Shown here: piece by piece, positions 1-64,000 of the stretch
Layout: every line of letters starts with the position of its first letter
How positions within the stretch are numbered: the first letter of the stretch is position 1
From: Bradyrhizobium yuanmingense
GTDB taxonomy: Bacteria > Pseudomonadota > Alphaproteobacteria > Rhizobiales > Xanthobacteraceae
DNA: 64,000 bases
Reading direction: 5' to 3'
Assembly (NCBI RefSeq): GCF_900094575.1
Contig: NZ_FMAE01000002.1
Location: 682,001 to 746,000, forward strand
Notes under the pieces: model-generated
Seen by the model: only the letters and a program-made list of their open reading frames with translations
What the model was told of the DNA's origin: nothing
Databases searched by the model: none
Position numbers and translations under genes: made by a program

Positions 1-577
1 CCGAATAAAGCACCTGGTCGGCAAGGGCGAAGGCATCGGCGAACGTGGTCTTCTCGCTGGCCACACGGAACAGGTTCTGGTTCGGGATGATCAGGAGGGT
101 GTCGACTGTCTTCAGCAGCTCCTCGATGCCGGCTTCGGCAAAGCGCATGCGGCGCTGGCCCTCGAAGTAGAACGGCTTGGTGACCACGCCGATGGTGAGA
201 ATGCCGAGCTCGCGCGCGATTCTGGCCACGACGGGTGCAGCCCCGGTGCCGGTGCCGCCGCCCATGCCTGCCGTCACGAACACCATGTGCGCGCCGGTCA
301 ATTGCTCGCGGATCGTGTCGATCGCCTCTTCGGCTGCGGCGCGTCCCAGTTCCGGCTGCGAGCCGGCGCCGAGGCCTGCGGTTACCCGCGTGCCGAGCTG
401 GATGAGGCGCTTCGCCTTCGACATCGCCAGCGCCTGTGCGTCGGTGTTGGCGACCACGAACTCGACACCCTGCAGCCCGGCCGCGATCATGTTGTTGACG
501 GCATTGCCCCCGGCGCCGCCGACGCCGAACACAACGATGCGGGCCTTCATTTCATGGATATCGGTATTGCCAGTCAT
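1..577 (-). CDS. ftsZ: Cell division protein FtsZ, 5' part (gene runs off the left edge)
   Basis: Tubulin-like GTPase that polymerises into the division ring at midcell. About 192 codons are visible, reading leftwards from ATG at 577. Seen in the translation: the nucleotide-binding start [15 protein letters not shown] near residues 18-32, [10 protein letters not shown], and the tubulin signature [13 protein letters not shown], followed by the TKPFYFEG and IIPNQNLF segments. The frame is intact up to the window edge. The N-terminus ([16 protein letters not shown]) and the absence of ftsA or ftsQ on its upstream side suggest this is not the ftsZ of the main dcw cluster but a second ftsZ copy of the kind known in Rhizobiales. 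That last point is inference; FtsZ family membership is clear. Confidence 0.95.
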
Positions 578-638
578 TCTTCCCTCGCGATTGCTCCGGC
601 AAGCCGGGGATTAAAGAAAGTCTCGCGTGCTACCTGCA

Positions 639-736
639 AGCATGATCCGGAAAAGTGCGAAGCGGTTTTCCGAAAAGATCATGCTCGAACAAAAACCTGG
701 AGCGCGATGACGATTCATCCCAATCTCATCGCGCTC
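639..736. repeat. Rhizobiales dispersed palindromic repeat
   Basis: Two nested inverted repeats lie between ftsZ and the helix-turn-helix gene: arms 639-647 and 677-685 (AGCATGATC/GATCATGCT, around a GGTTTTCCG core), then arms 700-710 and 726-736 (GAGCGCGATGA/TCATCGCGCTC). The first half has the form of a palindrome that is common between genes in Bradyrhizobium and Mesorhizobium (from general knowledge, not a search). The last 11 bases also encode the 3' end and stop of the leftward CDS that follows. Confidence 0.7.
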
Positions 737-1241
737 TAGCCGCGCGGTCTGCTTGCACGATGAAGGCGGCCAGATGTCCCAACCGGCGCGCCGCGTGTCC
801 TGCGATCGAGCCGCCAGGGCGGCGATCGCTCCGCAGCGCCGCCACTTCGTCTTCCAGTCGTGCCGCCCATGCATTGGCGGCCGTCGTCTCGGCGGTCGCC
901 TGCGTCAGCTCGATGGCGAGGCGATCGGCACGCTCGCGCTCGCGCTCGAACACGGCCCTGTAGGCGGCTGCGACGGATTCGAGCCGCGCGATCTCCGCCT
1001 TGAAGACCTCGGTCTTGACGGCCTCGATCCTGGCCAGGGAGGTCGCGATGGGATCTGCCCGGCGGGCTCGTCGCGGGCGCGGCGTGTAGCGGAGAGCGGC
1101 GAGATCGACGCTCACCACCGCCTTGCCGTCAGCCGACCGCGAGCGCGGCAACCGCCGACGCCGCGCCAGTGCCCGCGCGGCCTCGCGCGAGACATTGAGG
1201 CGGGCACCGAGATCGGCATACGTCAACAACTCAACGCACAT
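726..1241 (-). CDS. Putative DNA-binding protein, N-terminal HTH plus coiled coil
   Basis: A 171-residue protein of no confident family. The start was placed at the ATG at 1241 because AGGAG stands at the right distance upstream; an upstream in-frame start at 1274 has no such site. Residues about 4-35 (LLTYADLGARLNVSREAARA) look like a helix-turn-helix of the kind seen in excisionase/KfrA-like proteins, followed by an Arg/Ser-rich linker. Residues about 65-135 are Ala/Glu/Arg-rich and heptad-like, suggesting a coiled coil. The layout fits a DNA-binding protein that oligomerises, similar to small plasmid or phage KfrA-like proteins; function is unknown. Its stop lies inside the dispersed repeat at 639-736, so the C-terminus may be repeat-derived. 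Confidence 0.65.
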   Translation of the reverse strand: MCVELLTYADLGARLNVSREAARALARRRRLPRSRSADGKAVVSVDLAALRYTPRPRRARRADPIATSLARIEAVKTEVFKAEIARLESVAAAYRAVFERERERADRLAIELTQATAETTAANAWAARLEDEVAALRSDRRPGGSIAGHAARRLGHLAAFIVQADRAARAR

Positions 1242-1333
1242 CGGCGCTTCTCCTGGAGCGAACCGGGAAGGCATTTCGAGCTAATGATGGCTGGACGATT
1301 ACCGCAGGCTAGGGTGCGTTGGTTAATGGACGG

Positions 1334-1534
1334 TTAACGCGCGAGGGGGGTGTTTACGGGTGGCGTCACCGTGCCGGCCTTGGGTTCGCAGGGTACCAGC
1401 TGCCGCGGCTGCGTCGTGTCCGTCTTGCGCAGGCAGCGATAGAGCTTCAGGACGTTGGAGACGTTCTCGCTGATCTCGTTGCCGGTGCCGTCACGGCAGA
1501 TGACGAGGTTTTCGGCTCGGTTTCCGGTCGGCAT
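1334..1534 (-). pseudogene. Truncated N-terminus of a DUF2235 (T6SS-lipase-like) hydrolase
   Basis: Reading leftwards from about 1534, some 50 codons match the N-terminal signature of DUF2235 alpha/beta hydrolases: NLVICRDGTGNEISENVSN followed by VLKLYRCLRKTD. In intact members the next segment is typically YDPGVGT; here it has decayed to CEPKAGT and the frame then ends at 1334. The GxSxG nucleophile region and the rest of the roughly 300-plus-residue domain are missing. It borders the lower-GC vsr-dcm island and may have been truncated by its insertion or by later deletion. Family recognition rests on the conserved DGTGNE and NVxKLY pattern. Confidence 0.7.
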
Positions 1535-1708
1535 CGCGCGCGTGCTCCACGGGATGTGCCTCAGGGTGATGCTGCCGGGGCGAGTAGAGCGGAATAGAGG
1601 ACCGCTGGTCGCGCTGATTTTGTCCCCTTGCTTACCCGTGCTGTTTTGAAGCCATTGGCGAATCTTAGAGATTCCGCTAACGATGCCCGGTGAAGGGAGG
1701 CTCATTTC

Positions 1709-2155
1709 TTGCCCGACATTGTTTCTAAGGCAAAGCGATCGTCAATGATGGCCGCCGTCCGGCAGCGGCATACCAAACCTGAGCTAAATCTCAGGCAGGC
1801 CTTACACCGCATAGGGCTTCGATATCGCTTGCATCGGAGAGATCTGCCTGGGACTCCGGACATCGTGTTCGTTCGGTCCCGTGTAGCGGTTTTTGTCAAC
1901 GGGTGTTTCTGGCATCGACATCCTGGCTGCTCGAAGGCGACTACGCCGAAGCTCCGAGCTCGATTCTGGCGAGAGAAATTTGAAGGCAATGTCGCTCGTG
2001 ATCGTCGAGCCCAATCTCAGTTGAGAAAGATGGGATGGAAAGTCGTTGTAGTGTGGGAGTGCCAAGTGAAGAATAATGAGTCGGCATCGAAGGTAGCCAA
2101 AGGCCTGTTATATGCTCGTCGAGCGCAAAATAGGCAGGCTGCACGGGGGCGATAA
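1709..2155 (+). CDS. vsr: Very short patch repair endonuclease Vsr
   Basis: Nicks DNA at T:G mismatches produced when 5-methylcytosine deaminates, starting very-short-patch repair. A TTG start at 1709 was chosen: GGGAGG ends 8 bases upstream and the product begins MPDIVSKAKRSSMMAAV, the usual Vsr opening. Family residues are present at nearly the E. coli numbering: Asp51 in PDIVF, His69 and His71 in GCFWHRH, zinc-ligand candidates Cys66, His71, Cys74 and Cys118 (VVWEC), and Asp98 in NVARD. Length (148 residues) is normal. The gene lies just upstream of, and in the same direction as, the cytosine methyltransferase whose deamination damage it would repair; the methyltransferase start is 17 bases downstream of its stop. 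Confidence 0.95.
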   Translation: MPDIVSKAKRSSMMAAVRQRHTKPELNLRQALHRIGLRYRLHRRDLPGTPDIVFVRSRVAVFVNGCFWHRHPGCSKATTPKLRARFWREKFEGNVARDRRAQSQLRKMGWKVVVVWECQVKNNESASKVAKGLLYARRAQNRQAARGR

Positions 2156-2171
2156 GGATAAATCGGATAGA

Positions 2172-3194
2172 ATGCGCGTCGTAAGTCTCTTTAGCGGAAT
2201 AGGCGGTTTTGAGTTGGGGCTGGCGCGGGCCGGCTTCCGAACGGTCATGATGTGCGAGAGCGATCCCTTGGCTCGCGCCGTGCTCCGTCATCATTTTCCC
2301 GACGTCCCAATTCGCACCGATATCCGCACACTCAAGAGACTGCCTGCATGCGAAATTCTAACGGCAGGTTGGCCATGTCAGGACTTGAGCCAAGCTGGTA
2401 GGACCGCGGGTATTGCAGGTGACCGTTCCGGATTGATCTCTGAAGTTTTCAGATTGGTGCAGGCAACCAAAACGAAACCTGAATTTATCCTGCTTGAAAA
2501 TGTTGCCTTTGCGCTTCACTTGCAGAAGGGAGCGGCCCTAAGGTTCGTCACGTCTCAGTTGGAGATGCTCGGCTACAAGTGGGCTTACAGAATTCTCGAT
2601 AGTCAGCATTTTGGGGTTCCTCAGCGGCGGCGCCGATTGTTCATTTTGGCATCACGACAACTCGCGCCAGAGACGATCCTTTTCCGCGGGGCGCTCAACA
2701 TCTCGCCTGAGGCCCACTCACATCCGCAGCAGTATGGTTTCTATTGGACGGAGGGAAATAGAGGATTAGGGTGGTCGCCCGAAGCCGTGCCCCCATTGAA
2801 GGGAGGTTCTTCTCTTTCCATTCCATCACCTCCTGCCATCTGGAACAAGGATGCACGTTCGTTCGTGACGCCGGGCGTCTCCGACGCCGAACGAATGCAG
2901 GGATTTCCAGAAGACTGGACAGATGTCGGCGCTTTAAGGAACGTCAAGAAGAGGGCCCGATGGAAGCTAGTAGGTAACGCCGTCAGCGTTCCTGTGGTCG
3001 AATGGATTGCAAAATCGCTAGCGGAAGAGGTCTCAAGCCCCCTTGAGATGGTACCTGCGAAACGCGGGTCCAAAATCAGTACAGCGGCATTTGGTCAAGC
3101 AGATCATCAGGCGATTTTCCTCAATCCGGATCATGAAGGTCCTGAAGTTTCCCAAATTGCGACTCGCCAAACAGCCAATCGCTATTTCCGTTGA
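2172..3194 (+). CDS. dcm: DNA (cytosine-5-)-methyltransferase, Dcm family
   Basis: Transfers a methyl group from SAM to carbon 5 of cytosine in a specific DNA site. The start at 2172 (MRVVSLFSGIGGFELGL) was preferred because motif I begins there; a longer frame opening at 2112 inside vsr is possible. Motifs in order: FSGIGG (residues 7-12), catalytic PC at 68-69 in GWPCQDLSQAG, ENV at 109-111, QRRRR at 151-155, and the C-terminal ERMQGFPEDW and VGNAVSVPVV segments. All catalytic motifs are present and the length (340) suits a single-domain M.C5 enzyme with a short target-recognition region. No recognisable partner nuclease sits beside it; instead there is Vsr upstream and a convergent DUF262 gene overlapping its last 74 bases. 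Composition is clearly less GC-rich than the chromosome on either side. Target site cannot be told from sequence. Confidence 0.95.
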   Translation: MRVVSLFSGIGGFELGLARAGFRTVMMCESDPLARAVLRHHFPDVPIRTDIRTLKRLPACEILTAGWPCQDLSQAGRTAGIAGDRSGLISEVFRLVQATKTKPEFILLENVAFALHLQKGAALRFVTSQLEMLGYKWAYRILDSQHFGVPQRRRRLFILASRQLAPETILFRGALNISPEAHSHPQQYGFYWTEGNRGLGWSPEAVPPLKGGSSLSIPSPPAIWNKDARSFVTPGVSDAERMQGFPEDWTDVGALRNVKKRARWKLVGNAVSVPVVEWIAKSLAEEVSSPLEMVPAKRGSKISTAAFGQADHQAIFLNPDHEGPEVSQIATRQTANRYFR

Positions 3195-4140
3195 ACGTGA
3201 GATTCGGCTTTTTACGCAAGGCGAGGCAGGTGCCGACGGCGACGGCCTCAAATCGGACTCGAGGGAGCGCTCCACCTTTGCCCGCGCGATAAAAGGCGCT
3301 CGGATAGTTGGCGTGTATGAACTGCATTGTCTTGTCGAATTCAGCGCGCTTCGCCTGAACCTTTGTCTCTGAAATAATCCTATTCGACTTGATGACATGC
3401 GAGTCGAGGAAACGACGCACGTCGTGCTTGAATTGACTGTAGTGGTCCGAATAGACCAAGAATCGAGTAACGAGTTCCTGACGCTCGCTCTCTGGATCGG
3501 CTGATTTTGCTATTCGCGGCGTTAGTTCCTTGAAGATAGGTGTTGCTGCGCATTCAAGAATTAAGTCAAGGAAGGGGCCACGGAAGGCTCCCTTTCTGAT
3601 CTCGGCATCGTGCAGCGTTTTCCCTGTTGTATTGAGGCGCCTAAAGAGCTCGATCCGGGTGCTTTCGTCGGTCCCCTCATCGAGCACAAACGATCGGATT
3701 GGGGTGTTGAACAGTCGCTTTTGAATTGTCGACGGAAGCTGCGAGTACTTTAGTCCAGTTAAAACATCGAGCCTGTCTAACGCGCCTAGGGCGAACTCAT
3801 CGTTCGCAAAGCGTACGAGGGTCCGGACCCGCTGTGAGCCGTCAACGATCTCTAGACGTCCCTTGACGTCGTAGAGGAAGATTGGCGGTATCGGAATTCT
3901 GAGGATGACACTCTCGATAAAGTACGACTGCGACTGGTCTGACCAACGCAGCGTTCTTTGGTATTCCGGAATATAGATGTCGCCTTCTTGCTCCGGTTCT
4001 TCTCTAAATTTTCGAACTAGGAGCTCTACAGGGTAGTCGGTAACGACATATCGAGCCTCCCGACGAGCTTCTTCGACGACCTCAATCATTTCATCGTCGG
4101 ACGGATGGAGCGGCAGCTCCGGAGAATCTTCGTCGCTCAT
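3121..4140 (-). CDS. DUF262 (GmrS-like, ParB/Srx-fold) domain protein
   Basis: A 339-residue protein with DUF262 hallmarks: IPEYQRTLRW at residues 57-66, IVDGSQR at 98-104 (DGQQR in most members), and FRRLNTTGKTL at 166-176 followed by E-x-R. DUF262 proteins use a ParB/sulfiredoxin-like NTPase fold; joined to a DUF1524 HNH nuclease they form GmrSD and related restriction enzymes against modified DNA. Here the C-terminal half (residues about 190-339) shows no HNH motif, so it is a stand-alone DUF262 protein and nuclease activity is not shown. It converges on the methyltransferase gene and overlaps its 3' end by 74 bp, so the two belong to one acquired module. Role in restriction, immunity control or toxicity is inference. 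Confidence 0.85.
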   Translation of the reverse strand: MSDEDSPELPLHPSDDEMIEVVEEARREARYVVTDYPVELLVRKFREEPEQEGDIYIPEYQRTLRWSDQSQSYFIESVILRIPIPPIFLYDVKGRLEIVDGSQRVRTLVRFANDEFALGALDRLDVLTGLKYSQLPSTIQKRLFNTPIRSFVLDEGTDESTRIELFRRLNTTGKTLHDAEIRKGAFRGPFLDLILECAATPIFKELTPRIAKSADPESERQELVTRFLVYSDHYSQFKHDVRRFLDSHVIKSNRIISETKVQAKRAEFDKTMQFIHANYPSAFYRAGKGGALPRVRFEAVAVGTCLALRKKPNLTFNGNSDWLFGESQFGKLQDLHDPD

Positions 4141-4255
4141 TCAAACTTCCTCGTAGGTGCAACATCCAAGCGCAACCAAGGGTGGTTGGTCAATCAGTCT
4201 AAAGAAGCGCTCCAAAGGAGGGGCGGCAGCGTGCTGCAATAACCGCTCGGCGTGC

Positions 4256-4290
4256 AAAAACAAAAACGGCCGGATCTTCCGATCCGGCCG
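4256..4290 (-). terminator. Rho-independent terminator of rpmB
   Basis: A perfect 10-bp stem (4267-4276 with 4281-4290, TTCC loop on the + strand) is followed, in the leftward direction, by a T-rich stretch (TTTTTGTTTTTG). It lies 73 bp beyond the rpmB stop and also marks the boundary with the vsr-dcm-DUF262 island. Confidence 0.9.
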
Positions 4291-4362
4291 CTACTCGAAC
4301 TCTTACTCGGCTAAGCCTACGCCACGCGACGCAACTTAGCCCCCGCCCTTATCCTAAAAATC

Positions 4363-4671
4363 TCAGCTCGCCTGCTTCGCCGGCTGGGTGTCGCCGACCT
4401 TCTTCTGGATGGCGCGCTTCAGCTCGACCGCGCGCGGGGAGAGCGCATCGGTGTTGGCCTTGAGCAGGTAGGCGTCTAAGCCGCCATTGTGGTCGACGCT
4501 CTTGATGGCGTTGGTGGAGACGCGCAGGCGCACGTTGCGGCCCAGGGCTTCCGAGATGAACGTCACGTTGACGAGGTTCGGCAGGAAGCGGCGCTTGGTC
4601 TTGATGTTGGAGTGGCTGACCTTGTGGCCGACGAGGGGGCCCTTGGCCGTCAGTTCGCAGCGGCGAGACAT
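4363..4671 (-). CDS. rpmB: 50S ribosomal protein L28
   Basis: Structural protein of the large ribosomal subunit. The product begins [20 protein letters not shown], contains [13 protein letters not shown] and [20 protein letters not shown], and is 102 residues long, the usual size in alphaproteobacteria. It is a single-gene unit reading leftwards and ends at a strong terminator. Confidence 0.98.
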
Positions 4672-4870
4672 GGCATAAATCCTTTAGTTCGAACCCCCAA
4701 CGAGTGCGGCCGCCATTTCGGCGCCACGGGGGCAAATTCTTTCGTCCTTGCAGGGAGCGGGCGGACGTATAGGGGGGAAGGGGCCTTGCGTCAAGGCGAC
4801 GGGCCGTTTTTGGCCCGTCGTCCCGGGGCAGGCAGAGCCCGAACCCGGGATCTCGTGCCCCGCGCTCGGT

Positions 4871-4970
4871 GTCATCGCCCGGCTCGACCGGGCGATCCAG
4901 TACGCCGCAGGGGCGCGGCTGACCAGAGGCACTGCGGCGTACTGGATGCCCCGCCTTCGCGGGGCATGAC
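4871..4970. repeat. Palindromic intergenic repeat
   Basis: A perfect 14-bp inverted repeat (TCCAGTACGCCGCA at 4896-4909, its complement at 4933-4946), flanked by GTCAT at 4871 and ATGAC at 4966, with further GC hairpins (CCCCGCCTTCGCGGGG). It fills most of the 493-bp gap upstream of rpmB; the rest of 4672-5164 shows no gene. Confidence 0.75.
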
Positions 4971-5164
4971 AGCTGAGGGTGGGGAGAGCTCGGAACGCCT
5001 CCCCTTTACCTTCCGATCACCAAAACGGCAATGATTGTCGCCCCTTACCATCACATAAAGGGCGTATTCGCCGTCGAAGAGTCCGGTGGAGTTCCCGGGG
5101 CTGCATGCCCCGACACATTGTTTGTCGCCGGTTTTGGCTTAAGTAACAGCATATCGCGCTCTGA

Positions 5165-6085
5165 TTGGATTGTTTCGTGCCGATAACGCTTCATTTCGCG
5201 CAAGTCCTGCGCTCAGCCTGTCTGTGTCGGGGCGTCCGCTTGGACGTCCCCTTGGCCGGCCGGCTGATGGCGCTTTGTGGCCTGGCGGTGGTGCTGGGCT
5301 TGGCGTCCGGCGCAGCGCCCGCGGCGGCGCAAGGCAAGCTCGAGGCGCAATATGAGGCGACGCTGGCGGGCATTCCCGTCGGCAAGGGCGCCTGGAACAT
5401 CGATATCCAGGACGACGTGTTCTCGGCGGCGGCCGCCGGCGGCACCACCGGGCTTTTGAAGTCGTTCACGGGCGGGTCCGGCACCGGCGCCAGCCAGGGG
5501 CGCGTCGTGGGCGGCGCGCTGGTTGCGACCGGCTACCAGGCCTCCACCACCACCCAGAAGAAGACCGAAGAGATCCGCATCACCCTCGACAAGGGCAATG
5601 TGAAGGATTTTGCCATCCTGCCGGAGCCGCCGGTCGATCCCGACCGCATCGTCGTCACCGAGGCGCACCGCCGCGGCGTGTGGGACCCCATGACGGCCTC
5701 GCTGCTGCGCGTGCCCGGCACCGGTGATCCCGTTTCGCAGGACGCCTGCCACAGCTCCGCGCCGGTGTTCGACGGCCGCATGCGCTACGAGCTCAAGCTC
5801 GATTTCAAGCGCATGGAGACCGTGAAGGCGGAGAAGGGGTACAAGGGCCCGGTCGTGGTCTGCGCGATCTATTTCGTGCCGATCGCCGGCTACATCCCCG
5901 ACCGCCCGGTGATCAAATACCTCGCCGCCCAGCGCAACATGGAGATCGCGTTCGCCCCCATCGCCGGCACGCGCATCCTGGTCCCGTTCTGGCTGAAAGT
6001 GCCGACCCCGCTAGGCCCGGCCATGCTGGAAGCCACCAGCTTCATCACCGCCCCCCAGCCGCCACGGGTCGCCAAGACGCAGTAG
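5165..6085 (+). CDS. Exported DUF3108 domain protein
   Basis: Conserved alphaproteobacterial protein of unknown function matching the DUF3108 pattern: after a hydrophobic signal segment (LCGLAVVLGLASGAAPAAAQG) the mature part begins KLEAQYEATLAGIPVGKG and includes DPMTASLLRVPGTGD and the CAIYFVPIAGY region. DUF3108 proteins are predicted periplasmic beta-rich proteins. The start is uncertain: TTG at 5165, GTG at 5177 and ATG at 5267 are all in frame and none has a clear ribosome-binding site; the ATG at 5267 would leave a signal peptide of ordinary length. It stands alone between rpmB and the helicase gene. Confidence 0.8.
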   Translation: MDCFVPITLHFAQVLRSACLCRGVRLDVPLAGRLMALCGLAVVLGLASGAAPAAAQGKLEAQYEATLAGIPVGKGAWNIDIQDDVFSAAAAGGTTGLLKSFTGGSGTGASQGRVVGGALVATGYQASTTTQKKTEEIRITLDKGNVKDFAILPEPPVDPDRIVVTEAHRRGVWDPMTASLLRVPGTGDPVSQDACHSSAPVFDGRMRYELKLDFKRMETVKAEKGYKGPVVVCAIYFVPIAGYIPDRPVIKYLAAQRNMEIAFAPIAGTRILVPFWLKVPTPLGPAMLEATSFITAPQPPRVAKTQ

Positions 6086-6113
6086 GCGAGGAGGCCGCAC
6101 CGCTCTCTCCGCC

Positions 6114-6221
6114 GTCATTCCGGGGCGCGCCCCCTTGGGCGCGAACCCGGAATCCATCAAGCCGCAGAGACGGTTGCGCGATGGATTCCGGGCTCGCGAC
6201 TGCGTCGCGCCCCGGAATGAC
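6114..6221. repeat. Palindromic repeat, GTCATTCCGGGGCGCG family
   Basis: Outer arms GTCATTCCGGGGCGCG (6114) and its complement ending at 6221; inner arms CCCGGAATCCAT (6147-6158) and ATGGATTCCGGG (6181-6192). The same family recurs at 25956-26060 and 55689-55791 in this window, each time in an intergenic gap. Confidence 0.85.
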
Positions 6222-6715
6222 GAGCGTTCGGTGGCGCCCTAGCAATATCAACGACTTACCTACTGTGCATGGGGTTGTTTTCGCACTCTTCGTTTGACCA
6301 GCCCGCGTGCTCAGGGAATCCATTTGACTCCTCCCCGATTCTGATTCGACTCGCTGCCGTCCCCAGCTTTAACCACCCCGGTCGCTTGTGTGCCCTCGCA
6401 AAACTCCATCTAGTGCGCAACCAAGACGAGTCCCGCGACATGTTGCGTGAACGGAACGGGACTCACAGGGGAGTCAGCGATTCGGCCGCGATTCGTTCTA
6501 GAGTCGTTCCGAGGCTTAAAGCGAACGGGAAAAGCGTCGCAAAGTGAGACAGTTGCGCGGGATTTGGAGAGGGCGTTTTCACACGCCGGGCGATGACAGC
6601 GGCAGCGGGGGCGCCCACCCCAGCGTTCGGAGACATAGCCGACACCTCGGCGTCGCCCCTCCGCCCCATCCAGCACTGACATTCGCCCAAATCGCCATTA
6701 CCTAATCCGATAGAC
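6222..6715. other. Intergenic region upstream of the helicase gene
   Basis: No convincing CDS on either strand. It contains a short motif shared with another gap in this window (6260-6283) and the promoter-side DNA for the helicase gene; no clear -35/-10 pair or RNA gene was recognised. The short frames running through it have no ribosome-binding site or family resemblance. Confidence 0.5.
6260..6283 (+). repeat. 24-bp dispersed motif, copy 1
   Basis: Identical over 24 bases to 46288-46311 (core CTGTGCATGGGGTTGTTTTC). The flanks of the two copies differ, so this is a short dispersed element and not part of a longer duplication. Confidence 0.7.
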
Positions 6716-9700
6716 ATGGCTTTTTCCTCCTCCCCCTTCGCCTCCGAGCGCGCACCCGGCGCGGGCGTCACTGCGGTGCTCGGTCCGACCAACACCGGCA
6801 AGACCCATCTCGCCATTGAGCGGATGCTGGCGCATCCCTCGGGCATGATCGGCCTGCCGCTGCGCCTGCTCGCGCGCGAGGTCTACAACAAGATCGCCGC
6901 TCGATCCGGCGAGGCCAGCGTCGCGCTCGTCACCGGCGAGGAGAAGATCAAGCCGAAGAATCCGCGCTATTGGGTCTCGACCGTCGAGGCGATGCCGCGC
7001 GATATCGACGTTTCCTTCCTCGCCGTCGACGAGGTCCAGATCGCCGCCGATCTCGAGCGCGGCCACGTCTTCACCGATCGCATCCTCAACCGCCGCGGCC
7101 GCGACGAGACGCTGTTGTTGGGCGCCGCCACCATGCGCCCGATCATCGAGCGCCTGTTGCCGGGCGTGTCCATGATCACGCGGCCCAGATTGTCGCAGCT
7201 CGAATTCGCCGGCGACCGCAAGATCACGCGCCAGCCGCGCCGCACCGCCATCGTCGCGTTCTCGGCGGATGAAGTCTACGCGATTGCCGAGCTGATCCGC
7301 CGCCAGCACGGCGGCGCCGCCGTGGTGCTGGGCTCGCTGTCGCCGCGCACACGAAACGCGCAAGTGGCGATGTTCCAGAACGGCGACGTCGATTATCTCG
7401 TCGCCACCGATGCCGTCGGCATGGGCCTCAATCTCGACGTCGACCACGTCGCCTTCGCCTCCGACCGCAAGTTCGACGGCTATCAGTTCCGCCGCCTGAC
7501 ACCGTCCGAATTCGCGCAGATCGCGGGCCGCGCGGGCCGCGCCACCCGCAACGGCACCTTCGGCACCACGGGCCGCTGCGCGCCGTTCGAGCCCGAGCTC
7601 GTCAACGCGCTGCAGAACCACACCTTCGATGCGGTGAAGGTGCTGCAATGGCGCAATTCCAAGCTCGATTTCTCCTCGCTCGGCGCGCTCCAGGTCTCGC
7701 TGAACCTCGCCCCCGGCCACGAGACGCTGACGCGCGCGCCGATCGCCGAGGACATGCGCGTGCTCGATCACGCCGCCCGCGACGGCGAGGTGCGCGATAT
7801 CGCGCATGGCAAGGCCGCCGTGGAGCGGCTCTGGGAAGCCTGCCAGGTCCCGGACTACAGAAAGCTGTCGCCGGCCGCCCATGCCGAGCTGGTGACGACG
7901 CTATACGGCTTCCTGATGCGCAAGGGCTGCATTCCCGATGCCTGGTTCGAGTCCCAGGTCACCCAGGCCGACCGCATCGACGGCGACATCGACACGCTGT
8001 CGGCCCGAATCGCCCAGATCCGCACCTGGACCTTCGTCGCCAACCGCCCGGACTGGCTGAAAGACCCGGAACGCTGGCAGGGGATCGCGCGGGAGGTCGA
8101 AAATAAATTATCGGATGCGCTCCATGAACGCTTGACTGAGCGTTTCGTTGATCGCCGGACCAGTGTATTGATGCGCCGCCTGCGGGAGAACACGAGCTTG
8201 AATACTGAAATCGGCAAGACCGGCGAAGTCATCGTCGAAGGCCATGTCATCGGCCGTCTCGATGGCTTCACCTTTGCACCGGATGCGGCGGAAGCCGGCT
8301 CCGATGCGAAAGCCTTGCAGGCTGCAGCGCAAGCGGTGCTCGCCGGCGAGATCAACGCGCGCGCCGAAAAGCTGGGCAATGCGCCGGACGAGCAGTTCGT
8401 GCTGACGTCCGAAGGCATCATCCGCTGGACCGGCGATGCCGTGGCCCGCCTTGCCGCCGCAGACGAGGCGCTGCATCCGCGCATCCGCATCATCTCCGAC
8501 GAGCGCCTGACCGGCGCGCCCCGCGACAAGGTGCAGGCGCGGCTCGAGCTCTGGCTCAAGACGCACATCGAAAAGCTGCTCGGGCCGATGTTCGAGCTTT
8601 CGAAGGCCGAGGACGTCACCGGCATTGCCCGCGGCATCGCCTATCAGCTGGTCGAGGCGCTCGGCGTGCTCGAGCGTCCGAAGATCGCCAGCGAGCTGAA
8701 GGATCTCGACCAGCCCTCGCGCGCCGTGTTGCGCAAATACGGCGTCCGCTTCGGCGCCTATCACATCTATTTCCCCGGCCTGCTCAAGCCCGCCGCGCGT
8801 GCGCTCGCCGCGCTGCTCTGGGCGCTGAAGCAGGACAATGTCGATCTCTCCGCGCTCTCGGGCGCGCAGCATCTGGCCTCCTCGGGGCGTACCTCGTTCC
8901 CGGTCGACAAGGCGCTGCCGCGCGATGCCTATCGCGTGCTCGGCTACAAGCAGGCCGGCGAGCGCGCCGTGCGCGTCGACATCCTGGAGCGCCTCGCCGA
9001 CCTGATCCGCCCGGCGCTGGCCTGGCGCGAAAATTCGCCGGGCGAAAAGCCCGCCGGCGCGTTCGACGGCCGCAGCTTCGTGGTGACGCAGGCGATGACC
9101 TCGCTGACCGGATCTGCCGGCGAGGATTTCGCCTCCGTGCTGCGCGCGCTCGGCTATCGCATGGAGAAGCGCCCGCCGCTGCCGCCGAAGCCTGTGGTCG
9201 CCGAGCAGGTCGTGACCGAGCAGATCGTCACTGAGACCGTCGCGGCCGAGACGCCGCCCGCTGAAGGCAGCGCAGAGACCTCGACCGAGACTGCGGCTGA
9301 AGCCGTTGCCGGCCTGCCGGCTGAGGCCCCGGCCGCTGAGGCTACGGCCGAATCCGTCACCGTCGAAGACGCGCCCGGCATGGAGCCGCACGACGAGCCC
9401 GCTCCTGCGGAGGCTCACGAGGAGCCGGCGCTGGAAGCGTCTCCGGAAGCGCCCGTCACGCCCGAGGACGCCCCCGGAATCGCGCCGCCCGCAGAAGAGG
9501 CTGCGACGCCCGCCGAGGCTGCCGGCCTCGAAGCGGCTGCCGCCGAGACCGCCGCGACGGAAGCTGCTGCATCCCCCGATGCTGCCGCGCCTGAGGCAAC
9601 AGTCGCACCGGCCCAGCCTGAGCTGGTCGAGGTCTGGCGCCCTGCCGGTCGTCACGAAGATCGCAAGCCGCGCCACGAGCGCCATCGCCATCAGCGCCAC

Positions 9701-10159
9701 AACAACCAGCGTCCGCGGCCCGGCGCTGAGGCTGGCGCTGCACCCGATGCTGCGAGCGCCGCGCCCGGCGAAGCCGCCGACGGCGCGAAGCCGGGCCATC
9801 GTCACGGCGGCGGCCATCGCCGCGATGGCGGCCGCGACTTCCGCAAGCCGCGTGAAGGCGGCGAGGGCGGTGAGCGTCGCGACGACCGCAATCGCAGCTT
9901 CCAGGGCAAGGGGGACCGCGACAAGGATCGCGATCGCAACCGCGACAACAAGAAGTTCGGCGGAGATCGCGACAAGGGCCGCGACAATCGCGGCCGCGAC
10001 CGCGACAAGGGCCGCGACCGCCGTGATCGCGAGTCGGGTCCCTCGCTGCGTCCCTACGCCTCGAGCGCGAACCCGCGCGAGCGCGATCGTCCGATCGATC
10101 CGAACTCGCCCTTCGCCAAGCTCGCCGCGCTCAAGGAGCAGCTGGGGCGGAAGGAGTAA
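6716..10159 (+). CDS. SUV3-like ATP-dependent RNA helicase with long low-complexity tail
   Basis: SF2 helicase related to mitochondrial SUV3, expected to unwind structured RNA during decay. Visible motifs: Walker A GPTNTGKT (residues 23-30), DEVQ (105-108), motif V TDAVGMGLNL (231-240) and motif VI QIAGRAGR (268-275). The family core is followed by a variable C-terminal tail: residues about 810-965 are Ala/Glu/Pro-rich, then about 1020-1115 is a run of Arg/Asp/Lys/Gly (repeats such as DRDKGRDNRGRDRDK) that would bind RNA or partners. At 1147 residues it is long because of this tail. It is followed 4 bp later by an S4-domain RNA-binding gene, which implies co-transcription and a shared RNA-related role. 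Confidence 0.9.
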   Translation: MAFSSSPFASERAPGAGVTAVLGPTNTGKTHLAIERMLAHPSGMIGLPLRLLAREVYNKIAARSGEASVALVTGEEKIKPKNPRYWVSTVEAMPRDIDVSFLAVDEVQIAADLERGHVFTDRILNRRGRDETLLLGAATMRPIIERLLPGVSMITRPRLSQLEFAGDRKITRQPRRTAIVAFSADEVYAIAELIRRQHGGAAVVLGSLSPRTRNAQVAMFQNGDVDYLVATDAVGMGLNLDVDHVAFASDRKFDGYQFRRLTPSEFAQIAGRAGRATRNGTFGTTGRCAPFEPELVNALQNHTFDAVKVLQWRNSKLDFSSLGALQVSLNLAPGHETLTRAPIAEDMRVLDHAARDGEVRDIAHGKAAVERLWEACQVPDYRKLSPAAHAELVTTLYGFLMRKGCIPDAWFESQVTQADRIDGDIDTLSARIAQIRTWTFVANRPDWLKDPERWQGIAREVENKLSDALHERLTERFVDRRTSVLMRRLRENTSLNTEIGKTGEVIVEGHVIGRLDGFTFAPDAAEAGSDAKALQAAAQAVLAGEINARAEKLGNAPDEQFVLTSEGIIRWTGDAVARLAAADEALHPRIRIISDERLTGAPRDKVQARLELWLKTHIEKLLGPMFELSKAEDVTGIARGIAYQLVEALGVLERPKIASELKDLDQPSRAVLRKYGVRFGAYHIYFPGLLKPAARALAALLWALKQDNVDLSALSGAQHLASSGRTSFPVDKALPRDAYRVLGYKQAGERAVRVDILERLADLIRPALAWRENSPGEKPAGAFDGRSFVVTQAMTSLTGSAGEDFASVLRALGYRMEKRPPLPPKPVVAEQVVTEQIVTETVAAETPPAEGSAETSTETAAEAVAGLPAEAPAAEATAESVTVEDAPGMEPHDEPAPAEAHEEPALEASPEAPVTPEDAPGIAPPAEEAATPAEAAGLEAAAAETAATEAAASPDAAAPEATVAPAQPELVEVWRPAGRHEDRKPRHERHRHQRHNNQRPRPGAEAGAAPDAASAAPGEAADGAKPGHRHGGGHRRDGGRDFRKPREGGEGGERRDDRNRSFQGKGDRDKDRDRNRDNKKFGGDRDKGRDNRGRDRDKGRDRRDRESGPSLRPYASSANPRERDRPIDPNSPFAKLAALKEQLGRKE

Positions 10160-10163
10160 TCCC

Positions 10164-10442
10164 ACGACGACGACGACCGAGCGGCAGCGCATCGACAAAT
10201 GGCTGTGGCACGCGCGCGTGGTGAAGGCGCGCACCTCCGCGGCCGAGCTCGTCGTCACCGGCCATGTCCGCGTCAACGGCGTGCGCGAGACATCGCCGGG
10301 CCATGCGATCAAGCTTGGCGACGTCCTCACCATCGCGCTCGATCGCACCGTGCGCGTGCTGAAGGTCACCGCCTTCAACGAGCGCCGTGGCGATGCCGCT
10401 TCGGCTCGCGTGCTCTACGAGGAGCTCGGGACGCGCAATTAA
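10164..10442 (+). CDS. S4-domain RNA-binding protein (Hsp15-like), apparent ACG start
   Basis: A 92-residue S4 protein: RIDKWLWHARVVKART is the canonical S4 opening and VTGHVRVNG the loop that contacts RNA; Hsp15-type proteins bind stalled 50S subunits carrying nascent chains. No ATG, GTG or TTG exists in frame between the end of the helicase gene and the S4 domain. AAGGAG stands 7 bases before an ACG at 10164, exactly where a start codon is expected, giving (M)TTTTERQRIDKW. This is therefore either a true ACG start, one mutation away from ATG, or a sequencing error. Translational coupling with the helicase gene (stop at 10157-10159) is likely. Confidence 0.8.
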   Translation, partial: TTTTTERQRIDKWLWHARVVKARTSAAELVVTGHVRVNGVRETSPGHAIKLGDVLTIALDRTVRVLKVTAFNERRGDAASARVLYEELGTRN

Positions 10443-10574
10443 TTGCGCTTTCTATTCATTTCTTGGTCGATCAAACACACAAAGCCGTCATGATCGGGCC
10501 TTCCCGACCTTGCGGCGCCCGGCCATCCGCGCTAGGCAAGCCGCGACTTCTAAAAGAGCTTTTCGGAGCGTTGG

Positions 10575-10913
10575 ATGACTTACGTCGTCACTGAAAACTG
10601 CATCAAGTGCAAGTACACCGACTGCGTCGAGGTCTGCCCGGTCGATTGCTTCTACGAGGGCGACAACATGCTCGTCATCCATCCCGACGAGTGCATCGAT
10701 TGCGGCGTGTGCGAGCCGGAATGCCCCGCCGACGCCATCAAGCCGGACACGGAACCGGGCCTCGAAAAGTGGCTCCAGGTCAACGCCGACTACGCCAAGA
10801 GCTGGCCGAACATCACCCAGAAGAAAGAATCACCTGCCGACGCCAAGGAATTCGACGGCATGGAAGGCAAGTTCGAGAAATATTTTTCTCCGAACCCCGG
10901 CTCTGGGGACTAA
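10575..10913 (+). CDS. fdxA: 7Fe ferredoxin FdxA
   Basis: Small cytoplasmic electron carrier with one [3Fe-4S] and one [4Fe-4S] cluster. Cysteine ligands are visible at 9, 17, 21, 40, 43, 46 and 50 in [15 protein letters not shown] and [13 protein letters not shown], followed by the C-terminal extension with [18 protein letters not shown] and [15 protein letters not shown] that is typical of the 112-residue alphaproteobacterial FdxA. The gene lies between the S4 protein and carD, an order I recall from other Bradyrhizobium-type genomes. Confidence 0.95.
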
Positions 10914-10981
10914 TTCGCGTCCAAACTTAACCCTAATAGCGGCGCTGCCGCCGAAAACCAGCCCTCAAGACCCCTAAATCA

Positions 10982-11018
10982 TTGATTTTTGCGGGAAATG
11001 TGCTATATTGGGCACATT
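10982..11018 (+). promoter_or_regulatory. Probable sigma-70 promoter of carD with overlapping dyad
   Basis: TTGATT (10982-10987), a 16-base spacer, then TATATT (11004-11009) preceded by TGC, a good extended -10. An inverted repeat AATGTGC (10997-11003) and GCACATT (11012-11018) straddles the -10 element and could be an operator. It sits about 40 bp upstream of the carD start. Confidence 0.5.
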
Positions 11019-11059
11019 AAGCCGAACCCCGTCAGCCCCGTTGGCCCCTCTGGGTTCCC

Positions 11060-12082
11060 GTGAAACCAAATGTCGAACAGGGGCGTGGCAGTTTCCGCGC
11101 GCAGGCTGTGTCACAGAAAACGCGTAAAAAGAGTACTTCAGCGAGGGCTTCCCATAAGGAGGCCAAAAAAGTCGCCGCGGCCAGCCGTAGCGCATCCAAG
11201 GGTCGGACCGCGACGAAGGCGCCGGCTGCAAAGTCCTCGAAGAACAAAAGAAGCGCAATGCCTAACAAGACTGCCAAACCGGCCGCGAAAGCGACCGCTG
11301 CCAAGCCTGCTGCCGCCAAGCCTTTGAATGTCAAGCCTGTGACTGCCAAGGCCCCCGCTGCCAAGCCCGCCGCGACGAAGGCCCCTGTTGCCGTTGCGCC
11401 CGCCAAGGCTCCCGTCGCCGCCAAGCCGGCTGCCAAGCCCGCGGCTGCGCCGAAGGTCGAGGAAAAGAAGGTCGTGACCCAGCGTCAGGGCTTCAAGGCC
11501 AACGAGTTCGTGGTCTATCCCGCTCACGGCGTCGGCCAGATCCTGGCCATCGAGGAGCAGGAGATCGCCGGTGCGAAGCTCGAGCTGTTCGTCATCAACT
11601 TCATCAAGGACAAGATGACGCTGCGCGTGCCGACCGCCAAGGTCGCCAATGTCGGTATGCGCAAGCTGTCCGATCCGGCCCTGGTCAAGAAGGCGCTGGA
11701 GACGCTCAAGGGCCGCGCCCGCGTCAAGCGCACCATGTGGTCGCGCCGCGCCCAGGAATACGAAGCGAAGATCAATTCGGGCGATATCGTCGCGATCGCG
11801 GAAGTCGTGCGCGACCTCTATCGCTCGGAATCGCAGCCCGAGCAGTCCTACTCGGAACGCCAGCTCTATGAAGCGGCGCTCGACCGCCTGTCCCGCGAGA
11901 TCGCGGTGGTGCAGCACTCGACCGAGACCGAAGCGGTCAAGGAGATCGAGGCGCAGCTCGCCAAGAGCCCGCGCCGCAATGCCAAGGCGGAAGCTGCCGA
12001 GGGCGAGGCCGACACGGATGCCGAGGGCGATACCGACGATACCGATGGCGACGACAGCACCGTCGCCGACGAGGCCGCGTAA
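11060..12082 (+). CDS. carD: CarD family transcriptional regulator with Lys/Ala-rich N-terminal tail
   Basis: CarD/CdnL proteins bind the RNA polymerase beta subunit and stabilise open complexes, notably at rRNA promoters. The CarD domain begins near residue 140 (GFKANEFVVYPAHGVGQI) and includes NFIKDKMTLRVPTAKV and the helical part RARVKRTMWSRRAQEYE. Before it lies about 120 residues of histone-H1-like Lys/Ala/Pro repeats, and after it an acidic tail (DTDAEGDTDDTDGDD). The start is uncertain: ATG 11060, GTG 11108 (MSQKTRKK) and ATG 11258 (MPNKTAKP) are all in frame; the Lys/Ala-rich composition continues upstream of 11258, favouring one of the first two. It ends at a strong terminator. Confidence 0.9.
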   Translation: MKPNVEQGRGSFRAQAVSQKTRKKSTSARASHKEAKKVAAASRSASKGRTATKAPAAKSSKNKRSAMPNKTAKPAAKATAAKPAAAKPLNVKPVTAKAPAAKPAATKAPVAVAPAKAPVAAKPAAKPAAAPKVEEKKVVTQRQGFKANEFVVYPAHGVGQILAIEEQEIAGAKLELFVINFIKDKMTLRVPTAKVANVGMRKLSDPALVKKALETLKGRARVKRTMWSRRAQEYEAKINSGDIVAIAEVVRDLYRSESQPEQSYSERQLYEAALDRLSREIAVVQHSTETEAVKEIEAQLAKSPRRNAKAEAAEGEADTDAEGDTDDTDGDDSTVADEAA

Positions 12083-12106
12083 GCCGGCACCGAACGCAAG
12101 CAATCA

Positions 12107-12134
12107 AAAGCCCGGCCGTTTGGCCGGGCTTTTT
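12107..12134 (+). terminator. Rho-independent terminator of carD
   Basis: Stem AGCCCGGCC/GGCCGGGCT (12109-12117 with 12122-12130), loop GTTT, then TTTT. The AAAA on the other side would let it act in reverse for the convergent adenylate cyclase gene as well. Confidence 0.9.
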
Positions 12135-12166
12135 GTTTGGCTTCCTGAGGCCGCGGGAGTTCGGCT

Positions 12167-13561
12167 CTACGCGCCGCGCGGCTGGGTCCAGATCGCGATC
12201 GGCTGCTGAATGCCGCGGACCGCCCGCGCCTCTCGCGCTTCCAATGACTGAAACGTTGCGGCTGCGCCGCCCAGCTCGGCCTTCGCCTGGCTGACGAGGT
12301 CGTCACTTGCCACCAGCGCGCAGCCCAGGGTGCGGGTCAAGGCCTCGAGACGGCTTGCCACGTTGACGGTCGCGCCGATCACGGCAAATTCCAGACAGGT
12401 CTGCCCGAGGTCGCCGAGCACCACCGGCCCATAATGCAAGCCAAAGCTCACATGCAGCTTTGGCTCGCCTGACGCTGCCCGCTGATCGTTCCAACGCTCC
12501 GCCGCCGCGATCATAGCCTGGGCACATCGCAGCGCGTTGCTGGCGTCGTGCTCGCCGGCAAAGGGCGTTCCGAACGTCGCCATCAATCCGTCCCCGAGAT
12601 ATTTGTCGAGCGTGCCGCTATGGCGGAAAACCTCCTGCTCCATCAATCCGTGGAATTCCCGCAACGTCCGCACAACCTCCTGCGGCGAGCGTCCATCGGC
12701 AAAGGCCGTGAAGCCGACGATGTCGACGAACAGCACCGCGACGTGTTGCGTGCGCACCTGCTTCAACGGCTCGTCCTGTTTCGACAATTCCGCCACGACA
12801 TTGGGGGAGAAGTAGCGCGCTAGGTTGCCGCGCTCGCGCTCCACCGCGGCATGCCGGACCAGGAGGTCGTTGCTGCGGCGGACCGCGAGCGCCAAGGTCA
12901 TGGCCACGATCATGAAGACGACGATCTCCTGGATGCGAACGTGGAACACGATCTCGCTCGGCGAGATCATCGCAAACAAGCGCTCATCGTTGCCTGTCGC
13001 GGCCGCGATGCGGGCCGTCAGCGCAGGATCGCGATCGGGTTGCCACCAGACCCAGGCGATGCCGATGATCCAGAGCGCAGCCGTCCACATGCCGACCGCA
13101 ATCACAGTCCGCCAGGTATAGGCCAATGTGGCGCCCGCGAGCAGCACGAAGAAATAGATGAAGTTGCCGGAATGGAACTGCATCGCGACCGGCCAGTACG
13201 AGGCTCCGAACGGATTGGGAATCACGATGAGGCACGTGAGCAGCGCCAGGTCGCAAAACAGGAGTGCCAATTCCGGCCGTGACACGCCCACCCGCCCAAC
13301 CCTGACCTGGGCCCAGCCGATCAGTGCGAACAAGCCGAGCAGCGCCACGTAGTAGAGCTGCTCCCAGGCCGGGTTGATCGCCATGATCAGGCAGCCAATG
13401 ACGACCAGGGCGACATAGCGCGCCCGCACCGCAAGTTGCAGGCCCTCCCGCTTGGCGGACGCCAGCGCGGCCTGTGCGAACTGAACTGTTTCGGCACCGC
13501 GCTCGATCGGCGCGGGCGAAGCCGCAGCCGGCAGGTTGAAGCGCTCGACGAGCATTGTCAC
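12167..13561 (-). CDS. Membrane-bound class III adenylate/guanylate cyclase
   Basis: Makes a cyclic nucleotide (probably cAMP) from NTP. A GTG start at 13561 with GAGGAG 8 bases upstream is chosen; ATG at 13555 is the alternative. Residues about 45-225 hold five to six hydrophobic segments, then a short linker and the class III catalytic domain: metal aspartates Asp280 (VAVLFVDIVGFTAF) and Asp324 (DKYLGDGLMATFG), and the conserved VNVASRLEALT. Length 464 is typical of rhizobial cyclases with an N-terminal membrane sensor region. It is convergent with carD and separated from the HxlR gene by 33 bp. The signal sensed is not evident. Confidence 0.92.
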   Translation of the reverse strand: MTMLVERFNLPAAASPAPIERGAETVQFAQAALASAKREGLQLAVRARYVALVVIGCLIMAINPAWEQLYYVALLGLFALIGWAQVRVGRVGVSRPELALLFCDLALLTCLIVIPNPFGASYWPVAMQFHSGNFIYFFVLLAGATLAYTWRTVIAVGMWTAALWIIGIAWVWWQPDRDPALTARIAAATGNDERLFAMISPSEIVFHVRIQEIVVFMIVAMTLALAVRRSNDLLVRHAAVERERGNLARYFSPNVVAELSKQDEPLKQVRTQHVAVLFVDIVGFTAFADGRSPQEVVRTLREFHGLMEQEVFRHSGTLDKYLGDGLMATFGTPFAGEHDASNALRCAQAMIAAAERWNDQRAASGEPKLHVSFGLHYGPVVLGDLGQTCLEFAVIGATVNVASRLEALTRTLGCALVASDDLVSQAKAELGGAAATFQSLEAREARAVRGIQQPIAIWTQPRGA

Positions 13562-13594
13562 GGCAGTCTCCTCACAGTCTCCACACTTGGGCCT

Positions 13595-13972
13595 TCAGCC
13601 GCTGGTTCGCTGCGCCCTTGCCGAGACGCTGATTTCATTCCGGCGGCCTTCTCCGTCAGCCGCTGCCGCAACCGACGTCCACCAGTTCCCCAAGGCATCG
13701 ATCAACGGCACGAGCGCGTGACCGGCGGCCGTCAGATCGTACTCCACGCGCAACGGATAACCGCCGAATTCCGTGCGGCTGACGATGCCGGCGTCCTCCA
13801 GCTTGCGGAGCTCGAGCGCGAGCATCCTGTGCGAGATGGTCGGATTGTCTCGGCGCAAGTCGCTGAAGCGCTTGGTGCCCTGCTTCAAATAATAGATCAG
13901 CAGCGTCGGCCAGCGACCGCTCAGAATCTGCATCACTTCCTCGATCGGACATCTCGACACGAGATCCTTCAT
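13595..13972 (-). CDS. HxlR family transcriptional regulator
   Basis: Winged-helix regulator of 125 residues: CPIEEVMQILSGRWPTLLI, then RFSDLRRDNPTISHRMLALE (recognition helix region) and LVEYDLTAAGHAL-like C-terminal wing. Cys8 sits where redox- or electrophile-sensing HxlR proteins (YodB, QorR, HypR) keep their reactive cysteine. It is divergent from a glutathione S-transferase gene, the usual partner for an electrophile-responsive HxlR. AGGCG precedes the ATG at 13972. Confidence 0.92.
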   Translation of the reverse strand: MKDLVSRCPIEEVMQILSGRWPTLLIYYLKQGTKRFSDLRRDNPTISHRMLALELRKLEDAGIVSRTEFGGYPLRVEYDLTAAGHALVPLIDALGNWWTSVAAAADGEGRRNEISVSARAQRTSG

Positions 13973-13985
13973 CGGCGCCTCCAGG

Positions 13986-14003
13986 TTACAAAAAAGTTCG
14001 TAA
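13986..14003. promoter_or_regulatory. Candidate HxlR operator
   Basis: TTAC-N10-GTAA dyad (13986-13989 and 14000-14003) in the 108-bp gap between the divergent HxlR and GST genes. Position and symmetry suit binding by the HxlR dimer; the half-sites are short, so this is tentative. Confidence 0.35.
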
Positions 14004-14080
14004 TTTACTTGATGCGGCGAGCGGCTAGGGTCGCATCACCGCTGCGCAGCGTGATCATCAGAAATCACGGAGAATGGATC

Positions 14081-14785
14081 ATGGACCCAATTCTACTCTA
14101 CGGCTTTCCGAAGGGAAGCTCCATGGGGCTCGTTGCGGCTCTCGAATGGCTGGGCAAGCCATATCGGCTGTGTCGGATCGATATGTTGGGCGAGATGCGA
14201 AACCCGTCATACGCCCGTATCAATCCGCGACACGAGACGCCGGTCTTTATCACCGGGCAGGGCGAGGTGCTGACGGAAACGATGGCGATCGCGGCCTGGC
14301 TAGAGGCCAGGGATGTCGAACGCCGCATCAGCTTCGATCCCTCTTCGCGGCAAGCCGATCGCATGCATCAGCTCATGGCATTCGTGAATACCGGTTTCAC
14401 CGCCGCCTTCGCGCCGCTGTGGGCCGCATTGGAAGCCGAAGCCATGGAGCCTGCCGCGAAGTCGGTCCTGCGCGCCTTCGGCACAGCAAGGGTCATCGAG
14501 CGTCATGACAAGCTCGAAGAAATGATCGAAACGCAGCAATTTCTGCTCGGGGACCGGCCGACCCTCGCCGACGCCGTGCTTGTCGGTGTCGCACGCTGGC
14601 TCGACTTCCACGCGGTCGCGGAGAGGAGCCGCTGGCCGAAGCTGGCGGCGCTGCGCGCGCGCCTCGAAGCCGATCCCGCGGTCCTCTACGCCACCGCTCT
14701 GGAGGACGGCGGGTCTGATCCGGGAACGGGATCGTGCACAGGCCACGTCGCGCTAGCCGAATTGATCGCGCAGTTCGGCAAATAG
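14081..14785 (+). CDS. Glutathione S-transferase family protein
   Basis: Cytosolic GST fold of 234 residues. The N-terminal thioredoxin-like half starts MDPILLYGFPKGSSMGLVAA and holds the glutathione-contact segment ETPVFITGQGEVLTETMAIA; the C-terminal helical half has QFLLGDRPTLADAVLVGVARW, the usual GST capping motif. The ATG at 14081 follows GGAGA. The start here is internal to a longer open frame that has no support. Likely role is conjugation of glutathione to electrophiles, under the divergent HxlR regulator. Confidence 0.88.
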   Translation: MDPILLYGFPKGSSMGLVAALEWLGKPYRLCRIDMLGEMRNPSYARINPRHETPVFITGQGEVLTETMAIAAWLEARDVERRISFDPSSRQADRMHQLMAFVNTGFTAAFAPLWAALEAEAMEPAAKSVLRAFGTARVIERHDKLEEMIETQQFLLGDRPTLADAVLVGVARWLDFHAVAERSRWPKLAALRARLEADPAVLYATALEDGGSDPGTGSCTGHVALAELIAQFGK

Positions 14786-14803
14786 CGGCCGGTGCGCACG
14801 CCT

Positions 14804-14934
14804 CGTCCTTCGAGACGGCGTTGACGCGCCTCCTCAGGATGAGGCTCATCAGCATCAGTGCTCGTTGAAAACTGCTGCCGCGCACTCCGCACTCATCCTG
14901 AGGAGCCCGCTTAAAGCGGGCGTCTCGAAGGATG
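14804..14934. repeat. Nested inverted repeat (CCTTCGAGACG family)
   Basis: Outer arms GTCCTTCGAGACG (14805-14817) and CGTCTCGAAGGAT (14921-14933); inner arms CCTCCTCAGGATGAG (14829-14843) and CTCATCCTGAGGAG (14892-14905). It separates the convergent GST and regR genes and may also serve as a terminator. Confidence 0.8.
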
Positions 14935-14970
14935 GGCCGCAGGGAATGCTCTCAAATGGCGATAGCGCTC

Positions 14971-15504
14971 CTACTTCACCGGGCGCTTCTCGAGCTTCCT
15001 CGCCAGCGTCCGCCGGTGCATGCCCAGCCGGCGGGCCGCTTCCGAGATGTTGAAGTCGGTCTCGATCAAGGTCTGGTGAATGCGTTCCCATTCCAGCGTC
15101 TTGATCGAGGTCGGCCGCGAATCGAGCGCGACCTCGGCGTTGCCTTCGGCCTTGTGGAAGGCGGCCTCGATGTCGTCGGTGTTCGACGGCTTTGCCAGAT
15201 AGTGGCAGGCCCCCAGCTTGATCGCCTCGACCGCGGTGGAGATGCTGGCAAAGCCGGTCAGCACCACGATCAGCATGTCGGGATCGTGCTTGTGCAGGAG
15301 CTCGACGCAGGCAAGGCCCGAGGCGCCGCCGAGCTTGAGGTCGACCACGGCATGACCGAAGGTGCGTTCCTCCAGCACCTGGCGCACCTCCTCGATCGAG
15401 GCGGCCAGCACGACATCGTAGCCGCGGCGCTCGAACGAGCGCTTCAGCGTGCGGGCGAAACCCGCATCGTCCTCGACGACGATCAGCGAACGGTCAGGCG
15501 TCAA
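14971..15504 (-). CDS. regR: Redox response regulator RegR (ActR/PrrA family)
   Basis: DNA-binding regulator that in Bradyrhizobium activates fixR-nifA and many redox-dependent genes. Receiver domain: Glu11, Asp12, Asp13 and phospho-acceptor Asp55 (AVVDLKLGGASGL), Thr83 region (VVLTGFASI) and Lys near 105 (YLAKPSNTDD). The C-terminus (residues 152-171, NISEAARRLGMHRRTLARKL) is the Fis-type helix-turn-helix that is nearly invariant in the RegA/ActR/PrrA family. 177 residues, the expected size. It overlaps the end of regS by 11 bp. Confidence 0.95.
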   Translation of the reverse strand: MTPDRSLIVVEDDAGFARTLKRSFERRGYDVVLAASIEEVRQVLEERTFGHAVVDLKLGGASGLACVELLHKHDPDMLIVVLTGFASISTAVEAIKLGACHYLAKPSNTDDIEAAFHKAEGNAEVALDSRPTSIKTLEWERIHQTLIETDFNISEAARRLGMHRRTLARKLEKRPVK

Positions 15505-16897
15505 AATTTCCTCCGATCGCCAATGTTGCGAGCGGCAGCGTGAGGCGCACCGTGGCGCCGCGCTTCCTGTGGTTCTTGGCGCTCACGGTGCCGCCCAATT
15601 TGCGCACGACGTTCACCACCAGGAACAGGCCGAGCCCGCCGCCGGCGCGGCCCTTGCTCGACTGGTAGGGCTTGCCCAGCTGCGCCAGCATCTCCGGCGC
15701 AAAGCCCGGGCCGCGGTCGGAGATCGACAGCACGAGATTGTCGCCCTCGCGCTCGGCGACGAGCTCGACCCACTCGCGCGAGACCTCATAGGCGTTGTCG
15801 AGCACGTTGAAGATCACCTGCTTCAGCGCGACGTCGGAGACGATTGCGACGTCCTCGCCGAAGGTGTTGACGAAGTAGAGCGTGCGGGCGGAGCGCGCAT
15901 TGCGCCATTCGTCGACCAGCGCGGTGACGAAGGCCGTCACCGTCGTCGGTGAGGAGCCTTCACCGCGCGCTTCGCCCGCCGACACCAGGATGCCTGTCAC
16001 GATCGACTTGCAGCGCTGCAACGAGGTTTCCATCTCCGCGAGGTCCTCGGCAAGCTCCTGATCGGCGGCAAGATCGGGCATGCGGCGCCAGTCGCTGAGG
16101 ATTACCGAGAGCGAGGCGAGCGGCGTGCCGAGCTCATGCGCCGCACCGGAGGCGAGCAGGCCCATGCGCACGATATGGTCCTGTTCGGCGGCATGCTGGC
16201 GCAGCGCCGCCAGATGCGCGTCGCGCTCGCGCAAATTCCTGTTGATGCGGGTGACGAACACGACGAGCAGCACGGCGTTGAGCACGAAGCCCAGGAGCAT
16301 GCCTGTTACGGTGAGCGTATAGGTCTCGCTCAACAGATTGGGCGGCAGATCGAGCGGCCGGTAGGCCAATGTCAGCCAGACGAAGCTGGCGCAGGTCAGC
16401 GCCACCAGCGACCAGGTCGATCGGGCATCGAGCAGCACCGCACCGAGCGTCACCTGGAGCAGGAACAGCGAGGTGAAGGGATTGGTGGCGCCGCCGGAGA
16501 GATAGAGCTGCGCGGTCAGCGCGGCGACGTCCAGTATCAAGGCGACCAACAGCTCGTTGTTGGTGATCGCAGCGCGATGGCGCACCCAGACCAGGCTGGA
16601 GACGTTGAGCAGCACCAGCGCGCCGATCACCGCGCCCATCCGCTCCAGCGGCAGGGGGATGTCGAGGCCGAAATGCACGGCACCGATGGTCACGATCTGG
16701 CCGACCACCGCGGTCCAGCGCAGCTGGATCAGCAGCGCCATGTTCTTGCGGTTGGTCTCGTCCTCGGTCGGCATGGTGCCGATCAGCTCGCTGCGCGCGT
16801 CGGCCTGCGATTGCAGCGCGACGGCTTGCCCGTCACGCCCAAGCGTCTGGGAAAGCGTTTTCCCGTCGTCAGGTCGGCTCGACGATCGTTCCAGCAT
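15494..16897 (-). CDS. regS: Redox sensor histidine kinase RegS (RegB/ActS/PrrB family)
   Basis: Membrane sensor of the quinone pool and redox state that phosphorylates RegR. Six hydrophobic segments occupy roughly residues 60-220; between the third and fourth lies GGATNPF (about 135-141), the ubiquinone-binding signature of RegB. The H-box is LASGAAHELGTPLASL (His254), and the conserved redox-active cysteine of RegB is present in SLQRCKSIVTGIL (Cys296). N, G1 and G2 boxes follow (NVLDNAYE, DRGPGF, GGGLGLFLV). The start at 16897 follows AGGA; 16924 and 16774 (MPTEDETNRK) are alternatives. It overlaps the end of the SURF1 gene. Confidence 0.94.
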   Translation of the reverse strand: MLERSSSRPDDGKTLSQTLGRDGQAVALQSQADARSELIGTMPTEDETNRKNMALLIQLRWTAVVGQIVTIGAVHFGLDIPLPLERMGAVIGALVLLNVSSLVWVRHRAAITNNELLVALILDVAALTAQLYLSGGATNPFTSLFLLQVTLGAVLLDARSTWSLVALTCASFVWLTLAYRPLDLPPNLLSETYTLTVTGMLLGFVLNAVLLVVFVTRINRNLRERDAHLAALRQHAAEQDHIVRMGLLASGAAHELGTPLASLSVILSDWRRMPDLAADQELAEDLAEMETSLQRCKSIVTGILVSAGEARGEGSSPTTVTAFVTALVDEWRNARSARTLYFVNTFGEDVAIVSDVALKQVIFNVLDNAYEVSREWVELVAEREGDNLVLSISDRGPGFAPEMLAQLGKPYQSSKGRAGGGLGLFLVVNVVRKLGGTVSAKNHRKRGATVRLTLPLATLAIGGNFDA

Positions 16898-17720
16898 CTG
16901 ATCCCGTCCTGCGGGCGACGGCATCCGAGCCGCCGGCCTTGTCGTGGACGAAGCGCCTGCGACGGAACAGCCCGCCGCCGAATGTGACGAAAAGTCTGCC
17001 GGCCAGCATGAAAGCCAGGGTAAACCACGTCAGCGCGTAGATCAGGTGGTTATTGGGAAAGCGGATCACGGTCAATCCGCCGATTGGGCCGCCGGCGATT
17101 TGTGATCCGGCGTCGGCGTCCACGAAGAAGGGCGCGACCTCGCCAAGACCGCGCGCCGTCGCAATGGCGGCGACGTCCCGCGAGTACCAGCGGTTGTGCT
17201 GGGGCACGTTGGTCCGCAGGAAACCGCCCTTCGGCTCGGTGATGCGCAGGAGGCCGGTGATCTCGACCCGACCTTGCGGATTGCCGTCCCGGCGCGTCGA
17301 TGCGTCGCGGCGCTCGGACGGCACGAAGCCGCGATTGATCAGGACCAGCGTGCCGTCGTCGCGCGCAAGCGGCGTCAGCACCCAATAGCCGGGGCCTTCC
17401 TCGGTAACGGCCTGAACCAGCGTCTCGCTCTCATGCAGGAAGCGCCCGCTGAGGCTGACGTGCCTGTATTCGTCATTTGCGGCGCTGACGGTGGACCACG
17501 AAGCGGGCGAGGGAATCGGCTGAGCCGGCGCGTGGACGCGCTGCTCGACCCGGTCGATCAGCGCCAGCTTCCAGGCGCGGCGCTCGATCTGCCAGACGCC
17601 GAGCGCGATCAGAAGCACGAAAGCGATCAGCGAGAGGACGGTGAGCCACAAGGACGGGGGCCGCGCAGCGTTGCTGCGGGCATCTCCGTCCTTGCCTGCC
17701 ACGGTCCCGGTTTCGCTCAC
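16869..17720 (-). CDS. SURF1 family oxidase assembly protein
   Basis: Inner-membrane factor for heme insertion or assembly of heme-copper oxidases. N-terminal membrane segment LWLTVLSLIAFVLLIALGVWQ followed by the SURF1 hallmark WQIERRAWK; SLSGRF and VLINRGFVP in the periplasmic middle; C-terminal membrane segment HLIYALTWFTLAFMLAGRL. A GTG start at 17720 overlaps the cyoD stop by four bases (GTGA), implying translational coupling; a longer frame to 17780 lies inside cyoD. Position after cyoABCD points to assembly of this quinol oxidase. CyoE (heme O synthase) is not in the cluster. Confidence 0.93.
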   Translation of the reverse strand: MSETGTVAGKDGDARSNAARPPSLWLTVLSLIAFVLLIALGVWQIERRAWKLALIDRVEQRVHAPAQPIPSPASWSTVSAANDEYRHVSLSGRFLHESETLVQAVTEEGPGYWVLTPLARDDGTLVLINRGFVPSERRDASTRRDGNPQGRVEITGLLRITEPKGGFLRTNVPQHNRWYSRDVAAIATARGLGEVAPFFVDADAGSQIAGGPIGGLTVIRFPNNHLIYALTWFTLAFMLAGRLFVTFGGGLFRRRRFVHDKAGGSDAVARRTGSDAGTIVEPT

Positions 17721-18097
17721 TTCATTCCGCTCATCTGGTGCATCGGCATCATGTTGCTGTTGAGGTGGCTCATCACCCACAGCGAACCCGACAGCGCAAT
17801 CACCACCATCACAATGGTGAAGATCAGCGCCATCATGGTCCAGCCGTTCTCCGACGTCGTGTTCATGTGCAGGAAGTAGACCATGTGCACGACGATCTGC
17901 ACGATGGCGAAGGCCATGATCACCAGCGCGGTGATCTGCTTGCTCGGCAGCGCGCCGCTCATCACCAGCCAGAACGGGATCGCGGTGAGCACGACCGAGA
18001 GCACGAAGCCGAGCATGTAGCCCGAGAACGTGCTGTGGGCGTGGCCGCCTTCGTGGTGATGGTCGTGCGCGCCGGCTGCGTGGGTATCGGTGCTCAT
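17717..18097 (-). CDS. cyoD: Cytochrome o ubiquinol oxidase subunit IV
   Basis: Small membrane subunit that aids assembly of the bo3-type oxidase. The start at 18097 ([21 protein letters not shown]) overlaps the cyoC stop by four bases (ATGA). A His-rich N-terminus is followed by three membrane helices, with the family pattern [16 protein letters not shown] and HMVYFLHMN. 126 residues, normal for CyoD. Confidence 0.93.
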
Positions 18098-18723
18098 CGC
18101 AGAACTCCCAGGAGATAGACGAAGGTGAAGACGCCGATCCAGACCACGTCGAGGAAGTGCCAGAACATCGACAGGCACATCAGGCGGCGGCGGTTGGCCT
18201 CGATCAGGCCGAACTTTCCAACCTGCACCATCAGCGTCACCAGCCAGATCAGGCCGCAGGTGACGTGCAGGCCGTGAGTGCCGACCAGGGTGAAGAAGGC
18301 GGAGAGGAAGGCGCTGCGCTGCGGCGTGGCGCCCTCGTGGATCATGTGGGCGAACTCGAACAGCTCGATGCCGATGAACGCGGCTCCGAACAGGCCAGTG
18401 ATCGCCAGCCAGGCCTGCGTCTGCGCGACCTTGTTCTGCTGCATCGTCAGCATCGCAAAGCCGTAGGTGATCGACGACAGCAGCAGCATCGAGGTGTTCA
18501 CCGCGACCAGGGTGAGGTCGAACAGGTCCTTCGGCGCGGGGCCGGCGGCATAGTTGCCGCCGAGCACGCCGTAGGTGGCGAACAGGATCGCAAAGATGAG
18601 ACAGTCGCTCATCAGATAGATCCAGAAGCCGAGCGAGGTGCTCCAGCCTTCCGGATGCGGATGCTCGTCGGCGAGGTAGAAGACCGGTTCGCCGGTCTGC
18701 GAGGGATGAACAGCGGCAGTCAT
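18094..18723 (-). CDS. cyoC: Cytochrome o ubiquinol oxidase subunit III
   Basis: Five-helix membrane subunit of the quinol oxidase. 209 residues, with [20 protein letters not shown], the conserved glutamate segment [28 protein letters not shown] and the C-terminal [17 protein letters not shown]. Its ATG at 18723 directly abuts the cyoB stop. Confidence 0.95.
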
Positions 18724-20721
18724 TTACTTGGCTCCGGCGAGCAGCTTGGTGCGCGCGTCCTCGGTCCGGATGACGTCGTCAGCCGGAATGTCGAAGTCGC
18801 GGTGATAGTTGAAGGTGTGGCCGATCCCGACGGCGAGCATCGCGATGAAGCTCAGGGCGGCGAGCCACCACATGTACCAGACGAGAGCAAAGCCCATCGC
18901 GGTGGCGAAGCCGGCGAGGATGATGCCGGTGCCGGTGCTGCTGGGCATGTGGATCGGCTTGAACCCGGTGAGCGGACGCTGATAGCCGCGCCGCTTCATG
19001 TCCCACCACGCGTCATTGTCGTGAACGACCGGGGTGAAGGCGAAGTTGTAGTCCGGCGGCGGCGAGGACGTCGCCCATTCCAGCGTGCGCGCGTCCCAGG
19101 GATCGCCGGTGACGTCCTTGAGCTGCTCGCGCTTGAGCAGGCTGACCGCGAACTGCATCAGCATCGCGAGGATGCCGATGAAGACGAACACGGCACCGAT
19201 CGCGGCGATGACGAACCAGATCTGCAAGGACGGATCGTCGAACACGCGCAGGCGGCGGGTCACGCCCATCAGGCCGAGCACGTAGAGCGGCATGAAGGCC
19301 AGGTAGAAGCCCGTGACCCAGAACCAGAACGACATCTTGCCCCAGAACGGATCGAGCTTGAAGCCGAACGCCTTCGGAAACCAGTAGTTGATGCCGGCGA
19401 ACGCGCCGAACACCACGCCGCCGATGATCACGTTGTGGAAGTGCGCGATCAGGAACAGGCTGTTGTGCAGTACGAAGTCGGCCGGCGGCACCGCGAGCAG
19501 CACGCCGGTCATGCCGCCGATCACGAAGGTCAGCATGAAGGCGATGGTCCACATCATCGGCAGCTCGTAGCGGATGCGGCCGCGATACATCGTGAACAGC
19601 CAGTTGAACATCTTCGCGCCCGTCGGGATCGAGATGATCATCGTGGTGATGCCGAAGAACGAGTTGACGCTGGCACCCGAGCCCATCGTGAAGAAGTGGT
19701 GCAGCCACACGAGGTAGGACAGGATGGTGATGACGACAGTGGCGTAGACCATCGAGGTGTAGCCGAACAGCCGCTTGCCCGAGAAGGTCGAGGTGACCTC
19801 GGAGAAGATGCCGAAGGCCGGGAGAACCAGGATGTAGACTTCGGGGTGGCCCCAGATCCAGATCAGGTTCACGTACATCATCGGGCTGCCGCCGAAATCG
19901 TTGGTGAAGAAGTTGGTGCCGACGTAGCGGTCGAGCGACAGCAGCGCGAGCACCACGGTCAGGACCGGGAAGGAGGCGACGATCAGCACGTTGGTGCAGA
20001 GCGAGGTCCAGGTGAACACCGGCATCTTCATCATGGTCATGCCGGGGCAGCGCAGCTTGACGATGGTGCAGATCAGGTTGATGCCGGATAGCGTCGTGCC
20101 GACGCCGGCGACCTGCAGCGCCCAGATGTAATAGTCGACGCCGACGTCGGGACTGTAGCCGATGTTCGACAGCGGCGGATAAGCCAGCCAGCCGGTGCGG
20201 GCGAATTCGCCGATGAACAGCGAGGCCATCACCAGCACCGCGCCGCCGACCGTCATCCAGAAGCTGAAATTGTTCAGGAACGGGAACGAGACGTCGCGCG
20301 CGCCGATCTGCAGCGGCACGACATAGTTCATCAGGCCGGTGACCAGCGGCATCGCCACGAAGAAGATCATGATCACGCCGTGGGCGGTGAAGATCTGGTC
20401 GTAGTGATGGGCGTTGAGATAGCCTTCGGAGCCGTTGAACGCGAGCATCTGCTGGCCGCGCATCATCAGCGCGTCGGCAAAGCCGCGCAGCAGCATCACG
20501 ATGCCGAGGATCATGTACATGATGCCGATGCGCTTGTGGTCCACCGTGGTGAACCATTCGCGCCAGAGATAGCCCCAGAGGCGGAAATAGGTGAGGGCGC
20601 CGAGCAGCGCGGCGCCGCCGAGCGCGACCACCACGAACGTGCCGACGACGATCGGCTCGTGCAGCGGCAGCGATTCGAGGCCGAGCCGGCCGAAGATGAG
20701 CTTGAGAAGGTCAGGAGACAT
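18724..20721 (-). CDS. cyoB: Cytochrome o ubiquinol oxidase subunit I
   Basis: Catalytic heme-copper subunit that reduces oxygen to water with electrons from ubiquinol and pumps protons. 665 residues with the full set of helices; family landmarks include [14 protein letters not shown] near the N-terminus, the [14 protein letters not shown] segment with the CuB/His-Tyr site, WLHHFFTMG, and [12 protein letters not shown] with heme ligands. The C-terminal extension beyond the Cox1 core is typical of CyoB. The start at 20721 follows a 25-bp gap from cyoA. Confidence 0.97.
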
Positions 20722-20746
20722 GCGCGTTCTCTTTAGGAATCTGACT

Positions 20747-21907
20747 TCAGGAATCGGACTTGGGACGCTGTCCGAGGAAGAAGGACGAGGACTTCAGCGG
20801 CGTGAACGACGGCCGCTTCAGGCCGGCACCCAGGAGCGGCGCGAAATCGGTCGGAGCCTTGATCGAGGCGGTGGTCTGCCCCTGCGGCGCATCCGGCGTG
20901 CAGGTGCCGGCGACGAAGGTCGGCTCGGGTCCGAGCACCGTGCCGCGGCGGGCATACTTGTCGTAGGCGAGCGGCAGGGTGTTGTTCAGGCCCTGATGGC
21001 CGTTGCCGCCCTTGGCGTCGATCGCCATCATCTCGCTTTGACACATCTTGCCGGTCTCGACGCACATGTTGAGGATCAGGCGGTAGAGATCGGCATCGAC
21101 GGTGCCCCAGCGCCGCACCGGCTCGTTCTGGCTGGGCTTCTCCAGCTGGAGATATTCGGCGCGGCCGAGCGAGCCGCCGGCCGACTTGGCGCTGGCGATC
21201 CAGGCGTCAAAGCCGTTGTCGTCGAGCCCCTTGAAGTTGAAGTGCATGCCGGAGAAGCCGGCGCCGCTATAGTTCGCCGAAAAACCCTTGTAGGTGCCGG
21301 CGTGGTTGACGACGGCGTGGAGCTTGGTCTCCATGCCCGGCATCGCATAGATCTGGCCGGCGAGCGCGGGGATGTAGAACGAGTTCATCACCGAGGACGC
21401 AGTGATGCGGAAGGTGATCGGGCGATCGACCGGAGCTGCGAGCTCGTTGACGGTGGCGATGCCGTAGTCCGGGTAGATGAAGAGCCACTTCCAGTCGAGC
21501 GCGACGACGTCGACCTCGAGCGGGGCCTTGGACTTGTCCACCGCGCGCTCGGCATGAATGCGGCCGAGGGTGCGATAGGGATCGAGCAGATGCGTGCCCA
21601 TCCAGGTCAGCGCGCCGAGGCAGACGATGATGAGAAGCGGCGCCGACCAGATCACCAGCTCGAGCTTGGTCGAGTGATCCCAGTCCGGCTCGTAGCGGGC
21701 CTCGGTGTTGGACTGGCGGTAGCGCCAGGCGAACAGCACCGTCAGCGCCATCACGGGCACGACGATCAGCAGCATCAGGACGGTGGAGATGATGACGAGG
21801 TCGCGCTGTTGCGCTGCGATATCGCCGGCTGGCGCCAGCACGACGTAGTCGCAGCCGCTGAGCGCGGCAGCCAGAGGTAGTAGCGCCAGGATCTTGAGAC
21901 GAGACAC
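20747..21907 (-). CDS. cyoA: Cytochrome o ubiquinol oxidase subunit II (lipoprotein)
   Basis: Periplasmic-domain subunit of the quinol oxidase. The GTG start at 21907 gives a lipoprotein signal, [19 protein letters not shown], with lipobox LSGC; upstream in-frame codons extend into the regulatory region and are not supported. Two membrane helices follow ([19 protein letters not shown] and [17 protein letters not shown]), then the cupredoxin fold with [14 protein letters not shown]. The CuA ligands of cytochrome c oxidases are absent ([12 protein letters not shown] has no CxxxC), which identifies a quinol oxidase. 386 residues. Confidence 0.94.
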
Positions 21908-21974
21908 GGGCCGAGCCTTATGAGAATGAGTTTCCTTTGTGGGGCCAAGGGGTAGCTGCGGCGCAACAATCCGG

Positions 21975-21997
21975 ACATTGGACAATTTGTCCAATGT
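21975..21997. promoter_or_regulatory. Perfect palindromic operator upstream of cyoA
   Basis: Eleven-base arms ACATTGGACAA and TTGTCCAATGT around a single central T, a perfect 23-bp dyad 68 bp upstream of the cyoA start and 91 bp upstream of the divergent MFS gene. Such near-perfect symmetry is typical of a dimeric repressor or activator site. The regulator is unknown; the half-site does not match FNR/FixK (TTGAT-N4-ATCAA). Confidence 0.7.
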
Positions 21998-22088
21998 TGC
22001 AGTGCGGGAGGTTGGGCCAGATAGGGCCAGATTGCCTGGGCCCCGCCGGGCGGTCGGCTTTGGTTTTCAGGACGTTAAGGGCGCACGA

Positions 22089-23417
22089 ATGGCGACGGCA
22101 CAGACCCCCGAAATGGCAAACCTCCACACGGGCGAGCACGGCCACGACCAGGCCAGTCCCGGCGAGATCGCCATCGGCGTCATCATCGGCCGTACCTCGG
22201 AATTCTTCGACTTCTTCGTCTTCGCGATCGCCTCGGTGATCGTGTTTCCGCGTCTGGTTTTTCCGTTCGCGAGCGAGCTGACCGGGACCCTCTATTCCTT
22301 CATGGTCTTCGCGCTGGCCTTCATGGCCCGTCCGATCGGCACCGTCATTTTCATGACGATCGACCGGGAATACGGCAAGACGGCCAAGCTGATCTCGGCG
22401 CTATTCCTGCTCGGCACCGCCACCGTCGCGCTCGCGTTCCTGCCCGGATATCAGGAGATCGGCGTCGCCGCGATCTGGCTGCTGGCGCTGGCGCGCATCG
22501 CGCAGGGTCTGGCCTGGGGCGGCGCCTGGGACGGCATGGCTTCGCTGCTGGCGCTGAATGCGCCGGCCTCCCAGCGCGGCTGGTATGCGATGGTGCCGCA
22601 GCTCGGCGCGCCGCTCGGGCTGATCGTGGCGAGCGCGCTGTTCGCCTATTTCGCCGGCCTCCTCTCGGCCGATGATTTCTTCGACTGGGGCTGGCGCTAT
22701 CCGTTCTTCGTCGCCTTCGCCATCAATGTCGTCGCGCTGTTCGCGCGCCTGCGCATGGTGACGACGGAAGAATACGCCACGCTGTTCGAGACCCGTGAAC
22801 TCCAGCCGGCGCGGATCTCAGAGACGGTCGCGCGCGAAGGCCAGACCATCATGCTAGGGGCCTTCGCGCCGCTGGCGAGCTTCGCGCTGTTTCACATGGT
22901 CACGGTGTTCCCGCTGTCCTGGGTGTTCCTGTTCACCCACGAAAGCCCGGTGCGCTTTTTGATCATCGAGATCGTCGCCGCCGTGTTCGGCGTCGCCGCG
23001 ATCGTGGCCTCCGGCATCATTGCCGACCGCGTCGGGCGCAAGTCGCTGCTGATGGGATCGGCGATCGCGATCGCAGTCTATAGCGGCTTCGCGCCGCAGC
23101 TGCTCGACGCCGGCGCGTTCGGCGAGACCATCTACATGGTGATCGGCTTCATCCTGCTCGGCCTGTCCTTCGGCCAATCCTCCGGTGCTATCGCCTCGAA
23201 CTTCCGGCAGGCCTATCGCTATACGGCCTCGGCGCTGACCTCCGACATGGCCTGGCTATTCGGCGCCGGCTTCGCCCCGCTGGTCGCACTGCTGCTCGCC
23301 ACCAATCTTGGCGTCATCGCCTCGGGTGCGTATCTGCTGTCCGGCGCGTTCTGGACCCTGCTCGCGCTCTGGCTCAGCGGCCAGCGCGAGGCGGGGGACA
23401 TGGACGCAGGGCGCTGA
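22089..23417 (+). CDS. MFS transporter (metabolite:H+ symporter-like)
   Basis: Twelve-helix major facilitator, 442 residues, starting MATAQTPEMANLHTG at 22089. The motif GRTSEFFDFFVFAIASV in helix 1 and ADRVGRKSLLMGSAIAI in the loop before helix 8 place it with the sugar/metabolite:H+ symporter-type MFS proteins. Substrate cannot be told. It is divergent from the cyo operon and shares its regulatory gap with the 23-bp palindrome, so it may be co-regulated with the oxidase. Confidence 0.88.
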   Translation: MATAQTPEMANLHTGEHGHDQASPGEIAIGVIIGRTSEFFDFFVFAIASVIVFPRLVFPFASELTGTLYSFMVFALAFMARPIGTVIFMTIDREYGKTAKLISALFLLGTATVALAFLPGYQEIGVAAIWLLALARIAQGLAWGGAWDGMASLLALNAPASQRGWYAMVPQLGAPLGLIVASALFAYFAGLLSADDFFDWGWRYPFFVAFAINVVALFARLRMVTTEEYATLFETRELQPARISETVAREGQTIMLGAFAPLASFALFHMVTVFPLSWVFLFTHESPVRFLIIEIVAAVFGVAAIVASGIIADRVGRKSLLMGSAIAIAVYSGFAPQLLDAGAFGETIYMVIGFILLGLSFGQSSGAIASNFRQAYRYTASALTSDMAWLFGAGFAPLVALLLATNLGVIASGAYLLSGAFWTLLALWLSGQREAGDMDAGR

Positions 23418-23476
23418 TCACGCAGCGCATGCAGGGTGGGCAACGGCGCTGGTGGCGCCGGGCCCACCTCTAGGCA

Positions 23477-23971
23477 TCACCCCTCCCGCTGCCGCAACAG
23501 CGCTTCGACATCCAGCCGCTTGGTGAACATCGTGAGCTTCCCGTCAGGCCCGAACGGCCATTGCTCCCGCGGCTTGTCCCAATACAGCTCCACGCCGTTC
23601 TGGTCGGGGTCGCGCAGGTAGAGCGCCTCGCTGACGCCGTGATCGCTGGCGCCATCGAGCGCAATGCCGGCCGCGAGCACCCGATGCAGCGCATCCGCCA
23701 GCGCGGGGCGCGTCGGAAACAGGATCGCGGTGTGATAGAGCCCGGTCGCATCAGGCGGCGGCGGTGAGCCGCCCTTGCTCTCCCAGGTGTTGAGCCCGAT
23801 GTGGTGGTGATAGCCGCCGGCCGCGATGAAGGCCGCCCCCGAGCCCATCCGCTGCATCAGCTCGAAGCCGAGCACGCCGCAATAGAAGCCGAGCGCACGA
23901 TCGAGATCGGCGACCTTGAGGTGGACGTGGCCGATCCTGGTGCCGGCAGGAATGGTGGGGCTTTGCGACAT
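23477..23971 (-). CDS. VOC family protein (glyoxalase/extradiol-dioxygenase fold)
   Basis: 164-residue single-unit vicinal-oxygen-chelate protein: GTRIGHVHLKVADLDRALGF, then GGYHHHIGLNTWESKGG and DQNGVELYWDK. His, His and Glu in these segments are the likely metal ligands. The pattern matches the common catechol-2,3-dioxygenase-like VOC group, but substrate is unknown. The start at 23971 follows GAGGG. It faces the end of the MFS gene. Confidence 0.85.
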   Translation of the reverse strand: MSQSPTIPAGTRIGHVHLKVADLDRALGFYCGVLGFELMQRMGSGAAFIAAGGYHHHIGLNTWESKGGSPPPPDATGLYHTAILFPTRPALADALHRVLAAGIALDGASDHGVSEALYLRDPDQNGVELYWDKPREQWPFGPDGKLTMFTKRLDVEALLRQREG

Positions 23972-24060
23972 GTGAATGTTCCCTCGAAAACATGCACGTA
24001 AGCCCCGCTTCGAGCCAGTGCTACGGCCAAACTCGAAACCCATCGTTTCTGAATGGGAAA

Positions 24061-24606
24061 CTAAGCCAGCTCCGACACCTCGCCCTCGGGCAGGCCGAAC
24101 TCGAACGTGTTCAGCGTCATCGACACCAGCGTGTAGTAGCCGCACAGCCCGATGACCTCGACGACGCCGCGCTCGCCGAGCAGCTTGACCGCTTCGTCGT
24201 AGAGACCTTTCTCGACGCCGTGGCCCTCGTGCAGCGACTTCGCGAGATCGTAGATCATCTTCCCCATGGGATCATCGAAGTCGGGGGTGCGGCGGTCGCG
24301 GATCGCATCGATGATCTCGCCCTTCATGCCGCCGGCGAGCGCGAGGCGCTTGTGCGCGTACCATTCGTAATGCGCGGTCCAGTGCCGCGCCGTCACCAGG
24401 ATCGCGATCTCCGACAGCTTGGCCGGGAAGATCGTGTCGAACCGCATGACCTCGCCGAGCCGCGTGGCGTGCCGGGCCATCTCGGGACTATTGAGCCAGG
24501 CCATCATCGGCGGCGGCGGCTTGCCGCGCTTGCCGGCGATCGACTCGTCATAGGTCTGCCGCTGGCTCTCGTTCATTTCGCCAGGCGAAAGAAGTTTTAG
24601 GCGCAT
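24061..24606 (-). CDS. Carboxymuconolactone decarboxylase family protein
   Basis: 181-residue all-helical CMD-family protein: SEIAILVTARHWTAHYEWYAH (the E-x-W-x-H type active-site helix) and GLCGYYTLVSMTLNTFEFGLP. There is no CxxC pair, so it is not an AhpD-type peroxidase; it resembles the decarboxylase/lactone side of the family. The start at 24606 follows AGAGGAAA. It is divergent from an acyl-CoA dehydrogenase pair and close to a VOC protein, suggesting a catabolic context. Confidence 0.85.
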   Translation of the reverse strand: MRLKLLSPGEMNESQRQTYDESIAGKRGKPPPPMMAWLNSPEMARHATRLGEVMRFDTIFPAKLSEIAILVTARHWTAHYEWYAHKRLALAGGMKGEIIDAIRDRRTPDFDDPMGKMIYDLAKSLHEGHGVEKGLYDEAVKLLGERGVVEVIGLCGYYTLVSMTLNTFEFGLPEGEVSELA

Positions 24607-24733
24607 TGTCGTTTCCTCTTTGTTTTCAAAGCTCGCCGCAGCAATGACTATAACCGATAAGTGGTTGAATTCCGCGGGGGCTTGGCCCAGACTCGCTGGC
24701 AACAATTCGAATGTTGGGTGATGGAAACGACCA

Positions 24734-25948
24734 ATGACCGATCTCAAAACCAGCGATTCCGAATCCGCCGATCTCGAAACATTCCGCAACGATACCCGCG
24801 CCTGGCTAGAAGCCAATTGCCCGCCGGAGATGCGCAAGCCCGCAACGTCCGATGCCGACGTGTTCTGGGGCGGACGCAACGCGAAATTCTCGTCCGAGCC
24901 GCAGCGCATCTGGTTCGAGCGCATGCGCGACAAGGGCTGGACCGTGCCGGATTGGCCGCGGGAATATGGCGGTGGCGGCTTGAGCGCGGCCGAGCACAAG
25001 GTGCTGCGCGCCGAGATGGCGCGGATCGGCGCCCGGCCGCCGCTGTCGAGCTTCGGCATCTGGATGCTCGGGCCGGCGCTCTTGAAGTACGGCAACGAGG
25101 CCCAGAAGAAGGAGCATCTGCCGAAGATCGCCGCGGGCGAGATCCGTTGGTGCCAGGGCTATTCGGAGCCGAACGCCGGTTCCGACCTCGCTTCGCTCCA
25201 GACCCGCGCCGAGAGCGATGGCGACGACTTCATCATCAACGGCCAGAAGATCTGGACTAGTTACGCCAATTACGCCGACTGGATCTTCTGCCTGGTCCGC
25301 ACCGACCCGACCGCAAAGAAGCATGACGGCATCAGCTTCATCCTGTTCGACATGGCCTCGAAGGGCGTCTCGACCAAGCCGATCCTGCTGATCTCGGGCT
25401 ACTCGCCGTTCTGCGAGACCTTCTTCGACAATGTCCGCGTGCCGAAGTCGCATGTCGTCGGCACCATCAACCGCGGCTGGGACGTCGCGAAATATCTGCT
25501 CCAGCACGAGCGCGCGATGATCTCGGGGATGGGCGAGCGCGGCGTCGGCCGGCCGCTCGGCCAGATCGCGGCCGATTCCGTCGGCACCGATGGGCAGGGC
25601 AGGCTCGACGACGCCATGCTGCGCGGTAGAATCGCGACCTTCGACGTCGATGAGGCCGCGCTGGCGGCCTGCGCCGAGCGCGCGGTCGATCTCGCCAAGG
25701 CCGGGCAGGCGCATCCGGCGTTCTCCTCGGCGATGAAATATTACGGCACCGAGCTCAACAAGCGCCGCCACGAGATCCTGATGTCGGCGGGCGGCGTCGA
25801 TGCGCTGGAATGGGAGAGCGAGCGCTCCAGGCAGGGCGCGCGCCCGCGCGCCTGGCTGCGCACCAAGGCCAACTCGATCGAGGGCGGCACGTCCGAGGTC
25901 ATGCTCGGCATCGTCGCCAAGCGCATCCTAGATCTGCCGGGGGCGTGA
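24734..25948 (+). CDS. Acyl-CoA dehydrogenase family protein (first of a pair)
   Basis: FAD enzyme that oxidises acyl-CoA to the 2-enoyl-CoA. 404 residues in the usual order: alpha N-terminal domain, beta domain with CQGYSEPNAGSDLASLQT and INGQKIWTS, and C-terminal alpha domain ending KANSIEGGTSEVMLGIVAKRIL, which includes the conserved EGGTSE flavin-contact segment. It is followed by a second, divergent acyl-CoA dehydrogenase in the same direction, separated by an intergenic repeat. The pair resembles the alpha-beta heteromeric dehydrogenases used for bulky or side-chain substrates. Confidence 0.93.
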   Translation: MTDLKTSDSESADLETFRNDTRAWLEANCPPEMRKPATSDADVFWGGRNAKFSSEPQRIWFERMRDKGWTVPDWPREYGGGGLSAAEHKVLRAEMARIGARPPLSSFGIWMLGPALLKYGNEAQKKEHLPKIAAGEIRWCQGYSEPNAGSDLASLQTRAESDGDDFIINGQKIWTSYANYADWIFCLVRTDPTAKKHDGISFILFDMASKGVSTKPILLISGYSPFCETFFDNVRVPKSHVVGTINRGWDVAKYLLQHERAMISGMGERGVGRPLGQIAADSVGTDGQGRLDDAMLRGRIATFDVDEAALAACAERAVDLAKAGQAHPAFSSAMKYYGTELNKRRHEILMSAGGVDALEWESERSRQGARPRAWLRTKANSIEGGTSEVMLGIVAKRILDLPGA

Positions 25949-25955
25949 GGTTTCC

Positions 25956-26060
25956 GTCATTCCGGGGCGCGACGAAGTCGCGAGCCCGGAATCCATTCAT
26001 CCTCCCCCTCTGCCGCCCGATGGATTCCGGGCCTGCGCCTGCGGCGCATCCCGGAATGAC
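25956..26060. repeat. Palindromic repeat, GTCATTCCGGGGCGCG family
   Basis: Same family as 6114-6221: it begins GTCATTCCGGGGCGCG and ends CCCGGAATGAC, with inner arms CCCGGAATCCAT and ATGGATTCCGGG. It lies in the gap between the two acyl-CoA dehydrogenase genes and so would be transcribed if they form one unit. Confidence 0.85.
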
Positions 26061-26093
26061 GAACCAGATAGATTTCGAATCGGAAACACGCAT

Positions 26094-27233
26094 ATGGCCC
26101 TCGTCCTCACCGAAGAACAATCCATGCTCCGCGACTCCGCGCGCGGGCTGATCAGCGACAAGGCGCCGGTGTCGCACCTGCGCCACTTGCGCGACAGCAA
26201 GGACCCCACCGGCTTCTCCAAGGATCTTTGGCATTCCTTCGCCGAGATGGGGTTTGCCGGCTTGCTCGTGCCGGAAGAGTTCGGTGGCAGCGGTCTCGGT
26301 TTCGTCGAAGCCGGAATTATCATGGAGGAGATCGGCCGCACCTTGATGCCATCGCCCTTCCTCGCGACGTCAGTGGTGGCGGCATCAGTGCTGACCCGCG
26401 GCGGCAATGCCGCGCAGAAATCGGAATATCTGTCGAAGATCGCGAACGGCTCGCTGCTCGCGACGCTCGCGATCGACGAGGGCGCCAAGCATCGCCCGCT
26501 GCAGACCAGCCTCAAGGCTGTGCGCGCCGGCAACGGCTTCAAGCTCTCCGGTGCCAAGGCGCTGGTGATCGACGGTCATGTCGCCGATCTCCTCATCGTC
26601 GCCGCGCGCACCGCGGGCTCTGCCGGCGAACGCGAGGGCCTGACGCTGTTCCTGGTCAACCCCAAGGCCAAGGGCGTTGCGATCGAGCGCACCATCATGG
26701 TCGATGCGCACAATGCGGCGCGGATTGAATTCGCCAATGTCGAGGTCACCGCCGACAGCGTGCTCGGCGAGGTCGACCAGGCGGCTGGCCTGCTCGATGG
26801 CGTGCTCGATATCGGCCGCGGCGCGGTGGCCGCCGAAATGGTCGGCCTCAGCGATGAAGTGTTTGGCCGCACCGTCGAGTATCTGAAGAGCCGCAAGCAA
26901 TTCGGCAAGCTGATCGGCGAATTCCAGGCGCTGCAGCATCGCGCCGCCGAGCTCTACATCGACATCGAGATCACCCGTGCTGCCACCATGAAGGCGCTGC
27001 AGGCACTGGATGCCGACGTCGTCAAGGCCGCACCCGCCGTCGCCGTGGCAAAAGCCCGCGCCGGCACCACCGCCACGCGCGCGGTGCAGGAAGGCGTGCA
27101 GATGCACGGCGGCATGGGCATGACCGACCAGTTCGACATCGGCTTCTTCATGAAGCGCGCCCGTGTCTGCGAGGAGCTGTTCGGCGACGCGAACTACCAC
27201 ACCGAGCAGCTGGCGCGCGCGCGGGGTTATTGA
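26094..27233 (+). CDS. Acyl-CoA dehydrogenase family protein (second of a pair)
   Basis: 379 residues: MALVLTEEQSMLRDSARGL, GFAGLLVPEEFGGSGLGFVE in the N-terminal domain, and a C-terminal domain with KQFGKLIGEFQALQHRAAELY and QMHGGMGMTDQFDIGFFMKR. The EGGTSE-type segment of its neighbour is replaced by QMHGGMG, as in the partner subunits of heteromeric acyl-CoA dehydrogenases. Together with the preceding gene it probably forms one enzyme; the substrate is unknown. Confidence 0.92.
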   Translation: MALVLTEEQSMLRDSARGLISDKAPVSHLRHLRDSKDPTGFSKDLWHSFAEMGFAGLLVPEEFGGSGLGFVEAGIIMEEIGRTLMPSPFLATSVVAASVLTRGGNAAQKSEYLSKIANGSLLATLAIDEGAKHRPLQTSLKAVRAGNGFKLSGAKALVIDGHVADLLIVAARTAGSAGEREGLTLFLVNPKAKGVAIERTIMVDAHNAARIEFANVEVTADSVLGEVDQAAGLLDGVLDIGRGAVAAEMVGLSDEVFGRTVEYLKSRKQFGKLIGEFQALQHRAAELYIDIEITRAATMKALQALDADVVKAAPAVAVAKARAGTTATRAVQEGVQMHGGMGMTDQFDIGFFMKRARVCEELFGDANYHTEQLARARGY

Positions 27234-27240
27234 GATGCTC

Positions 27241-27383
27241 TCGTAGGGTGGGTTAGCACTGCAGAAGCGCGAAGCGCATCTGCAGTGCGTAACCCACCAT
27301 CTTCGTCCGGCAAACGCGGAAGCATGGTGGGTTACGCCGAGCAATTGCGCTTAGCGCAATTGCAAGGCTAACCCACCCTACGA
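27241..27383. repeat. Inverted repeat with 17-bp perfect arms
   Basis: TCGTAGGGTGGGTTAGC (27241-27257) and its exact complement at 27367-27383, with further hairpins inside (GCGCTTAGCGC, and GTAACCCACCAT facing ATGGTGGGTTAC). It lies between convergent genes and fits the dispersed GTAGGGTGGGTTAGC repeats of Bradyrhizobium-type genomes. Confidence 0.85.
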
Positions 27384-27402
27384 CGTTCGCCGGAGACACC
27401 CC

Positions 27403-28443
27403 TTACCGCATCGGCGGTGCGTACTGCACACCGCCTGCGTTCCACAGCTGGTTCATGCCGCGCGGGATCTTCAGCTTCGACTTTTCGCCGATGTTGCGGT
27501 CATACATCTCGCCGTAATTGCCGACGTGGCGGATGATGCGCGCGGCCCAGTCCTTGGTGAGGCCGAGCTGCTCGCCGTAACGGCCTTCGGTGCCGACGAG
27601 GCGCATCACCTCCGGCTTCTTCGACTTCAGGGCCTCGTCGATGTTCTCCGAGGTGACACCGAGCTCCTCGGCGTTGATCATCGCGTAAAGCGTCCACTTC
27701 ACGATCATCATCCAGTCGTCGTCGCGCTGGCGCACCACGGGGGCGAGCGGCTCCTTGGAGATCATGTCCGGCAGGATCATGTGGTCGCCGGGCTTCGTCA
27801 GGTTCAACCTGAGAGCATAGAGCTGAGAAACGTCGGCGGAGAACGTGTCGCACTTGCCGGTGTCGTACGCCTTCACCACGTCGTTGAGGTTATCGAACTT
27901 CACCTCTTCATACTTCATGTTGTTGATGCGGAAGTAATCGGCGACGTTGAGTGTCGTCGTGGTTCCGTTCTGCACGCAGACCTTGCTGTCTGCCAGGTCC
28001 AGCGAGGTCTCCTTGTTGCGCGTGCGCGGCACCATGAAGCCGACGCCGTCGTAATAGGCCACGGCCGGGAAATACAAATCGTAGTCGAGCTCGCGCGCCA
28101 TGCTCCAGGTCGTGTTGCGCGAGAGGATGTCCACCTTGCGGCTCTGCAGCTCCTTGAAACGCTCGTTGGCGTCGAGCGGAACGAACTTCGCCTTGCCGGG
28201 GTCGTTGAAGATCGCAGCGGCCACCGCGCGGCAGAAATCGACGTCGAAGCCGGTCCAGTTACCCTTGTCGTCGGGGATCGAGAAGCCCGGCAGGCCCTTG
28301 TTGACGCCGCACAGCACCTCACCGCGGCGAACCGTGCGCCTCAGGGTGCGGGTGTCGTAAAACTCGTAAATGATCGCGCCGATGGCGACCAGCACGGCGA
28401 TGGCGACCCCGATCAGCAGGCCGCCACGAAAAGTGCGCATCAT
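27403..28443 (-). CDS. Amino-acid ABC transporter substrate-binding protein (AapJ-like)
   Basis: Periplasmic binding protein of the general L-amino-acid (AapJ/BztA) type, 346 residues: VRRGEVLCGVNKGLPGFSIP, GFDVDFCRAVAAAIF, SADVSQLYALR and GNYGEMYDRNIG. The N-terminal hydrophobic stretch (GLLIGVAIAVLVAIGAIIYEF) lacks a clear cleavage site, so the protein may stay anchored. No permease or ATPase genes are beside it in this window; it would either use a transporter encoded elsewhere or serve as a sensor. ATG at 28443. Confidence 0.9.
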   Translation of the reverse strand: MMRTFRGGLLIGVAIAVLVAIGAIIYEFYDTRTLRRTVRRGEVLCGVNKGLPGFSIPDDKGNWTGFDVDFCRAVAAAIFNDPGKAKFVPLDANERFKELQSRKVDILSRNTTWSMARELDYDLYFPAVAYYDGVGFMVPRTRNKETSLDLADSKVCVQNGTTTTLNVADYFRINNMKYEEVKFDNLNDVVKAYDTGKCDTFSADVSQLYALRLNLTKPGDHMILPDMISKEPLAPVVRQRDDDWMMIVKWTLYAMINAEELGVTSENIDEALKSKKPEVMRLVGTEGRYGEQLGLTKDWAARIIRHVGNYGEMYDRNIGEKSKLKIPRGMNQLWNAGGVQYAPPMR

Positions 28444-28504
28444 GTTGCTCTCTCGAAAAATCGGGAAAAGGAATCAGGCGAGGACGGAGTGCATGATCCG
28501 GATC

Positions 28505-28544
28505 CGGACGGCCGCGTTGGCGCAAGGCACGCTGCGGCCGTCCG
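28505..28544. other. Strong hairpin between the L,D-transpeptidase and AapJ-like genes
   Basis: An 11-bp stem (CGGACGGCCGC at 28505-28515 with its complement at 28534-28544) and an 18-base loop, in the leader of the amino-acid binding-protein gene. No T-run follows in the leftward direction, so it is more likely an mRNA-stabilising or leader structure than a classical terminator. Confidence 0.45.
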
Positions 28545-28570
28545 AAGCAATCATGTCGGGATCATGAACC

Positions 28571-29164
28571 TTAGAGCTCGGGCTTCTGCCGGATGACCAC
28601 CTTGGTGCCGACAGGGACGCGATCGTAGAGGTCGGCGACGTCGGCGTTGACCAGGCGGAAGCAGCCCGAGGACACCTTGGTGCCGATCGTGTCGGGTCGG
28701 TTGGTGCCGTGGATGCGGTAGACGGTGGTGCCGAGATACATGGCGCGGGCGCCCAGCGGATTGCCGGGTCCGCCGGCCATGAAGCGCGGCAGATAGGGCT
28801 GGCGCTGGATCATCTCCGGCGGCGGCGTCCAGTCCGGCCACTCCTTCTTGTTGGTGATGGTCACCAGCCCCTGCCACTGGAAACCGTCGCGGCCGACGCC
28901 GATGCCATAGCGGATGGCGCGCCCGCCGGGCTGCACCAGATAGAGGTGACGTTCGGCGGTCGAGACGATGATGGTGCCCGGCGGCTCGGTGGTGCGGAAG
29001 TAGACCACCTGCTTCTGCCATTCCGGCTCGAGCTGGTATCCGTCATCGGCGATCAGGCCCGGCTCGTCGCCGCGGTCCGGCTGCTGGGCGAAGGCGTGCG
29101 GCGTGGACAGGGCCAGTCCCATCGCAGCCACGAAAATCCCGGTCAGGCGACGAAAATTCGTCAT
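28571..29164 (-). CDS. L,D-transpeptidase (YkuD domain)
   Basis: Periplasmic enzyme that makes 3-3 peptidoglycan cross-links or attaches proteins to peptidoglycan. 197 residues with a cleavable signal (FVAAMGLALSTPHAFAQ) and the YkuD domain: STAERHLYLVQPGGRAIRYG, then the catalytic motif with His152 (YRIHGTN) and Cys168 (SSGCFRL). GGAGAG stands before the ATG at 29164. Short and single-domain, like the ErfK/YbiS group in Rhizobiales. Confidence 0.93.
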   Translation of the reverse strand: MTNFRRLTGIFVAAMGLALSTPHAFAQQPDRGDEPGLIADDGYQLEPEWQKQVVYFRTTEPPGTIIVSTAERHLYLVQPGGRAIRYGIGVGRDGFQWQGLVTITNKKEWPDWTPPPEMIQRQPYLPRFMAGGPGNPLGARAMYLGTTVYRIHGTNRPDTIGTKVSSGCFRLVNADVADLYDRVPVGTKVVIRQKPEL

Positions 29165-29352
29165 TTCAAGCTCTCCCCGCTGCCACAGCGCAAATCATTC
29201 GGAACCATCAAACCTGAGGGGCAAGTTCATGGCAAGTTGATGGCGCGCCGTCCTGGCATGTCACGAGAATGCTTTGGTTTTTTGACGGGCTCGGCGCAAT
29301 GCCACGAACAGGGGATGGCGCGAAAAGCATAGGTGGTACCGCAGTGGTGGTC

Positions 29353-29500
29353 CGCTCCCTCCCCCGCTTGCAGGGGAGGGTTGGGGAGAGGGTGCTTCCG
29401 CAATGGGACACTCCCCCAGAGGATAGAACCCTCACCCGCCGCGCGGGACGATGCTCGCATCGCCCGGAACGCGGCGACCTCTCCCGCAAGCGGGAGAGGC
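29353..29500. repeat. Palindromic repeat, CTCCCCCGCAAGCGGGGGAG family
   Basis: Left arm with CTCCCTCCCCCGCTTGCAGG and right arm with CCTCTCCCGCAAGCGGGAGA, separated by an ACCCTCACCC box. Related copies occur at 32031-32165, 40656-40806, 59421-59610 and 62391-62536. It occupies most of the 379-bp gap 29165-29543, which shows no gene. Confidence 0.85.
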
Positions 29501-29543
29501 TTAGATCGAACGTGGTGAGATCGAGGCCGACAATTTGCGCCAG

Positions 29544-30551
29544 CTAAATCTTGTTGCTCTCCGCCGGGATCCCGAGCCGCCGCACGATCTCCGCCGCGAC
29601 GGCGCGGGCTTCGACGCGCGAGCCGATGCGGGGGCTGCGAAACCGCCGCCCCGAATGCAGCCGGATCACCACGATGCAATGCTCGTCCTCGGAGCGGCCG
29701 CGGCGCTCGACCGTGATCGTTTTCACGTCGGGTCCGGCGATGCGGTCGGCGCGCAGGCTGCCGTCGCCCCACAGGCGCTCGACGCGAATATCGTTCGGCC
29801 CGATGATCCAGAACGCGCCAGTCGCAAGGTTGGCATAGCGATAGACGGCGAATGCGGCGATCGCGCCCAGCGGCAGCAGCAGGATATCAACATGGCTCGG
29901 CGAGAGGCCGCGCCACAGCTTGTAAGCATAGGGGGCCGCGGACAAAGCCACCGCGATCAGTGCGACGATGCGGATCTCCCGTGCAGGAAACGCCTCGAGA
30001 GGCTCGCCGAGATGCATCTCGGGATTGCTGGCATCGAGCGGGTTGCTCGGCGCCTCGACATTGGGAACGTCAAAATGCGCCGCGATCCACGCCACGGTGT
30101 CGCGGACATGGGTGACGTCGGAAATCGGCGGCGAGGTCAGCCGCTCGCCCGAGGCCAGGGTGAAGACGAGCTGGAAGCGGGCCTTCACCCGCTTGCTGCC
30201 GGGGACCTGTAGCGCCGTGATCTCGTCCTTGCCGACGAGGCGCGTCCGGAGCTTTCCGAACGGCCGCTGCCGCCCGATCAGGATCTCGTCCGGCGTGATG
30301 ATCCACACCACCGCCGGCGCCATCATGATGCCGACGACGAATCCGGCTCCCACCAGCAGCGCCACCGTCGATATCGTGATTTCCAGGAGGTCCTGCGTGA
30401 ACAGACCCGGCGTGAAGCAGAGCGCAACGGCAGCCGCACAGCCGGCCACGACCAGCCGCTGCGCGATCGAGGAACCTTCACGAAGGCGGATGTCGGTGCT
30501 GGTGGTCGCGTCCATTGCGGGCGGCTGATTGCGTCGATTGCGAAACTCCAC
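29544..30551 (-). CDS. Membrane protein with two PH-like segments, function unknown
   Basis: About 335 residues from a GTG at 30551 (CGGAG upstream); ATG 30515 and TTG 30587 are alternatives. Two hydrophobic helix pairs (about residues 35-85 and 190-230) are each followed by a similar beta-rich segment: WIITPDEILIGRQRPFGKLR and WIIGPNDIRVERLWGDGSLR, with later GERLTSPPISD and GRRFRSPRIGS. The protein therefore looks like an internal duplication of a membrane hairpin plus a PH-like domain, as in bacterial bPH/YdbS-type proteins, although not confidently that family. No functional context. Confidence 0.65.
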   Translation of the reverse strand: MEFRNRRNQPPAMDATTSTDIRLREGSSIAQRLVVAGCAAAVALCFTPGLFTQDLLEITISTVALLVGAGFVVGIMMAPAVVWIITPDEILIGRQRPFGKLRTRLVGKDEITALQVPGSKRVKARFQLVFTLASGERLTSPPISDVTHVRDTVAWIAAHFDVPNVEAPSNPLDASNPEMHLGEPLEAFPAREIRIVALIAVALSAAPYAYKLWRGLSPSHVDILLLPLGAIAAFAVYRYANLATGAFWIIGPNDIRVERLWGDGSLRADRIAGPDVKTITVERRGRSEDEHCIVVIRLHSGRRFRSPRIGSRVEARAVAAEIVRRLGIPAESNKI

Positions 30552-30618
30552 GGACGGCTCCGTGGTGTCAAGCAACAAGGGCGACAATTGAAGCCCGCCG
30601 CGCGATGACCGTGCAGCG

Positions 30619-31182
30619 TCAGCTGCTCGCGTTCAGCAGCTTGGCCACCGTGCGATCGATCTCGTCATAGCTGCCTTCGCCGGCGTGCTGGAACACGATC
30701 TTGCCGCTCTGGTCGACGATGTATTGCGCCGGCCAATATTGATTGCGATAGGCGTTCCAGGTCTTGGACTCATTGTCCTGCGCCACCGGATAGGTGATGC
30801 CATGGCGCTTCAGCGCGGCCTGCACGTTGGCGGCGGAGCGCTCGAACGGGAATTCCGGCGTGTGCACGCCGACCACGACGAGGCCTCGATCCCGGTACTT
30901 GGCGTAGAGGCCGGTGACATGCGGCAGCGTGTTGACGCAGTTGACGCAGCCATAGGTCCAGAAATTGACCAGCACGACCTTGCCGCGGAGATCGGCGATA
31001 TGAAGCGGCTTCGAGTTGAACCAGTTGGTGATGCCGGTGAAGTCGGGCGCGGCCTGCTGGTTCGCGGCGGCGGTGACGACAGGCGCGGCGCGTGCGGCCT
31101 CGTCGCAGATGCCGGGGATCACGGCGCCGGTCACTGTGATGCCGATCAGTGCAGCAGACATTGCGAGCAGCTTGAGAGTCAT
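30619..31182 (-). CDS. Thioredoxin-like (TlpA/DipZ C-terminal type) exported protein
   Basis: 187 residues with a signal peptide and a thioredoxin fold: GKVVLVNFWTYGCVNCVNTL has the CVNC redox pair (Cys79, Cys82), followed by VGVHTPEFPFERSAANV and WPAQYIVDQSGKIVFQHAGE. The TYGCVNC pattern is that of the thioredoxin domain of DipZ/DsbD-like proteins. It directly follows a ccdA-like gene (32-bp gap), so the pair looks like a split DipZ: CcdA passes electrons across the membrane and this protein uses them to reduce periplasmic disulfides. ATG at 31182. Confidence 0.9.
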   Translation of the reverse strand: MTLKLLAMSAALIGITVTGAVIPGICDEAARAAPVVTAAANQQAAPDFTGITNWFNSKPLHIADLRGKVVLVNFWTYGCVNCVNTLPHVTGLYAKYRDRGLVVVGVHTPEFPFERSAANVQAALKRHGITYPVAQDNESKTWNAYRNQYWPAQYIVDQSGKIVFQHAGEGSYDEIDRTVAKLLNASS

Positions 31183-31214
31183 GGAAAGTGTCCTCCGGTG
31201 AAGATGAGGTGGGA

Positions 31215-31913
31215 TCACAGGCCGATCTGGCCGGTGGGGTAGAAGCCGGTGAGCCACGCCACAATCAGCGTGTCGTATTGAAAATAGGCGGCGACCGCGA
31301 AGCCGATCACGACGACGCCAAAGCCCTGCTGCAGCCGCGGTGAGATCCGGGCCAAGCTGCGTACGCGCGTGGTCGCGGCCTGTCCGCCATAGGCTATTCC
31401 CAGCATCGGGATCGCAGCGCCAATGGCATAGGCGACCAGCAGCGTGCCGGCCCAGGCAACGTTCTTCGACGTCGCCACCAGCGTCAGGATCGAGCCGAGC
31501 ACGGGCCCTGCGCAGGGCGTCCAGACCAGTCCCAAGGTGGTGCCGAGGATCAGCCCACCGAGTGCGCCGTCGCGCTGCGTAGCGCCGATGTTGCCGAGAT
31601 CGAGCCAGCCGTTGATCCGGATCGACAGCCATTCGAACGGCGCCGGCCACAGCATCAACAGGCCGAAGCCGAGCAGCAGGACCGCTGCCGCCTCGCGCAG
31701 CACGTTCGGATCGAAATCGAAGGCCCGCGTGATCGCGCCGAGCGCCAGCGCGACCATCGAGAAGGAAAAGACGAAGCCGAGCGCGATCATCGCGGGTCGC
31801 AGATGCCCCGCGCGCCCGATCGAGGCGCCGAGCAGGATCGGCAACATCGGCAGCGTGCAGGGCGCGGCGATGGTGAGGATGCCGGCGAGGAGAGCAAAGA
31901 GCAGGTCGAGCAT
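31215..31913 (-). CDS. ccdA: CcdA-type cytochrome c biogenesis / thiol transport protein
   Basis: Six-helix membrane protein of 232 residues that carries reducing equivalents from cytoplasmic thioredoxin to periplasmic partners. The two conserved cysteines are in TIAAPCTLPMLPILLG (Cys19) and TLGLVWTPCAGPVLGS. It is upstream of, and probably co-transcribed with, the exported thioredoxin-like gene. Confidence 0.9.
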   Translation of the reverse strand: MLDLLFALLAGILTIAAPCTLPMLPILLGASIGRAGHLRPAMIALGFVFSFSMVALALGAITRAFDFDPNVLREAAAVLLLGFGLLMLWPAPFEWLSIRINGWLDLGNIGATQRDGALGGLILGTTLGLVWTPCAGPVLGSILTLVATSKNVAWAGTLLVAYAIGAAIPMLGIAYGGQAATTRVRSLARISPRLQQGFGVVVIGFAVAAYFQYDTLIVAWLTGFYPTGQIGL

Positions 31914-32030
31914 GAGGCACTCGTGAGGGAGGTCACGAGGGCTGTTCGCGTGCGGTGGGGCGGTCGTTACGCAGCGTCACGGCTTCGTGACGGGGGCTGT
32001 TGCTTTGCAGAGCACGGTGGCCGCGGGCTC

Positions 32031-32165
32031 CCGCTTCTCCCGCTTGCCGGAGAGGCCGGCGCACTCGCAGAGTGCGGCGGGTGAGGGTTCTTTCCTCTGG
32101 GGGGAGTGCCCCGTTGCGGAAACACCCTCTCCCCAGCCCTCCCCCGCAAGCGGGGGAGGGAGCGC
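32031..32165. repeat. Palindromic repeat, CTCCCCCGCAAGCGGGGGAG family
   Basis: Same family as 29353-29500; the right half reads CAGCCCTCCCCCGCAAGCGG and continues into GGGAGGG. It lies upstream of ccdA in the 483-bp gap 31914-32396. Apart from this repeat and the terminator at 32197 the gap shows no gene. Confidence 0.85.
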
Positions 32166-32196
32166 ACCGACCGCGGAGCCGGCAACCACTCAGGCC

Positions 32197-32236
32197 CAAA
32201 TAAAAACGACCCGGACGGGGCATCGTCCGGGTCGCT
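32197..32236 (-). terminator. Rho-independent terminator downstream of the ECF sigma gene
   Basis: Ten-base stem CGACCCGGAC (32207-32216) with GTCCGGGTCG (32225-32234). In the leftward direction the stem is followed by TTTTTATTT. It lies about 160 bp beyond the sigma-factor stop. Confidence 0.8.
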
Positions 32237-32396
32237 GGAGGTCTTGGGAGGTTTAACGAAACCGTATGGAGCTTTATAGAAGGGAAGTTTTTCCGCCTGA
32301 TGTTGTCGTTTGTTTCAATTGTTTCGTCAGTGGTAACGCTTCCGTGTCCGGGGAGAGGGCCAAAACGGAGATCCTATCCCCTTGAAAACATTGTTG

Positions 32397-33008
32397 TTAA
32401 GCGGCGAAACGGTCGACGCCGGCGCCCTTAAGCAAATCGGCGAGTTGCTTGCGCGCATAGAACATCCGCGTCTTCACCGTGCTCTGGGGGATGCCGATGA
32501 TCTGGCCGACCTCCTCCACCGACTTCTCGTGGTAATAGACGAGGTTGATGATCTCCCGATGCGCCGGCGACAGCTTCTGCACGCAGGCGCGCAGGATGGC
32601 GCTGGTGTCGCTGCGGTCGAGCGAGGTCTCCGGCGTGTCGCAACCATCAGGGATCTGACGCACGTCCTCCTGATCGATGTCCTCAAAGCGGCGCTGGCGC
32701 ATCGCGGTCAGCGCCTTGAAGCGGGCGATCGAGAGCAGCCAGGTGGACACCTGCGAGCGGCCCTGGAATTGGCCGGCGGTCCGCCACACGTCCAGAAACA
32801 CCTGGCTGACCAGATCTTCCGCCGTGGTGGCGTCGCGCACGATGCGCAGGATGAATCGGTACACCCGTACATTGTGCCGGCAGTAAAGGATGTGCATGGC
32901 CGTCCGGTTGCCGTCGGCAATGCTTGCGAGGAGCATGTCGTCCGAGGTCGCCTGAGCGGCAATGATGCTCTGGCTGGCTTGGGCGTTGATGGCAATGACG
33001 TTCGGCAT
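32397..33008 (-). CDS. ECF-type RNA polymerase sigma factor
   Basis: 203 residues with sigma-2 (YRFILRIVRDATTAEDLVSQ, DVWRTAGQFQGRSQVSTWLL) and sigma-4 (LSPAHREIINLVYYHEKSVE, then IIGIPQSTVKTRMFYARKQL) regions. An N-terminal extension of about 25 residues precedes region 2. No anti-sigma factor, NepR or PhyR gene is next to it, so how it is controlled is not evident here; it may be regulated transcriptionally. The group within the ECF sigma family was not assigned. Confidence 0.92.
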   Translation of the reverse strand: MPNVIAINAQASQSIIAAQATSDDMLLASIADGNRTAMHILYCRHNVRVYRFILRIVRDATTAEDLVSQVFLDVWRTAGQFQGRSQVSTWLLSIARFKALTAMRQRRFEDIDQEDVRQIPDGCDTPETSLDRSDTSAILRACVQKLSPAHREIINLVYYHEKSVEEVGQIIGIPQSTVKTRMFYARKQLADLLKGAGVDRFAA

Positions 33009-33301
33009 GGACTTGGCTCCCCGTAGCGCCGCAACCGAGCGGCGTTTCCTTGGGTCAAAGTGTTAATGAGCCAACGTTTCGGGACGTCTGCACGAAAAGC
33101 GGAAAATGGTTTCGTGCGCCGTCAAATTGTTTCGCCGGACAGGGTGCGACGAAACATTCGGGGCAAAAAACCTTGTGATTTCAACGTACGGAAAATACGG
33201 GGTGGGGATTCGGGGCCGGACGGGCGCGCCGCGGAACGAATTTAGGGGGATTGCGTTTGGTCGCGCCGCACCTACCGCTGTCGTCCCGGGGGCGATAATC
33301 T
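33009..33301. other. Upstream region of the ECF sigma gene
   Basis: Relatively A/T-rich for this genome, with CGAAACATTCGGGGCAAAAA and several GTTTCG/CGAAAC half-sites facing each other. Probably promoter DNA for the sigma gene; no specific -35/-10 pair could be fixed and no CDS is supported. Confidence 0.4.
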
Positions 33302-33391
33302 CGTAGCCCGGATGAAGCGCAGCGAAATCCGGGGCAACTCCATCCGCGGCTACAGCACCCCCGGATTGCGCTGTGCTCCATCCGGGCTACG
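33302..33391. repeat. REP-like repeat (CGTAGCCCGGATG family)
   Basis: Begins CGTAGCCCGGATGAAGCGCA and ends with the complementary CATCCGGGCTACG, with inner arms around the AATCCGGGG/CCCCCGGATT boxes. This is one of the commonest dispersed palindromes in proteobacterial genomes of this type. It separates the ECF gene from the signalling operon. Confidence 0.85.
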
Positions 33392-33415
33392 GCAGAGCGG
33401 GTTGTGCCGCTCGCC

Positions 33416-34147
33416 CTACGCCTTCTCGCCCTGCGGCGAGAACAGATAGCCGCCGCCGCGGATGGTGCGGATTACGGCAGGCTTGGCCGGGTCGGGCTCG
33501 ATCTTGCGGCGGATGCGCATGATGCGCAGATCGACCGCGCGGTCGAAGGCTTCGGCGTCGCGGGCGTTGGCAAGCTCGAGCAGGCGCTCGCGCGACAGCA
33601 CGCGCTTCGGATTGGCGGCGAACACCTTGAGCAGCCCGAACTCGGATGCGGTCAGCGGATGCTCGTTGCCCTCGTCGTCGCGCAAGGCCTGCGCTTCGAG
33701 GTCGAGCCATTTGGTGCCGAAGCGCACCAGCTGCTCCTTGTCCGACTTCGCCGCCGGCGCGTCTGCCGCCTTGGCCGGTCCGCTCCGCCGCAGCACCGAG
33801 CGGATGCGCGCCATCAGCTCGCGCAGCTCGCAGGGCTTTGCCACGTAATCGTCCGCGCCGAGCTCGAGGCCGACGACGCGGTCGATCGGGCTCGCGGTCG
33901 CCGTCAGCATGATGACGGGCACGTTGATGCGGCTCTTGAGGTCGCGGATGATCGAGAGCCCGTCTTCCTCGGGCATGTTGAGGTCGAGCACGACGAGATC
34001 AGGCATGCTGCCCTGGATCGCGGCGCGCAAGGACTTGCCGCCGTCGCACAGCGTCACGGTGAAGCCGTGCATCTTGAGGTAATCGCCGACCATCTCCCGG
34101 GCCGGAGCCTCATCGTCGACGATCATGATGTGCTGGCTTTGGGTCAT
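33416..34147 (-). CDS. OmpR/TorR-type response regulator
   Basis: 243 residues: receiver domain with Asp11, Asp12 and phospho-acceptor Asp55 (LVVLDLNMPEEDGLS), Thr and Lys switch residues (VIMLTATA, DYVAKPCELREL), then a winged-helix DNA-binding domain (LTASEFGLLKVFAANPKRVL, VDLRIMRIRRKIEPD, IRTIRGGGYLF). Last gene of a four-gene leftward operon with two kinases and a TRAP-type binding protein; it lies 39 bp after the hybrid kinase gene. Confidence 0.94.
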   Translation of the reverse strand: MTQSQHIMIVDDEAPAREMVGDYLKMHGFTVTLCDGGKSLRAAIQGSMPDLVVLDLNMPEEDGLSIIRDLKSRINVPVIMLTATASPIDRVVGLELGADDYVAKPCELRELMARIRSVLRRSGPAKAADAPAAKSDKEQLVRFGTKWLDLEAQALRDDEGNEHPLTASEFGLLKVFAANPKRVLSRERLLELANARDAEAFDRAVDLRIMRIRRKIEPDPAKPAVIRTIRGGGYLFSPQGEKA

Positions 34148-34186
34148 GGGCTTTGCATCATGGGCTTTGCATCACGGGCTTTGACA

Positions 34187-35932
34187 TCACGGCGCTTCAG
34201 TCGCAGGGAGGGTGATGGTGAAGGTCGAGCCCTTGCCGGGGCCCTCGCTCTCGGCGGTCACCTCGCCGCCGTGCATGTCGATGATACGCTTGACGATGGA
34301 GAGACCAAGTCCCGTCGAGCTCTCCCCGGCGGTTGGCTTGGCCGACAGCCGCTGGAACCGGCCGAACAGCCGGCCGAGGTCCTCCGGCGACAGCCCGGCG
34401 CCCTCGTCGCTGACGCTGACGATGGTGTCGCTGCCCTCGTGGACCACGGTGACGTCGATCTTGCCGCCGATCGGTGAGTATTTGATGGCGTTGCTGATGA
34501 GATTGTCGATCGCCTCGCGGATGCGGTCGGTGTCGCACATGGTGACGATGTTGGGCGGCGCCGTGACGCTGATCGCCTGCTGCTTGTTGACCGCGAGCGG
34601 CTGGTTGGCCTCGGCGACCTCCTTGACCAGGGCGGCGACGTCGACCGGCTCGCGGCGGATGGTGATGTCGAAGGCATCGGCCATCGCGTCCGAGATCAAA
34701 TGATCGACCATCGTGGTCAGGCGCTTGGTGGCGTCGCGGATATGGTCGACCTGGGCGACGACCCCGCTTTCCGAGGCGCCGGTCGAGATCAGCTCCTTGA
34801 GCATCTCGGTGCGCCCGAGAATGACGCCGAGCGGGTTCTTCAGGTCGTGCGCGACGGTGCCGAGAATCTCGTTCTTGAAGCCGTTGGCGCGCTGCAGCCG
34901 CAGCCATTGGGCCGAGAGGCGGCGGTTGGCCTGCATCAGGGCGCGGGTGCGCTGGGCGACGCGGTCCTCCAGCTGGGTGTTGGCGTCCTGCAGCTGCTGG
35001 TAGAGGATGACGTTGTCAAAGGCGATCGAGAGCCTTGAGGAGAAGATCTCGACCAGCGAACGGTCGGTCTCCGACAGCTCGCGCTCGGCCTGGAGCAGCA
35101 CCACGACCTCGCGGCCCGATCCGGTGCGCAAATAGATCACGCTGCGATGGTCGGCGAATTCGTTCTTGCGGCGCTGGAACGCGGCCTCCACCATCTCGCG
35201 CAGCTCGGGGTCGAGCGCCTTCGACGAGGTGGTGCCGATGAAGCGGCTGTAGCAGCCGCTGCCGGCGAGCACCGAGAGCTCGGGGTCGATGCCGCCATTG
35301 TCGCGCAGCACCAGGATGCCGGCGCAGTCGACGTTGAGCAGCGAAGCGAGCTGGGTCAGGACGCCCTCAGCGAGCCGCTGCATCGACTTGAAGTCGTACA
35401 GCGTGGACGCCGCGTCGATGATGATCTCCAGCCCGCGCCGGGTCTGCACCATGCGCTCAAGCTGCTGGTAGGAGCGCAGCGCCGCGGTCAGCGAGGTGAA
35501 CAGCTTGTCGGCGGTGAGCTCGGTCTTGGCCTTGTAGTCGTTGATGTCGTACTGCACGATGACGCGCCGCTCCGGCGCCTGGCCGGGCTGGCCGGTGCGC
35601 AGGATGATGCGCACGGTCTCGTTCCGGATCTCGTTGCGGATGAACTCGACCAGCTCGAGGCCGGCGACGTCGGTCTCCATGATGACGTCGAGCAGCACGG
35701 CGGCGACGTCGCGGTGCTCGGCCATCAGCTTGCGCCCTTCGGCCGCGGAATAGGCCGACAGGATCTCCAGGCTCTGGCCGTTCAGGCTGTAGTCCGACAG
35801 CGCGAAACGCGTACCGTCATGCACGGCCGGATCGTCATCGATGACGGCGATCTTCCATTTCCGGGCGTTGCTGTCCTCCGACGCGGTACCGGTGTCGTCG
35901 ATCAGGTGGAGGACATCGTCCTGTTCGGCCAT
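34187..35932 (-). CDS. REC-DUF3369-histidine kinase hybrid protein
   Basis: Cytoplasmic signalling protein of 581 residues with three parts: an N-terminal receiver (Asp82 in VLLDVIMETD), a DUF3369 sensor-like middle (about residues 150-320, with YDINDYKAKTELTADKL at its start and a coiled-coil at 310-345), and a C-terminal kinase with His362 (GTVAHDLKNPLGVIL), N box NLISNAIKYSP, G boxes DEGAGL and GLGLSIVK. No membrane segments. It overlaps the upstream kinase gene by 31 bp and precedes the OmpR-type regulator. A receiver at the input end suggests it is phosphorylated by the membrane kinase, forming a relay. Confidence 0.9.
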   Translation of the reverse strand: MAEQDDVLHLIDDTGTASEDSNARKWKIAVIDDDPAVHDGTRFALSDYSLNGQSLEILSAYSAAEGRKLMAEHRDVAAVLLDVIMETDVAGLELVEFIRNEIRNETVRIILRTGQPGQAPERRVIVQYDINDYKAKTELTADKLFTSLTAALRSYQQLERMVQTRRGLEIIIDAASTLYDFKSMQRLAEGVLTQLASLLNVDCAGILVLRDNGGIDPELSVLAGSGCYSRFIGTTSSKALDPELREMVEAAFQRRKNEFADHRSVIYLRTGSGREVVVLLQAERELSETDRSLVEIFSSRLSIAFDNVILYQQLQDANTQLEDRVAQRTRALMQANRRLSAQWLRLQRANGFKNEILGTVAHDLKNPLGVILGRTEMLKELISTGASESGVVAQVDHIRDATKRLTTMVDHLISDAMADAFDITIRREPVDVAALVKEVAEANQPLAVNKQQAISVTAPPNIVTMCDTDRIREAIDNLISNAIKYSPIGGKIDVTVVHEGSDTIVSVSDEGAGLSPEDLGRLFGRFQRLSAKPTAGESSTGLGLSIVKRIIDMHGGEVTAESEGPGKGSTFTITLPATEAP

Positions 35933-37980
35933 TGCGAAGATCCGTCACTTTCTGTGCTTTGCGCGCCGCCCTTGGCGACGCGGGGCATGATAATGCGAAA
36001 AGTAGTGCCTTGTCCCAGCTTGGATTCCAGCATCATCCGGCCGCCGAGCTGCTGGGTGACGAGGTTATAGACGATATGAAGGCCAAGTCCCGTGCCGCCT
36101 TCATTGCGCCGGGTGGTAAAGAAAGGGTCAAAGGCCTGGCGCTGCACGTCCGGGGTCATGCCGGCCCCGTCGTCGGAGAAGCTGATCTCGATGTCCTCGG
36201 TGCCGCGCGGCCGCGCCGAGATCGCGATCCGGCCGGCGCGGCCGTCGGCGAAGGCGTGGTTGGCGGCGTTGAGGAAGAGGTTGGTCAGGATCTGGCCGTA
36301 GGAGCCGGGATAGCCGTCGAGCAGCAGCCCCTCGGGGACGTCGACCTCCAGCGTGATCGGCGAGCGCTTCAGCACGGGCTTGAGGCTGGCGATGATCTGG
36401 TCGGTGGCTTCGCTCAAGGAGAATTGCCGCCGCTCGGCATGGGAACGGTCGACCGCGACCTGCTTGAACGACTGGATCAGCTCGCCGGCGCGGGTCAGAT
36501 TGGCGACGAGCTGCTGCGAGGCGTCGCGCGAGGACTGCACGAATTCCTCCAGCTGTGAGCGGCGCAGGCCGCCCTCGCCCTTGAGCTGGGCTTCGAAAAT
36601 CTCGGTGCGCCGGGCAAAGCTCGAAGCCACCGTCAGGCTGATGCCGATCGGGTTGTTGACCTCGTGCGCAACGCCGGCAACGAGGCCGCCGAGCGCGGCC
36701 AGCCGCTCGGCGTCGATCAGGTTCTGCTGCGCGGTGTTGAGCTCGAACAGGGCGCTCTCGGCCTTTTCCTTGGACGCGCGCAGCTCGTCCTCGGTCCGGC
36801 GCTTGGCCATCGCGTTCTCGCGGAACACCTCCACCGCGCGCGCCATGGCCCCGACCTCGTCGCGCGCTTTCGTGCCCTGCACCTCGCGGTCGAGATCGCC
36901 GAGCGTGATCGCCCGCATCGCGGACATGATCTGCTGCAGCGGCAGGCGGATCGACAGCGCGATCAGGACGCCCGCGGTGAGGATGATGCCGAGGAAGATC
37001 ACCGCGATCGACAGCACCCGGCGTGAGATATCCGCCAGCGTGCGGTCGAATACCTCCTGCGCCTTCTGCTCGCGCTGGCGCATCTTGGTCGAGAGGTCGT
37101 CGATGGCGCCGATCGCCTCGGCCTGGCTGGCGTCGATGGTGTTGCGGAGCAGCTCGGTGCGGCTCGCAAGCTGCTCGGAGAGTTTTGCAAAGCCCTCGCG
37201 AAGTGCGGCGGTGCGGGCCGCGAGCCGCCGCAAGGCCATCTTCTGCAGGTCGTTGTCGGCGAGATCGATCATGACCGGGATGGTCCTCTCGATCGTCTCG
37301 GTATGGCGGCGCGCGTCGTCGGCGGCGCCCGACGACTGCGACAGGTAATAGGAATTGGCCGCGACCAGCATCGCGGTGAAGGCTTCGCGGGATTTGCCGA
37401 GCGAGGGCCAGATCAGCGCGTCGCGATGGCCGGTGGCACCCTCGATGATGGAGTAGAGTCCCGCCATGTCCCTGGCCGGGCCCTGCACCTGCTCCTCATA
37501 GGTCTTGGCGATGGTGGACTGCACGCTGCGCAGCTCGCCGAAGCCGTTGAGGAAGCGGTCGGTGGTGCGCTCCAGCTCCTCGACCGAGCCCGACAGCATC
37601 GGGTCCTTGGCGGCGCGATTGGTCAGCGTGCCCAGCACCGCCTCGCGCAGCAACAGGATCTCGGCGAACAGGTCCGGACTCGGCTGGTTGATGTAGCGGT
37701 GGATCAGGTTCTGCAGCCGCCCGGTCTCGCTTTCGAGCAGCGCCAAGATCCGGTCGGACTCGCGCACCTGGCGCACATCGTCCCAGGCCGAGCCGAGCAC
37801 CTTGGCGCCGTTCCAGATCATCGCCACCAGCACCACGACCACGGCGGAGTTCAGCGCGGCGATCGACAGGATGCGCCAGCGGATCGGCACCGCCCGTAAG
37901 AGGCCGACGATGCGCGCGCGCAGCTGCCCGATCGGGCCGGGTGGCTTGTCCGCGTGATCGCTATGTCCAAGCGCAGCCAA
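35902..37980 (-). CDS. Membrane sensor histidine kinase with HAMP domain (TorS-like)
   Basis: 692 residues. Membrane helices at about 36-57 and 322-344 enclose a 260-residue helical periplasmic domain of the TorS type; HAMP follows (IRLPLQQIMSAMRAITLGDL), then a coiled coil and kinase core with His439 (LVAGVAHEVNNPIGISL), N box NLFLNAANHAFA and G boxes DDGAGMTP and GGTGLGLHIV. It has no receiver or Hpt domain, unlike E. coli TorS. Located 6 bp after the TRAP-type binding protein gene, its likely ligand-bound partner in the periplasm. Confidence 0.92.
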   Translation of the reverse strand: MAALGHSDHADKPPGPIGQLRARIVGLLRAVPIRWRILSIAALNSAVVVVLVAMIWNGAKVLGSAWDDVRQVRESDRILALLESETGRLQNLIHRYINQPSPDLFAEILLLREAVLGTLTNRAAKDPMLSGSVEELERTTDRFLNGFGELRSVQSTIAKTYEEQVQGPARDMAGLYSIIEGATGHRDALIWPSLGKSREAFTAMLVAANSYYLSQSSGAADDARRHTETIERTIPVMIDLADNDLQKMALRRLAARTAALREGFAKLSEQLASRTELLRNTIDASQAEAIGAIDDLSTKMRQREQKAQEVFDRTLADISRRVLSIAVIFLGIILTAGVLIALSIRLPLQQIMSAMRAITLGDLDREVQGTKARDEVGAMARAVEVFRENAMAKRRTEDELRASKEKAESALFELNTAQQNLIDAERLAALGGLVAGVAHEVNNPIGISLTVASSFARRTEIFEAQLKGEGGLRRSQLEEFVQSSRDASQQLVANLTRAGELIQSFKQVAVDRSHAERRQFSLSEATDQIIASLKPVLKRSPITLEVDVPEGLLLDGYPGSYGQILTNLFLNAANHAFADGRAGRIAISARPRGTEDIEISFSDDGAGMTPDVQRQAFDPFFTTRRNEGGTGLGLHIVYNLVTQQLGGRMMLESKLGQGTTFRIIMPRVAKGGAQSTESDGSSQWPNRTMSST

Positions 37981-37986
37981 CAGGCC

Positions 37987-39003
37987 TCACTCCACCTTGC
38001 GAATCCGTTCGATCAGCGCGGCCGCCGCGGGGTCGCGCGCGGCCTTGGCGTAGATTGCGGCCATGGCGTCCTCGAACGGCTTGCGGTCGATGTCCCTGAT
38101 GATGGTGACGCCGGCTTCCTGCGCCTTGCGCTGCGACTGTTCCTCGAGGTCGCGCCACTTCTCGCGCATGAACCGGCTGGAGCGCTGCGCGGCCTCCTTA
38201 AAGATCGTCTGCTCCTCCGCCGACAGGCTGTTCCAGGCCTTCAGAGAGATCACCAGCACCTCCGGGCTCATCGTGTGCTCGGTCAGCGTGTAATGGCCGG
38301 CATGCTTGTAATGGTTCGTGGTCACGAAGGATGGCCAGTTGTTTTCGGCGCCGTCGATCAGATGGTTGGCAAGCCCGGTGAGCACCTGCCCGTAGGGCAG
38401 CTCGACCGGTTCGGCGCCGAGCGCGCGCATCATCTGGCTCATCAACTCCGACTGCTGCACGCGGATCCGCAATCCCTTGAGGTCCGCGATGGTCTTCACC
38501 GGGCGGACCCCGTTATAGATCGAGCGCGCACCCGAATCGTAGAAGGCGAGCCCGACGAAGCCGTAGGGCTCGAAGCTACCGAGGATCTCGCTGCCGACAG
38601 CTCCGTCCAGCACCTTCTGCATGTGCTCGATGGACCGGAACAGGAACGGCATCGCCAGCACGTTCATCGCCGGGACGAAATTGCCGATCAGGGCGACATT
38701 GGTCCGGTTGAGGTCGATCGCACCGGCCCGGGTCTGCTCGATCGTCTCCTTTTCCTCCCCGAGCTGGCGGGAGTGGAACACCTTGATCTCGTGGCGGCCC
38801 TTGGTGCGCTCGGCGATCAGGGCGCCCATGTAGCGCAGCGCCTGGACGGTCGGGTAGTCCTCGGCCTGGGTGTCGGCGGCGCGAAATTCGCGCGCAACCG
38901 CACTCGTCGCGCGCATGCTCGACGAGACTGCGGCAAGCAGAAGCGCGACGAAGATCACCCCGGTCCGCGAGAGTTCGGCACGGCTCAACACTGGCACACT
39001 CAA
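37987..39003 (-). CDS. TRAP-type (DctP family) periplasmic binding protein
   Basis: 338 residues: signal peptide (VIFVALLLAAVSSSMRATSAVA), then the DctP pattern GAIDLNRTNVALIGNFVPAM, IEHMQKVLDGAVG, the signature LKGLRIRVQQSELMSQMMRALGAEPVELPY region and GQVLTGLANHLIDGAENNW. Start is TTG 39003 or GTG 38997; GAGGGG is better spaced for the GTG. No DctQ or DctM membrane genes are nearby. As the first gene of a unit with two kinases and a regulator, it probably acts as the ligand-sensing subunit for the downstream kinase, as TorT does for TorS, although it is from a different binding-protein fold family. Confidence 0.9.
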   Translation of the reverse strand: MSVPVLSRAELSRTGVIFVALLLAAVSSSMRATSAVAREFRAADTQAEDYPTVQALRYMGALIAERTKGRHEIKVFHSRQLGEEKETIEQTRAGAIDLNRTNVALIGNFVPAMNVLAMPFLFRSIEHMQKVLDGAVGSEILGSFEPYGFVGLAFYDSGARSIYNGVRPVKTIADLKGLRIRVQQSELMSQMMRALGAEPVELPYGQVLTGLANHLIDGAENNWPSFVTTNHYKHAGHYTLTEHTMSPEVLVISLKAWNSLSAEEQTIFKEAAQRSSRFMREKWRDLEEQSQRKAQEAGVTIIRDIDRKPFEDAMAAIYAKAARDPAAAALIERIRKVE

Positions 39004-39048
39004 CCCCTCAGTGGTGGAGTCTATGGCGGAAGGAAAAGGTTCAATGCA

Positions 39049-39139
39049 ATCTAAAGCGTTTTCAAGCGAAGTGGATACCGGTTCGCGTAAAGAAAACCCG
39101 TCAAATTAATAATTTAGAACCCGTTCCGATCGGAACGGG
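39049..39139. repeat. Rhizobiales dispersed repeat with 20-bp palindrome
   Basis: Contains the AAAGCGTTTTCAAGCGAAGT-type block common in Rhizobiales intergenic DNA and ends in a perfect palindrome at 39120-39139 (CCCGTTCCGA/TCGGAACGGG). It lies between the divergent DctP and UgpB genes, so it may overlap their promoters. Confidence 0.75.
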
Positions 39140-39293
39140 GCTCCAGCAGAAGTTAAGGGAAGCCCCATTCCGTCCCCGGCCAGCGGGCTGATTGTGCGGC
39201 GCGGCCGGCGTTCATTCCCGGTTGAAACGGCCACTGCCGGGCCTTAAGCAGGACAGCCGCCACGTCGACCGCGGCCTGGGAAGAGCCATCCTG

Positions 39294-40616
39294 ATGTCAG
39301 CCTTGCGCCTTTTGCAGCTCGTTGCCGCCTTTGCGGCCCTCGCATTGGCCGCCCCTGCGCGGGCTGCCACCGAGATCGCCTGGTGGCACGCCATGTCCGG
39401 CGAGCTCGGCCGGCAGCTGGAAAAGCTCGCCGCCGACTTCAATGCCTCGCAATCCGATTACCGCATCGTGCCCGTCTACAAGGGCAATTACACCGAGACG
39501 GTGACGGCGGCGATCTTCGCCTTCCGCTCGCGCACCCAGCCCGCCATCGTCCAGGTCAACGAGGTCGCCACCGCCACCATGACCGCGGCCAAGGGCGCGA
39601 TCTATCCGGTGTTCAGCCTGATGCGGGACCAGGGCGAGCCGTTCTCGCTCAGTGATTATCTGCCCGCGGTCTCCGGCTATTACACCGATGCGGCCGGCAA
39701 TCTGTTGTCCTTTCCGTTCAATTCCTCGACGCCGATCCTCTATTACAACAAGACCATGTTCCGCGACGCCGGCCTCGATCCGGAGGCGCCGCCGAAGACC
39801 TGGCCGGAACTGGGAGCGGTCGCCAAGCGCCTGCGCGACCGCGGCGCTGCTTGCGGCTTCACCACGTCCTGGCCGTCCTGGATCCATGTCGAGAATTTCG
39901 CCGCCTTCCACAATCTGCCGCTGGCCACCCGCACCAACGGCTTTGCAGGCCTCGATGCGGAATTGACCATCAACAATCCGATCGTGGTCAAGCACGTCGG
40001 CCAGCTTGCCGAGTGGCAAAAGACAAAACTGTTCGACTATAGCGGCCGCGGCCAGTCGGCCGAGCCGCGATTCCAGAAAGGCGAATGCGGCATCTTCATC
40101 GGCTCCTCGGCCACGCGGGCCGACATCAAGGCGAATTCGAAGTTCGAGATCGGCTACGGCATGATGCCCTATTGGCCCGACGTGAAGGGCGCGCCGCAGA
40201 ACTCGATCATCGGCGGCGCCACGCTGTGGGTGCTGCGCGACCGTCCGCGCGAGGAATACAAGGGCGTGGCGCGCTTCTTCGCCTATCTGTCCCAGCCCGG
40301 CGTGCAGGCCGCCTGGCACCAGAACACCGGCTATCTCCCCGTGACCCGCGCCGCGTTCGAGCTGACGCGCTCGCAAGGCTTCTATGAGCGCAATCCGGGC
40401 TCGGCGATCTCGTTCGAGCAGATCACGCTCAATCCGCCAACCGAGAACTCCAAGGGCATCCGGCTCGGCTCCTTCGTCCTGATCCGCGGCGTGATCGAGG
40501 ACGAGCTCGAGCAGGCCTTCGCCGGCCACAAGAGCGCGCAATCAGCACTCGATTCCGCCGTCGAGCGCGGCAACAAGCTCTTGCGCCAGTTCGAGCGCGC
40601 GAGTCCCGAGCGGTAG
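39294..40616 (+). CDS. ugpB: Glycerol-3-phosphate-type ABC binding protein (UgpB-like)
   Basis: 440-residue periplasmic binding protein. Signal peptide MSALRLLQLVAAFAALALAA ending at ARA, then ATEIAWWHAMSGELGRQLEK and the UgpB pattern YRIVPVYKGNYTETV, PFNSSTPILYYNKTMF, and HQNTGYLPVTRAAFEL. Family members bind sn-glycerol-3-phosphate or glycerophosphodiesters. The permease and ATPase genes ugpA, ugpE and ugpC are not here, so the gene is an orphan in this window. ATG at 39294. Confidence 0.9.
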   Translation: MSALRLLQLVAAFAALALAAPARAATEIAWWHAMSGELGRQLEKLAADFNASQSDYRIVPVYKGNYTETVTAAIFAFRSRTQPAIVQVNEVATATMTAAKGAIYPVFSLMRDQGEPFSLSDYLPAVSGYYTDAAGNLLSFPFNSSTPILYYNKTMFRDAGLDPEAPPKTWPELGAVAKRLRDRGAACGFTTSWPSWIHVENFAAFHNLPLATRTNGFAGLDAELTINNPIVVKHVGQLAEWQKTKLFDYSGRGQSAEPRFQKGECGIFIGSSATRADIKANSKFEIGYGMMPYWPDVKGAPQNSIIGGATLWVLRDRPREEYKGVARFFAYLSQPGVQAAWHQNTGYLPVTRAAFELTRSQGFYERNPGSAISFEQITLNPPTENSKGIRLGSFVLIRGVIEDELEQAFAGHKSAQSALDSAVERGNKLLRQFERASPER

Positions 40617-40655
40617 GGTGTGTTGCGATTACGTCTCGCCGCCGCTGCGAACGAG

Positions 40656-40806
40656 GTGCGCTCCCTCCCCCGCTTGCGGGGGAGGGTTGGGGAGAGGGTT
40701 CTCTCCACGTTGGGATTGTCTGAAGTCTGCGGAGAGTGTCCCCACGTGGAGAGAGCCCCCACCCGGCGCTTCGCGCCGACCTCCCCCGCAAGCGGGAGAG
40801 GTGCAC
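40656..40806. repeat. Palindromic repeat, CTCCCCCGCAAGCGGGGGAG family
   Basis: Outer arms GTGCGCTCCCTCCCCCGCTT and the facing CAAGCGGGAGAGGTGCAC. Same family as 29353-29500. It fills the 251-bp gap between the UgpB-like and APH-like genes. Confidence 0.85.
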
Positions 40807-40867
40807 CGTTTCCTTGGCTTGCACCGGGTCAACCAAAGTTGCCCCTGCATTCGATACGCGAGTGCAG

Positions 40868-41824
40868 ATGACAATCACGCCGCAACAGCTGCCTCACTTC
40901 GCCGACGCCGCAAGCTTCCGCGCTTTCCGCTCCGCGTCCACGCAATGGCTGCCGATCGCCCTCGACATCGCACGTAGCCATGGCCTCGATGCCGGCTCGC
41001 CGCATGTGTTTGCGACCGGCACCAATCTCGTGGTCGGCCTCGGCGAGACGCTGATCCTGAAGATCTTTCCGCCGCTGCTCGCAGCGCAGTTCGTCTCGGA
41101 GCGCGTCGCGCTGACGCAGCTCAAAGGCCGTCTGCACCTGCCGATCCCCGAGATCGTCGCGGAGGGGATGCGCGACGGCTGGCCCTATCTCGTCATCACG
41201 CGCCTCGCCGGCACGCTGGGTTCGGAGGTCTGGCCATCACTGCCGGAGCCGCAGAAGGAGCGCCTGCTGCTCCAGATCGGGGAGACCATTGCGAGCGTGC
41301 AGCGCGCGCCGCTTGGACCGCTCGCGCATATCGAGCCGCGCTGGGACGCGTTCATGCGCCGGCAGATGCAGGCTTGCCGTGCGCGGCACGAGCGTCTCGG
41401 CCTCGCACCAAAATTCCTCGAGGGCCTCGACGACTTCCTGCGCGATGCCGCAAAGCTGATCCCGATGGACGCGCCGCCGGTGATCCTGATCGGTGAATAC
41501 ATCCCCGAGAACTTTCTGCTCGCCTGTGACGACGGCCAATGGTCGCTCGGCGGCCTGTTCGATTTCGGCGACGTGCTCACGGGGTGGAGCGACTACGATC
41601 TGCTCGGCCCCAGCGCCTTCATGGCGGCGGGCCGGCCGGGCAGGGTGAAGAGCCTGCTCGAAGGCTTTGGCTATGCAAGGCTGGACGCGACGCTCAAGCG
41701 CCGCCTGATGGCCCTGATGCTGCTGCACCGCGCCAGCGACCTCAACAGCCACATCTGCATCGAGGGTTGGCAGGAGCGGGCGGATGATCTGATCGAGCTC
41801 CAGGAGCTGATCTGGGCTACCTGA
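40868..41824 (+). CDS. APH-fold phosphotransferase family protein, atypical catalytic loop
   Basis: 318 residues with the aminoglycoside-phosphotransferase/choline-kinase fold: N-lobe GTNLVVGLGETLILKIFPP with the ATP-lysine in LILKIFPP, a catalytic-loop segment VILIGEYIPENFLL, and the metal-binding GLFDFGDVLTGWSDYD. The usual HGDLHxxN catalytic motif reads IGEYIPEN here, so the catalytic Asp is Glu or displaced. The protein may act on an unusual substrate or be a pseudokinase. Not evidence of antibiotic resistance. ATG at 40868 without a strong ribosome-binding site. Confidence 0.75.
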   Translation: MTITPQQLPHFADAASFRAFRSASTQWLPIALDIARSHGLDAGSPHVFATGTNLVVGLGETLILKIFPPLLAAQFVSERVALTQLKGRLHLPIPEIVAEGMRDGWPYLVITRLAGTLGSEVWPSLPEPQKERLLLQIGETIASVQRAPLGPLAHIEPRWDAFMRRQMQACRARHERLGLAPKFLEGLDDFLRDAAKLIPMDAPPVILIGEYIPENFLLACDDGQWSLGGLFDFGDVLTGWSDYDLLGPSAFMAAGRPGRVKSLLEGFGYARLDATLKRRLMALMLLHRASDLNSHICIEGWQERADDLIELQELIWAT

Positions 41825-42439
41825 TCGACGGCGGTCACCGCCCCGTAGTTTGGCTTCTTGTCCGTCGAAACACGGTCAGCCCTTGGGGAAAAGCGGGATT
41901 GCCCACGGAAATCGTCAGGCCGGCGTGGACTCCGCCATCCGGGCACGCCACCATGCAACCTGCGATTCGGCTTCGCTGGTTCGCAATCGTGGATAGGAGC
42001 CGATCTTCCGCCAAGTCGACGCGGCTCTTTCCACTGGCGATCCCGCTCTAGGGCGGGACCCGGCGCTCCCTTCCATCAGGAGCGCTGCGCTACCAACGGC
42101 CCCCTCCACAAGGGCCACCCGTCTCCCCCTCCCGTTCGAAAGCGAGGGGTTCGAAGCGAAGGCCGTCCGGTCCACCCCGGGCGGTCTTTGTGCTTTCAGC
42201 AGGCTTCGAATCAAATTCTTCAGCACAACTGAAATCGCGTACACACTACGCACAGTAGGATTCCTCCTACAAGACACTTGAGGACACACAGTCCTCAAAC
42301 AACGGGGACAAACTCGCGCCGCATCCTTGTCACGCGACCCACGAACACCCTGCGTGAAACCCCGGCGCCGTGCGCGAGCTCACCAAATAGGCTATCAAAT
42401 TTTTCGGTCTATTTTTTATGCAAATATGCGTTTTTGTAT
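41825..42439. other. Long intergenic region between APH-like gene and ABC operon
   Basis: About 600 bp without a supported CDS. It holds several GC hairpins (for example GATCCCGCTCTAGGGCGGGA and CCCCTCCACAAGGGC) and a GTTCGAAAGCGAGGGGTTCG stretch, then becomes A/T-rich towards 42400. No tRNA cloverleaf or tmRNA tag was recognised. A structured small RNA or long leader is possible, but I see nothing diagnostic. Confidence 0.4.
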
Positions 42440-42457
42440 GCACATGCGAAATTGTGC
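42440..42457. promoter_or_regulatory. Candidate activator dyad upstream of the sigma-54 promoter
   Basis: GCAC (42440-42443), N10, GTGC (42454-42457) about 80-100 bp upstream of the -24 element, where NtrC-type enhancer sites usually lie. Half-sites resemble the GCAC/GTGC of NtrC boxes (TGCAC-N7-GTGCA), but the spacing is three bases longer than consensus. ATGCA-type direct repeats lie just upstream (42419-42445). Confidence 0.3.
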
Positions 42458-42537
42458 GTGGAGCTGCATCCACTTGGGGGCGCAGAAATCCTCTATAATT
42501 TCAGTTGCTTATGCATCTTTAGTCTTCCGTTAAGCCT

Positions 42538-42552
42538 TGGCACAAACCTTGC
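42538..42552 (+). promoter_or_regulatory. Sigma-54 (RpoN) promoter of the ABC-atzGEH operon
   Basis: TGGCAC (42538-42543), AAACC, TTGC (42549-42552): GG and GC are exactly 12 bases apart, a full match to the -24/-12 consensus. It lies 43 bp upstream of the binding-protein ATG. RpoN promoters need an NtrC/NifA-type activator, which suits nitrogen-controlled expression. Confidence 0.8.
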
Positions 42553-42594
42553 GAATCCAGTTCCAGCCAAAAACCTTTGTGTTGGAGCGATTTC

Positions 42595-44214
42595 ATGAAG
42601 CGCCGCGATTTCCTCAAATCCGTTTCCGGGTTGGCCGCTGGCGCGGCGCTCCCGGCCATGCCGTCCGTGATCTCCCCGGCCAAGGCCGATGCCCGCTCGG
42701 AGACCTTGCTGATCGTTTCCGAAGGCGGCCCCAACAATCTCGACATCCATGGCATCGGCACCAACGTGCCCGGCTATGAAGTCTCCTGGAATTGCTACGA
42801 CCGCCTGATCAGCCACGAGATGAAGAGCGGTCCCGGCGGCGTGCCCTATTACGACCGCGACAAGTTCAAAGGCGAGCTCGCCGACGACATGAAGATCGAC
42901 GACATGTCGGTCACCTTCAAGCTGAAGAAGAACGCCAAATTCCACGACGGCGCGCCTGTTACCGCGAAAGACGTGAAATGGTCGCTCGACCGCGCCGTCA
43001 GCGTCGGCGGCTTCCCGACCTTCCAGATGAGCGCGGGTTCGCTCACCAAGGCCGAGCAGTTCGTCGTGGTCGACGATCACACTGTGCGCGTCGACTTCCT
43101 GAAGAAGGACAAGCTGACGATCCCCGATCTCGCCGTGATCGTGCCCTGCATCGTCAATTCCGAGCTGGTGAAGAAGAATGCCAGCGAGAAGGATCCCTGG
43201 GGCCTCGAGTTTACAAAACAGCAGACCGCCGGCTCCGGCGCCTACAAGGTGACGAAGTGGACCGCCGGCACCGAAGTGATCATGGAGCGCAATGAGGATT
43301 GGGTCGGCGGTCCGCTTCCCAAGATCAAGCGCGTGATTTGGCGCATGGTGCCGCAGGCCGGCAACCGCCGTGCGCTGCTCGAGCGCGGCGATGCCGACAT
43401 CTCCTATGAGCTGCCGTTCAAGGATTTCCAGGAGATGAAGGCGAACGGCAAGCTCAACGTGGTGTCGCTGCCGTTCTCCAACGGCATCCAGTATATCGGC
43501 ATGAACGTCACCAAGCCGCCGTTCGACAATCCGAAAGTGCGGCAGGCCATCGCCTATGCGCTGCCGTATCAGAAGATCATGGACGCCGTGCTGTTCGGTC
43601 TCGGCAATCCCATGTTCGGCGCAAAGGACAAGGCCACCGAAGTCGCCTGGCCGCAGCCGCACAAGTACAACACCGACATGGAGAAGGCGAAGGCGCTGCT
43701 GGCTGAAGCCGGTTACGCCAACGGCTTCGAGACCACGATCTCGTTCGATCTCAACTTCGCCGGCGTCAACGAGCCGCTCTGCATCCTCGTGCAGGAGAGC
43801 CTCGCCCAGCTCGGCATCAAGACCACCATCAACAAGGTGCCCGGCGCCAACTGGCGCACCGAGCTCAACAAGAAGGAGATGCCGCTCTTCACCAACGTCT
43901 TCTCGGGCTGGCTCGATTACCCCGAGTACTTCTTCTACTGGTGCTATCACGGCAACAATTCCGTCTTCAACACCATGAGCTACAAGTCGGCGGCGATGGA
44001 CAAATTCATCGACGGTGCGCGCACCGCGGCCGCCACCGGCGACAAGGCCGCTTACGATGCCGACGTGAAGGGCTTCGTCGATCTCGCCTTCGCCGACGTC
44101 CCGCGGATCCCGCTGTATCAGCCGTTCGTCAACGTCGCGATGCAGAAGAACATCAGCGGCTACCAGTACTGGTTCCACCGGCGGCTGGATTATCGCGCGA
44201 TGGCGAAGGGGTGA
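42595..44214 (+). CDS. ABC transporter substrate-binding protein (DppA/family 5), Tat-type signal
   Basis: 539-residue family-5 periplasmic binding protein. The start at 42595 follows GGAG and gives a twin-arginine signal, MKRRDFLKSVSGLAAGAALP. The mature part has the family signature KFHDGAPVTAKDVKWSLDRA and GMNVTKPPFDNPKVRQAIAYAL. First gene of an operon with two permeases, a fused double ATPase and then AtzG/AtzE/AtzH-like genes, so the cargo is probably a small nitrogen-rich ureide or amide and not a peptide. That specificity is inferred from context only. Confidence 0.92.
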   Translation: MKRRDFLKSVSGLAAGAALPAMPSVISPAKADARSETLLIVSEGGPNNLDIHGIGTNVPGYEVSWNCYDRLISHEMKSGPGGVPYYDRDKFKGELADDMKIDDMSVTFKLKKNAKFHDGAPVTAKDVKWSLDRAVSVGGFPTFQMSAGSLTKAEQFVVVDDHTVRVDFLKKDKLTIPDLAVIVPCIVNSELVKKNASEKDPWGLEFTKQQTAGSGAYKVTKWTAGTEVIMERNEDWVGGPLPKIKRVIWRMVPQAGNRRALLERGDADISYELPFKDFQEMKANGKLNVVSLPFSNGIQYIGMNVTKPPFDNPKVRQAIAYALPYQKIMDAVLFGLGNPMFGAKDKATEVAWPQPHKYNTDMEKAKALLAEAGYANGFETTISFDLNFAGVNEPLCILVQESLAQLGIKTTINKVPGANWRTELNKKEMPLFTNVFSGWLDYPEYFFYWCYHGNNSVFNTMSYKSAAMDKFIDGARTAAATGDKAAYDADVKGFVDLAFADVPRIPLYQPFVNVAMQKNISGYQYWFHRRLDYRAMAKG

Positions 44215-44219
44215 GGAAA

Positions 44220-44307
44220 GCGAATAGGGAGTGGCGAATAGCGAGTAGGGGGACGTGATGGTCGACAGGAGCGAATATCCATTCGCCACTCGCTATTCGC
44301 CATTCGC
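44220..44307. repeat. Inverted repeat within the transporter operon
   Basis: Arms GCGAATAGGGAGTGGCGAAT (44220 onwards, continuing AGCGAGTA) and ATTCGCCACTCGCTATTCGC (44281 onwards) face each other across about 30 bp. It sits between the binding-protein and first permease genes, where a stem-loop could protect the upstream mRNA and give the binding protein higher expression. Confidence 0.75.
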
Positions 44308-44325
44308 GCGAGCGGAGCGAGCACC

Positions 44326-45339
44326 ATGCTGACCATGATCGGCAAGCGCCTGATGTTCGCGGTTCCCTCGCTGATCGGCGTCGTCATCGTCACCTTCCTG
44401 CTGACGCGCGCGCTGCCGGGCGATCCCGCCGCCTACTTCGCCGGCCCCGCCGCGACCAAGGAAGCCGTCGAGCAGATCCGCAAGAAACTCGGCCTCGACA
44501 AGCCGCTGATCGAGCAGTTCTTCCGCTATGCCAACGATCTCGCGCATGGCGATTTCGGCAACTCGCTGACGACGGGCCAGCCGGTCGCCACCGAGATCCG
44601 TAACCGCCTGCCGGCCTCGGCCGAGCTGACGCTGCTCGGCCTGTTCGTGTCCGTTGCGATCGCCATTCCGCTCGGCGTGCTCGCGGCAACGCGGCCGGGA
44701 TCATGGATCGATCATCTCTGCCGGGTCACGACCACGGCCGGCGTGTCGCTGCCGGTGTTCTTCACCGGCCTCGTGCTGGTTTATGTCTTCTACTTTCGCC
44801 TGGGCTGGTCGCCGGCGCCGCTCGGCCGTCTCGACGTGTTCTACAGCGCGCCGCCGACGGTAACAGGCTTCTATCTGATCGACACTTTGATCGCGCGCGA
44901 TCTCGAGGCGTTCCGCTCGGCGTTGAGCCAACTCATCCTTCCCGCAACGACGCTCGCGATCTTTTCGCTGGCGCCGATCGCACGCATGACGCGCGCGTCC
45001 ATGCTCGCGGTGCTCGCATCCGAATTCGTCCGCACCGCGCGCGCCAGCGGCCTGTCGCCGGCGACGGTGATCGTCACCTACGCGTTCCGCAACGCGATGC
45101 TGCCGGTCATCACCACGCTCAGCATGGTGTTCTCGTTCCTGCTGGGGGCCAACGTGCTGGTCGAGAAAGTGTTCGCATGGCCGGGCATCGGCTCCTACGC
45201 GGTGGAAGCGCTGATCTCCTCCGACTTCGCGCCGGTGCAGGGTTTCGTGCTGACCATGGCCGTGATGTACGTGCTGCTCAATCTGATCATCGACATTTTG
45301 TACGGCGTGATCGACCCGCGCGTGCGGTTGGAGGGCTAG
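44326..45339 (+). CDS. ABC transporter permease (DppB type)
   Basis: 337-residue permease with six membrane segments: MIGKRLMFAVPSLIGVVIVT at the start, LPGDPAAYFAGPAA, and the EAA loop around ASEFVRTARASGLSPATVI, ending with LINLIIDILYGVIDPRVRL-type C-terminus. Forms the membrane channel with the DppC-type protein three bases downstream. Confidence 0.93.
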   Translation: MLTMIGKRLMFAVPSLIGVVIVTFLLTRALPGDPAAYFAGPAATKEAVEQIRKKLGLDKPLIEQFFRYANDLAHGDFGNSLTTGQPVATEIRNRLPASAELTLLGLFVSVAIAIPLGVLAATRPGSWIDHLCRVTTTAGVSLPVFFTGLVLVYVFYFRLGWSPAPLGRLDVFYSAPPTVTGFYLIDTLIARDLEAFRSALSQLILPATTLAIFSLAPIARMTRASMLAVLASEFVRTARASGLSPATVIVTYAFRNAMLPVITTLSMVFSFLLGANVLVEKVFAWPGIGSYAVEALISSDFAPVQGFVLTMAVMYVLLNLIIDILYGVIDPRVRLEG

Positions 45340-45342
45340 ACT

Positions 45343-46242
45343 ATGAGCTCCGTAGCGCCTGCTGTTGAACCTGTCGGCCCCGCCCGCACGTCAGGCCTCG
45401 TCGCGATCCTTGAACAGACCCGCTATGTCCTCGGCGAGAACAAGGTCACGGGCTTTGCCTTTGCGTTGCTCCTGATCATCGTGTTCGCCGCGCTGTTCGG
45501 CCCTTACGTGGTGCCGTACGATCCGCTCGCCTCGGATACGGCCGCTGCGTTGAAACCGCCGTCGGCGGCGCACTGGTTCGGCACCGACCAGCTGGGCCGC
45601 GACATCTTCAGCCGTGTCATCGTCGCCACGCGCCTCGACTTCTTCATCGCGATCGCCTCGGTCGCGCTGGTGTTCCTGATGGGCGGCCTTGCCGGCATCG
45701 CGGCCGGCTATTTCGGCGGCTGGACCGACCGCATCGTCGGCCGCATCGCCGACACCATTATGGCCTTCCCGCTGTTCGTGCTCGCGATGGGCATCGTCGC
45801 CGCGCTCGGCAACACCGTGCAGAACATCATCCTGGCCACCGCGATCGTGAACTTCCCGCTCTATGCCCGCGTCGCCCGCGCGGAAGCCAATGTCCGCCGC
45901 AATGCCGGCTTCGTGCAGGCCGCGCGTCTGTCAGGCAACGGCGAGTTCCGCATCCTCCTGGTGCACATCCTGCCGAACATCATGCCGATCATGATCGTGC
46001 AGATGTCGCTGACCATGGGCTACGCCATCCTCAACGCCGCCGGCCTCTCCTTCATCGGCCTCGGCGTCCGCCCGCCGACGGCGGAATGGGGCATCATGGT
46101 CGCCGAAGGCGCGGGCTTCATGGTGTCGGGCGAATGGTGGATCGCGCTCTTCCCCGGCCTTGCCCTGATGATCGCCGTGTTCTGCTTCAACCTCCTCGGC
46201 GACGGCCTGCGCGACATCGTCGATCCCCAGCGGAGGACGTGA
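45343..46242 (+). CDS. ABC transporter permease (DppC type)
   Basis: 299 residues: N-terminal helix GFAFALLLIIVFAALFGPYV, then HWFGTDQLGRDIFSRVIVAT, the family hallmark of DppC/OppC, and the EAA loop RNAGFVQAARLSGNGEFRIL. ATG at 45343, three bases after the DppB-type stop, so translation is probably coupled. Confidence 0.93.
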   Translation: MSSVAPAVEPVGPARTSGLVAILEQTRYVLGENKVTGFAFALLLIIVFAALFGPYVVPYDPLASDTAAALKPPSAAHWFGTDQLGRDIFSRVIVATRLDFFIAIASVALVFLMGGLAGIAAGYFGGWTDRIVGRIADTIMAFPLFVLAMGIVAALGNTVQNIILATAIVNFPLYARVARAEANVRRNAGFVQAARLSGNGEFRILLVHILPNIMPIMIVQMSLTMGYAILNAAGLSFIGLGVRPPTAEWGIMVAEGAGFMVSGEWWIALFPGLALMIAVFCFNLLGDGLRDIVDPQRRT

Positions 46243-46287
46243 TGCTCAACCTCCAAGAAAAATTCTCCAATGATTTCAGTCGCCATT

Positions 46288-46311
46288 CTACTGTGCATGG
46301 GGTTGTTTTCG
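46288..46311 (+). repeat. 24-bp dispersed motif, copy 2
   Basis: Identical over 24 bases to 6260-6283. Here it lies in the 94-bp gap between the DppC-type permease and the ATPase gene, in the same orientation as transcription. Confidence 0.7.
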
Positions 46312-46336
46312 ACCGTTTGAGTGACGGGAGCCGGCC

Positions 46337-48106
46337 ATGACGGCCCAGCCCCTGCTCGACGTCCAGGACCTCACGGTCGAATTCACCACCCGACGCGGCA
46401 TCGTCAAGGCGGTGCAGCACGTCAACATCTCCGTCGCCAAGGGCGAGACGCTCGCCATCGTCGGCGAGTCCGGCTCCGGCAAGTCGGTGACCTCCTACGC
46501 GGTGATGCGCATCCTCGACCGCGCCGGCAAGATCGCCGAGGGCTCGGTGATGTTCTCCGGCATCGACGTCAAGGCGGCGACCGAAGACCAGATGCGGGAC
46601 TTGCGCGGCCGCGAAGTCTCGATGATCTTCCAGAACCCGCGCGCCGCTCTGAACCCGATCCGCAAAGTCGGCGACCAGATCGAGGACGTGCTGCGCACCC
46701 ATGTGCAGCAGGCCCAGGTCGCCGACCACGGCGAGAAGGCGATCGAGGCGCTCGAGCAGGTCAAGATCGCCCGCCCACGCGAGCGGTATCACGCCTATCC
46801 GTTCGAGCTGTCGGGCGGCATGTGCCAGCGCGTCGTCATCGCGCTCGCGCTGGCCTGCAATCCGCAGCTGCTCATCGCCGACGAGCCGACGACCGGATTG
46901 GATGTCACCACGCAGAAGGCGGTGATGGACCTGATCGTCGAGCTGACGAAACGCCGCGCGATGTCGACCATCCTGATCACGCACGATCTTGGCCTCGCTG
47001 CCGCCTATTGCGACCGCGTCGTCGTCATGGAGAAGGGCCGCGTCGTCGAGACCGCCACCGCCGCCGACATCTTCGCCAACCCGCAGCACCCCTATACGAA
47101 GAAGCTAATGCGCGCGACCCCGCGGCTTGGTGTGTCGCTGCGCGACTTGCTGCCCGAGGAAGAAAGCAGAGCCGCCATGGCCGGGCTTGATCCGGCCATC
47201 CATCACACTTCGCAAGACCCCTCTCAGCTGACAGACCCCCGGGTCAAGCCCGGACGTGACGAGAATCCAAAACCCCTCCTTCTCGTCGACAAGCTCGTCA
47301 AGGAATATCCCCGCCAGGGTGCGACCGCCGTGCTCGGCAAGCTGTTCGGCCGCAAGCCGCCGGTCGAGCCGGACATGTTCCGCGCCGTCGACGGCATCTC
47401 CTTTGCCATCGGCCATGGCGAGAGCGTCGGTCTGGTCGGCGAATCCGGCTGCGGCAAATCGACCACGTCGATGATGGTGATGCGCCTGCTCGACCAGACC
47501 TCCGGCCTGATCCAGTTCGACGGCGAGGACATCGGCGGCATTCAGCCTGCCGCCTTCGCCCGGCTGCCGCAGCGCAGCCGCATCCAGATGGTGTTCCAGG
47601 ACCCGACCGACAGCCTCAACCCGCGCTTCACTGCGGCACGCGCCATCGCCGATCCGATCATGCAGCTCGGCGACATCAGGGGACGCGATGCGCTGCGCGC
47701 CCGCTGCGAGGAGCTCGCCACCATGGTCGGCCTGCCGCACAATCTGCTCGACCGCTTCCCGCACCAATTGTCCGGTGGCCAGAAGGCCCGCGTCGGCATC
47801 GCCCGGGCGATTGCGCTGCATCCCAAGCTCGTCATCCTGGACGAGCCGACCGCGGCGCTGGACGTCTCCGTGCAGGCCGTCGTCCTCAACCTGCTGCAGG
47901 ACCTCAAGGCGCGGCTAGGTATGAGCTATCTGTTCGTCTCGCATGATTTGAATGTAGTGCGCCTGTTGTGCGATCGTGTCATTGTGATGCGGACCGGACG
48001 GATCGTCGAGGAGGGCTCTTCCGAGCAGGTTCTCGGCGATCCCAAGGACGACTACACCAAGGAGCTGCTGACGGCGATCCCGCATCCGCCGTTGCCGATC
48101 CACTGA
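46337..48106 (+). CDS. ABC transporter, fused DppD-DppF ATPase
   Basis: 589 residues holding two complete ATPase domains. Domain 1: Walker A GESGSGKS, signature LSGGMCQRV, Walker B LLIADEPTTGLD. Domain 2: Walker A GESGCGKS, signature LSGGQKARVG, Walker B LVILDEPTAALD. The two are normally separate proteins in Dpp/Opp systems, though fusions are known. The linker between them (residues about 279-308) is the in-frame translation of a dispersed intergenic repeat (MAGLDPAIH ... DPRVKPGRDE). Powers the transporter formed by the genes upstream. Confidence 0.94.
   Translation: MTAQPLLDVQDLTVEFTTRRGIVKAVQHVNISVAKGETLAIVGESGSGKSVTSYAVMRILDRAGKIAEGSVMFSGIDVKAATEDQMRDLRGREVSMIFQNPRAALNPIRKVGDQIEDVLRTHVQQAQVADHGEKAIEALEQVKIARPRERYHAYPFELSGGMCQRVVIALALACNPQLLIADEPTTGLDVTTQKAVMDLIVELTKRRAMSTILITHDLGLAAAYCDRVVVMEKGRVVETATAADIFANPQHPYTKKLMRATPRLGVSLRDLLPEEESRAAMAGLDPAIHHTSQDPSQLTDPRVKPGRDENPKPLLLVDKLVKEYPRQGATAVLGKLFGRKPPVEPDMFRAVDGISFAIGHGESVGLVGESGCGKSTTSMMVMRLLDQTSGLIQFDGEDIGGIQPAAFARLPQRSRIQMVFQDPTDSLNPRFTAARAIADPIMQLGDIRGRDALRARCEELATMVGLPHNLLDRFPHQLSGGQKARVGIARAIALHPKLVILDEPTAALDVSVQAVVLNLLQDLKARLGMSYLFVSHDLNVVRLLCDRVIVMRTGRIVEEGSSEQVLGDPKDDYTKELLTAIPHPPLPIH
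47173..47261. repeat. Dispersed palindrome inserted in frame in the ATPase gene
   Basis: Arms CCGGGCTTGATCCGG (47181-47195) and CCCGGGTCAAGCCCGG (47238-47253), complementary with one mismatch, and ending CGTGACG. This is the GCCGGGCTTGACCCGG-type intergenic repeat of this lineage. Its length keeps the reading frame open, so it is translated as the linker between the two ATPase domains. Confidence 0.85.
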
Positions 48107-48132
48107 GACTGCACTGATTGCTTGAGAGCGTG

Positions 48133-48312
48133 ATGGCCGAACCCCTGGACGACTATATCGACGCCGTATCGAAGGCGCTGGCGCTGCCGATCGAGGAGGC
48201 CTGGCGGCCTGCCGTGCGCGCCAACCTCGAGGTCTCGCTGCGGCTTGGCCGTCTGGTCGACGAATTCGCGCTGCCGGACGAGACCGAGCCGGCGCCGATC
48301 TTCACGGCCTGA
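48133..48312 (+). CDS. atzG: AtzG-like DUF4089 protein (GatC-like partner of the amidase)
   Basis: 59-residue protein starting MAEPLDDYIDAVSKALALPI, with the helical DUF4089 pattern RANLEVSLRLGRLVDEFALP. In Pseudomonas sp. ADP, AtzG is a small GatC-like subunit that binds and stabilises the AtzE amidase. Here the gene directly precedes the AtzE-like gene (4-bp gap), the same arrangement. Gene symbol by analogy. Confidence 0.85.
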   Translation: MAEPLDDYIDAVSKALALPIEEAWRPAVRANLEVSLRLGRLVDEFALPDETEPAPIFTA

Positions 48313-48316
48313 CACC

Positions 48317-49711
48317 ATGTCCGCCAAGCCAGAGATGACGGCCTCCGAGATCGCAAGTGCGGTTGCGGGTCGCAAGATGTCCGCGCTCGCTGCCACCGAG
48401 GCTGCGCTCGCGCGCATCGAGCAGCATGACGGCATCCTCAATTCCTTCACCGACGTCACCGCCGAACGCGCCCGCGCGAAAGCGCGCGCGATCGATGCCG
48501 ACATCGCCGCGGGCAAGAAGGTCGGCCCGCTTGCCGGCGTACCCTTCGCGGTCAAGAACCTGTTCGATGTCGCGGGCCTGCCGACGCGCGCCGGCTCGAA
48601 GATCAACCGGGACCTAGCGCCCGCCAAGCGCGATGCGACGCTGATCGAGCGGATGGAGGCGGCCGGCGCCGTTCTCGTCGGTGCGCTCAACATGGGCGAA
48701 TACGCCTACGATTTCACGGGCGAGAACATCCACGACGGTCCCTCGCGCAATCCGCACGACACCACGCGGATGAGCGGCGGCTCCTCCGGCGGCTCGGGCA
48801 GCGCCGTCGGCGGCGCGCTGGTGCCGATCGCGCTCGGCTCCGACACCAACGGCTCGATCCGCGTGCCGTCGTCCTTCTGCGGCATCTTCGGCCTGAAGCC
48901 GACCTATGGCCGGCTGTCACGCGCGCGCTCCTTCCCGTTCGTGGCGAGCCTCGATCATCTCGGCCCGTTCGCGCGCTCCGTCGCCGATCTCGCGCTCGCC
49001 TATGACGCGATGCAGGGTCCGGATGCCGACGACGGCGCCTGCACTACGCGCGGGTTAGAGCCCGTCACGCCGCGGCTCGATGAGTCCATCTCCGGCCTGC
49101 GCGTTGCGATCGCCGGCGGACACTTCCAGAAGAACGTGTTTCCGGAAGCGGTCGAAGCCGTCAGCCGCGTCGCCCAGGCGCTGGGCGCAACGCAAGTGGT
49201 GGATGTTCCCGAAGCATCGCGCGCCCGTGCGGCGGCTTACGTCATCACCACCACCGAAGGCGCTTCGCTCCATCTCGATCGCCTGCGCAAGCGCCCTGGC
49301 GATTTCGACCCGGCGGTGCGCGACCGGCTGATCGCGGGCGCCATGGTGCCGGCCTCGCTGGTCGACCGCGCGCAAAAATTCCGCCGCTGGTATCGCGCGC
49401 AGCTTGCCGAGATCTTTCGATCGGTCGACGTGCTGCTGGCGCCGGCGACGCCCTGCACCGCGCCGAAGCTCGGACAGGTCAATTTCAATCTCGACGGCGT
49501 CGAGCTGCCGGTGCGCGCCAATATCGGAATCCACACCCAGCCGATCTCCTTCATCGGCCTGCCGGTGGTCGCGGTCCCCGTGCCGCTCGAGCCGCTGCCG
49601 ATCGGCGTGCAGATCATTTGTGCGCCCTGGCGCGAGGACATCGCGCTGCGCGTCGCGCACGCATTGGAGAAGGTGGGCGTCGTCGCTGCGCCCGCGCCGA
49701 GAGGGTTCTAA
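48317..49711 (+). CDS. atzE: AtzE-like amidase (1-carboxybiuret amidohydrolase family)
   Basis: 464-residue amidase-signature enzyme. Catalytic triad visible: Lys80 (PFAVKNLFD), cis-Ser156 (MSGGSSGGS) and nucleophile Ser180 ([16 protein letters not shown]). The adjacent AtzG-type subunit separates it from ordinary amidases and from GatA; AtzEG removes ammonia from 1-carboxybiuret in cyanuric acid catabolism. The cyanuric acid hydrolase AtzD and the biuret hydrolase are not in the window, so the natural substrate may be a related ureido acid. Start ATG 48317. Confidence 0.88.
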
Positions 49712-49712
49712 G

Positions 49713-50108
49713 ATGCAGATCGATCTCCCCGACGTGATCGCGGAAGTCAAAGCCGCGTTCGAGCGCTATGAGCAAGCCCTCGTCAGCAACGACGTCGCCG
49801 TGCTCGGCGAGCTCTTCCGCAACGATCCGCGCACCTTGCGCTACGGCATCGGCGAGAACCTCTATGGCTACGAGGCAATCTCCGGTTTCCGCGCCGGCCG
49901 TTCGCCGGTCGGGCTGAACCGCCGCACCGCCAAAACCGTGATCACCAGCTATGGCCGCGACACGGCCGTGGCGTCCACCTTGTTCTATCGCGATACGGCT
50001 CCCGGCAAGGTCGGCCGGCAGATGCAGACGTGGATACGTTTCCCGGAGGGCTGGCGCGTCGTTGCCGCTCATGTCAGCCTCATCGAGGAGCCGAAAGAGA
50101 CCGTATGA
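49713..50108 (+). CDS. atzH: AtzH-like DUF3225 protein
   Basis: 131 residues, a small NTF2/SnoaL-like fold typical of DUF3225: [40 protein letters not shown] and [18 protein letters not shown]. AtzH of Pseudomonas sp. ADP is a decarboxylating amidohydrolase for 1,3-dicarboxyurea, a side product in the same pathway. ATG at 49713, directly after the atzE stop; its own stop overlaps the next gene (ATGA). Confidence 0.85.
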
Positions 50109-50827
50109 CGCTTGATGATCTTCCGCAGGGCGCATTGCCGGCCGAGCCGGTGGTGCCGCGCGTTGACCGTGCATCGCCGTCGCTGCTGAAGGTCACGCGC
50201 GCCGAGGAGCTGCGGCTGCAGCTTGCCGACGAGATCGTGCGGGGAACGCTGGCGCCGGGCTCGCCGCTGGACGAGACCGACATCGCGCGGCGCTTCAACG
50301 TCTCGCGCACGCCGGTGCGCGAGGCGCTGCGCCAGCTAGTGGCGAGCGGCCTCGTCGAGGCGCGGCCGCATCGCGGCGCCGTGGTGGCGCGGCCATCCGT
50401 CGAGCGGCTGAAAGGCATGTTCGAGGCGATGGCGGAGCTCGAGGCCTTGTGCGCCGGTCTTGCCGCCGAACGCATGTCGGCGGCGGAGCGTCACGGCCTG
50501 GAGGCCGTCCACGAGGAGCTGCGGGTGCTGAGCTACACCGGCAATCCCGAGCGCTTCCACGAGGTCAACGAGCGCTTCCACAACGCGATCTACGCCGGCT
50601 CGCAGAACGGCTACATCGCCGAGATCACGCTCGCGACCCGCGTCCGCGTGCAGCCGTTCCGCCGCGCCCAGTTCCGCAACCTCGGCCGCCTCGCCAAGTC
50701 GCAGGCCGAGCACGACCGCGTCGTCGTCGCCATCATGCGCGGCGACAAGCAGGGTGCCGCCGCCGCCATGCGTGCGCACATCGAGCTGGTGCGCGGGGAG
50801 TATGAGATCTACGCGGTGTCGGTGTGA
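50105..50827 (+). CDS. GntR family regulator, FadR/FCD subfamily
   Basis: 240 residues: winged-helix GntR domain ([20 protein letters not shown], then [20 protein letters not shown]) followed by an all-helical FCD ligand-binding domain with [20 protein letters not shown] and [14 protein letters not shown] (metal/ligand-binding His). It overlaps the AtzH-like gene by four bases, so it is expressed with the catabolic genes and is probably their local regulator responding to a carboxylated intermediate. Confidence 0.93.
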
Positions 50828-50927
50828 GTTGCGTGTTCACCACGAGGTGAAGGAGAGGCGTCGGTTCTCAGGAACCCGGCTTTGCACCGATCGTTTCCTC
50901 CCATCGATCCGATAAGGAGAAAACACC

Positions 50928-51143
50928 ATGGCCTCCTCCGAGAAAGATCCGCGCCATCACACCCAGAAGATGAAGCAGCGTCTACAGGAGACGGTGACGC
51001 ATCTGCGCGAAGACATCCGCAAGGTCGACGAGCCCCAGCTCACCGCGATGTTCGAAACGTCCGCAGAGGTGCTGTCCGGCCTCGTCAAGGCGTTCGACGA
51101 TTACGACAAGAAGAACGAAGCCGCCTGGCGCAAGTCGGCGTGA
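50928..51143 (+). CDS. Small conserved-looking protein, function unknown
   Basis: 71 residues, MASSEKDPRHHTQKMKQRLQ to the C-terminal FDDYDKKNEAAWRKSA, predicted helical and amphipathic, with a good ribosome-binding site (AAGGAG) before the ATG at 50928. No family recognised. It follows the GntR gene by about 100 bp and converges on the AtzF-like gene 15 bp away. Confidence 0.65.
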   Translation: MASSEKDPRHHTQKMKQRLQETVTHLREDIRKVDEPQLTAMFETSAEVLSGLVKAFDDYDKKNEAAWRKSA

Positions 51144-51158
51144 GGCCGCGGTCGCTGT

Positions 51159-52967
51159 CTACGCCGTCGTAGCTTCAGCCATAAACTTGCGCCAGCCGCC
51201 ATAGGCGGTGATGTCGCGAGCTTCGCCCAGCACTTCCGGCTCGACCAAAAATCCCTTCACGCTGCGGCCGTCGGCGAGCCTGATCGTGCCGATCGCCATG
51301 GGCGCGGGAATCGCGTTGACGAACTTGCCGAAGGCGGAGGACGACAGCGACCAGATCTCCAGCTCGATCGCAGCGCCTTTGCTGGCCTCAACGCGCAGCA
51401 TGCCCGGCTTCGGCGGCGTCGTCTTGAGCGCATAGAGCTTGTAGTCGGGCGCGGTCTTCGTCGCCTCGATCAGCTTTCCGTTCAGCGCCGTCAGCTCGCC
51501 GTTCAGCGCCATGCCAGTGAGATGCGCGCCGACCACCGCAATCGGGATTTCATCGCCATTGCTTGCGGGCAGTGGCGCGAGCGGGGCCTGTGCCACACCT
51601 TTCGCGCCGACCGTCAGTTTGGTATCGGCATGGAACACCCGGCCGATGCTCGCGAGCAGCGCGTCGCGCCCTGCGGGCGCCAGCAGCGTGATGCCGAACG
51701 GGATGCCGTCGCTGCGCATCGCAGCCGGCACGGCGAGGCCGCAGAGGTCGAGCAGGTTGACGAAATTGGTGTAGGTGCCGAGCCGGCTGTTGAGCTCGAT
51801 CGGATTGGCCAGCACCTGCGCGGTCGTATAGGCCGTCGGCGCCGTCGGCAGCACCAGCGCGTCGATGTTGGCGAACGTGCGCTCGGCGATCTTGCGCAGG
51901 CCCTGCAGGCGATAGAGCGCCGAGAAGGTTTCCGCCGCGGTCAGCCGCGCGCCGGCCGCGGTGATCTCCCGCGTGACGGGGTGGATCGTGTCTGGCGCGG
52001 ACGCCAGCAGGTTCTTGATCACGAGGTAACGCTCGGCGACCCAGGGGCCCTCATAGAGCAGCCGCGCCGTCTCGTAGAACGGCTCGAGGTCGAACTCGAC
52101 CAGCTTTGCCCCGAGCGCGGTCCATCGCTTCAGCGCATCATTGTAGGCGGCTTCCGCTTTCTTGTCGCCGAAGAAGATCAGCTGGCCGTTGCGCGGCACA
52201 CCCAAGCGCAGGTTTGCCGGCATCGGCGTGATCGCGCCGAACGGCCGGTCGCGCGAGAATGGATCGGCCTGGTCGGGGCCGGCCATCACCGACAGCGCGA
52301 GTGCGGCATCGTCCACGGTCAGTGCGAACACCGAGATGCAGTCGAGCGTGCGGCAGGCCGGCACCAGGCCTGCGGTCGAGATCATGCCGAGGCTCGGCTT
52401 CAGCCCGACGATGTTATTGAGCATCGCCGGCACGCGGCCCGAGCCGGCGGTATCCGTGCCGAGCGACAACGGCACGAGCCCGGCGCCGACCGCAGTGGCC
52501 GAGCCCGAGCTCGAGCCGCCGGGAATGAGATCCTCGCGGATCGAATTCCGGGGAATGCCGTAGGGCGAGCGGACGCCGACGAGGCCGGTCGCGAACTGGT
52601 CGAGATTGGTCTTGCCGATGATGATCGCCCCCGCTGCGCGCAGGCGCTCGACGGCGGTCGAGTCGTGCGTGGGCGTGTAGGAGAAAGCCGGGCAGGCCGC
52701 GGTGGTAGGGAAGCCCAGCGCGTCGATATTGTCCTTCACCGCGACCGGCACGCCGTAAAGCGGCAGGCTGGCAGCATCCGCCCGGGCCGCGAGCTTCTCT
52801 GCTTCCGCGATCGCGTCCTTCTCGTCGCGCAGGCTGATGAACACGGCAGGATCGTCGTGATCGCGGATGCGCTGATAGGTCCGCGCGACCGTCTGCGCCG
52901 GCGTCAGCGTCCCCGCGCGGTGCGCGGCCACAATCGCGGCGATCGTTTCAGGCTGCTCGGCCCCCAT
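51159..52967 (-). CDS. atzF: Allophanate hydrolase (AtzF/DUR2 type)
   Basis: 602 residues. The N-terminal amidase domain has the triad Lys78 (PVAVKDNID), cis-Ser152 (IPGGSSSGSATAV) and Ser176 (GTDTAGSGRVP); the C-terminal domain (about 460-602) is the AtzF C-terminal type, with GAHLTGMALNGELTALNGKL and GMLRVEASKGAAIELEIWSL. It converts allophanate (urea-1-carboxylate) to two ammonia and CO2, the last step of biuret and cyanuric acid use. Convergent with the ABC-atzGEH operon, with its own sigma-54-type promoter upstream. Confidence 0.93.
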   Translation of the reverse strand: MGAEQPETIAAIVAAHRAGTLTPAQTVARTYQRIRDHDDPAVFISLRDEKDAIAEAEKLAARADAASLPLYGVPVAVKDNIDALGFPTTAACPAFSYTPTHDSTAVERLRAAGAIIIGKTNLDQFATGLVGVRSPYGIPRNSIREDLIPGGSSSGSATAVGAGLVPLSLGTDTAGSGRVPAMLNNIVGLKPSLGMISTAGLVPACRTLDCISVFALTVDDAALALSVMAGPDQADPFSRDRPFGAITPMPANLRLGVPRNGQLIFFGDKKAEAAYNDALKRWTALGAKLVEFDLEPFYETARLLYEGPWVAERYLVIKNLLASAPDTIHPVTREITAAGARLTAAETFSALYRLQGLRKIAERTFANIDALVLPTAPTAYTTAQVLANPIELNSRLGTYTNFVNLLDLCGLAVPAAMRSDGIPFGITLLAPAGRDALLASIGRVFHADTKLTVGAKGVAQAPLAPLPASNGDEIPIAVVGAHLTGMALNGELTALNGKLIEATKTAPDYKLYALKTTPPKPGMLRVEASKGAAIELEIWSLSSSAFGKFVNAIPAPMAIGTIRLADGRSVKGFLVEPEVLGEARDITAYGGWRKFMAEATTA

Positions 52968-53007
52968 GGCGGCAAAACTCCGGCAATTCGTCCTCGCCCG
53001 GAGTGAA

Positions 53008-53022
53008 GCAAGCGATGTGCCA
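53008..53022 (-). promoter_or_regulatory. Sigma-54 (RpoN) promoter of the allophanate hydrolase gene
   Basis: Reading leftwards: TGGCAC (53022-53017), ATCGC, TTGC (53011-53008), with the GG/GC spacing of 12 required for -24/-12 promoters. It lies 41 bp upstream of the atzF ATG at 52967. It matches the promoter of the divergently placed transporter-atzGEH operon element for element. Confidence 0.8.
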
Positions 53023-53152
53023 TTGTGTGCAGAATCCGGGCAGGATGATCGTGCCGGATCCTATCGTGCGATCAGTGGCTTGGGGGACATTTCGGCCGGC
53101 GCCCGGCCGGTCGCCTCAGTGACCTATCTGCCCAAATCATAGGCAGTCGGGA

Positions 53153-53659
53153 TCAGGTGAAGCCGGAGAGGATCCGGAGCAGCTGTGCCCGGTTCTCCTT
53201 GCCGATCTTCGCCTCGACGTGCCGCTCGTGCTCGGCTGCGAGCCGCTTGAATTTCGTCAGCGCCGTCTCGCCCTGCGCGGTGAGGTGCAGCGCATGCGAA
53301 CGCCGGTCCTGCTTCGACTTGATCCGCTTCACCAGCTTGCGCTGTTCGAGGCTGTCGAGCAGGTGCACCAGCCGGGCACGCTCGATGCCGAGGCGTTTTG
53401 CCACCGCCATCTGCGACAGGCCCGGATTGGCGCCGATCACGGTCAGCACCGAATATTGCGTCGGCCTGATGTCGACCTCGCCGAGCGTCTTGATGAAGTC
53501 CTGAAAGATCCAGATCTGGAAGCGCCGTACCGCATAGCCGGCGTGGCCGACCAGTGCGTCGAGGCCGATGTCGTCGGCACCATCGCGTGGTGCTGCGCCG
53601 TTGCCGGCGCGCTTGCGCGGGGCGTGGCGGCCGTCGGCCCGGGATGCTGTGGCTGTCAC
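53153..53659 (-). CDS. MarR family regulator (CouR/FerR-like position)
   Basis: 168 residues from a GTG at 53659 with AGGAG 8 bases upstream. Winged-helix core: DIRPTQYSVLTVIGANPGLS, MAVAKRLGIERARLVHLLDS, KLVKRIKSKQDRRSHALHL. It is divergent from a feruloyl-CoA-synthetase-like ligase, as CouR and FerR are from hydroxycinnamate genes; those regulators release DNA when they bind the CoA thioester. A matching palindrome lies in the gap between the two genes. Confidence 0.9.
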   Translation of the reverse strand: MTATASRADGRHAPRKRAGNGAAPRDGADDIGLDALVGHAGYAVRRFQIWIFQDFIKTLGEVDIRPTQYSVLTVIGANPGLSQMAVAKRLGIERARLVHLLDSLEQRKLVKRIKSKQDRRSHALHLTAQGETALTKFKRLAAEHERHVEAKIGKENRAQLLRILSGFT

Positions 53660-53709
53660 GTCGTGTCTCCTGTCGCGCAACCCTAGCGCCCTTGGACCCG
53701 GAGCGAAAG

Positions 53710-53730
53710 ATTGTTGTTGACGACAACAAT
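53710..53730. promoter_or_regulatory. Candidate MarR operator between MarR and ligase genes
   Basis: Perfect arms ATTGTTGT (53710-53717) and ACAACAAT (53723-53730) around TGACG, a 21-bp dyad of the size bound by MarR dimers, placed to control both divergent promoters. Confidence 0.6.
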
Positions 53731-53811
53731 TGGCGTGCCCAACATTATAGGCCAAAGCAGCCCGGAACGAGGCCGCGGCCGATCCTGTAACCGGGATGGA
53801 GGAGGAAACAC

Positions 53812-55659
53812 ATGACAGTCGCCTCACATGGTGACGTTGCAGGCCTGTTCGCAACGCCAAGGACCGTCGCAGAGCATCGGCCCGACGGCAGCATCGTTCT
53901 GCGCTCGCCCGAGCCTCTCGGCGAGACTGCGCGCTGCACCGGCGATTGGCTGGAGCAATGGGCGCAGCAAAGGCCGGATGCGATCTTCCTGGCCGAGCGC
54001 GGCAACGTCGAAATGCCCTGGACCACCGTCACCTATGCGCAGGCGCTGCGGAAGGTGCGCGCCGCCGCGTCCTGGATCCTGGCGCAAGGGCTCAGCGCGG
54101 ACCGCCCCGTCGCGATCCTCTCGGACAACAGCATCGATCATGCGCTGCTCGCGCTCGCCGCCCAGCATGTCGGCGTGCCCTCGGCGGCGATCTCGCCGGC
54201 CTATTCGCTGATGTCGAAAGATTTCGACAAGCTCAAGAGCATGATTGCGCTGCTCGATCCGGGCGCGATCTACGTCTCTGCGCTCCAGCCGTTCGCGCCA
54301 GCGCTGGCCGCCATCAAGCCGTTGCACAGCGCACACATCATCAGCGGCAATGCCGATGACGTCGACGCGCTCGCGTTCCACGCCATTGCGGCAACGCCCG
54401 AGACGCCTGACGTCGCAAGAGCCTTCGCCGCGGTGACGCCTGATACGATCGCAAAATTCCTGTTCACCTCGGGTTCGACCGGCACGCCGAAAGCCGTCAT
54501 CAACACCCAGCGCATGCTGACGTCGAGCCAGCAAGCCAAGGCGCAGACCTGGACCTTCCTCGAACGGAGCCGCGATCTCGTCATTCTCGATTGGCTGCCC
54601 TGGAGCCACACCTTCGGCGCCAACCACAATTTCAACCTCGTGCTGCGCAACGGCGGCGCGCTCTACATCGATGGCGGCAAGCCCGCGCCCGGTCTGTTCG
54701 CGACCTCGCTCGCCAACCTCAGAAGCGTGATGCCGACGGTCTATTTCAACGTGCCGCGCGGCTTCGACATGCTGATCGCGGCACTGCGCAGCGACGAGGA
54801 ATTGCGCCGCCGCTTCTTCGGCGAGGTGAAATTCGCCTTCTATGCCGGGGCCGCGCTGCCGCAGAATCTGTGGGATGCTCTCGAAGAGCTCTCACTCGAG
54901 ACGGTCGGCCGCAAGCTGCCGATGGTCTCGGCCTGGGGCTCGACGGAAACCTCACCGCTCGCCACCGACTGTCATTTTCTCGCCGAGCGCTCCGGCAACA
55001 TCGGCGTGCCCATTCCCGGCACCGAGCTGAAGCTCGTCACCTCCGGCGACAAGCTGGAGGTGCGGGTGCGTGGCCCCAACGTCACGCCCGGCTATTGGAA
55101 GGCACCCGAGCTGACCAGGCAAGCGTTCGACGAGGAGGGCTTTTACTTGATCGGCGACGCGGTGAAGCTTGCCGATAGCGCGCGCCCCGAGCGCGGCCTG
55201 TTCTTCGACGGTCGCGTTGCCGAAGACTTCAAGCTCAATTCCGGCACCTGGGTCAGCGTCGGCGGCTTGCGCGTTGCCGGCATCGCCGCGCTGGCGCCGC
55301 TGGCTCAGGACATCGTCGTCGCCGGTCACGGCGGTGACGAGGTGCGTTTCCTGGTGTTCCCGAATATTGCGGCTTGCCGCGCCCATGCCGGTCTGCCCGA
55401 AACGGCGGCGGCCAGCGACGTGCTGGCGCACGACAAGGTCCGCAGCGCCATCGCGCAGGGTTTGGCGAAGCTGAAACAGCAGAGCGCCAACTCCTCCGGT
55501 CACGCCACCCGCGCGCTGCTGCTCGCCGAGCCACCGTCGGTCGACGGCGGCGAGATCACCGACAAGGGCTACATCAACCAGCGCGCCGTGCTGACGCGCC
55601 GCGCCGATGCGGTAGCGCGGCTGAACGATGATGCGTCGGGTGAGTGGATCGGATTGTAA
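53812..55659 (+). CDS. Feruloyl-CoA-synthetase-like acyl-CoA ligase
   Basis: 615-residue AMP-forming enzyme: FLFTSGSTGTPKAVINTQ (P-loop, residues 219-228), SAWGSTETSPLATDC, and YLIGDAVKLAD with the conserved Asp; the C-terminus follows the Fcs pattern (VDGGEITDKGYINQRAVL) and not the standard acyl-CoA-synthetase tail. Expected reaction: hydroxycinnamate or benzoate-type acid + ATP + CoA to the CoA thioester. GGAGGAGG precedes the ATG. The exact aromatic acid cannot be told. Confidence 0.9.
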   Translation: MTVASHGDVAGLFATPRTVAEHRPDGSIVLRSPEPLGETARCTGDWLEQWAQQRPDAIFLAERGNVEMPWTTVTYAQALRKVRAAASWILAQGLSADRPVAILSDNSIDHALLALAAQHVGVPSAAISPAYSLMSKDFDKLKSMIALLDPGAIYVSALQPFAPALAAIKPLHSAHIISGNADDVDALAFHAIAATPETPDVARAFAAVTPDTIAKFLFTSGSTGTPKAVINTQRMLTSSQQAKAQTWTFLERSRDLVILDWLPWSHTFGANHNFNLVLRNGGALYIDGGKPAPGLFATSLANLRSVMPTVYFNVPRGFDMLIAALRSDEELRRRFFGEVKFAFYAGAALPQNLWDALEELSLETVGRKLPMVSAWGSTETSPLATDCHFLAERSGNIGVPIPGTELKLVTSGDKLEVRVRGPNVTPGYWKAPELTRQAFDEEGFYLIGDAVKLADSARPERGLFFDGRVAEDFKLNSGTWVSVGGLRVAGIAALAPLAQDIVVAGHGGDEVRFLVFPNIAACRAHAGLPETAAASDVLAHDKVRSAIAQGLAKLKQQSANSSGHATRALLLAEPPSVDGGEITDKGYINQRAVLTRRADAVARLNDDASGEWIGL

Positions 55660-55688
55660 AGGCCGAGTTAGCGACGCCACATTCCGCT

Positions 55689-55791
55689 GTCATTCCGGGG
55701 CGCGCCTCTTGGCGCGAGCCCAGAATCCATTTCACCGTAGGGGTGGTGCACGATGGATTCCGGGTTCGCGCTACGCGCGCCCCGGAATGAC
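55689..55791. repeat. Palindromic repeat, GTCATTCCGGGGCGCG family
   Basis: Begins GTCATTCCGGGGCGCG and ends CGCGCCCCGGAATGAC, with inner arms around ATCCAT/ATGGAT. Same family as 6114-6221 and 25956-26060. It lies just after the ligase gene in the 345-bp gap 55660-56004. Confidence 0.85.
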
Positions 55792-55841
55792 GAGTGGGAT
55801 ACGCCAACAACCCTGTCGCAATATCCTGCCGATTCTTTTGT

Positions 55842-55855
55842 TGCCTAAGCAACTA
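55842..55855. promoter_or_regulatory. MarR-type palindrome with no gene behind it
   Basis: GTTGC-CTAA-GCAAC, a form commonly bound by MarR proteins. About 70 bp downstream is GGAGGAAGCA followed by ATG (55924), a textbook gene start, but the frame that opens there is only the antisense of the MarR gene at 56005-56511 and resembles no protein. It looks like a leftover promoter and start region. Confidence 0.4.
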
Positions 55856-56004
55856 ATCTGTGCGAACCGTTCCAGACAGAGATGACGGCGGGCGAACCGC
55901 CGCGTTCTTTTCTGGAGGAAGCAATGCGCGGCAGAAGGGGTGCCGTCGGCAAATGCCGGCGCATGATCGGGAGTGACGGGAGCTTGCGCGCCGCGCGCGA
56001 CCCG

Positions 56005-56511
56005 TCAGGTGTCGACGCTGCCGGTGACTGCGCCGAGATTTTCGTGCAGCCGGCGCAAGAGATCGATCAGCACCTCGCGTTCGTCCTTGCTGAGGCAGGA
56101 CAACAGCCGTCGCTCGCGTTCGAACGCAGCGACGATCACCTTGTCATGGGTGGCGCGGCCCCTTGCCGTCAACGAGATCGAGTGGGTGCGGCCGTCGTTC
56201 GGGTCGGTGCGGATCGACACCAGCCCGCGCTTTTCGAGGCCGGCAAGCGTCCGGCTCACCGGCCCCTTGTCGAAGCCGATGACGTGGCAGATGCGCGAGG
56301 CCGGGATGCCGGGTTCGATCGCCAACAGCGACATGATCCGCCATTCGGTGACGTTGACACCGAACTCGCGCTGATAGAACGCGGTCGCGCTGTTCGAGAG
56401 CTTGTTGGCGATGAAGGTGATGAACGCCGGGACGTAACGGTCGAGATCGAGCGTCGGCCCTGCATCATGGGGCGCGGGCTTGTGGCGGGCTTTGGTCGAG
56501 GACGGCGGCAT
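56005..56511 (-). CDS. MarR family regulator divergent from the P450 gene
   Basis: 168 residues: LDRYVPAFITFIANKLSNSA, VTEWRIMSLLAIEPGIPASR, ICHVIGFDKGPVSRTLAGLE and LVSIRTDPNDGRTHSISLTA, the MarR helix-turn-helix and wing. Divergent from a CYP199-type P450 with an 83-bp gap, so it is the likely local repressor of the P450-ferredoxin genes. Confidence 0.9.
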   Translation of the reverse strand: MPPSSTKARHKPAPHDAGPTLDLDRYVPAFITFIANKLSNSATAFYQREFGVNVTEWRIMSLLAIEPGIPASRICHVIGFDKGPVSRTLAGLEKRGLVSIRTDPNDGRTHSISLTARGRATHDKVIVAAFERERRLLSCLSKDEREVLIDLLRRLHENLGAVTGSVDT

Positions 56512-56594
56512 ATCGGGTTTCTGACTCGCGGCGGGCCCAAAGACCTAAGGGCATGCGTCGTCCTTTCACAAGATCAAAATGAGGGAGGTCTTCC

Positions 56595-57803
56595 ATGACC
56601 GCATCCGGTGCTGCGGGATCGGGTGTCCCGCATCTCGACGTCGACCCCTTCGACATGAGCTTTTTTGCCGACCCCTATCCGGCGCATGAGCTGCTGCGGG
56701 AAGCCGGCCCGGTGGTCTATCTCGACAAGTGGAACGTCTATGGCGTGGCGCGCTATGCCGAGGTCCACGCTGTGCTGAACGATCCCGCAACCTTCTGCTC
56801 CAGCCGCGGCGTCGGCCTTTCCGACTTCAAGAAGGAGGCGCCGTGGCGACCGCCGAGCCTGATCCTCGAGGCCGATCCGCCGGCGCACACCCGCACCCGC
56901 GCCGTCCTGTCAAAAGTGTTGTCGCCGACCGTGATGAAGCAGGTCCGTGACCGCTTTGCCGAGGCGGCCGAGGCGCGTGTCGATGCCCTGCTGCAGATGC
57001 GCAGCTTCGATGCGATCGCGGATCTCGCCGAGGCCTATCCTCTGTCGATCTTTCCAGATGCGCTGGGTCTGAAACCGGAAGGGCGCGAGCATCTGATTCC
57101 CTACGCAAGCGTGGTATTCAACGCGTTCGGCCCACCCAACCAGTTGCGCCAGCAGGCGATCGAACGATCGGCGCCGCATCAGGCCTATGTCGCCGAGCAG
57201 TGCCAGCGCGAGAATCTGGCGCCCGGCGGCTTCGGCGCCTGCATCCATGCACAGGTCGACGAGGGCGCCATCACGGCCACCGAAGCGCCGCTGCTGGTGC
57301 GTTCGCTGCTGTCGGCCGGACTCGACACGACAGTCAACGGCATCGGCGCTGCGGTGTATTGCCTCGCGCGCTTTCCTGATCAATGGCAGCGGCTGCGCGA
57401 CGACCTCACGCTCGCACGCGGTGCTTTCGAGGAGGCCGTGCGCTTCGAGAGCCCCGTGCAGACCTTCTTCCGCACCACCACCCGTGAGGTCGAGCTCTCC
57501 GGTGCGCGAATCGGTGAGGGCGAGAAGGTGCTGATGTTCCTTGCCGCCGCCAACCGCGATCCGCGGCGCTGGGATGCCCCCGACAGGTACGACATCACCC
57601 GCCGCACCTCCGGCCATGTCGGCTTCGGCTCCGGCATCCACATGTGCGTCGGCCAGCTCGTCGCCCGCCTCGAAGGCGAGGTGATGCTGACGGCGCTGGC
57701 GCGCCGCATCGGGAGAATCGAGATCACGGGCGAGCCGAAGCGCCGTTTCAACAACACGCTGCGCGGGCTCGACAGCCTGCCTGTGACGATCACCCCGGCC
57801 TGA
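56595..57803 (+). CDS. Cytochrome P450, CYP199A-like (4-methoxybenzoate demethylase family)
   Basis: 402 residues. Heme-binding loop GFGSGIHMCVG with Cys351; I-helix AGLDTTVNGIG with Thr245/246; ExxR at 280-283. Stretches such as CSSRGVGLSDFKKEAPWRPP and FESPVQTFFRTTTREVEL closely resemble, from memory, the CYP199A enzymes of Rhodopseudomonas palustris, which O-demethylate para-substituted benzoates. GGGAGG precedes the ATG. Electrons would come from the [2Fe-2S] ferredoxin encoded 11 bp downstream. Confidence 0.92.
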   Translation: MTASGAAGSGVPHLDVDPFDMSFFADPYPAHELLREAGPVVYLDKWNVYGVARYAEVHAVLNDPATFCSSRGVGLSDFKKEAPWRPPSLILEADPPAHTRTRAVLSKVLSPTVMKQVRDRFAEAAEARVDALLQMRSFDAIADLAEAYPLSIFPDALGLKPEGREHLIPYASVVFNAFGPPNQLRQQAIERSAPHQAYVAEQCQRENLAPGGFGACIHAQVDEGAITATEAPLLVRSLLSAGLDTTVNGIGAAVYCLARFPDQWQRLRDDLTLARGAFEEAVRFESPVQTFFRTTTREVELSGARIGEGEKVLMFLAAANRDPRRWDAPDRYDITRRTSGHVGFGSGIHMCVGQLVARLEGEVMLTALARRIGRIEITGEPKRRFNNTLRGLDSLPVTITPA

Positions 57804-57814
57804 CGAGGAGCTTG

Positions 57815-58138
57815 ATGCCTGCCATTACCTTCATCCATCCCGACGGCAAGTCCGATCGCGTCGAGACCGCAGGCGGCGAGAGCGTCATGCAGGCCGCGAC
57901 CCGTCACGGCCTCGACGGCATTCTGGCCGAATGCGGCGGCAACGCGATGTGCGCGACCTGCCATGTCTATGTCGACGAGAGCTGGCTCGCGCGCCTGCCA
58001 GCGATGGCCGACGACGAGGATGCGCTGCTCGATGGCACCGCCGCTGAGCGGCGACCGACGAGCCGACTGTCCTGTCAGATCACGATCACGCCCGATCTCG
58101 ATGGGCTCGTCCTGAAGTTGCCAGAGCGGCAGGTCTGA
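57815..58138 (+). CDS. [2Fe-2S] ferredoxin, palustrisredoxin/adrenodoxin type
   Basis: 107 residues; cluster ligands Cys40, Cys46, Cys49 and Cys87 in LAECGGNAMCATCHVYV and RLSCQI, the spacing of adrenodoxin-type ferredoxins. It directly follows the P450 gene and matches the Pux (palustrisredoxin) that serves CYP199A in R. palustris. A dedicated ferredoxin reductase gene is not present in the window. Confidence 0.93.
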   Translation: MPAITFIHPDGKSDRVETAGGESVMQAATRHGLDGILAECGGNAMCATCHVYVDESWLARLPAMADDEDALLDGTAAERRPTSRLSCQITITPDLDGLVLKLPERQV

Positions 58139-58183
58139 TCTGCCAAGCCGTCGGATCTTCGCAAAATATCAAACAGGGAGGGA

Positions 58184-59398
58184 ATGATGAAACATCTGAA
58201 GTGGACGCTCGCGCTGGCTGCGAGCTTGGTGACCGGCGCGGCCAATGCCGAAATATCGGACAACGTCGTGCGCATCGGCGTGCTCAACGACATCTCCGGC
58301 ATCTTCCAGGACACCAATGGCATGGGCTCGGTCGAGGCCGCGCGGATGGCGGCGGAGGATTTCAACGGCGGCGGCAAGGGCATCAAGGTCGAAATCGTCT
58401 ATGCCGATCACCAGAACAAAGCCGATGTCGGCAACGCCATCGCGCGCAAATGGCTCGACGTCGAAGGCGTCGACGCGATCGTCGACGTGCCGAACTCGGC
58501 CGTCGGTCTCTCCATCAACGCGCTTCTGCGCGACAGCCGCATGACCTTCCTGGCGTCCTCGACGGCGAGCTCGGATCTGACCGGCAAAGCGTGCTCGCCC
58601 AACACCATCCAATGGGTCAACGATGCCTGGGCGACCGGCAACACCACCGCAGCCGCCATGGTGTCGCGCGGCGGCAAGGATTGGTATTTCCTCACGGTCG
58701 ATTACGCGCTCGGCAAGGGCATCGAGGCGGAGGCGCAGAAATACATCGAGGGTCACGGCGGCAAGGTGATCGGCTCGTCGAAGCATCCGCTCGGCACCTC
58801 CGATTTCGCGTCCTTCCTGCTGCAGGCGCAAAGCTCGAAGGCGCAGGTCATCGGGCTCGCCAATGCAGGCGGCGACACCATCAACGCGGTGAAACAGGCC
58901 GCCGAATTCGGCATCCAGCAGAGTGGGCAGAAGCTCGTCGCCTTCCTGCTCTTCATCAACGACGTTCACGGCATGGGCATCAAGGTCGCGCAGGGCCTCC
59001 AGCTCATGGAAGCCTTCTACTGGGACATGAACGATGATACCCGCGCGTTCGCCAAGCGTTTTGCTGCACGGCCCGGCATGAACGGCAAGATGCCGAGCGG
59101 CAATCAGGCCGGAGTCTATGCTTCCACGCTCGCTTATCTCAACGCCGTCGCCGCCACCGGCAGCGACAATGCCAAGCAGGTCGTGCCCGAGATGAAGAAG
59201 TTCAAGGGCAAGGACAAGCTGTTCGGCGACACCGCGATCCGTCAGGACGGTCGCGTCGTGCATCCGATGTACCTGTTTGAGGTGAAGAAGCCGGAGGAGT
59301 CGAAATATCCGTACGACTATTACAAGCTGGTCGCGACGATTCCCGCAGACCAGGCGTTCCGCCCGCTCGCGGAAGGCGGGTGCGAGCTGGTGAAGTAG
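58184..59398 (+). CDS. ABC transporter binding protein, branched-chain/aromatic type
   Basis: 404 residues: signal peptide (TLALAASLVTGAANA), then the type I periplasmic-binding fold with VRIGVLNDISGIFQDTNGMG, FNGGGKGIKVEIVYADHQNK, DVPNSAVGLSIN and the C-terminal PYDYYKLVATIPADQAF. In Bradyrhizobium and Rhodopseudomonas, Liv-type binding proteins near aromatic genes bind aromatic acids. It follows the P450-ferredoxin pair in the same direction, so an aromatic cargo is likely. No permease genes are adjacent. Confidence 0.88.
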   Translation: MMKHLKWTLALAASLVTGAANAEISDNVVRIGVLNDISGIFQDTNGMGSVEAARMAAEDFNGGGKGIKVEIVYADHQNKADVGNAIARKWLDVEGVDAIVDVPNSAVGLSINALLRDSRMTFLASSTASSDLTGKACSPNTIQWVNDAWATGNTTAAAMVSRGGKDWYFLTVDYALGKGIEAEAQKYIEGHGGKVIGSSKHPLGTSDFASFLLQAQSSKAQVIGLANAGGDTINAVKQAAEFGIQQSGQKLVAFLLFINDVHGMGIKVAQGLQLMEAFYWDMNDDTRAFAKRFAARPGMNGKMPSGNQAGVYASTLAYLNAVAATGSDNAKQVVPEMKKFKGKDKLFGDTAIRQDGRVVHPMYLFEVKKPEESKYPYDYYKLVATIPADQAFRPLAEGGCELVK

Positions 59399-59420
59399 CG
59401 GCCGCGAGCGCGGCGCAATT

Positions 59421-59610
59421 GCACCCTCTCCCCTTGTGGGAGAGGGTGGCTTCGCGAAGCGAAGCCGGGTGAGGGGTCTCTCTCCTCACGAACAATCGCG
59501 AGAGTTGAGAGAACCCCTCATCCGGCGCCGTAGCCGAAGCTCTGCTTCGGCGTTCTTAAGAACGGCGGCCGAAGGCCGCCTATGCCACCTTCTCCCACAA
59601 GGGGAGAAGG
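59421..59610. repeat. Palindromic repeat, CCCTCTCCCCTTGTGGGAGA family
   Basis: Left arm GCACCCTCTCCCCTTGTGGG and right arm CCCACAAGGGGAGAAGG, with an ACCCCTCATCCGGCGC box between. Closely related to 62391-62536 and more distantly to 29353-29500. It lies between convergent genes. Confidence 0.85.
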
Positions 59611-59618
59611 GAGTAAGA

Positions 59619-60881
59619 CTACACCACCTTGCTCGACCCCTGCGTGATCAACCGCGCTGCGCGCTGGTCTCGCGCGTAGATCCACAGCCAGCTCAGCGCG
59701 ACGCTGAGGCGGTGGCGCAGGCCGATCAGGAAGTAGATGTGGGCGATGCCCCAGATCCACCACGCGATGGTGCCGCGCAGCTTGATCTTGCCGAAATCGA
59801 TGATTGCGAGCCGCTTGCCGATCTGCGCGAGGTTACCGGAATGCTTATAGCGGAACGGACCCGCTGCAGCGCCGCGCAGGCGCGCTTTGATGGTCTCCGC
59901 GACGTGACGGCCCTGCTGCTTGGCGGCCGGCGCGATGCCGGGCACCGGCTTGCCATCCCAGGCGTTGATGCTGACGGTATCCCCGATCGCGAAGATCTCG
60001 GGATGGCCTGATATGGTGAGGTCGGCCTCGACCAGCACGCGCCCGGCGCGATCGTGCACTGCGCCGAGCCATTCGGCAGCGGGCGAGGCGCGCACGCCGG
60101 CGGCCCAGATCCGTGTCTTGGCCTCGAGCAGTTTGCCGCCGAACACGACGCCCTCGCGATTGATCTCGGTGACGGCCTGCCCGAGCACGACCTCGACGCC
60201 GATCTTTTCCAGCGAGGCCTGCGCATAGGCTGATAGCTCGTCGGGAAAGCCGGCGAGCACGCGCTGGCCGGCCTCGATCAGCACGACGCGGGCCTTGTGC
60301 GTGTCGATGTTGCGGAAATCGGCGGGCAGGGTGTGATGCGCCATCTCGGCGATGGTGCCGGCGAGCTCGACGCCGGTCGGGCCGGCGCCGACGATCACGA
60401 AGGTCAGCCGTGCCGCGCGCCGCTTTGGATCGATCTCGCGCTCGGCGCGCTCGAACGCCACCAGGATGTGCCGGCGCAAGGTGGTCGCGTCCTCCAGCGT
60501 CTTCAGGCCGGGCGCGAACTGCTCCCATTCATCGTGGCCGAAATAGGCGTGCCGCGCGCCCGTGGCCAGCACCAGCGTGTCGTAGGGCACCTCGCTGCCG
60601 TCGTCGATCAGCACGCAGCGTCGTTCGGCATCGACGCCGCTCACGGTGGCGAACAGCGTCGTCACCTCGCGCCGGTCGCGCATGAGATGACGGATCGGCC
60701 AGGCGATCTCGCTGGTTGCGAGCGAGGCGGTCGCGACCTGGTAAAGCAGGGGCTGGAACAGATGATGATTGCGGCGGTCGATCAGCGTGATCTCGACGGG
60801 AGCGCCCGCAAGCCGGTAAGTCGCCTCCAGCCCGCCGAAGCCGGCGCCGACGATGACGACGCGATGGGGATTTGCGGCCAT
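59619..60881 (-). CDS. ndh: Type II NADH dehydrogenase (NDH-2)
   Basis: 420-residue FAD protein that passes electrons from NADH to quinone without pumping protons. FAD-binding VVIVGAGFGGLEATYRL at the N-terminus; NADH-binding LTFVIVGAGPTGVELAGTIA in the middle; VFAIGDT-like FAIGDTVSINAWDG; and the C-terminal membrane-anchoring region GTIAWWIWGIAHIYFLIGLR. Length and layout fit alphaproteobacterial NDH-2. Stands alone between two binding-protein genes. Confidence 0.93.
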   Translation of the reverse strand: MAANPHRVVIVGAGFGGLEATYRLAGAPVEITLIDRRNHHLFQPLLYQVATASLATSEIAWPIRHLMRDRREVTTLFATVSGVDAERRCVLIDDGSEVPYDTLVLATGARHAYFGHDEWEQFAPGLKTLEDATTLRRHILVAFERAEREIDPKRRAARLTFVIVGAGPTGVELAGTIAEMAHHTLPADFRNIDTHKARVVLIEAGQRVLAGFPDELSAYAQASLEKIGVEVVLGQAVTEINREGVVFGGKLLEAKTRIWAAGVRASPAAEWLGAVHDRAGRVLVEADLTISGHPEIFAIGDTVSINAWDGKPVPGIAPAAKQQGRHVAETIKARLRGAAAGPFRYKHSGNLAQIGKRLAIIDFGKIKLRGTIAWWIWGIAHIYFLIGLRHRLSVALSWLWIYARDQRAARLITQGSSKVV

Positions 60882-61202
60882 GATTTAACCCTCGATCTCG
60901 CTGCTGCTCGCCTTCATTTAAGTGCGGATTGGGCGCCGCGGTCCAATAGAGGTCATCAATCGTCGCATAGGCCTGATGTATCGATCCGGCGCGAAAAAGC
61001 GCCGCAGCCTCCCGGACCGGCCCTGGGCCGGCCTCGGCCGAAGTGAGTAGAATTATAATTCTTGCCATCTCAGATCGGGGCGAAATATGGTGCAGGGCGG
61101 GCGCTGAGCCATTGGCGGCGCGACATATTTTGCGTTCAATAGAGACAGGCCTGGAGCGGCGATCACCCTGCTTCCAGGACCGATAATTAAGGAGGGAGTG
61201 TT
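60882..61202. other. Intergenic region between ndh and a binding-protein gene
   Basis: No CDS supported. Contains a 14-bp perfect palindrome AGAATTATAATTCT (61049-61062) and a GC hairpin near 61020-61035. AAGGAGGGAG ends just before the ATG at 61203, an unusually strong ribosome-binding site, consistent with an abundant periplasmic binding protein. Confidence 0.55.
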
Positions 61203-62375
61203 ATGAGGACGGCATTCTGGCTGGCGGGCGCAGCGGCGCTGGTGCTGGCAAATCAGGCATTCGCCGGAGACACCATCAAGATCGGCTTCGTCTCGACCTT
61301 CAGCGGCCCGACCGCCGTGATCGGCAACGACATGCGCAATTCCTTCGAGCTCGCGCTCGATCATCTCGGCCGCAAGATGGGCGGCAAGCCGGTCGAGGTG
61401 ATCTACGAGGACGACGGGCAGAAGCCCGACGTCGGCAAGCAGAAGACCGAGAAGCTGGTGCAGTCCGACAAGGTCGACTTCATCGTCGGCTATATCTGGT
61501 CGAACGTGCTGCTCGCCTCGCTCAAGACCGCGGTCGATTCGAAGACCTTCCTGATCTCGGCCAATGCCGGTCCGTCGCAGCTCGCGGGCGAGCTGTGCTC
61601 GCCTTACGTGTTCTCGACCTCCTGGCAGAACGACCAGACCCCGCAGGCGGTCGGCACCTATATGAACCAGAAGGGTGTCAAGTCGGTGTTCCTGATCGGC
61701 CCGAACTATGCCGCCGGCAAGGACATGCTGGCCGGCGTCAAGAGCACCTTCAAGGGTCAGGTCGTGGGTGAGGAATATACGGTGTGGCCGAGCCAGCTCG
61801 ACTTCTCCGCCGAGCTCTCCAAGGCGCGTGCCTCCGGCGCCGAGTCGATCTTCGTGTTCTACCCGGGTGCTGCTGGCGTGCAATTCCTGAACCAATATGC
61901 ACAGGCCGGGCTGAAGAGCACGATGCCGCTCTACACCGCCTTCACCATCGACGAGCTCTCGCTGCCGCTCCAGAAGGAGAATGCGCTCGGGGTGCCCGGT
62001 GCGCAGCAATGGGTCAACGACCTCCCCAACGAGCAGAACAAGCGCTTCGTCGCCGACTACCGCAAGAAGTACCCCGGCCTGCGCCCGACCTTCTACGGCG
62101 CGCAGTCCTATGACGCCGCGAACCTGATCAACAGCGCCGTCGTCGCCGTGAAGGGAGACACCTCCAAGAAGGACGAGATGAAGGCCGAGATGGAGAAGGC
62201 CAACTTCAAGTCGGTGCGCGGCGCGTTCAAGTTCGGCAACAACCACATCCCGATCCAGAACTTCTATCTGCAGGACGTGGTCAAGGATTCCGAAGGCCAG
62301 CTCGCCTTGAAGACCGTCGCCACCATCGTCGAGAACGATCAGGATCGCTTCCACGAGAAGTGCAAGATGAAGTGA
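61203..62375 (+). CDS. ABC transporter binding protein, branched-chain/aromatic type
   Basis: 390 residues: signal peptide MRTAFWLAGAAALVLANQAF (cleaved after FAG or nearby), then IKIGFVSTFSGPTAVIGNDM, GGKPVEVIYEDDGQKPDVGK and FYGAQSYDAANLINSAV, the Liv-type periplasmic-binding fold. Similar in kind to the protein at 58184 but clearly divergent. Located next to a QuiC-type dehydratase and the aromatic genes; no permease genes are visible. Confidence 0.9.
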   Translation: MRTAFWLAGAAALVLANQAFAGDTIKIGFVSTFSGPTAVIGNDMRNSFELALDHLGRKMGGKPVEVIYEDDGQKPDVGKQKTEKLVQSDKVDFIVGYIWSNVLLASLKTAVDSKTFLISANAGPSQLAGELCSPYVFSTSWQNDQTPQAVGTYMNQKGVKSVFLIGPNYAAGKDMLAGVKSTFKGQVVGEEYTVWPSQLDFSAELSKARASGAESIFVFYPGAAGVQFLNQYAQAGLKSTMPLYTAFTIDELSLPLQKENALGVPGAQQWVNDLPNEQNKRFVADYRKKYPGLRPTFYGAQSYDAANLINSAVVAVKGDTSKKDEMKAEMEKANFKSVRGAFKFGNNHIPIQNFYLQDVVKDSEGQLALKTVATIVENDQDRFHEKCKMK

Positions 62376-62390
62376 GCCACAAGCGACGTA

Positions 62391-62536
62391 GCCCCTTCTC
62401 CCCTTGTGGGAGAAGGTGGCGCGAAGCGCCGGATGAGGGGTTCTCTCCCCTTGCAAGATTGTCCGTGAGGAGAGAGACCCCTCACCCGTTCCGCCGCTTT
62501 GCGGCGAGCCACCCTCTCCCGCAAGGGGAGAGGGGA
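62391..62536. repeat. Palindromic repeat, CCCTCTCCCCTTGTGGGAGA family
   Basis: Left arm CCCCTTCTCCCCTTGTGGGA, right arm CTCTCCCGCAAGGGGAGAGG, with ACCCCTCACCC in the middle. Same family as 59421-59610, and likewise between convergent genes. Confidence 0.85.
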
Positions 62537-62547
62537 AGCAGAATTGC

Positions 62548-64000
62548 CTACACCCTCGGCATGCTTGCCGGGCGCACCTCGCGCGCTTGCGCTGCGAGCC
62601 TGATGCCGGCGTTGGCCGCGCCAAAACCCTGATAGTTCCTGCGCTCGACGATCTCGAAGAAGAAGCGCTCGTCGAAGATGTGGGTGTAGACCTGGAAGAA
62701 CTCGCCGTCGCCTTCGCGGTCGTAGAGGATGTGGTTGGCGCGCAGCTGCGCCATCAGTTCGGGCGAAAGATCGTATTTGGCTTCGATGTCGTCGTAGTAA
62801 TTGTCGGGGATGTCCAGGAAGCCCGCGCCGCGCTGGCGCATCGCGGCGACGGTCGCAAAAATATCCTGACACGCGAAGGCGACATGCTGCACGCCCGAGC
62901 CGAAGAACTCGGAGATGAAGCGCGCCGGCAGGGTGCGGTTGGCAGAGGAGCCGTTGAGCACGAAGCGCAGGCTCTGGTCGGCGTTGATGACGGCCTGGCT
63001 CTGCACGAGGCCTCTGGGGTCGGCGATCTCCATCTGCGGCAGGCGTTTCAGATCGAGAATGCCGGTGTAGAACAGCAGCCAGGTCAGCATCTCGTCATAG
63101 GGCATCGACTGCGCGATGTGGTCGACGGCGACCAGCGCATCGGCGCTGGCGTCGCTTGCGACAGGCTCGAAATCGGTGTCCCAGTTCTTGCCGGCCTGGT
63201 CGAGAAAATAGAGCAGGCTGCCGCCGACGCCATGGATCGCGGGAATCTCGAGTTCACCCGGTCCGACCGGCTGGTAGAAGGTGCGCGCTTTCAGCGTCTC
63301 GGCACGCTGCATGGCGCGGTCGGCGTCGTCGACGTCGAGCGCGATGGCGCAGACGCCGGGCCCGTGGGTGACATAGTGCGAATGCGCAAAGCCGTCGGTC
63401 TCGCAATTGATGACGAGCTCGACCTTGCCCTGCGACCAGCGCTCCACCGCCTTGCTGCGGTGCTGGCCGCTCTTGCGGAAGCCGAGCTGTGAGAACAGGC
63501 GGCCAAGCTCGCCGGCCTTGCTCTCGTTCACGGCAAATTCGATGAAGCCGGTGCCGCGGCTCTTCGCCTTCGGGGCCAGCGCCTTGCCGGCGAAATTCGG
63601 CCAGTCCGGTGCGAGCTGGTCCTCCAGCAGAATCAGCGAGCGCAGGCCATCGACGGCGGTCTGTGCGGCCGAGCCGGCGCGGAACTGGTCGTTGAAGATT
63701 TCCAGCGACAGCGGTCCGGCATAGCCGGTCGCTGCGATCGCCGCCATGAACGCGCCGACCGGCAGGTCGCCCTGGCCGGGGAAAGAGCGGAAGTGCCGGC
63801 TCAATGACAGGATGTCGAGCTCGAGCCTTGGCGCGTCGGAGAGCTGCACCAGAAAGATCTTGTCGCCGGGGATCGAGGCCATGGCGCGGGTCGGAAAGCC
63901 AGGTGCCAGCGCATGGAAGCTGTCGAGGATGACGCCAATCGCGGGATGATCGGCGCGGCGCACGATCTCCCAGGCGTCGCGGTAATCGTTGACGTGGCGG
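62548..64000 (-). CDS. quiC: QuiC-type 3-dehydroshikimate dehydratase / HPPD-like fusion, 3' part
   Basis: The frame is open to the right edge, so the N-terminus is outside the window; about 484 residues are visible. The first part (HVNDYRDAWEIV onwards, with GVILDSFHALAP and PLSLEIFND) is the end of a sugar-isomerase/epimerase TIM barrel, the 3-dehydroshikimate dehydratase domain that makes protocatechuate. The rest is a two-unit VOC domain of 4-hydroxyphenylpyruvate dioxygenase type, with GSGVQHVAFACQDI carrying a metal-ligand His and FFEIVERRNYQGFG near the end. This order matches QuiC1. Feeds the beta-ketoadipate pathway. Confidence 0.88.
   Translation of the reverse strand, partial: RHVNDYRDAWEIVRRADHPAIGVILDSFHALAPGFPTRAMASIPGDKIFLVQLSDAPRLELDILSLSRHFRSFPGQGDLPVGAFMAAIAATGYAGPLSLEIFNDQFRAGSAAQTAVDGLRSLILLEDQLAPDWPNFAGKALAPKAKSRGTGFIEFAVNESKAGELGRLFSQLGFRKSGQHRSKAVERWSQGKVELVINCETDGFAHSHYVTHGPGVCAIALDVDDADRAMQRAETLKARTFYQPVGPGELEIPAIHGVGGSLLYFLDQAGKNWDTDFEPVASDASADALVAVDHIAQSMPYDEMLTWLLFYTGILDLKRLPQMEIADPRGLVQSQAVINADQSLRFVLNGSSANRTLPARFISEFFGSGVQHVAFACQDIFATVAAMRQRGAGFLDIPDNYYDDIEAKYDLSPELMAQLRANHILYDREGDGEFFQVYTHIFDERFFFEIVERRNYQGFGAANAGIRLAAQAREVRPASMPRV

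Follow-up and report, generated by a model that had tools for sequence, protein, structure and literature searches.

Three genes lie at the locus described here, within a 64,000-nucleotide stretch of DNA from Bradyrhizobium yuanmingense (the window): those encoding a Vsr endonuclease and a Dcm-like C5-cytosine methylase and, on the opposite strand, one encoding a DUF262 protein (Table 1). The last two converge, and their 3' ends overlap at positions 3121 to 3194. Pfam matches and a recount of the base composition confirmed the genes, coordinates, and low GC content described in an earlier note, including its figure of 27 G/C among the 60 bases at 3361 to 3420. GC content is 53.6% across positions 1709 to 4140, versus 64.6% for the whole window; equally low values were found in 5 of 1,232 sliding windows of the same length, all five at this locus. 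Similarly, GC3 is 0.54 to 0.59 at the locus versus 0.84 to 0.93 in four flanking genes. A relative (locus L269, genome G008) aligns to the flanks (1021 to 1592 and 4255 to 6086) and carries different genes between them. Together with the composition, this supports the earlier view that the segment was acquired.

Table 1. Features of the Vsr-dcm-DUF262 locus (positions in the window)
Feature	Position	Strand	Remarks
Vsr mismatch endonuclease	1709..2155	+	Complete, with a TTG start codon; accessory to the module
C5-cytosine methylase (Dcm-like, lineage mtA)	2172..3194	+	Pfam DNA_methylase; frame open from 2112
DUF262/GmrSD_N (ParB/Srx-like NTPase) protein	3121..4140	-	Pfam E=3.3e-23; IVDGSQR intact
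Deletion junction	3146..3155		DNA alignment to L002
Acquired low-GC segment	1593..4254		GC and flank alignment to relative L269 (G008)

The Vsr protein matches Pfam Vsr (E=1.7e-27) as well as the NCBIfam vsr model (above cutoff), and its residues 3 to 127 align to a solved Vsr structure (1cw0). The methylase matches Pfam DNA_methylase at E=3.7e-52, with homology starting at the ATG at 2172, and keeps the motifs PCQ, ENV, and GNAVSVPV. It thus adjoins the DUF262 gene as a recognizable C5-cytosine methylase, though a C-terminally truncated one, ending at model position 335 of 375 where 12 of 12 other Dcm proteins reach 371 to 375. The DUF262 protein has a GmrSD_N domain (3.3e-23) with its DGxQR motif in the form IVDGSQR, and no Pfam match to HNH or DUF1524 was found in it or in five neighboring window proteins, as the earlier note had read from the sequence. 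Besides Vsr, the Pfam scan of these six proteins revealed no DNase, the partner that a type II restriction-modification methylase would have. Elsewhere in the genus, the same methylase lineage adjoins Vsr at 9 of 11 loci. Since 11 of 11 other genus loci with a Dcm-Vsr pair of this type lack a DUF262 gene of the clade defined below (1.5-kb flanks; six also inspected with flanks of approximately 5 kb), the Dcm-Vsr pair is separable from DUF262.

The convergent overlap is real but, as could not be seen from this sequence alone, represents a deletion junction, and a regulatory role for it was rejected. In the nearest relatives (75 to 77% identity), a gene encoding an MAE_28990-like, RNase-type HEPN protein lies between DUF262 and dcm. 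Compared with the closest relative, approximately 0.9 kb is missing from the window: the whole HEPN gene, along with 27 codons from the 3' end of DUF262 and 50 from that of dcm. DNA homology to the dcm gene of locus L002 stops at window position 3145 and that to its DUF262 gene begins at 3156, while L002 positions 6952 to 7849 (898 nucleotides, containing the entire HEPN gene) have no counterpart. Correspondingly, Dcm is homologous to its L002 equivalent up to approximately base 3145 and then continues for 16 read-through codons, with about 50 C-terminal codons of L002 absent; the DUF262 protein is homologous over residues 1 to 328, followed by 11 residues from a foreign frame, and has lost its conserved C-terminal helix. 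Because the alignment to a second relative, L033, extends on the dcm side only to 3009, the junction was placed with L002 and the protein alignment. The sequence ATTG is present on both parental sides of the junction and possibly reflects microhomology, although four bases may agree by chance.

No HEPN gene lies directly downstream of DUF262 in the window. An assembly error would be a conceivable cause in a draft genome of 108 contigs, but we consider it extremely unlikely: the junction is internal to a contig at least 746 kb long, both reading frames continue across it, and the rest of the assembly yielded no HEPN of this kind at E<=0.1, while the same query matched four of four control genomes at E<=2e-70 (the query alignment includes sequences from three of these genomes but not from G227). 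Very probably, the window contains the decayed form of a larger module, in which a deletion took the HEPN effector and joined what was left of dcm and DUF262 at their shortened 3' ends. With similar confidence, no more remains than an orphan methylase, the Vsr repair enzyme that goes with it, and the relic of a sensor. Since the toxin and the ends of its two neighbors were deleted, the module most likely no longer functions here.

All three frames have nevertheless stayed open, and the DUF262 protein keeps 45 of the 49 positions conserved in at least 90% of its clade, which suggests either that the deletion is recent or that the truncated proteins are still useful. Among the four lost positions are an asparagine and an arginine in the tail (N338 and R346 of L002), both kept in 60 of 60 aligned methylase-linked proteins. 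The DUF262 protein has 31 amino-acid singletons in the window versus 16 in L002 and 20 in L033 (ratio of codon positions 1 and 2 to position 3, 1.0 versus 0.62 and 0.53), and Dcm has 41 versus 13 and 30 (1.13 versus 0.62 and 1.03); this pattern may hint at relaxed constraint, but the window also lies on the longer branch, and third positions are possibly saturated. The residue at the tail position, asparagine or histidine, was also considered as a sign of methylase linkage. That idea was dropped, since a wider alignment has asparagine in methylase-less groups too, so that histidine appears to be the derived state, in a single small branch.

The intact arrangement was looked for among 239 DUF262 loci, reduced to 181 by deduplication at 95% DUF262 identity. 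With our own DUF262 HMM, clade limits of 330 and 245 bits were set after gaps in the scores were visible, and L112, with DUF262 split into two frames, was added by hand; the window protein scores 445 bits (limit, at least 330). Every one of the 67 further non-redundant clade loci has HEPN directly downstream of DUF262, and the HEPN-less form was seen in none of them. A C5-cytosine methylase is present in 61 of the 67, the six exceptions being two loci cut off by a contig edge and four that make up one side branch, while Vsr is optional (8 of 67). The suspected association between DUF262 and a C5-methylase, sometimes with Vsr, therefore does recur across genomes. Outside the clade, a methylase (at least 100 bits, within 2.5 kb) accompanies 0 of 16 loci of the next DUF262 group and 1 of 97 distant loci, the latter count being a lower bound because only 28 of the 97 have 2.5 kb on both sides. 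These limits exclude two distant candidates, at L151 (82 bits, approximately 0.6 kb away) and L107 (annotated dcm, 86 bits, 3 kb off and beside its own MvaI-type restriction enzyme).

The methylase-linked loci, the window copy (L053, labeled "win") included, form one branch with a support of 0.75 in a DUF262 tree of 91 tips that has moderate supports. Of the 97 distant loci, this tree includes 10; L132 was chosen as its root, and L112, L212, L217, and L232 are left out. Three methylase lineages (which we label mtA, mtB, and mtC, the last defined by an mtB score below 250 bits) occupy the module slot, in several gene orders. The module is found on named plasmids of Alpha-, Beta-, and Gammaproteobacteria and Actinomycetota; 47 of the 67 loci are on IMG/VR viral contigs and 9 on plasmids. 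The lists of viral and plasmid matches cover 80 of 142 loci and 40 of 754 records, respectively.

The HEPN motif RNxxAHG occurs in 63 of 67 clade loci. Pfam PF18737 is matched at 8.5e-18 by the HEPN protein of L034 and at 1.1e-4, below cutoff, by that of L002, which matches PF18735 just above cutoff (1.3e-6). Since fold comparisons with the PDB were weak (top rows HEPN toxins, E=0.42) and the sequence profile had no PDB match at E<=0.1, the putative HEPN identity rests on Pfam, the annotation of plasmid relatives, and the motif. An alignment-based HEPN scan of viral contigs gave no confirmed match, short search patterns being limiting, whereas DUF262 scans of the same collection did yield HEPN-bearing loci.

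As for the DUF262 protein, its structural model resembles ParB-nucleotide structures (7bnr, Z 8.8, rmsd 2.8 over 95 residues) as well as BrxU and SspE, and fold searches of the PDB placed ParB/Srx, BrxU, SspE, and DndI above noise; these matches are middling, with no Foldseek E<=0.001 and Z values close to those that unrelated models can reach. Its profile matches BrxU at 2.4e-4, and a PDB sequence search with the window protein gave a single weak, irrelevant match. The earlier suggestion of a hidden nuclease site in residues 190 to 339 found no indication, this region being all-helical in the predicted structure of a full-length relative, although the region may still have activity. The same note had taken the three genes for a complete minimal system, in which DUF262 acts on DNA in the wrong modification state and no separate nuclease is needed. 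The frames are open, the NTPase motif is intact, and members of the ParB/sulfiredoxin superfamily are described as able to nick single-stranded DNA (PMC12839542). We still regard such a system as very improbable, given that all 67 other clade loci collected have HEPN, that both DUF262 and Dcm are truncated within C termini that are otherwise conserved, and that the overlap is a scar; because the effector was deleted, the proposal is not supported.

The three window genes are probably the remains of a recurrent bacterial gene set in which a DNA sensor is combined with a toxin that cuts RNA, a DNA methylase, and in some cases a repair enzyme, and the intact set likely protects against phages. 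As a whole, a decayed module in the window combined with restriction-modification logic and an RNA-cutting arm in its intact relatives is the best explanation, with a probability of roughly 0.6. That intact modules follow this logic is, taken separately, a tentative inference. The methylase, if active, would mark host DNA; the ParB-like NTPase would survey DNA, telling methylated self from foreign; unmarked or wrongly marked foreign DNA would switch the NTPase and release the HEPN RNase, halting growth of the infected cell; and Vsr would mend T:G mismatches arising from deamination of 5mC. Such a system permits decay by loss of the effector with the methylase kept, as in the window. A still more tentative version has the NTPase read missing cognate 5mC, which would make the methylase the antitoxin and the window a case of toxin-first decay. 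Within lineage mtB, methylase and DUF262 sequences are weakly coupled (r=0.30, 17 loci), and tight matching of sensor to methylase specificity is therefore not favored. Since methylase-less DUF262-HEPN pairs exist and persist (L085, L099, L131, and all but one of the 16 loci in the next group), the pair cannot always be toxic without a linked methylase. A literature search returned no experiment on the HEPN-ParB-methylase association.

A type IV-like alarm, in which recognition of hypermodified phage DNA by DUF262 activates HEPN while the methylase serves, for example, to mask host sites from a co-resident enzyme, seems unlikely. Phage T4 does have modified cytosines. Modified cytosine is the target of GmrSD and BrxU, the Dazbog DUF262 protein is said probably to recognize methylated DNA, and PD-T4-2, listed under DUF262 and HEPN, protects against T4 (PMC10952713, PMC9519451). 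However, a 5mC-triggered sensor next to its own 5mC methylase would be self-destructive, and the methylase slot stays filled (61 of 67 loci) while its lineage changes. A toxin-antitoxin module, with DUF262 as the protein antitoxin that restrains the HEPN toxin and the methylase as an epigenetic regulator or addiction element of plasmids and prophages, does not on its own account for the retention of a methylase of changing lineage at 61 of 67 loci; we consider this improbable, even though DUF262 and HEPN co-vary tightly in sequence distance (r=0.89 over 20 loci) and many copies lie on plasmids and IMG/VR viral contigs among the matches listed.

Restriction-modification is usually understood as DNA cutting, whereas a mobile module of C5-methylase, DUF262 NTPase, and RNase would tie a shutdown at the RNA level to the methylation state of DNA. 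Whether the module depends on the methylase can be tested directly. The locus also illustrates how misleading one degraded copy can be: both the overlap and the seemingly "minimal" system were created by the deletion. The module recurs on viral contigs and plasmids, yet five of its HEPN proteins escape the PADLOC 2023 models (none better than E=0.01).

The association itself is already noted in one line of a 2013 table, where HEPN family MAE_28990 is described as "In operon with a ParB nuclease and DNA methylase genes" (Anantharaman et al. 2013, PMC3710099, Table 1). The gene kinds are the same three, but that line gives no counts, Vsr, or mechanism, and the window copy lacks HEPN. T4 plaquing on ECOR65 increased when PD-T4-2 was deleted (Vassallo et al. 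2022, PMC9519451; review PMC10952713). This system is listed under DUF262 and HEPN. The window DUF262 matches its PADLOC model PD-T4-2_A (1.6e-29) but matches NsnA, the top-scoring PADLOC model, better (2.1e-53); the NsnA model carries no description, and a literature search on the name found nothing relevant. The accounts of PD-T4-2 in these two sources mention no methylase, and five clade HEPN proteins had no match to PD-T4-2_B (two scanned at E<=0.1, three at E<=1). GmrSD, BrxU, and SspE share the DUF262 (ParB/Srx) NTPase domain with its DGxQR-type motif but carry or pair with HNH (DUF1524), whereas the partner here is HEPN and the C-terminal half of DUF262 is predicted to be helical. With type II restriction-modification systems that have a Dcm-like methylase and Vsr, the module has these two enzymes in common; it has no conserved DNase, and DUF262-HEPN occupies the slot of the restriction enzyme. 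PrrC, unlike the module, is combined with an ABC NTPase domain and backs up a working restriction enzyme (PMC3710099). What PrrC and its type I system, PrrI, would share with the module, by inference on the module's side, is a HEPN RNase kept silent beside a DNA modification system and freed on infection (PMC3710099).

The three genes that the earlier note described, encoding Vsr, a Dcm-type methyltransferase and a DUF262 protein, lie where it placed them, and their families are borne out by profile matches (see the table). Its report of low GC content at this locus also held, at 53.6% versus 64.6% for the whole window; only 5 of 1232 sliding windows of equal length were equally GC poor, all five of them at the module locus, and GC3 of the module genes was 0.54 to 0.59 versus 0.84 to 0.93 in four flanking genes. 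Since the flanks (positions 1021-1592 and 4255-6086) align in a related locus, L269, around different genes, the segment 1593-4254 of this 8.2-Mb draft genome (108 contigs) is, judging from the alignment, inserted or exchanged DNA.

Genes of the module locus in the window
Feature	Position	Strand	Basis
Vsr	1709-2155	+	Profile match
C5-cytosine methylase (dcm)	Homology from 2172, frame end 3194	+	Profile match
DUF262 (GmrSD_N) protein	3121-4140	-	Pfam match

The interval taken up by this segment (1593-4254), bounded by a DUF2235/Tle1-like remnant on one side and rpmB on the other, is a possible hotspot for defence genes: at the matching place, L269 encodes a reverse transcriptase (RVT_1) together with a DUF3800 protein (2027-4590), and a second relative, L271, carries a ResIII/DEAD helicase on the side of rpmB (1869-5059). 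A short frame in the window (1334-1705, minus strand) matches the N-terminal part, positions 2-54 of 287, of T6SS_Tle1-like_cat, a phospholipase domain of DUF2235 type (Pfam, 1.4e-7), and is evidently a gene fragment adjoining the insertion.

In the window, a DUF262-HEPN-methylase family is represented by a remnant. By DUF262 protein, its nearest named relatives are a Rhodopseudomonas MAG (L002; 77%) and Bradyrhizobium sp. Ec3.3 (L003/L033; 75%), in both of which the DUF262 gene is followed on the same strand by a gene for a 221- to 231-residue protein, with dcm and vsr facing them. Profile matches and motif identify this protein as HEPN: the L002 protein matches HEPN_RiboL-PSP (Pfam, 1.3e-6, just over the cut-off) and HEPN_MAE_28990 (1.1e-4, under the cut-off), and its L034 homologue matches the latter at 8.5e-18, with the motif RNxLAHG. 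DNA homology between the window and L002 stops at 3145 on the dcm side and starts at 3156 on the DUF262 side; between the corresponding points, L002 has 898 nt (6952-7849) with no equivalent in the window, and these hold the entire HEPN gene, the last 27 DUF262 codons and about the last 50 dcm codons. No HEPN gene of this kind was matched in the window's genome at E<=0.1, with the same query positive in four of four control genomes, three of which had contributed sequences to it.

Both neighbouring genes were left without their tails. The lost DUF262 tail corresponds to the last, confidently predicted helix in L002 (residues 340-355; model mean pLDDT 87.1, pTM 0.64), whose Asn and Arg are kept in 60 of 60 aligned methylase-linked proteins among the matches listed and are common in more distant DUF262 proteins too. 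The window protein is otherwise well preserved: of 49 highly conserved positions it retains 45, and the tail accounts for two of the four losses. The window dcm stops at position 335 of a 375-position model; all 12 other members, found at E<=1e-60 in 257 genomes of the genus, reach 371-375. Elsewhere, vsr of Bradyrhizobium Ec3.3 (L033:4551-5370) is spread over three frames and the L163 methylase (6785-7806) over two, reflecting either decay of further module parts or sequencing errors.

Relatives were drawn from overlapping samples of 265 (genus), 397 (order), 385 (class) and 398 (phylum) genomes, from two scans of IMG/VR (the second yielding the best 80 of 142) and from the best 40 of 754 plasmid records, and were scanned with HMMs built in this analysis; clustering at 95% identity reduced 239 loci to 181. 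The clade comprises DUF262 proteins scoring at least 330 bits plus L112, a two-frame DUF262 gene added by hand. The association of DUF262 with a C5-methylase and sometimes Vsr, on which the earlier note's reading turned, recurs: among the matches listed, the 67 clade loci besides the window carry HEPN in 67, a methylase within 2.5 kb in 61 and Vsr in 8. HEPN and methylase were present in 47 and 44 of 47 viral-contig loci and in 9 and 8 of 9 plasmid loci (both among the matches listed), and in 11 and 9 of 11 genome loci. Of the six listed loci lacking a methylase, L193 and L212 lie at a contig edge, and the other four (L085, L099, L131 and L121) group together as a small side branch of the tree; among these, the contig of L121 also breaks off, and L131 is free of methylase over about 5 kb on each side. 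In this branch, whose DUF262-HEPN pair has no detected methylase, His replaces the conserved tail Asn.

Seventeen listed plasmid records reach clade level (36 to 62% identity); the 11 examined, from Alpha-, Beta- and Gammaproteobacteria and Actinomycetota, carry HEPN in 11 and a methylase in 10. In E. coli plasmid L099, a frame resembling, by eye, an IS21-type transposase follows HEPN. The methylase-less pair of this plasmid was detected in 9 of 5426 E. coli genomes, always on plasmids, and 8 of these have most of it. The K. pneumoniae copy, L097, is carried by a 32-kb linear record, perhaps a phage-plasmid, that also encodes a DUF1367 protein and a ParB-family partition protein. At L111 (4939-7816), a second C5-methylase match and Vsr adjoin the module's own methylase.

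Among the matches listed, the next DUF262 group has HEPN in 15 of 16 loci and a methylase in none, and, of the remaining 97 loci, 6 show weak HEPN-model matches and 1 has a methylase, just 28 of the 97 having 2.5 kb on both sides; weaker or farther methylase matches at L151 and L107 fell outside the limits and were not counted. In L107, dcm lies about 3 kb upstream of the distant DUF262 gene, together with an enzyme of MvaI type. On plasmids of Klebsiella, Phaeobacter, Hymenobacter and Kocuria (L106-L109), an annotated HEPN gene not recognised by our HEPN model comes after each of the more distant DUF262 genes, and none of these loci has an adjacent methylase.

Among the matches listed, the 61 methylase-bearing loci all have HEPN downstream of DUF262 on the same strand, and protein distances of the two correlate at 0.89 (20 loci). 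The methylase, with PCQ and ENV motifs at 60 of these 61 loci, belongs to three lineages (50 mtB; 5 mtA, the window type; 5 mtC, with mtB scores below 250 bits; and one mtB split in two frames), and may be convergent to the pair, follow it or precede it; its protein distances correlate with those of DUF262 at 0.48 (0.30 within mtB, 17 loci). DUF262 and HEPN therefore form a fixed unit, and the slot for the methylase is still filled though its occupant has changed. Since the 11 other mtA methylases in the genus all lack a clade DUF262 gene (1.5-kb flanks; six also about 5 kb) and 9 of them lie beside Vsr, Dcm-Vsr is an independent pair, seemingly acquired by the module. AspBHI-type restriction enzymes (RE_AspBHI_N plus Mrr_cat) occur near the module in Bradyrhizobium Ec3.3 (L033:9443-10687) and near a Dcm-Vsr pair of another genome (L273:3640-4839); AspBHI cuts 5mC-containing DNA, which makes its presence alongside a 5mC methylase odd.

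For a mechanism, the established basis is the HEPN motif, the gene linkage and the DUF262 sequence family (a Pfam match and a profile match to BrxU), whose predicted fold resembles ParB-nucleotide structures to a middling degree (7bnr, Z 8.8, rmsd 2.8 over 95 residues). DUF262 would, by analogy with GmrSD, BrxU and SspE (PMC10952713), read DNA modification; HEPN would be the RNase effector, and the methylase would supply self-marking. Self-marking is argued for most strongly by the main branch, which exchanges its methylase with no loss seen (61 of 63 loci among the matches listed, one in a split frame; contig edges truncate the remaining two), and by the sole copy to lose a component, in which the missing part is the effector. 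It is argued against by the side branch and by more distant DUF262-HEPN pairs, which live without a linked methylase, and by the anti-phage system PD-T4-2.

A literature search, mostly of titles and abstracts, returned no study of the module among the open-literature matches listed, excerpts of PMC12839542 and PMC10853773 hold no description of it, and no PADLOC 2023 model matched five clade HEPN proteins better than E=0.01. PD-T4-2 is listed under DUF262 and HEPN and protects against T4, with no methylase mentioned in the excerpted entries (PMC10952713, PMC9519451). The family, a variation on known kinds that has drawn little notice, had its association printed as early as 2013, when one line in Table 1 of Anantharaman et al. 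placed MAE_28990 "In operon with a ParB nuclease and DNA methylase genes" (PMC3710099).
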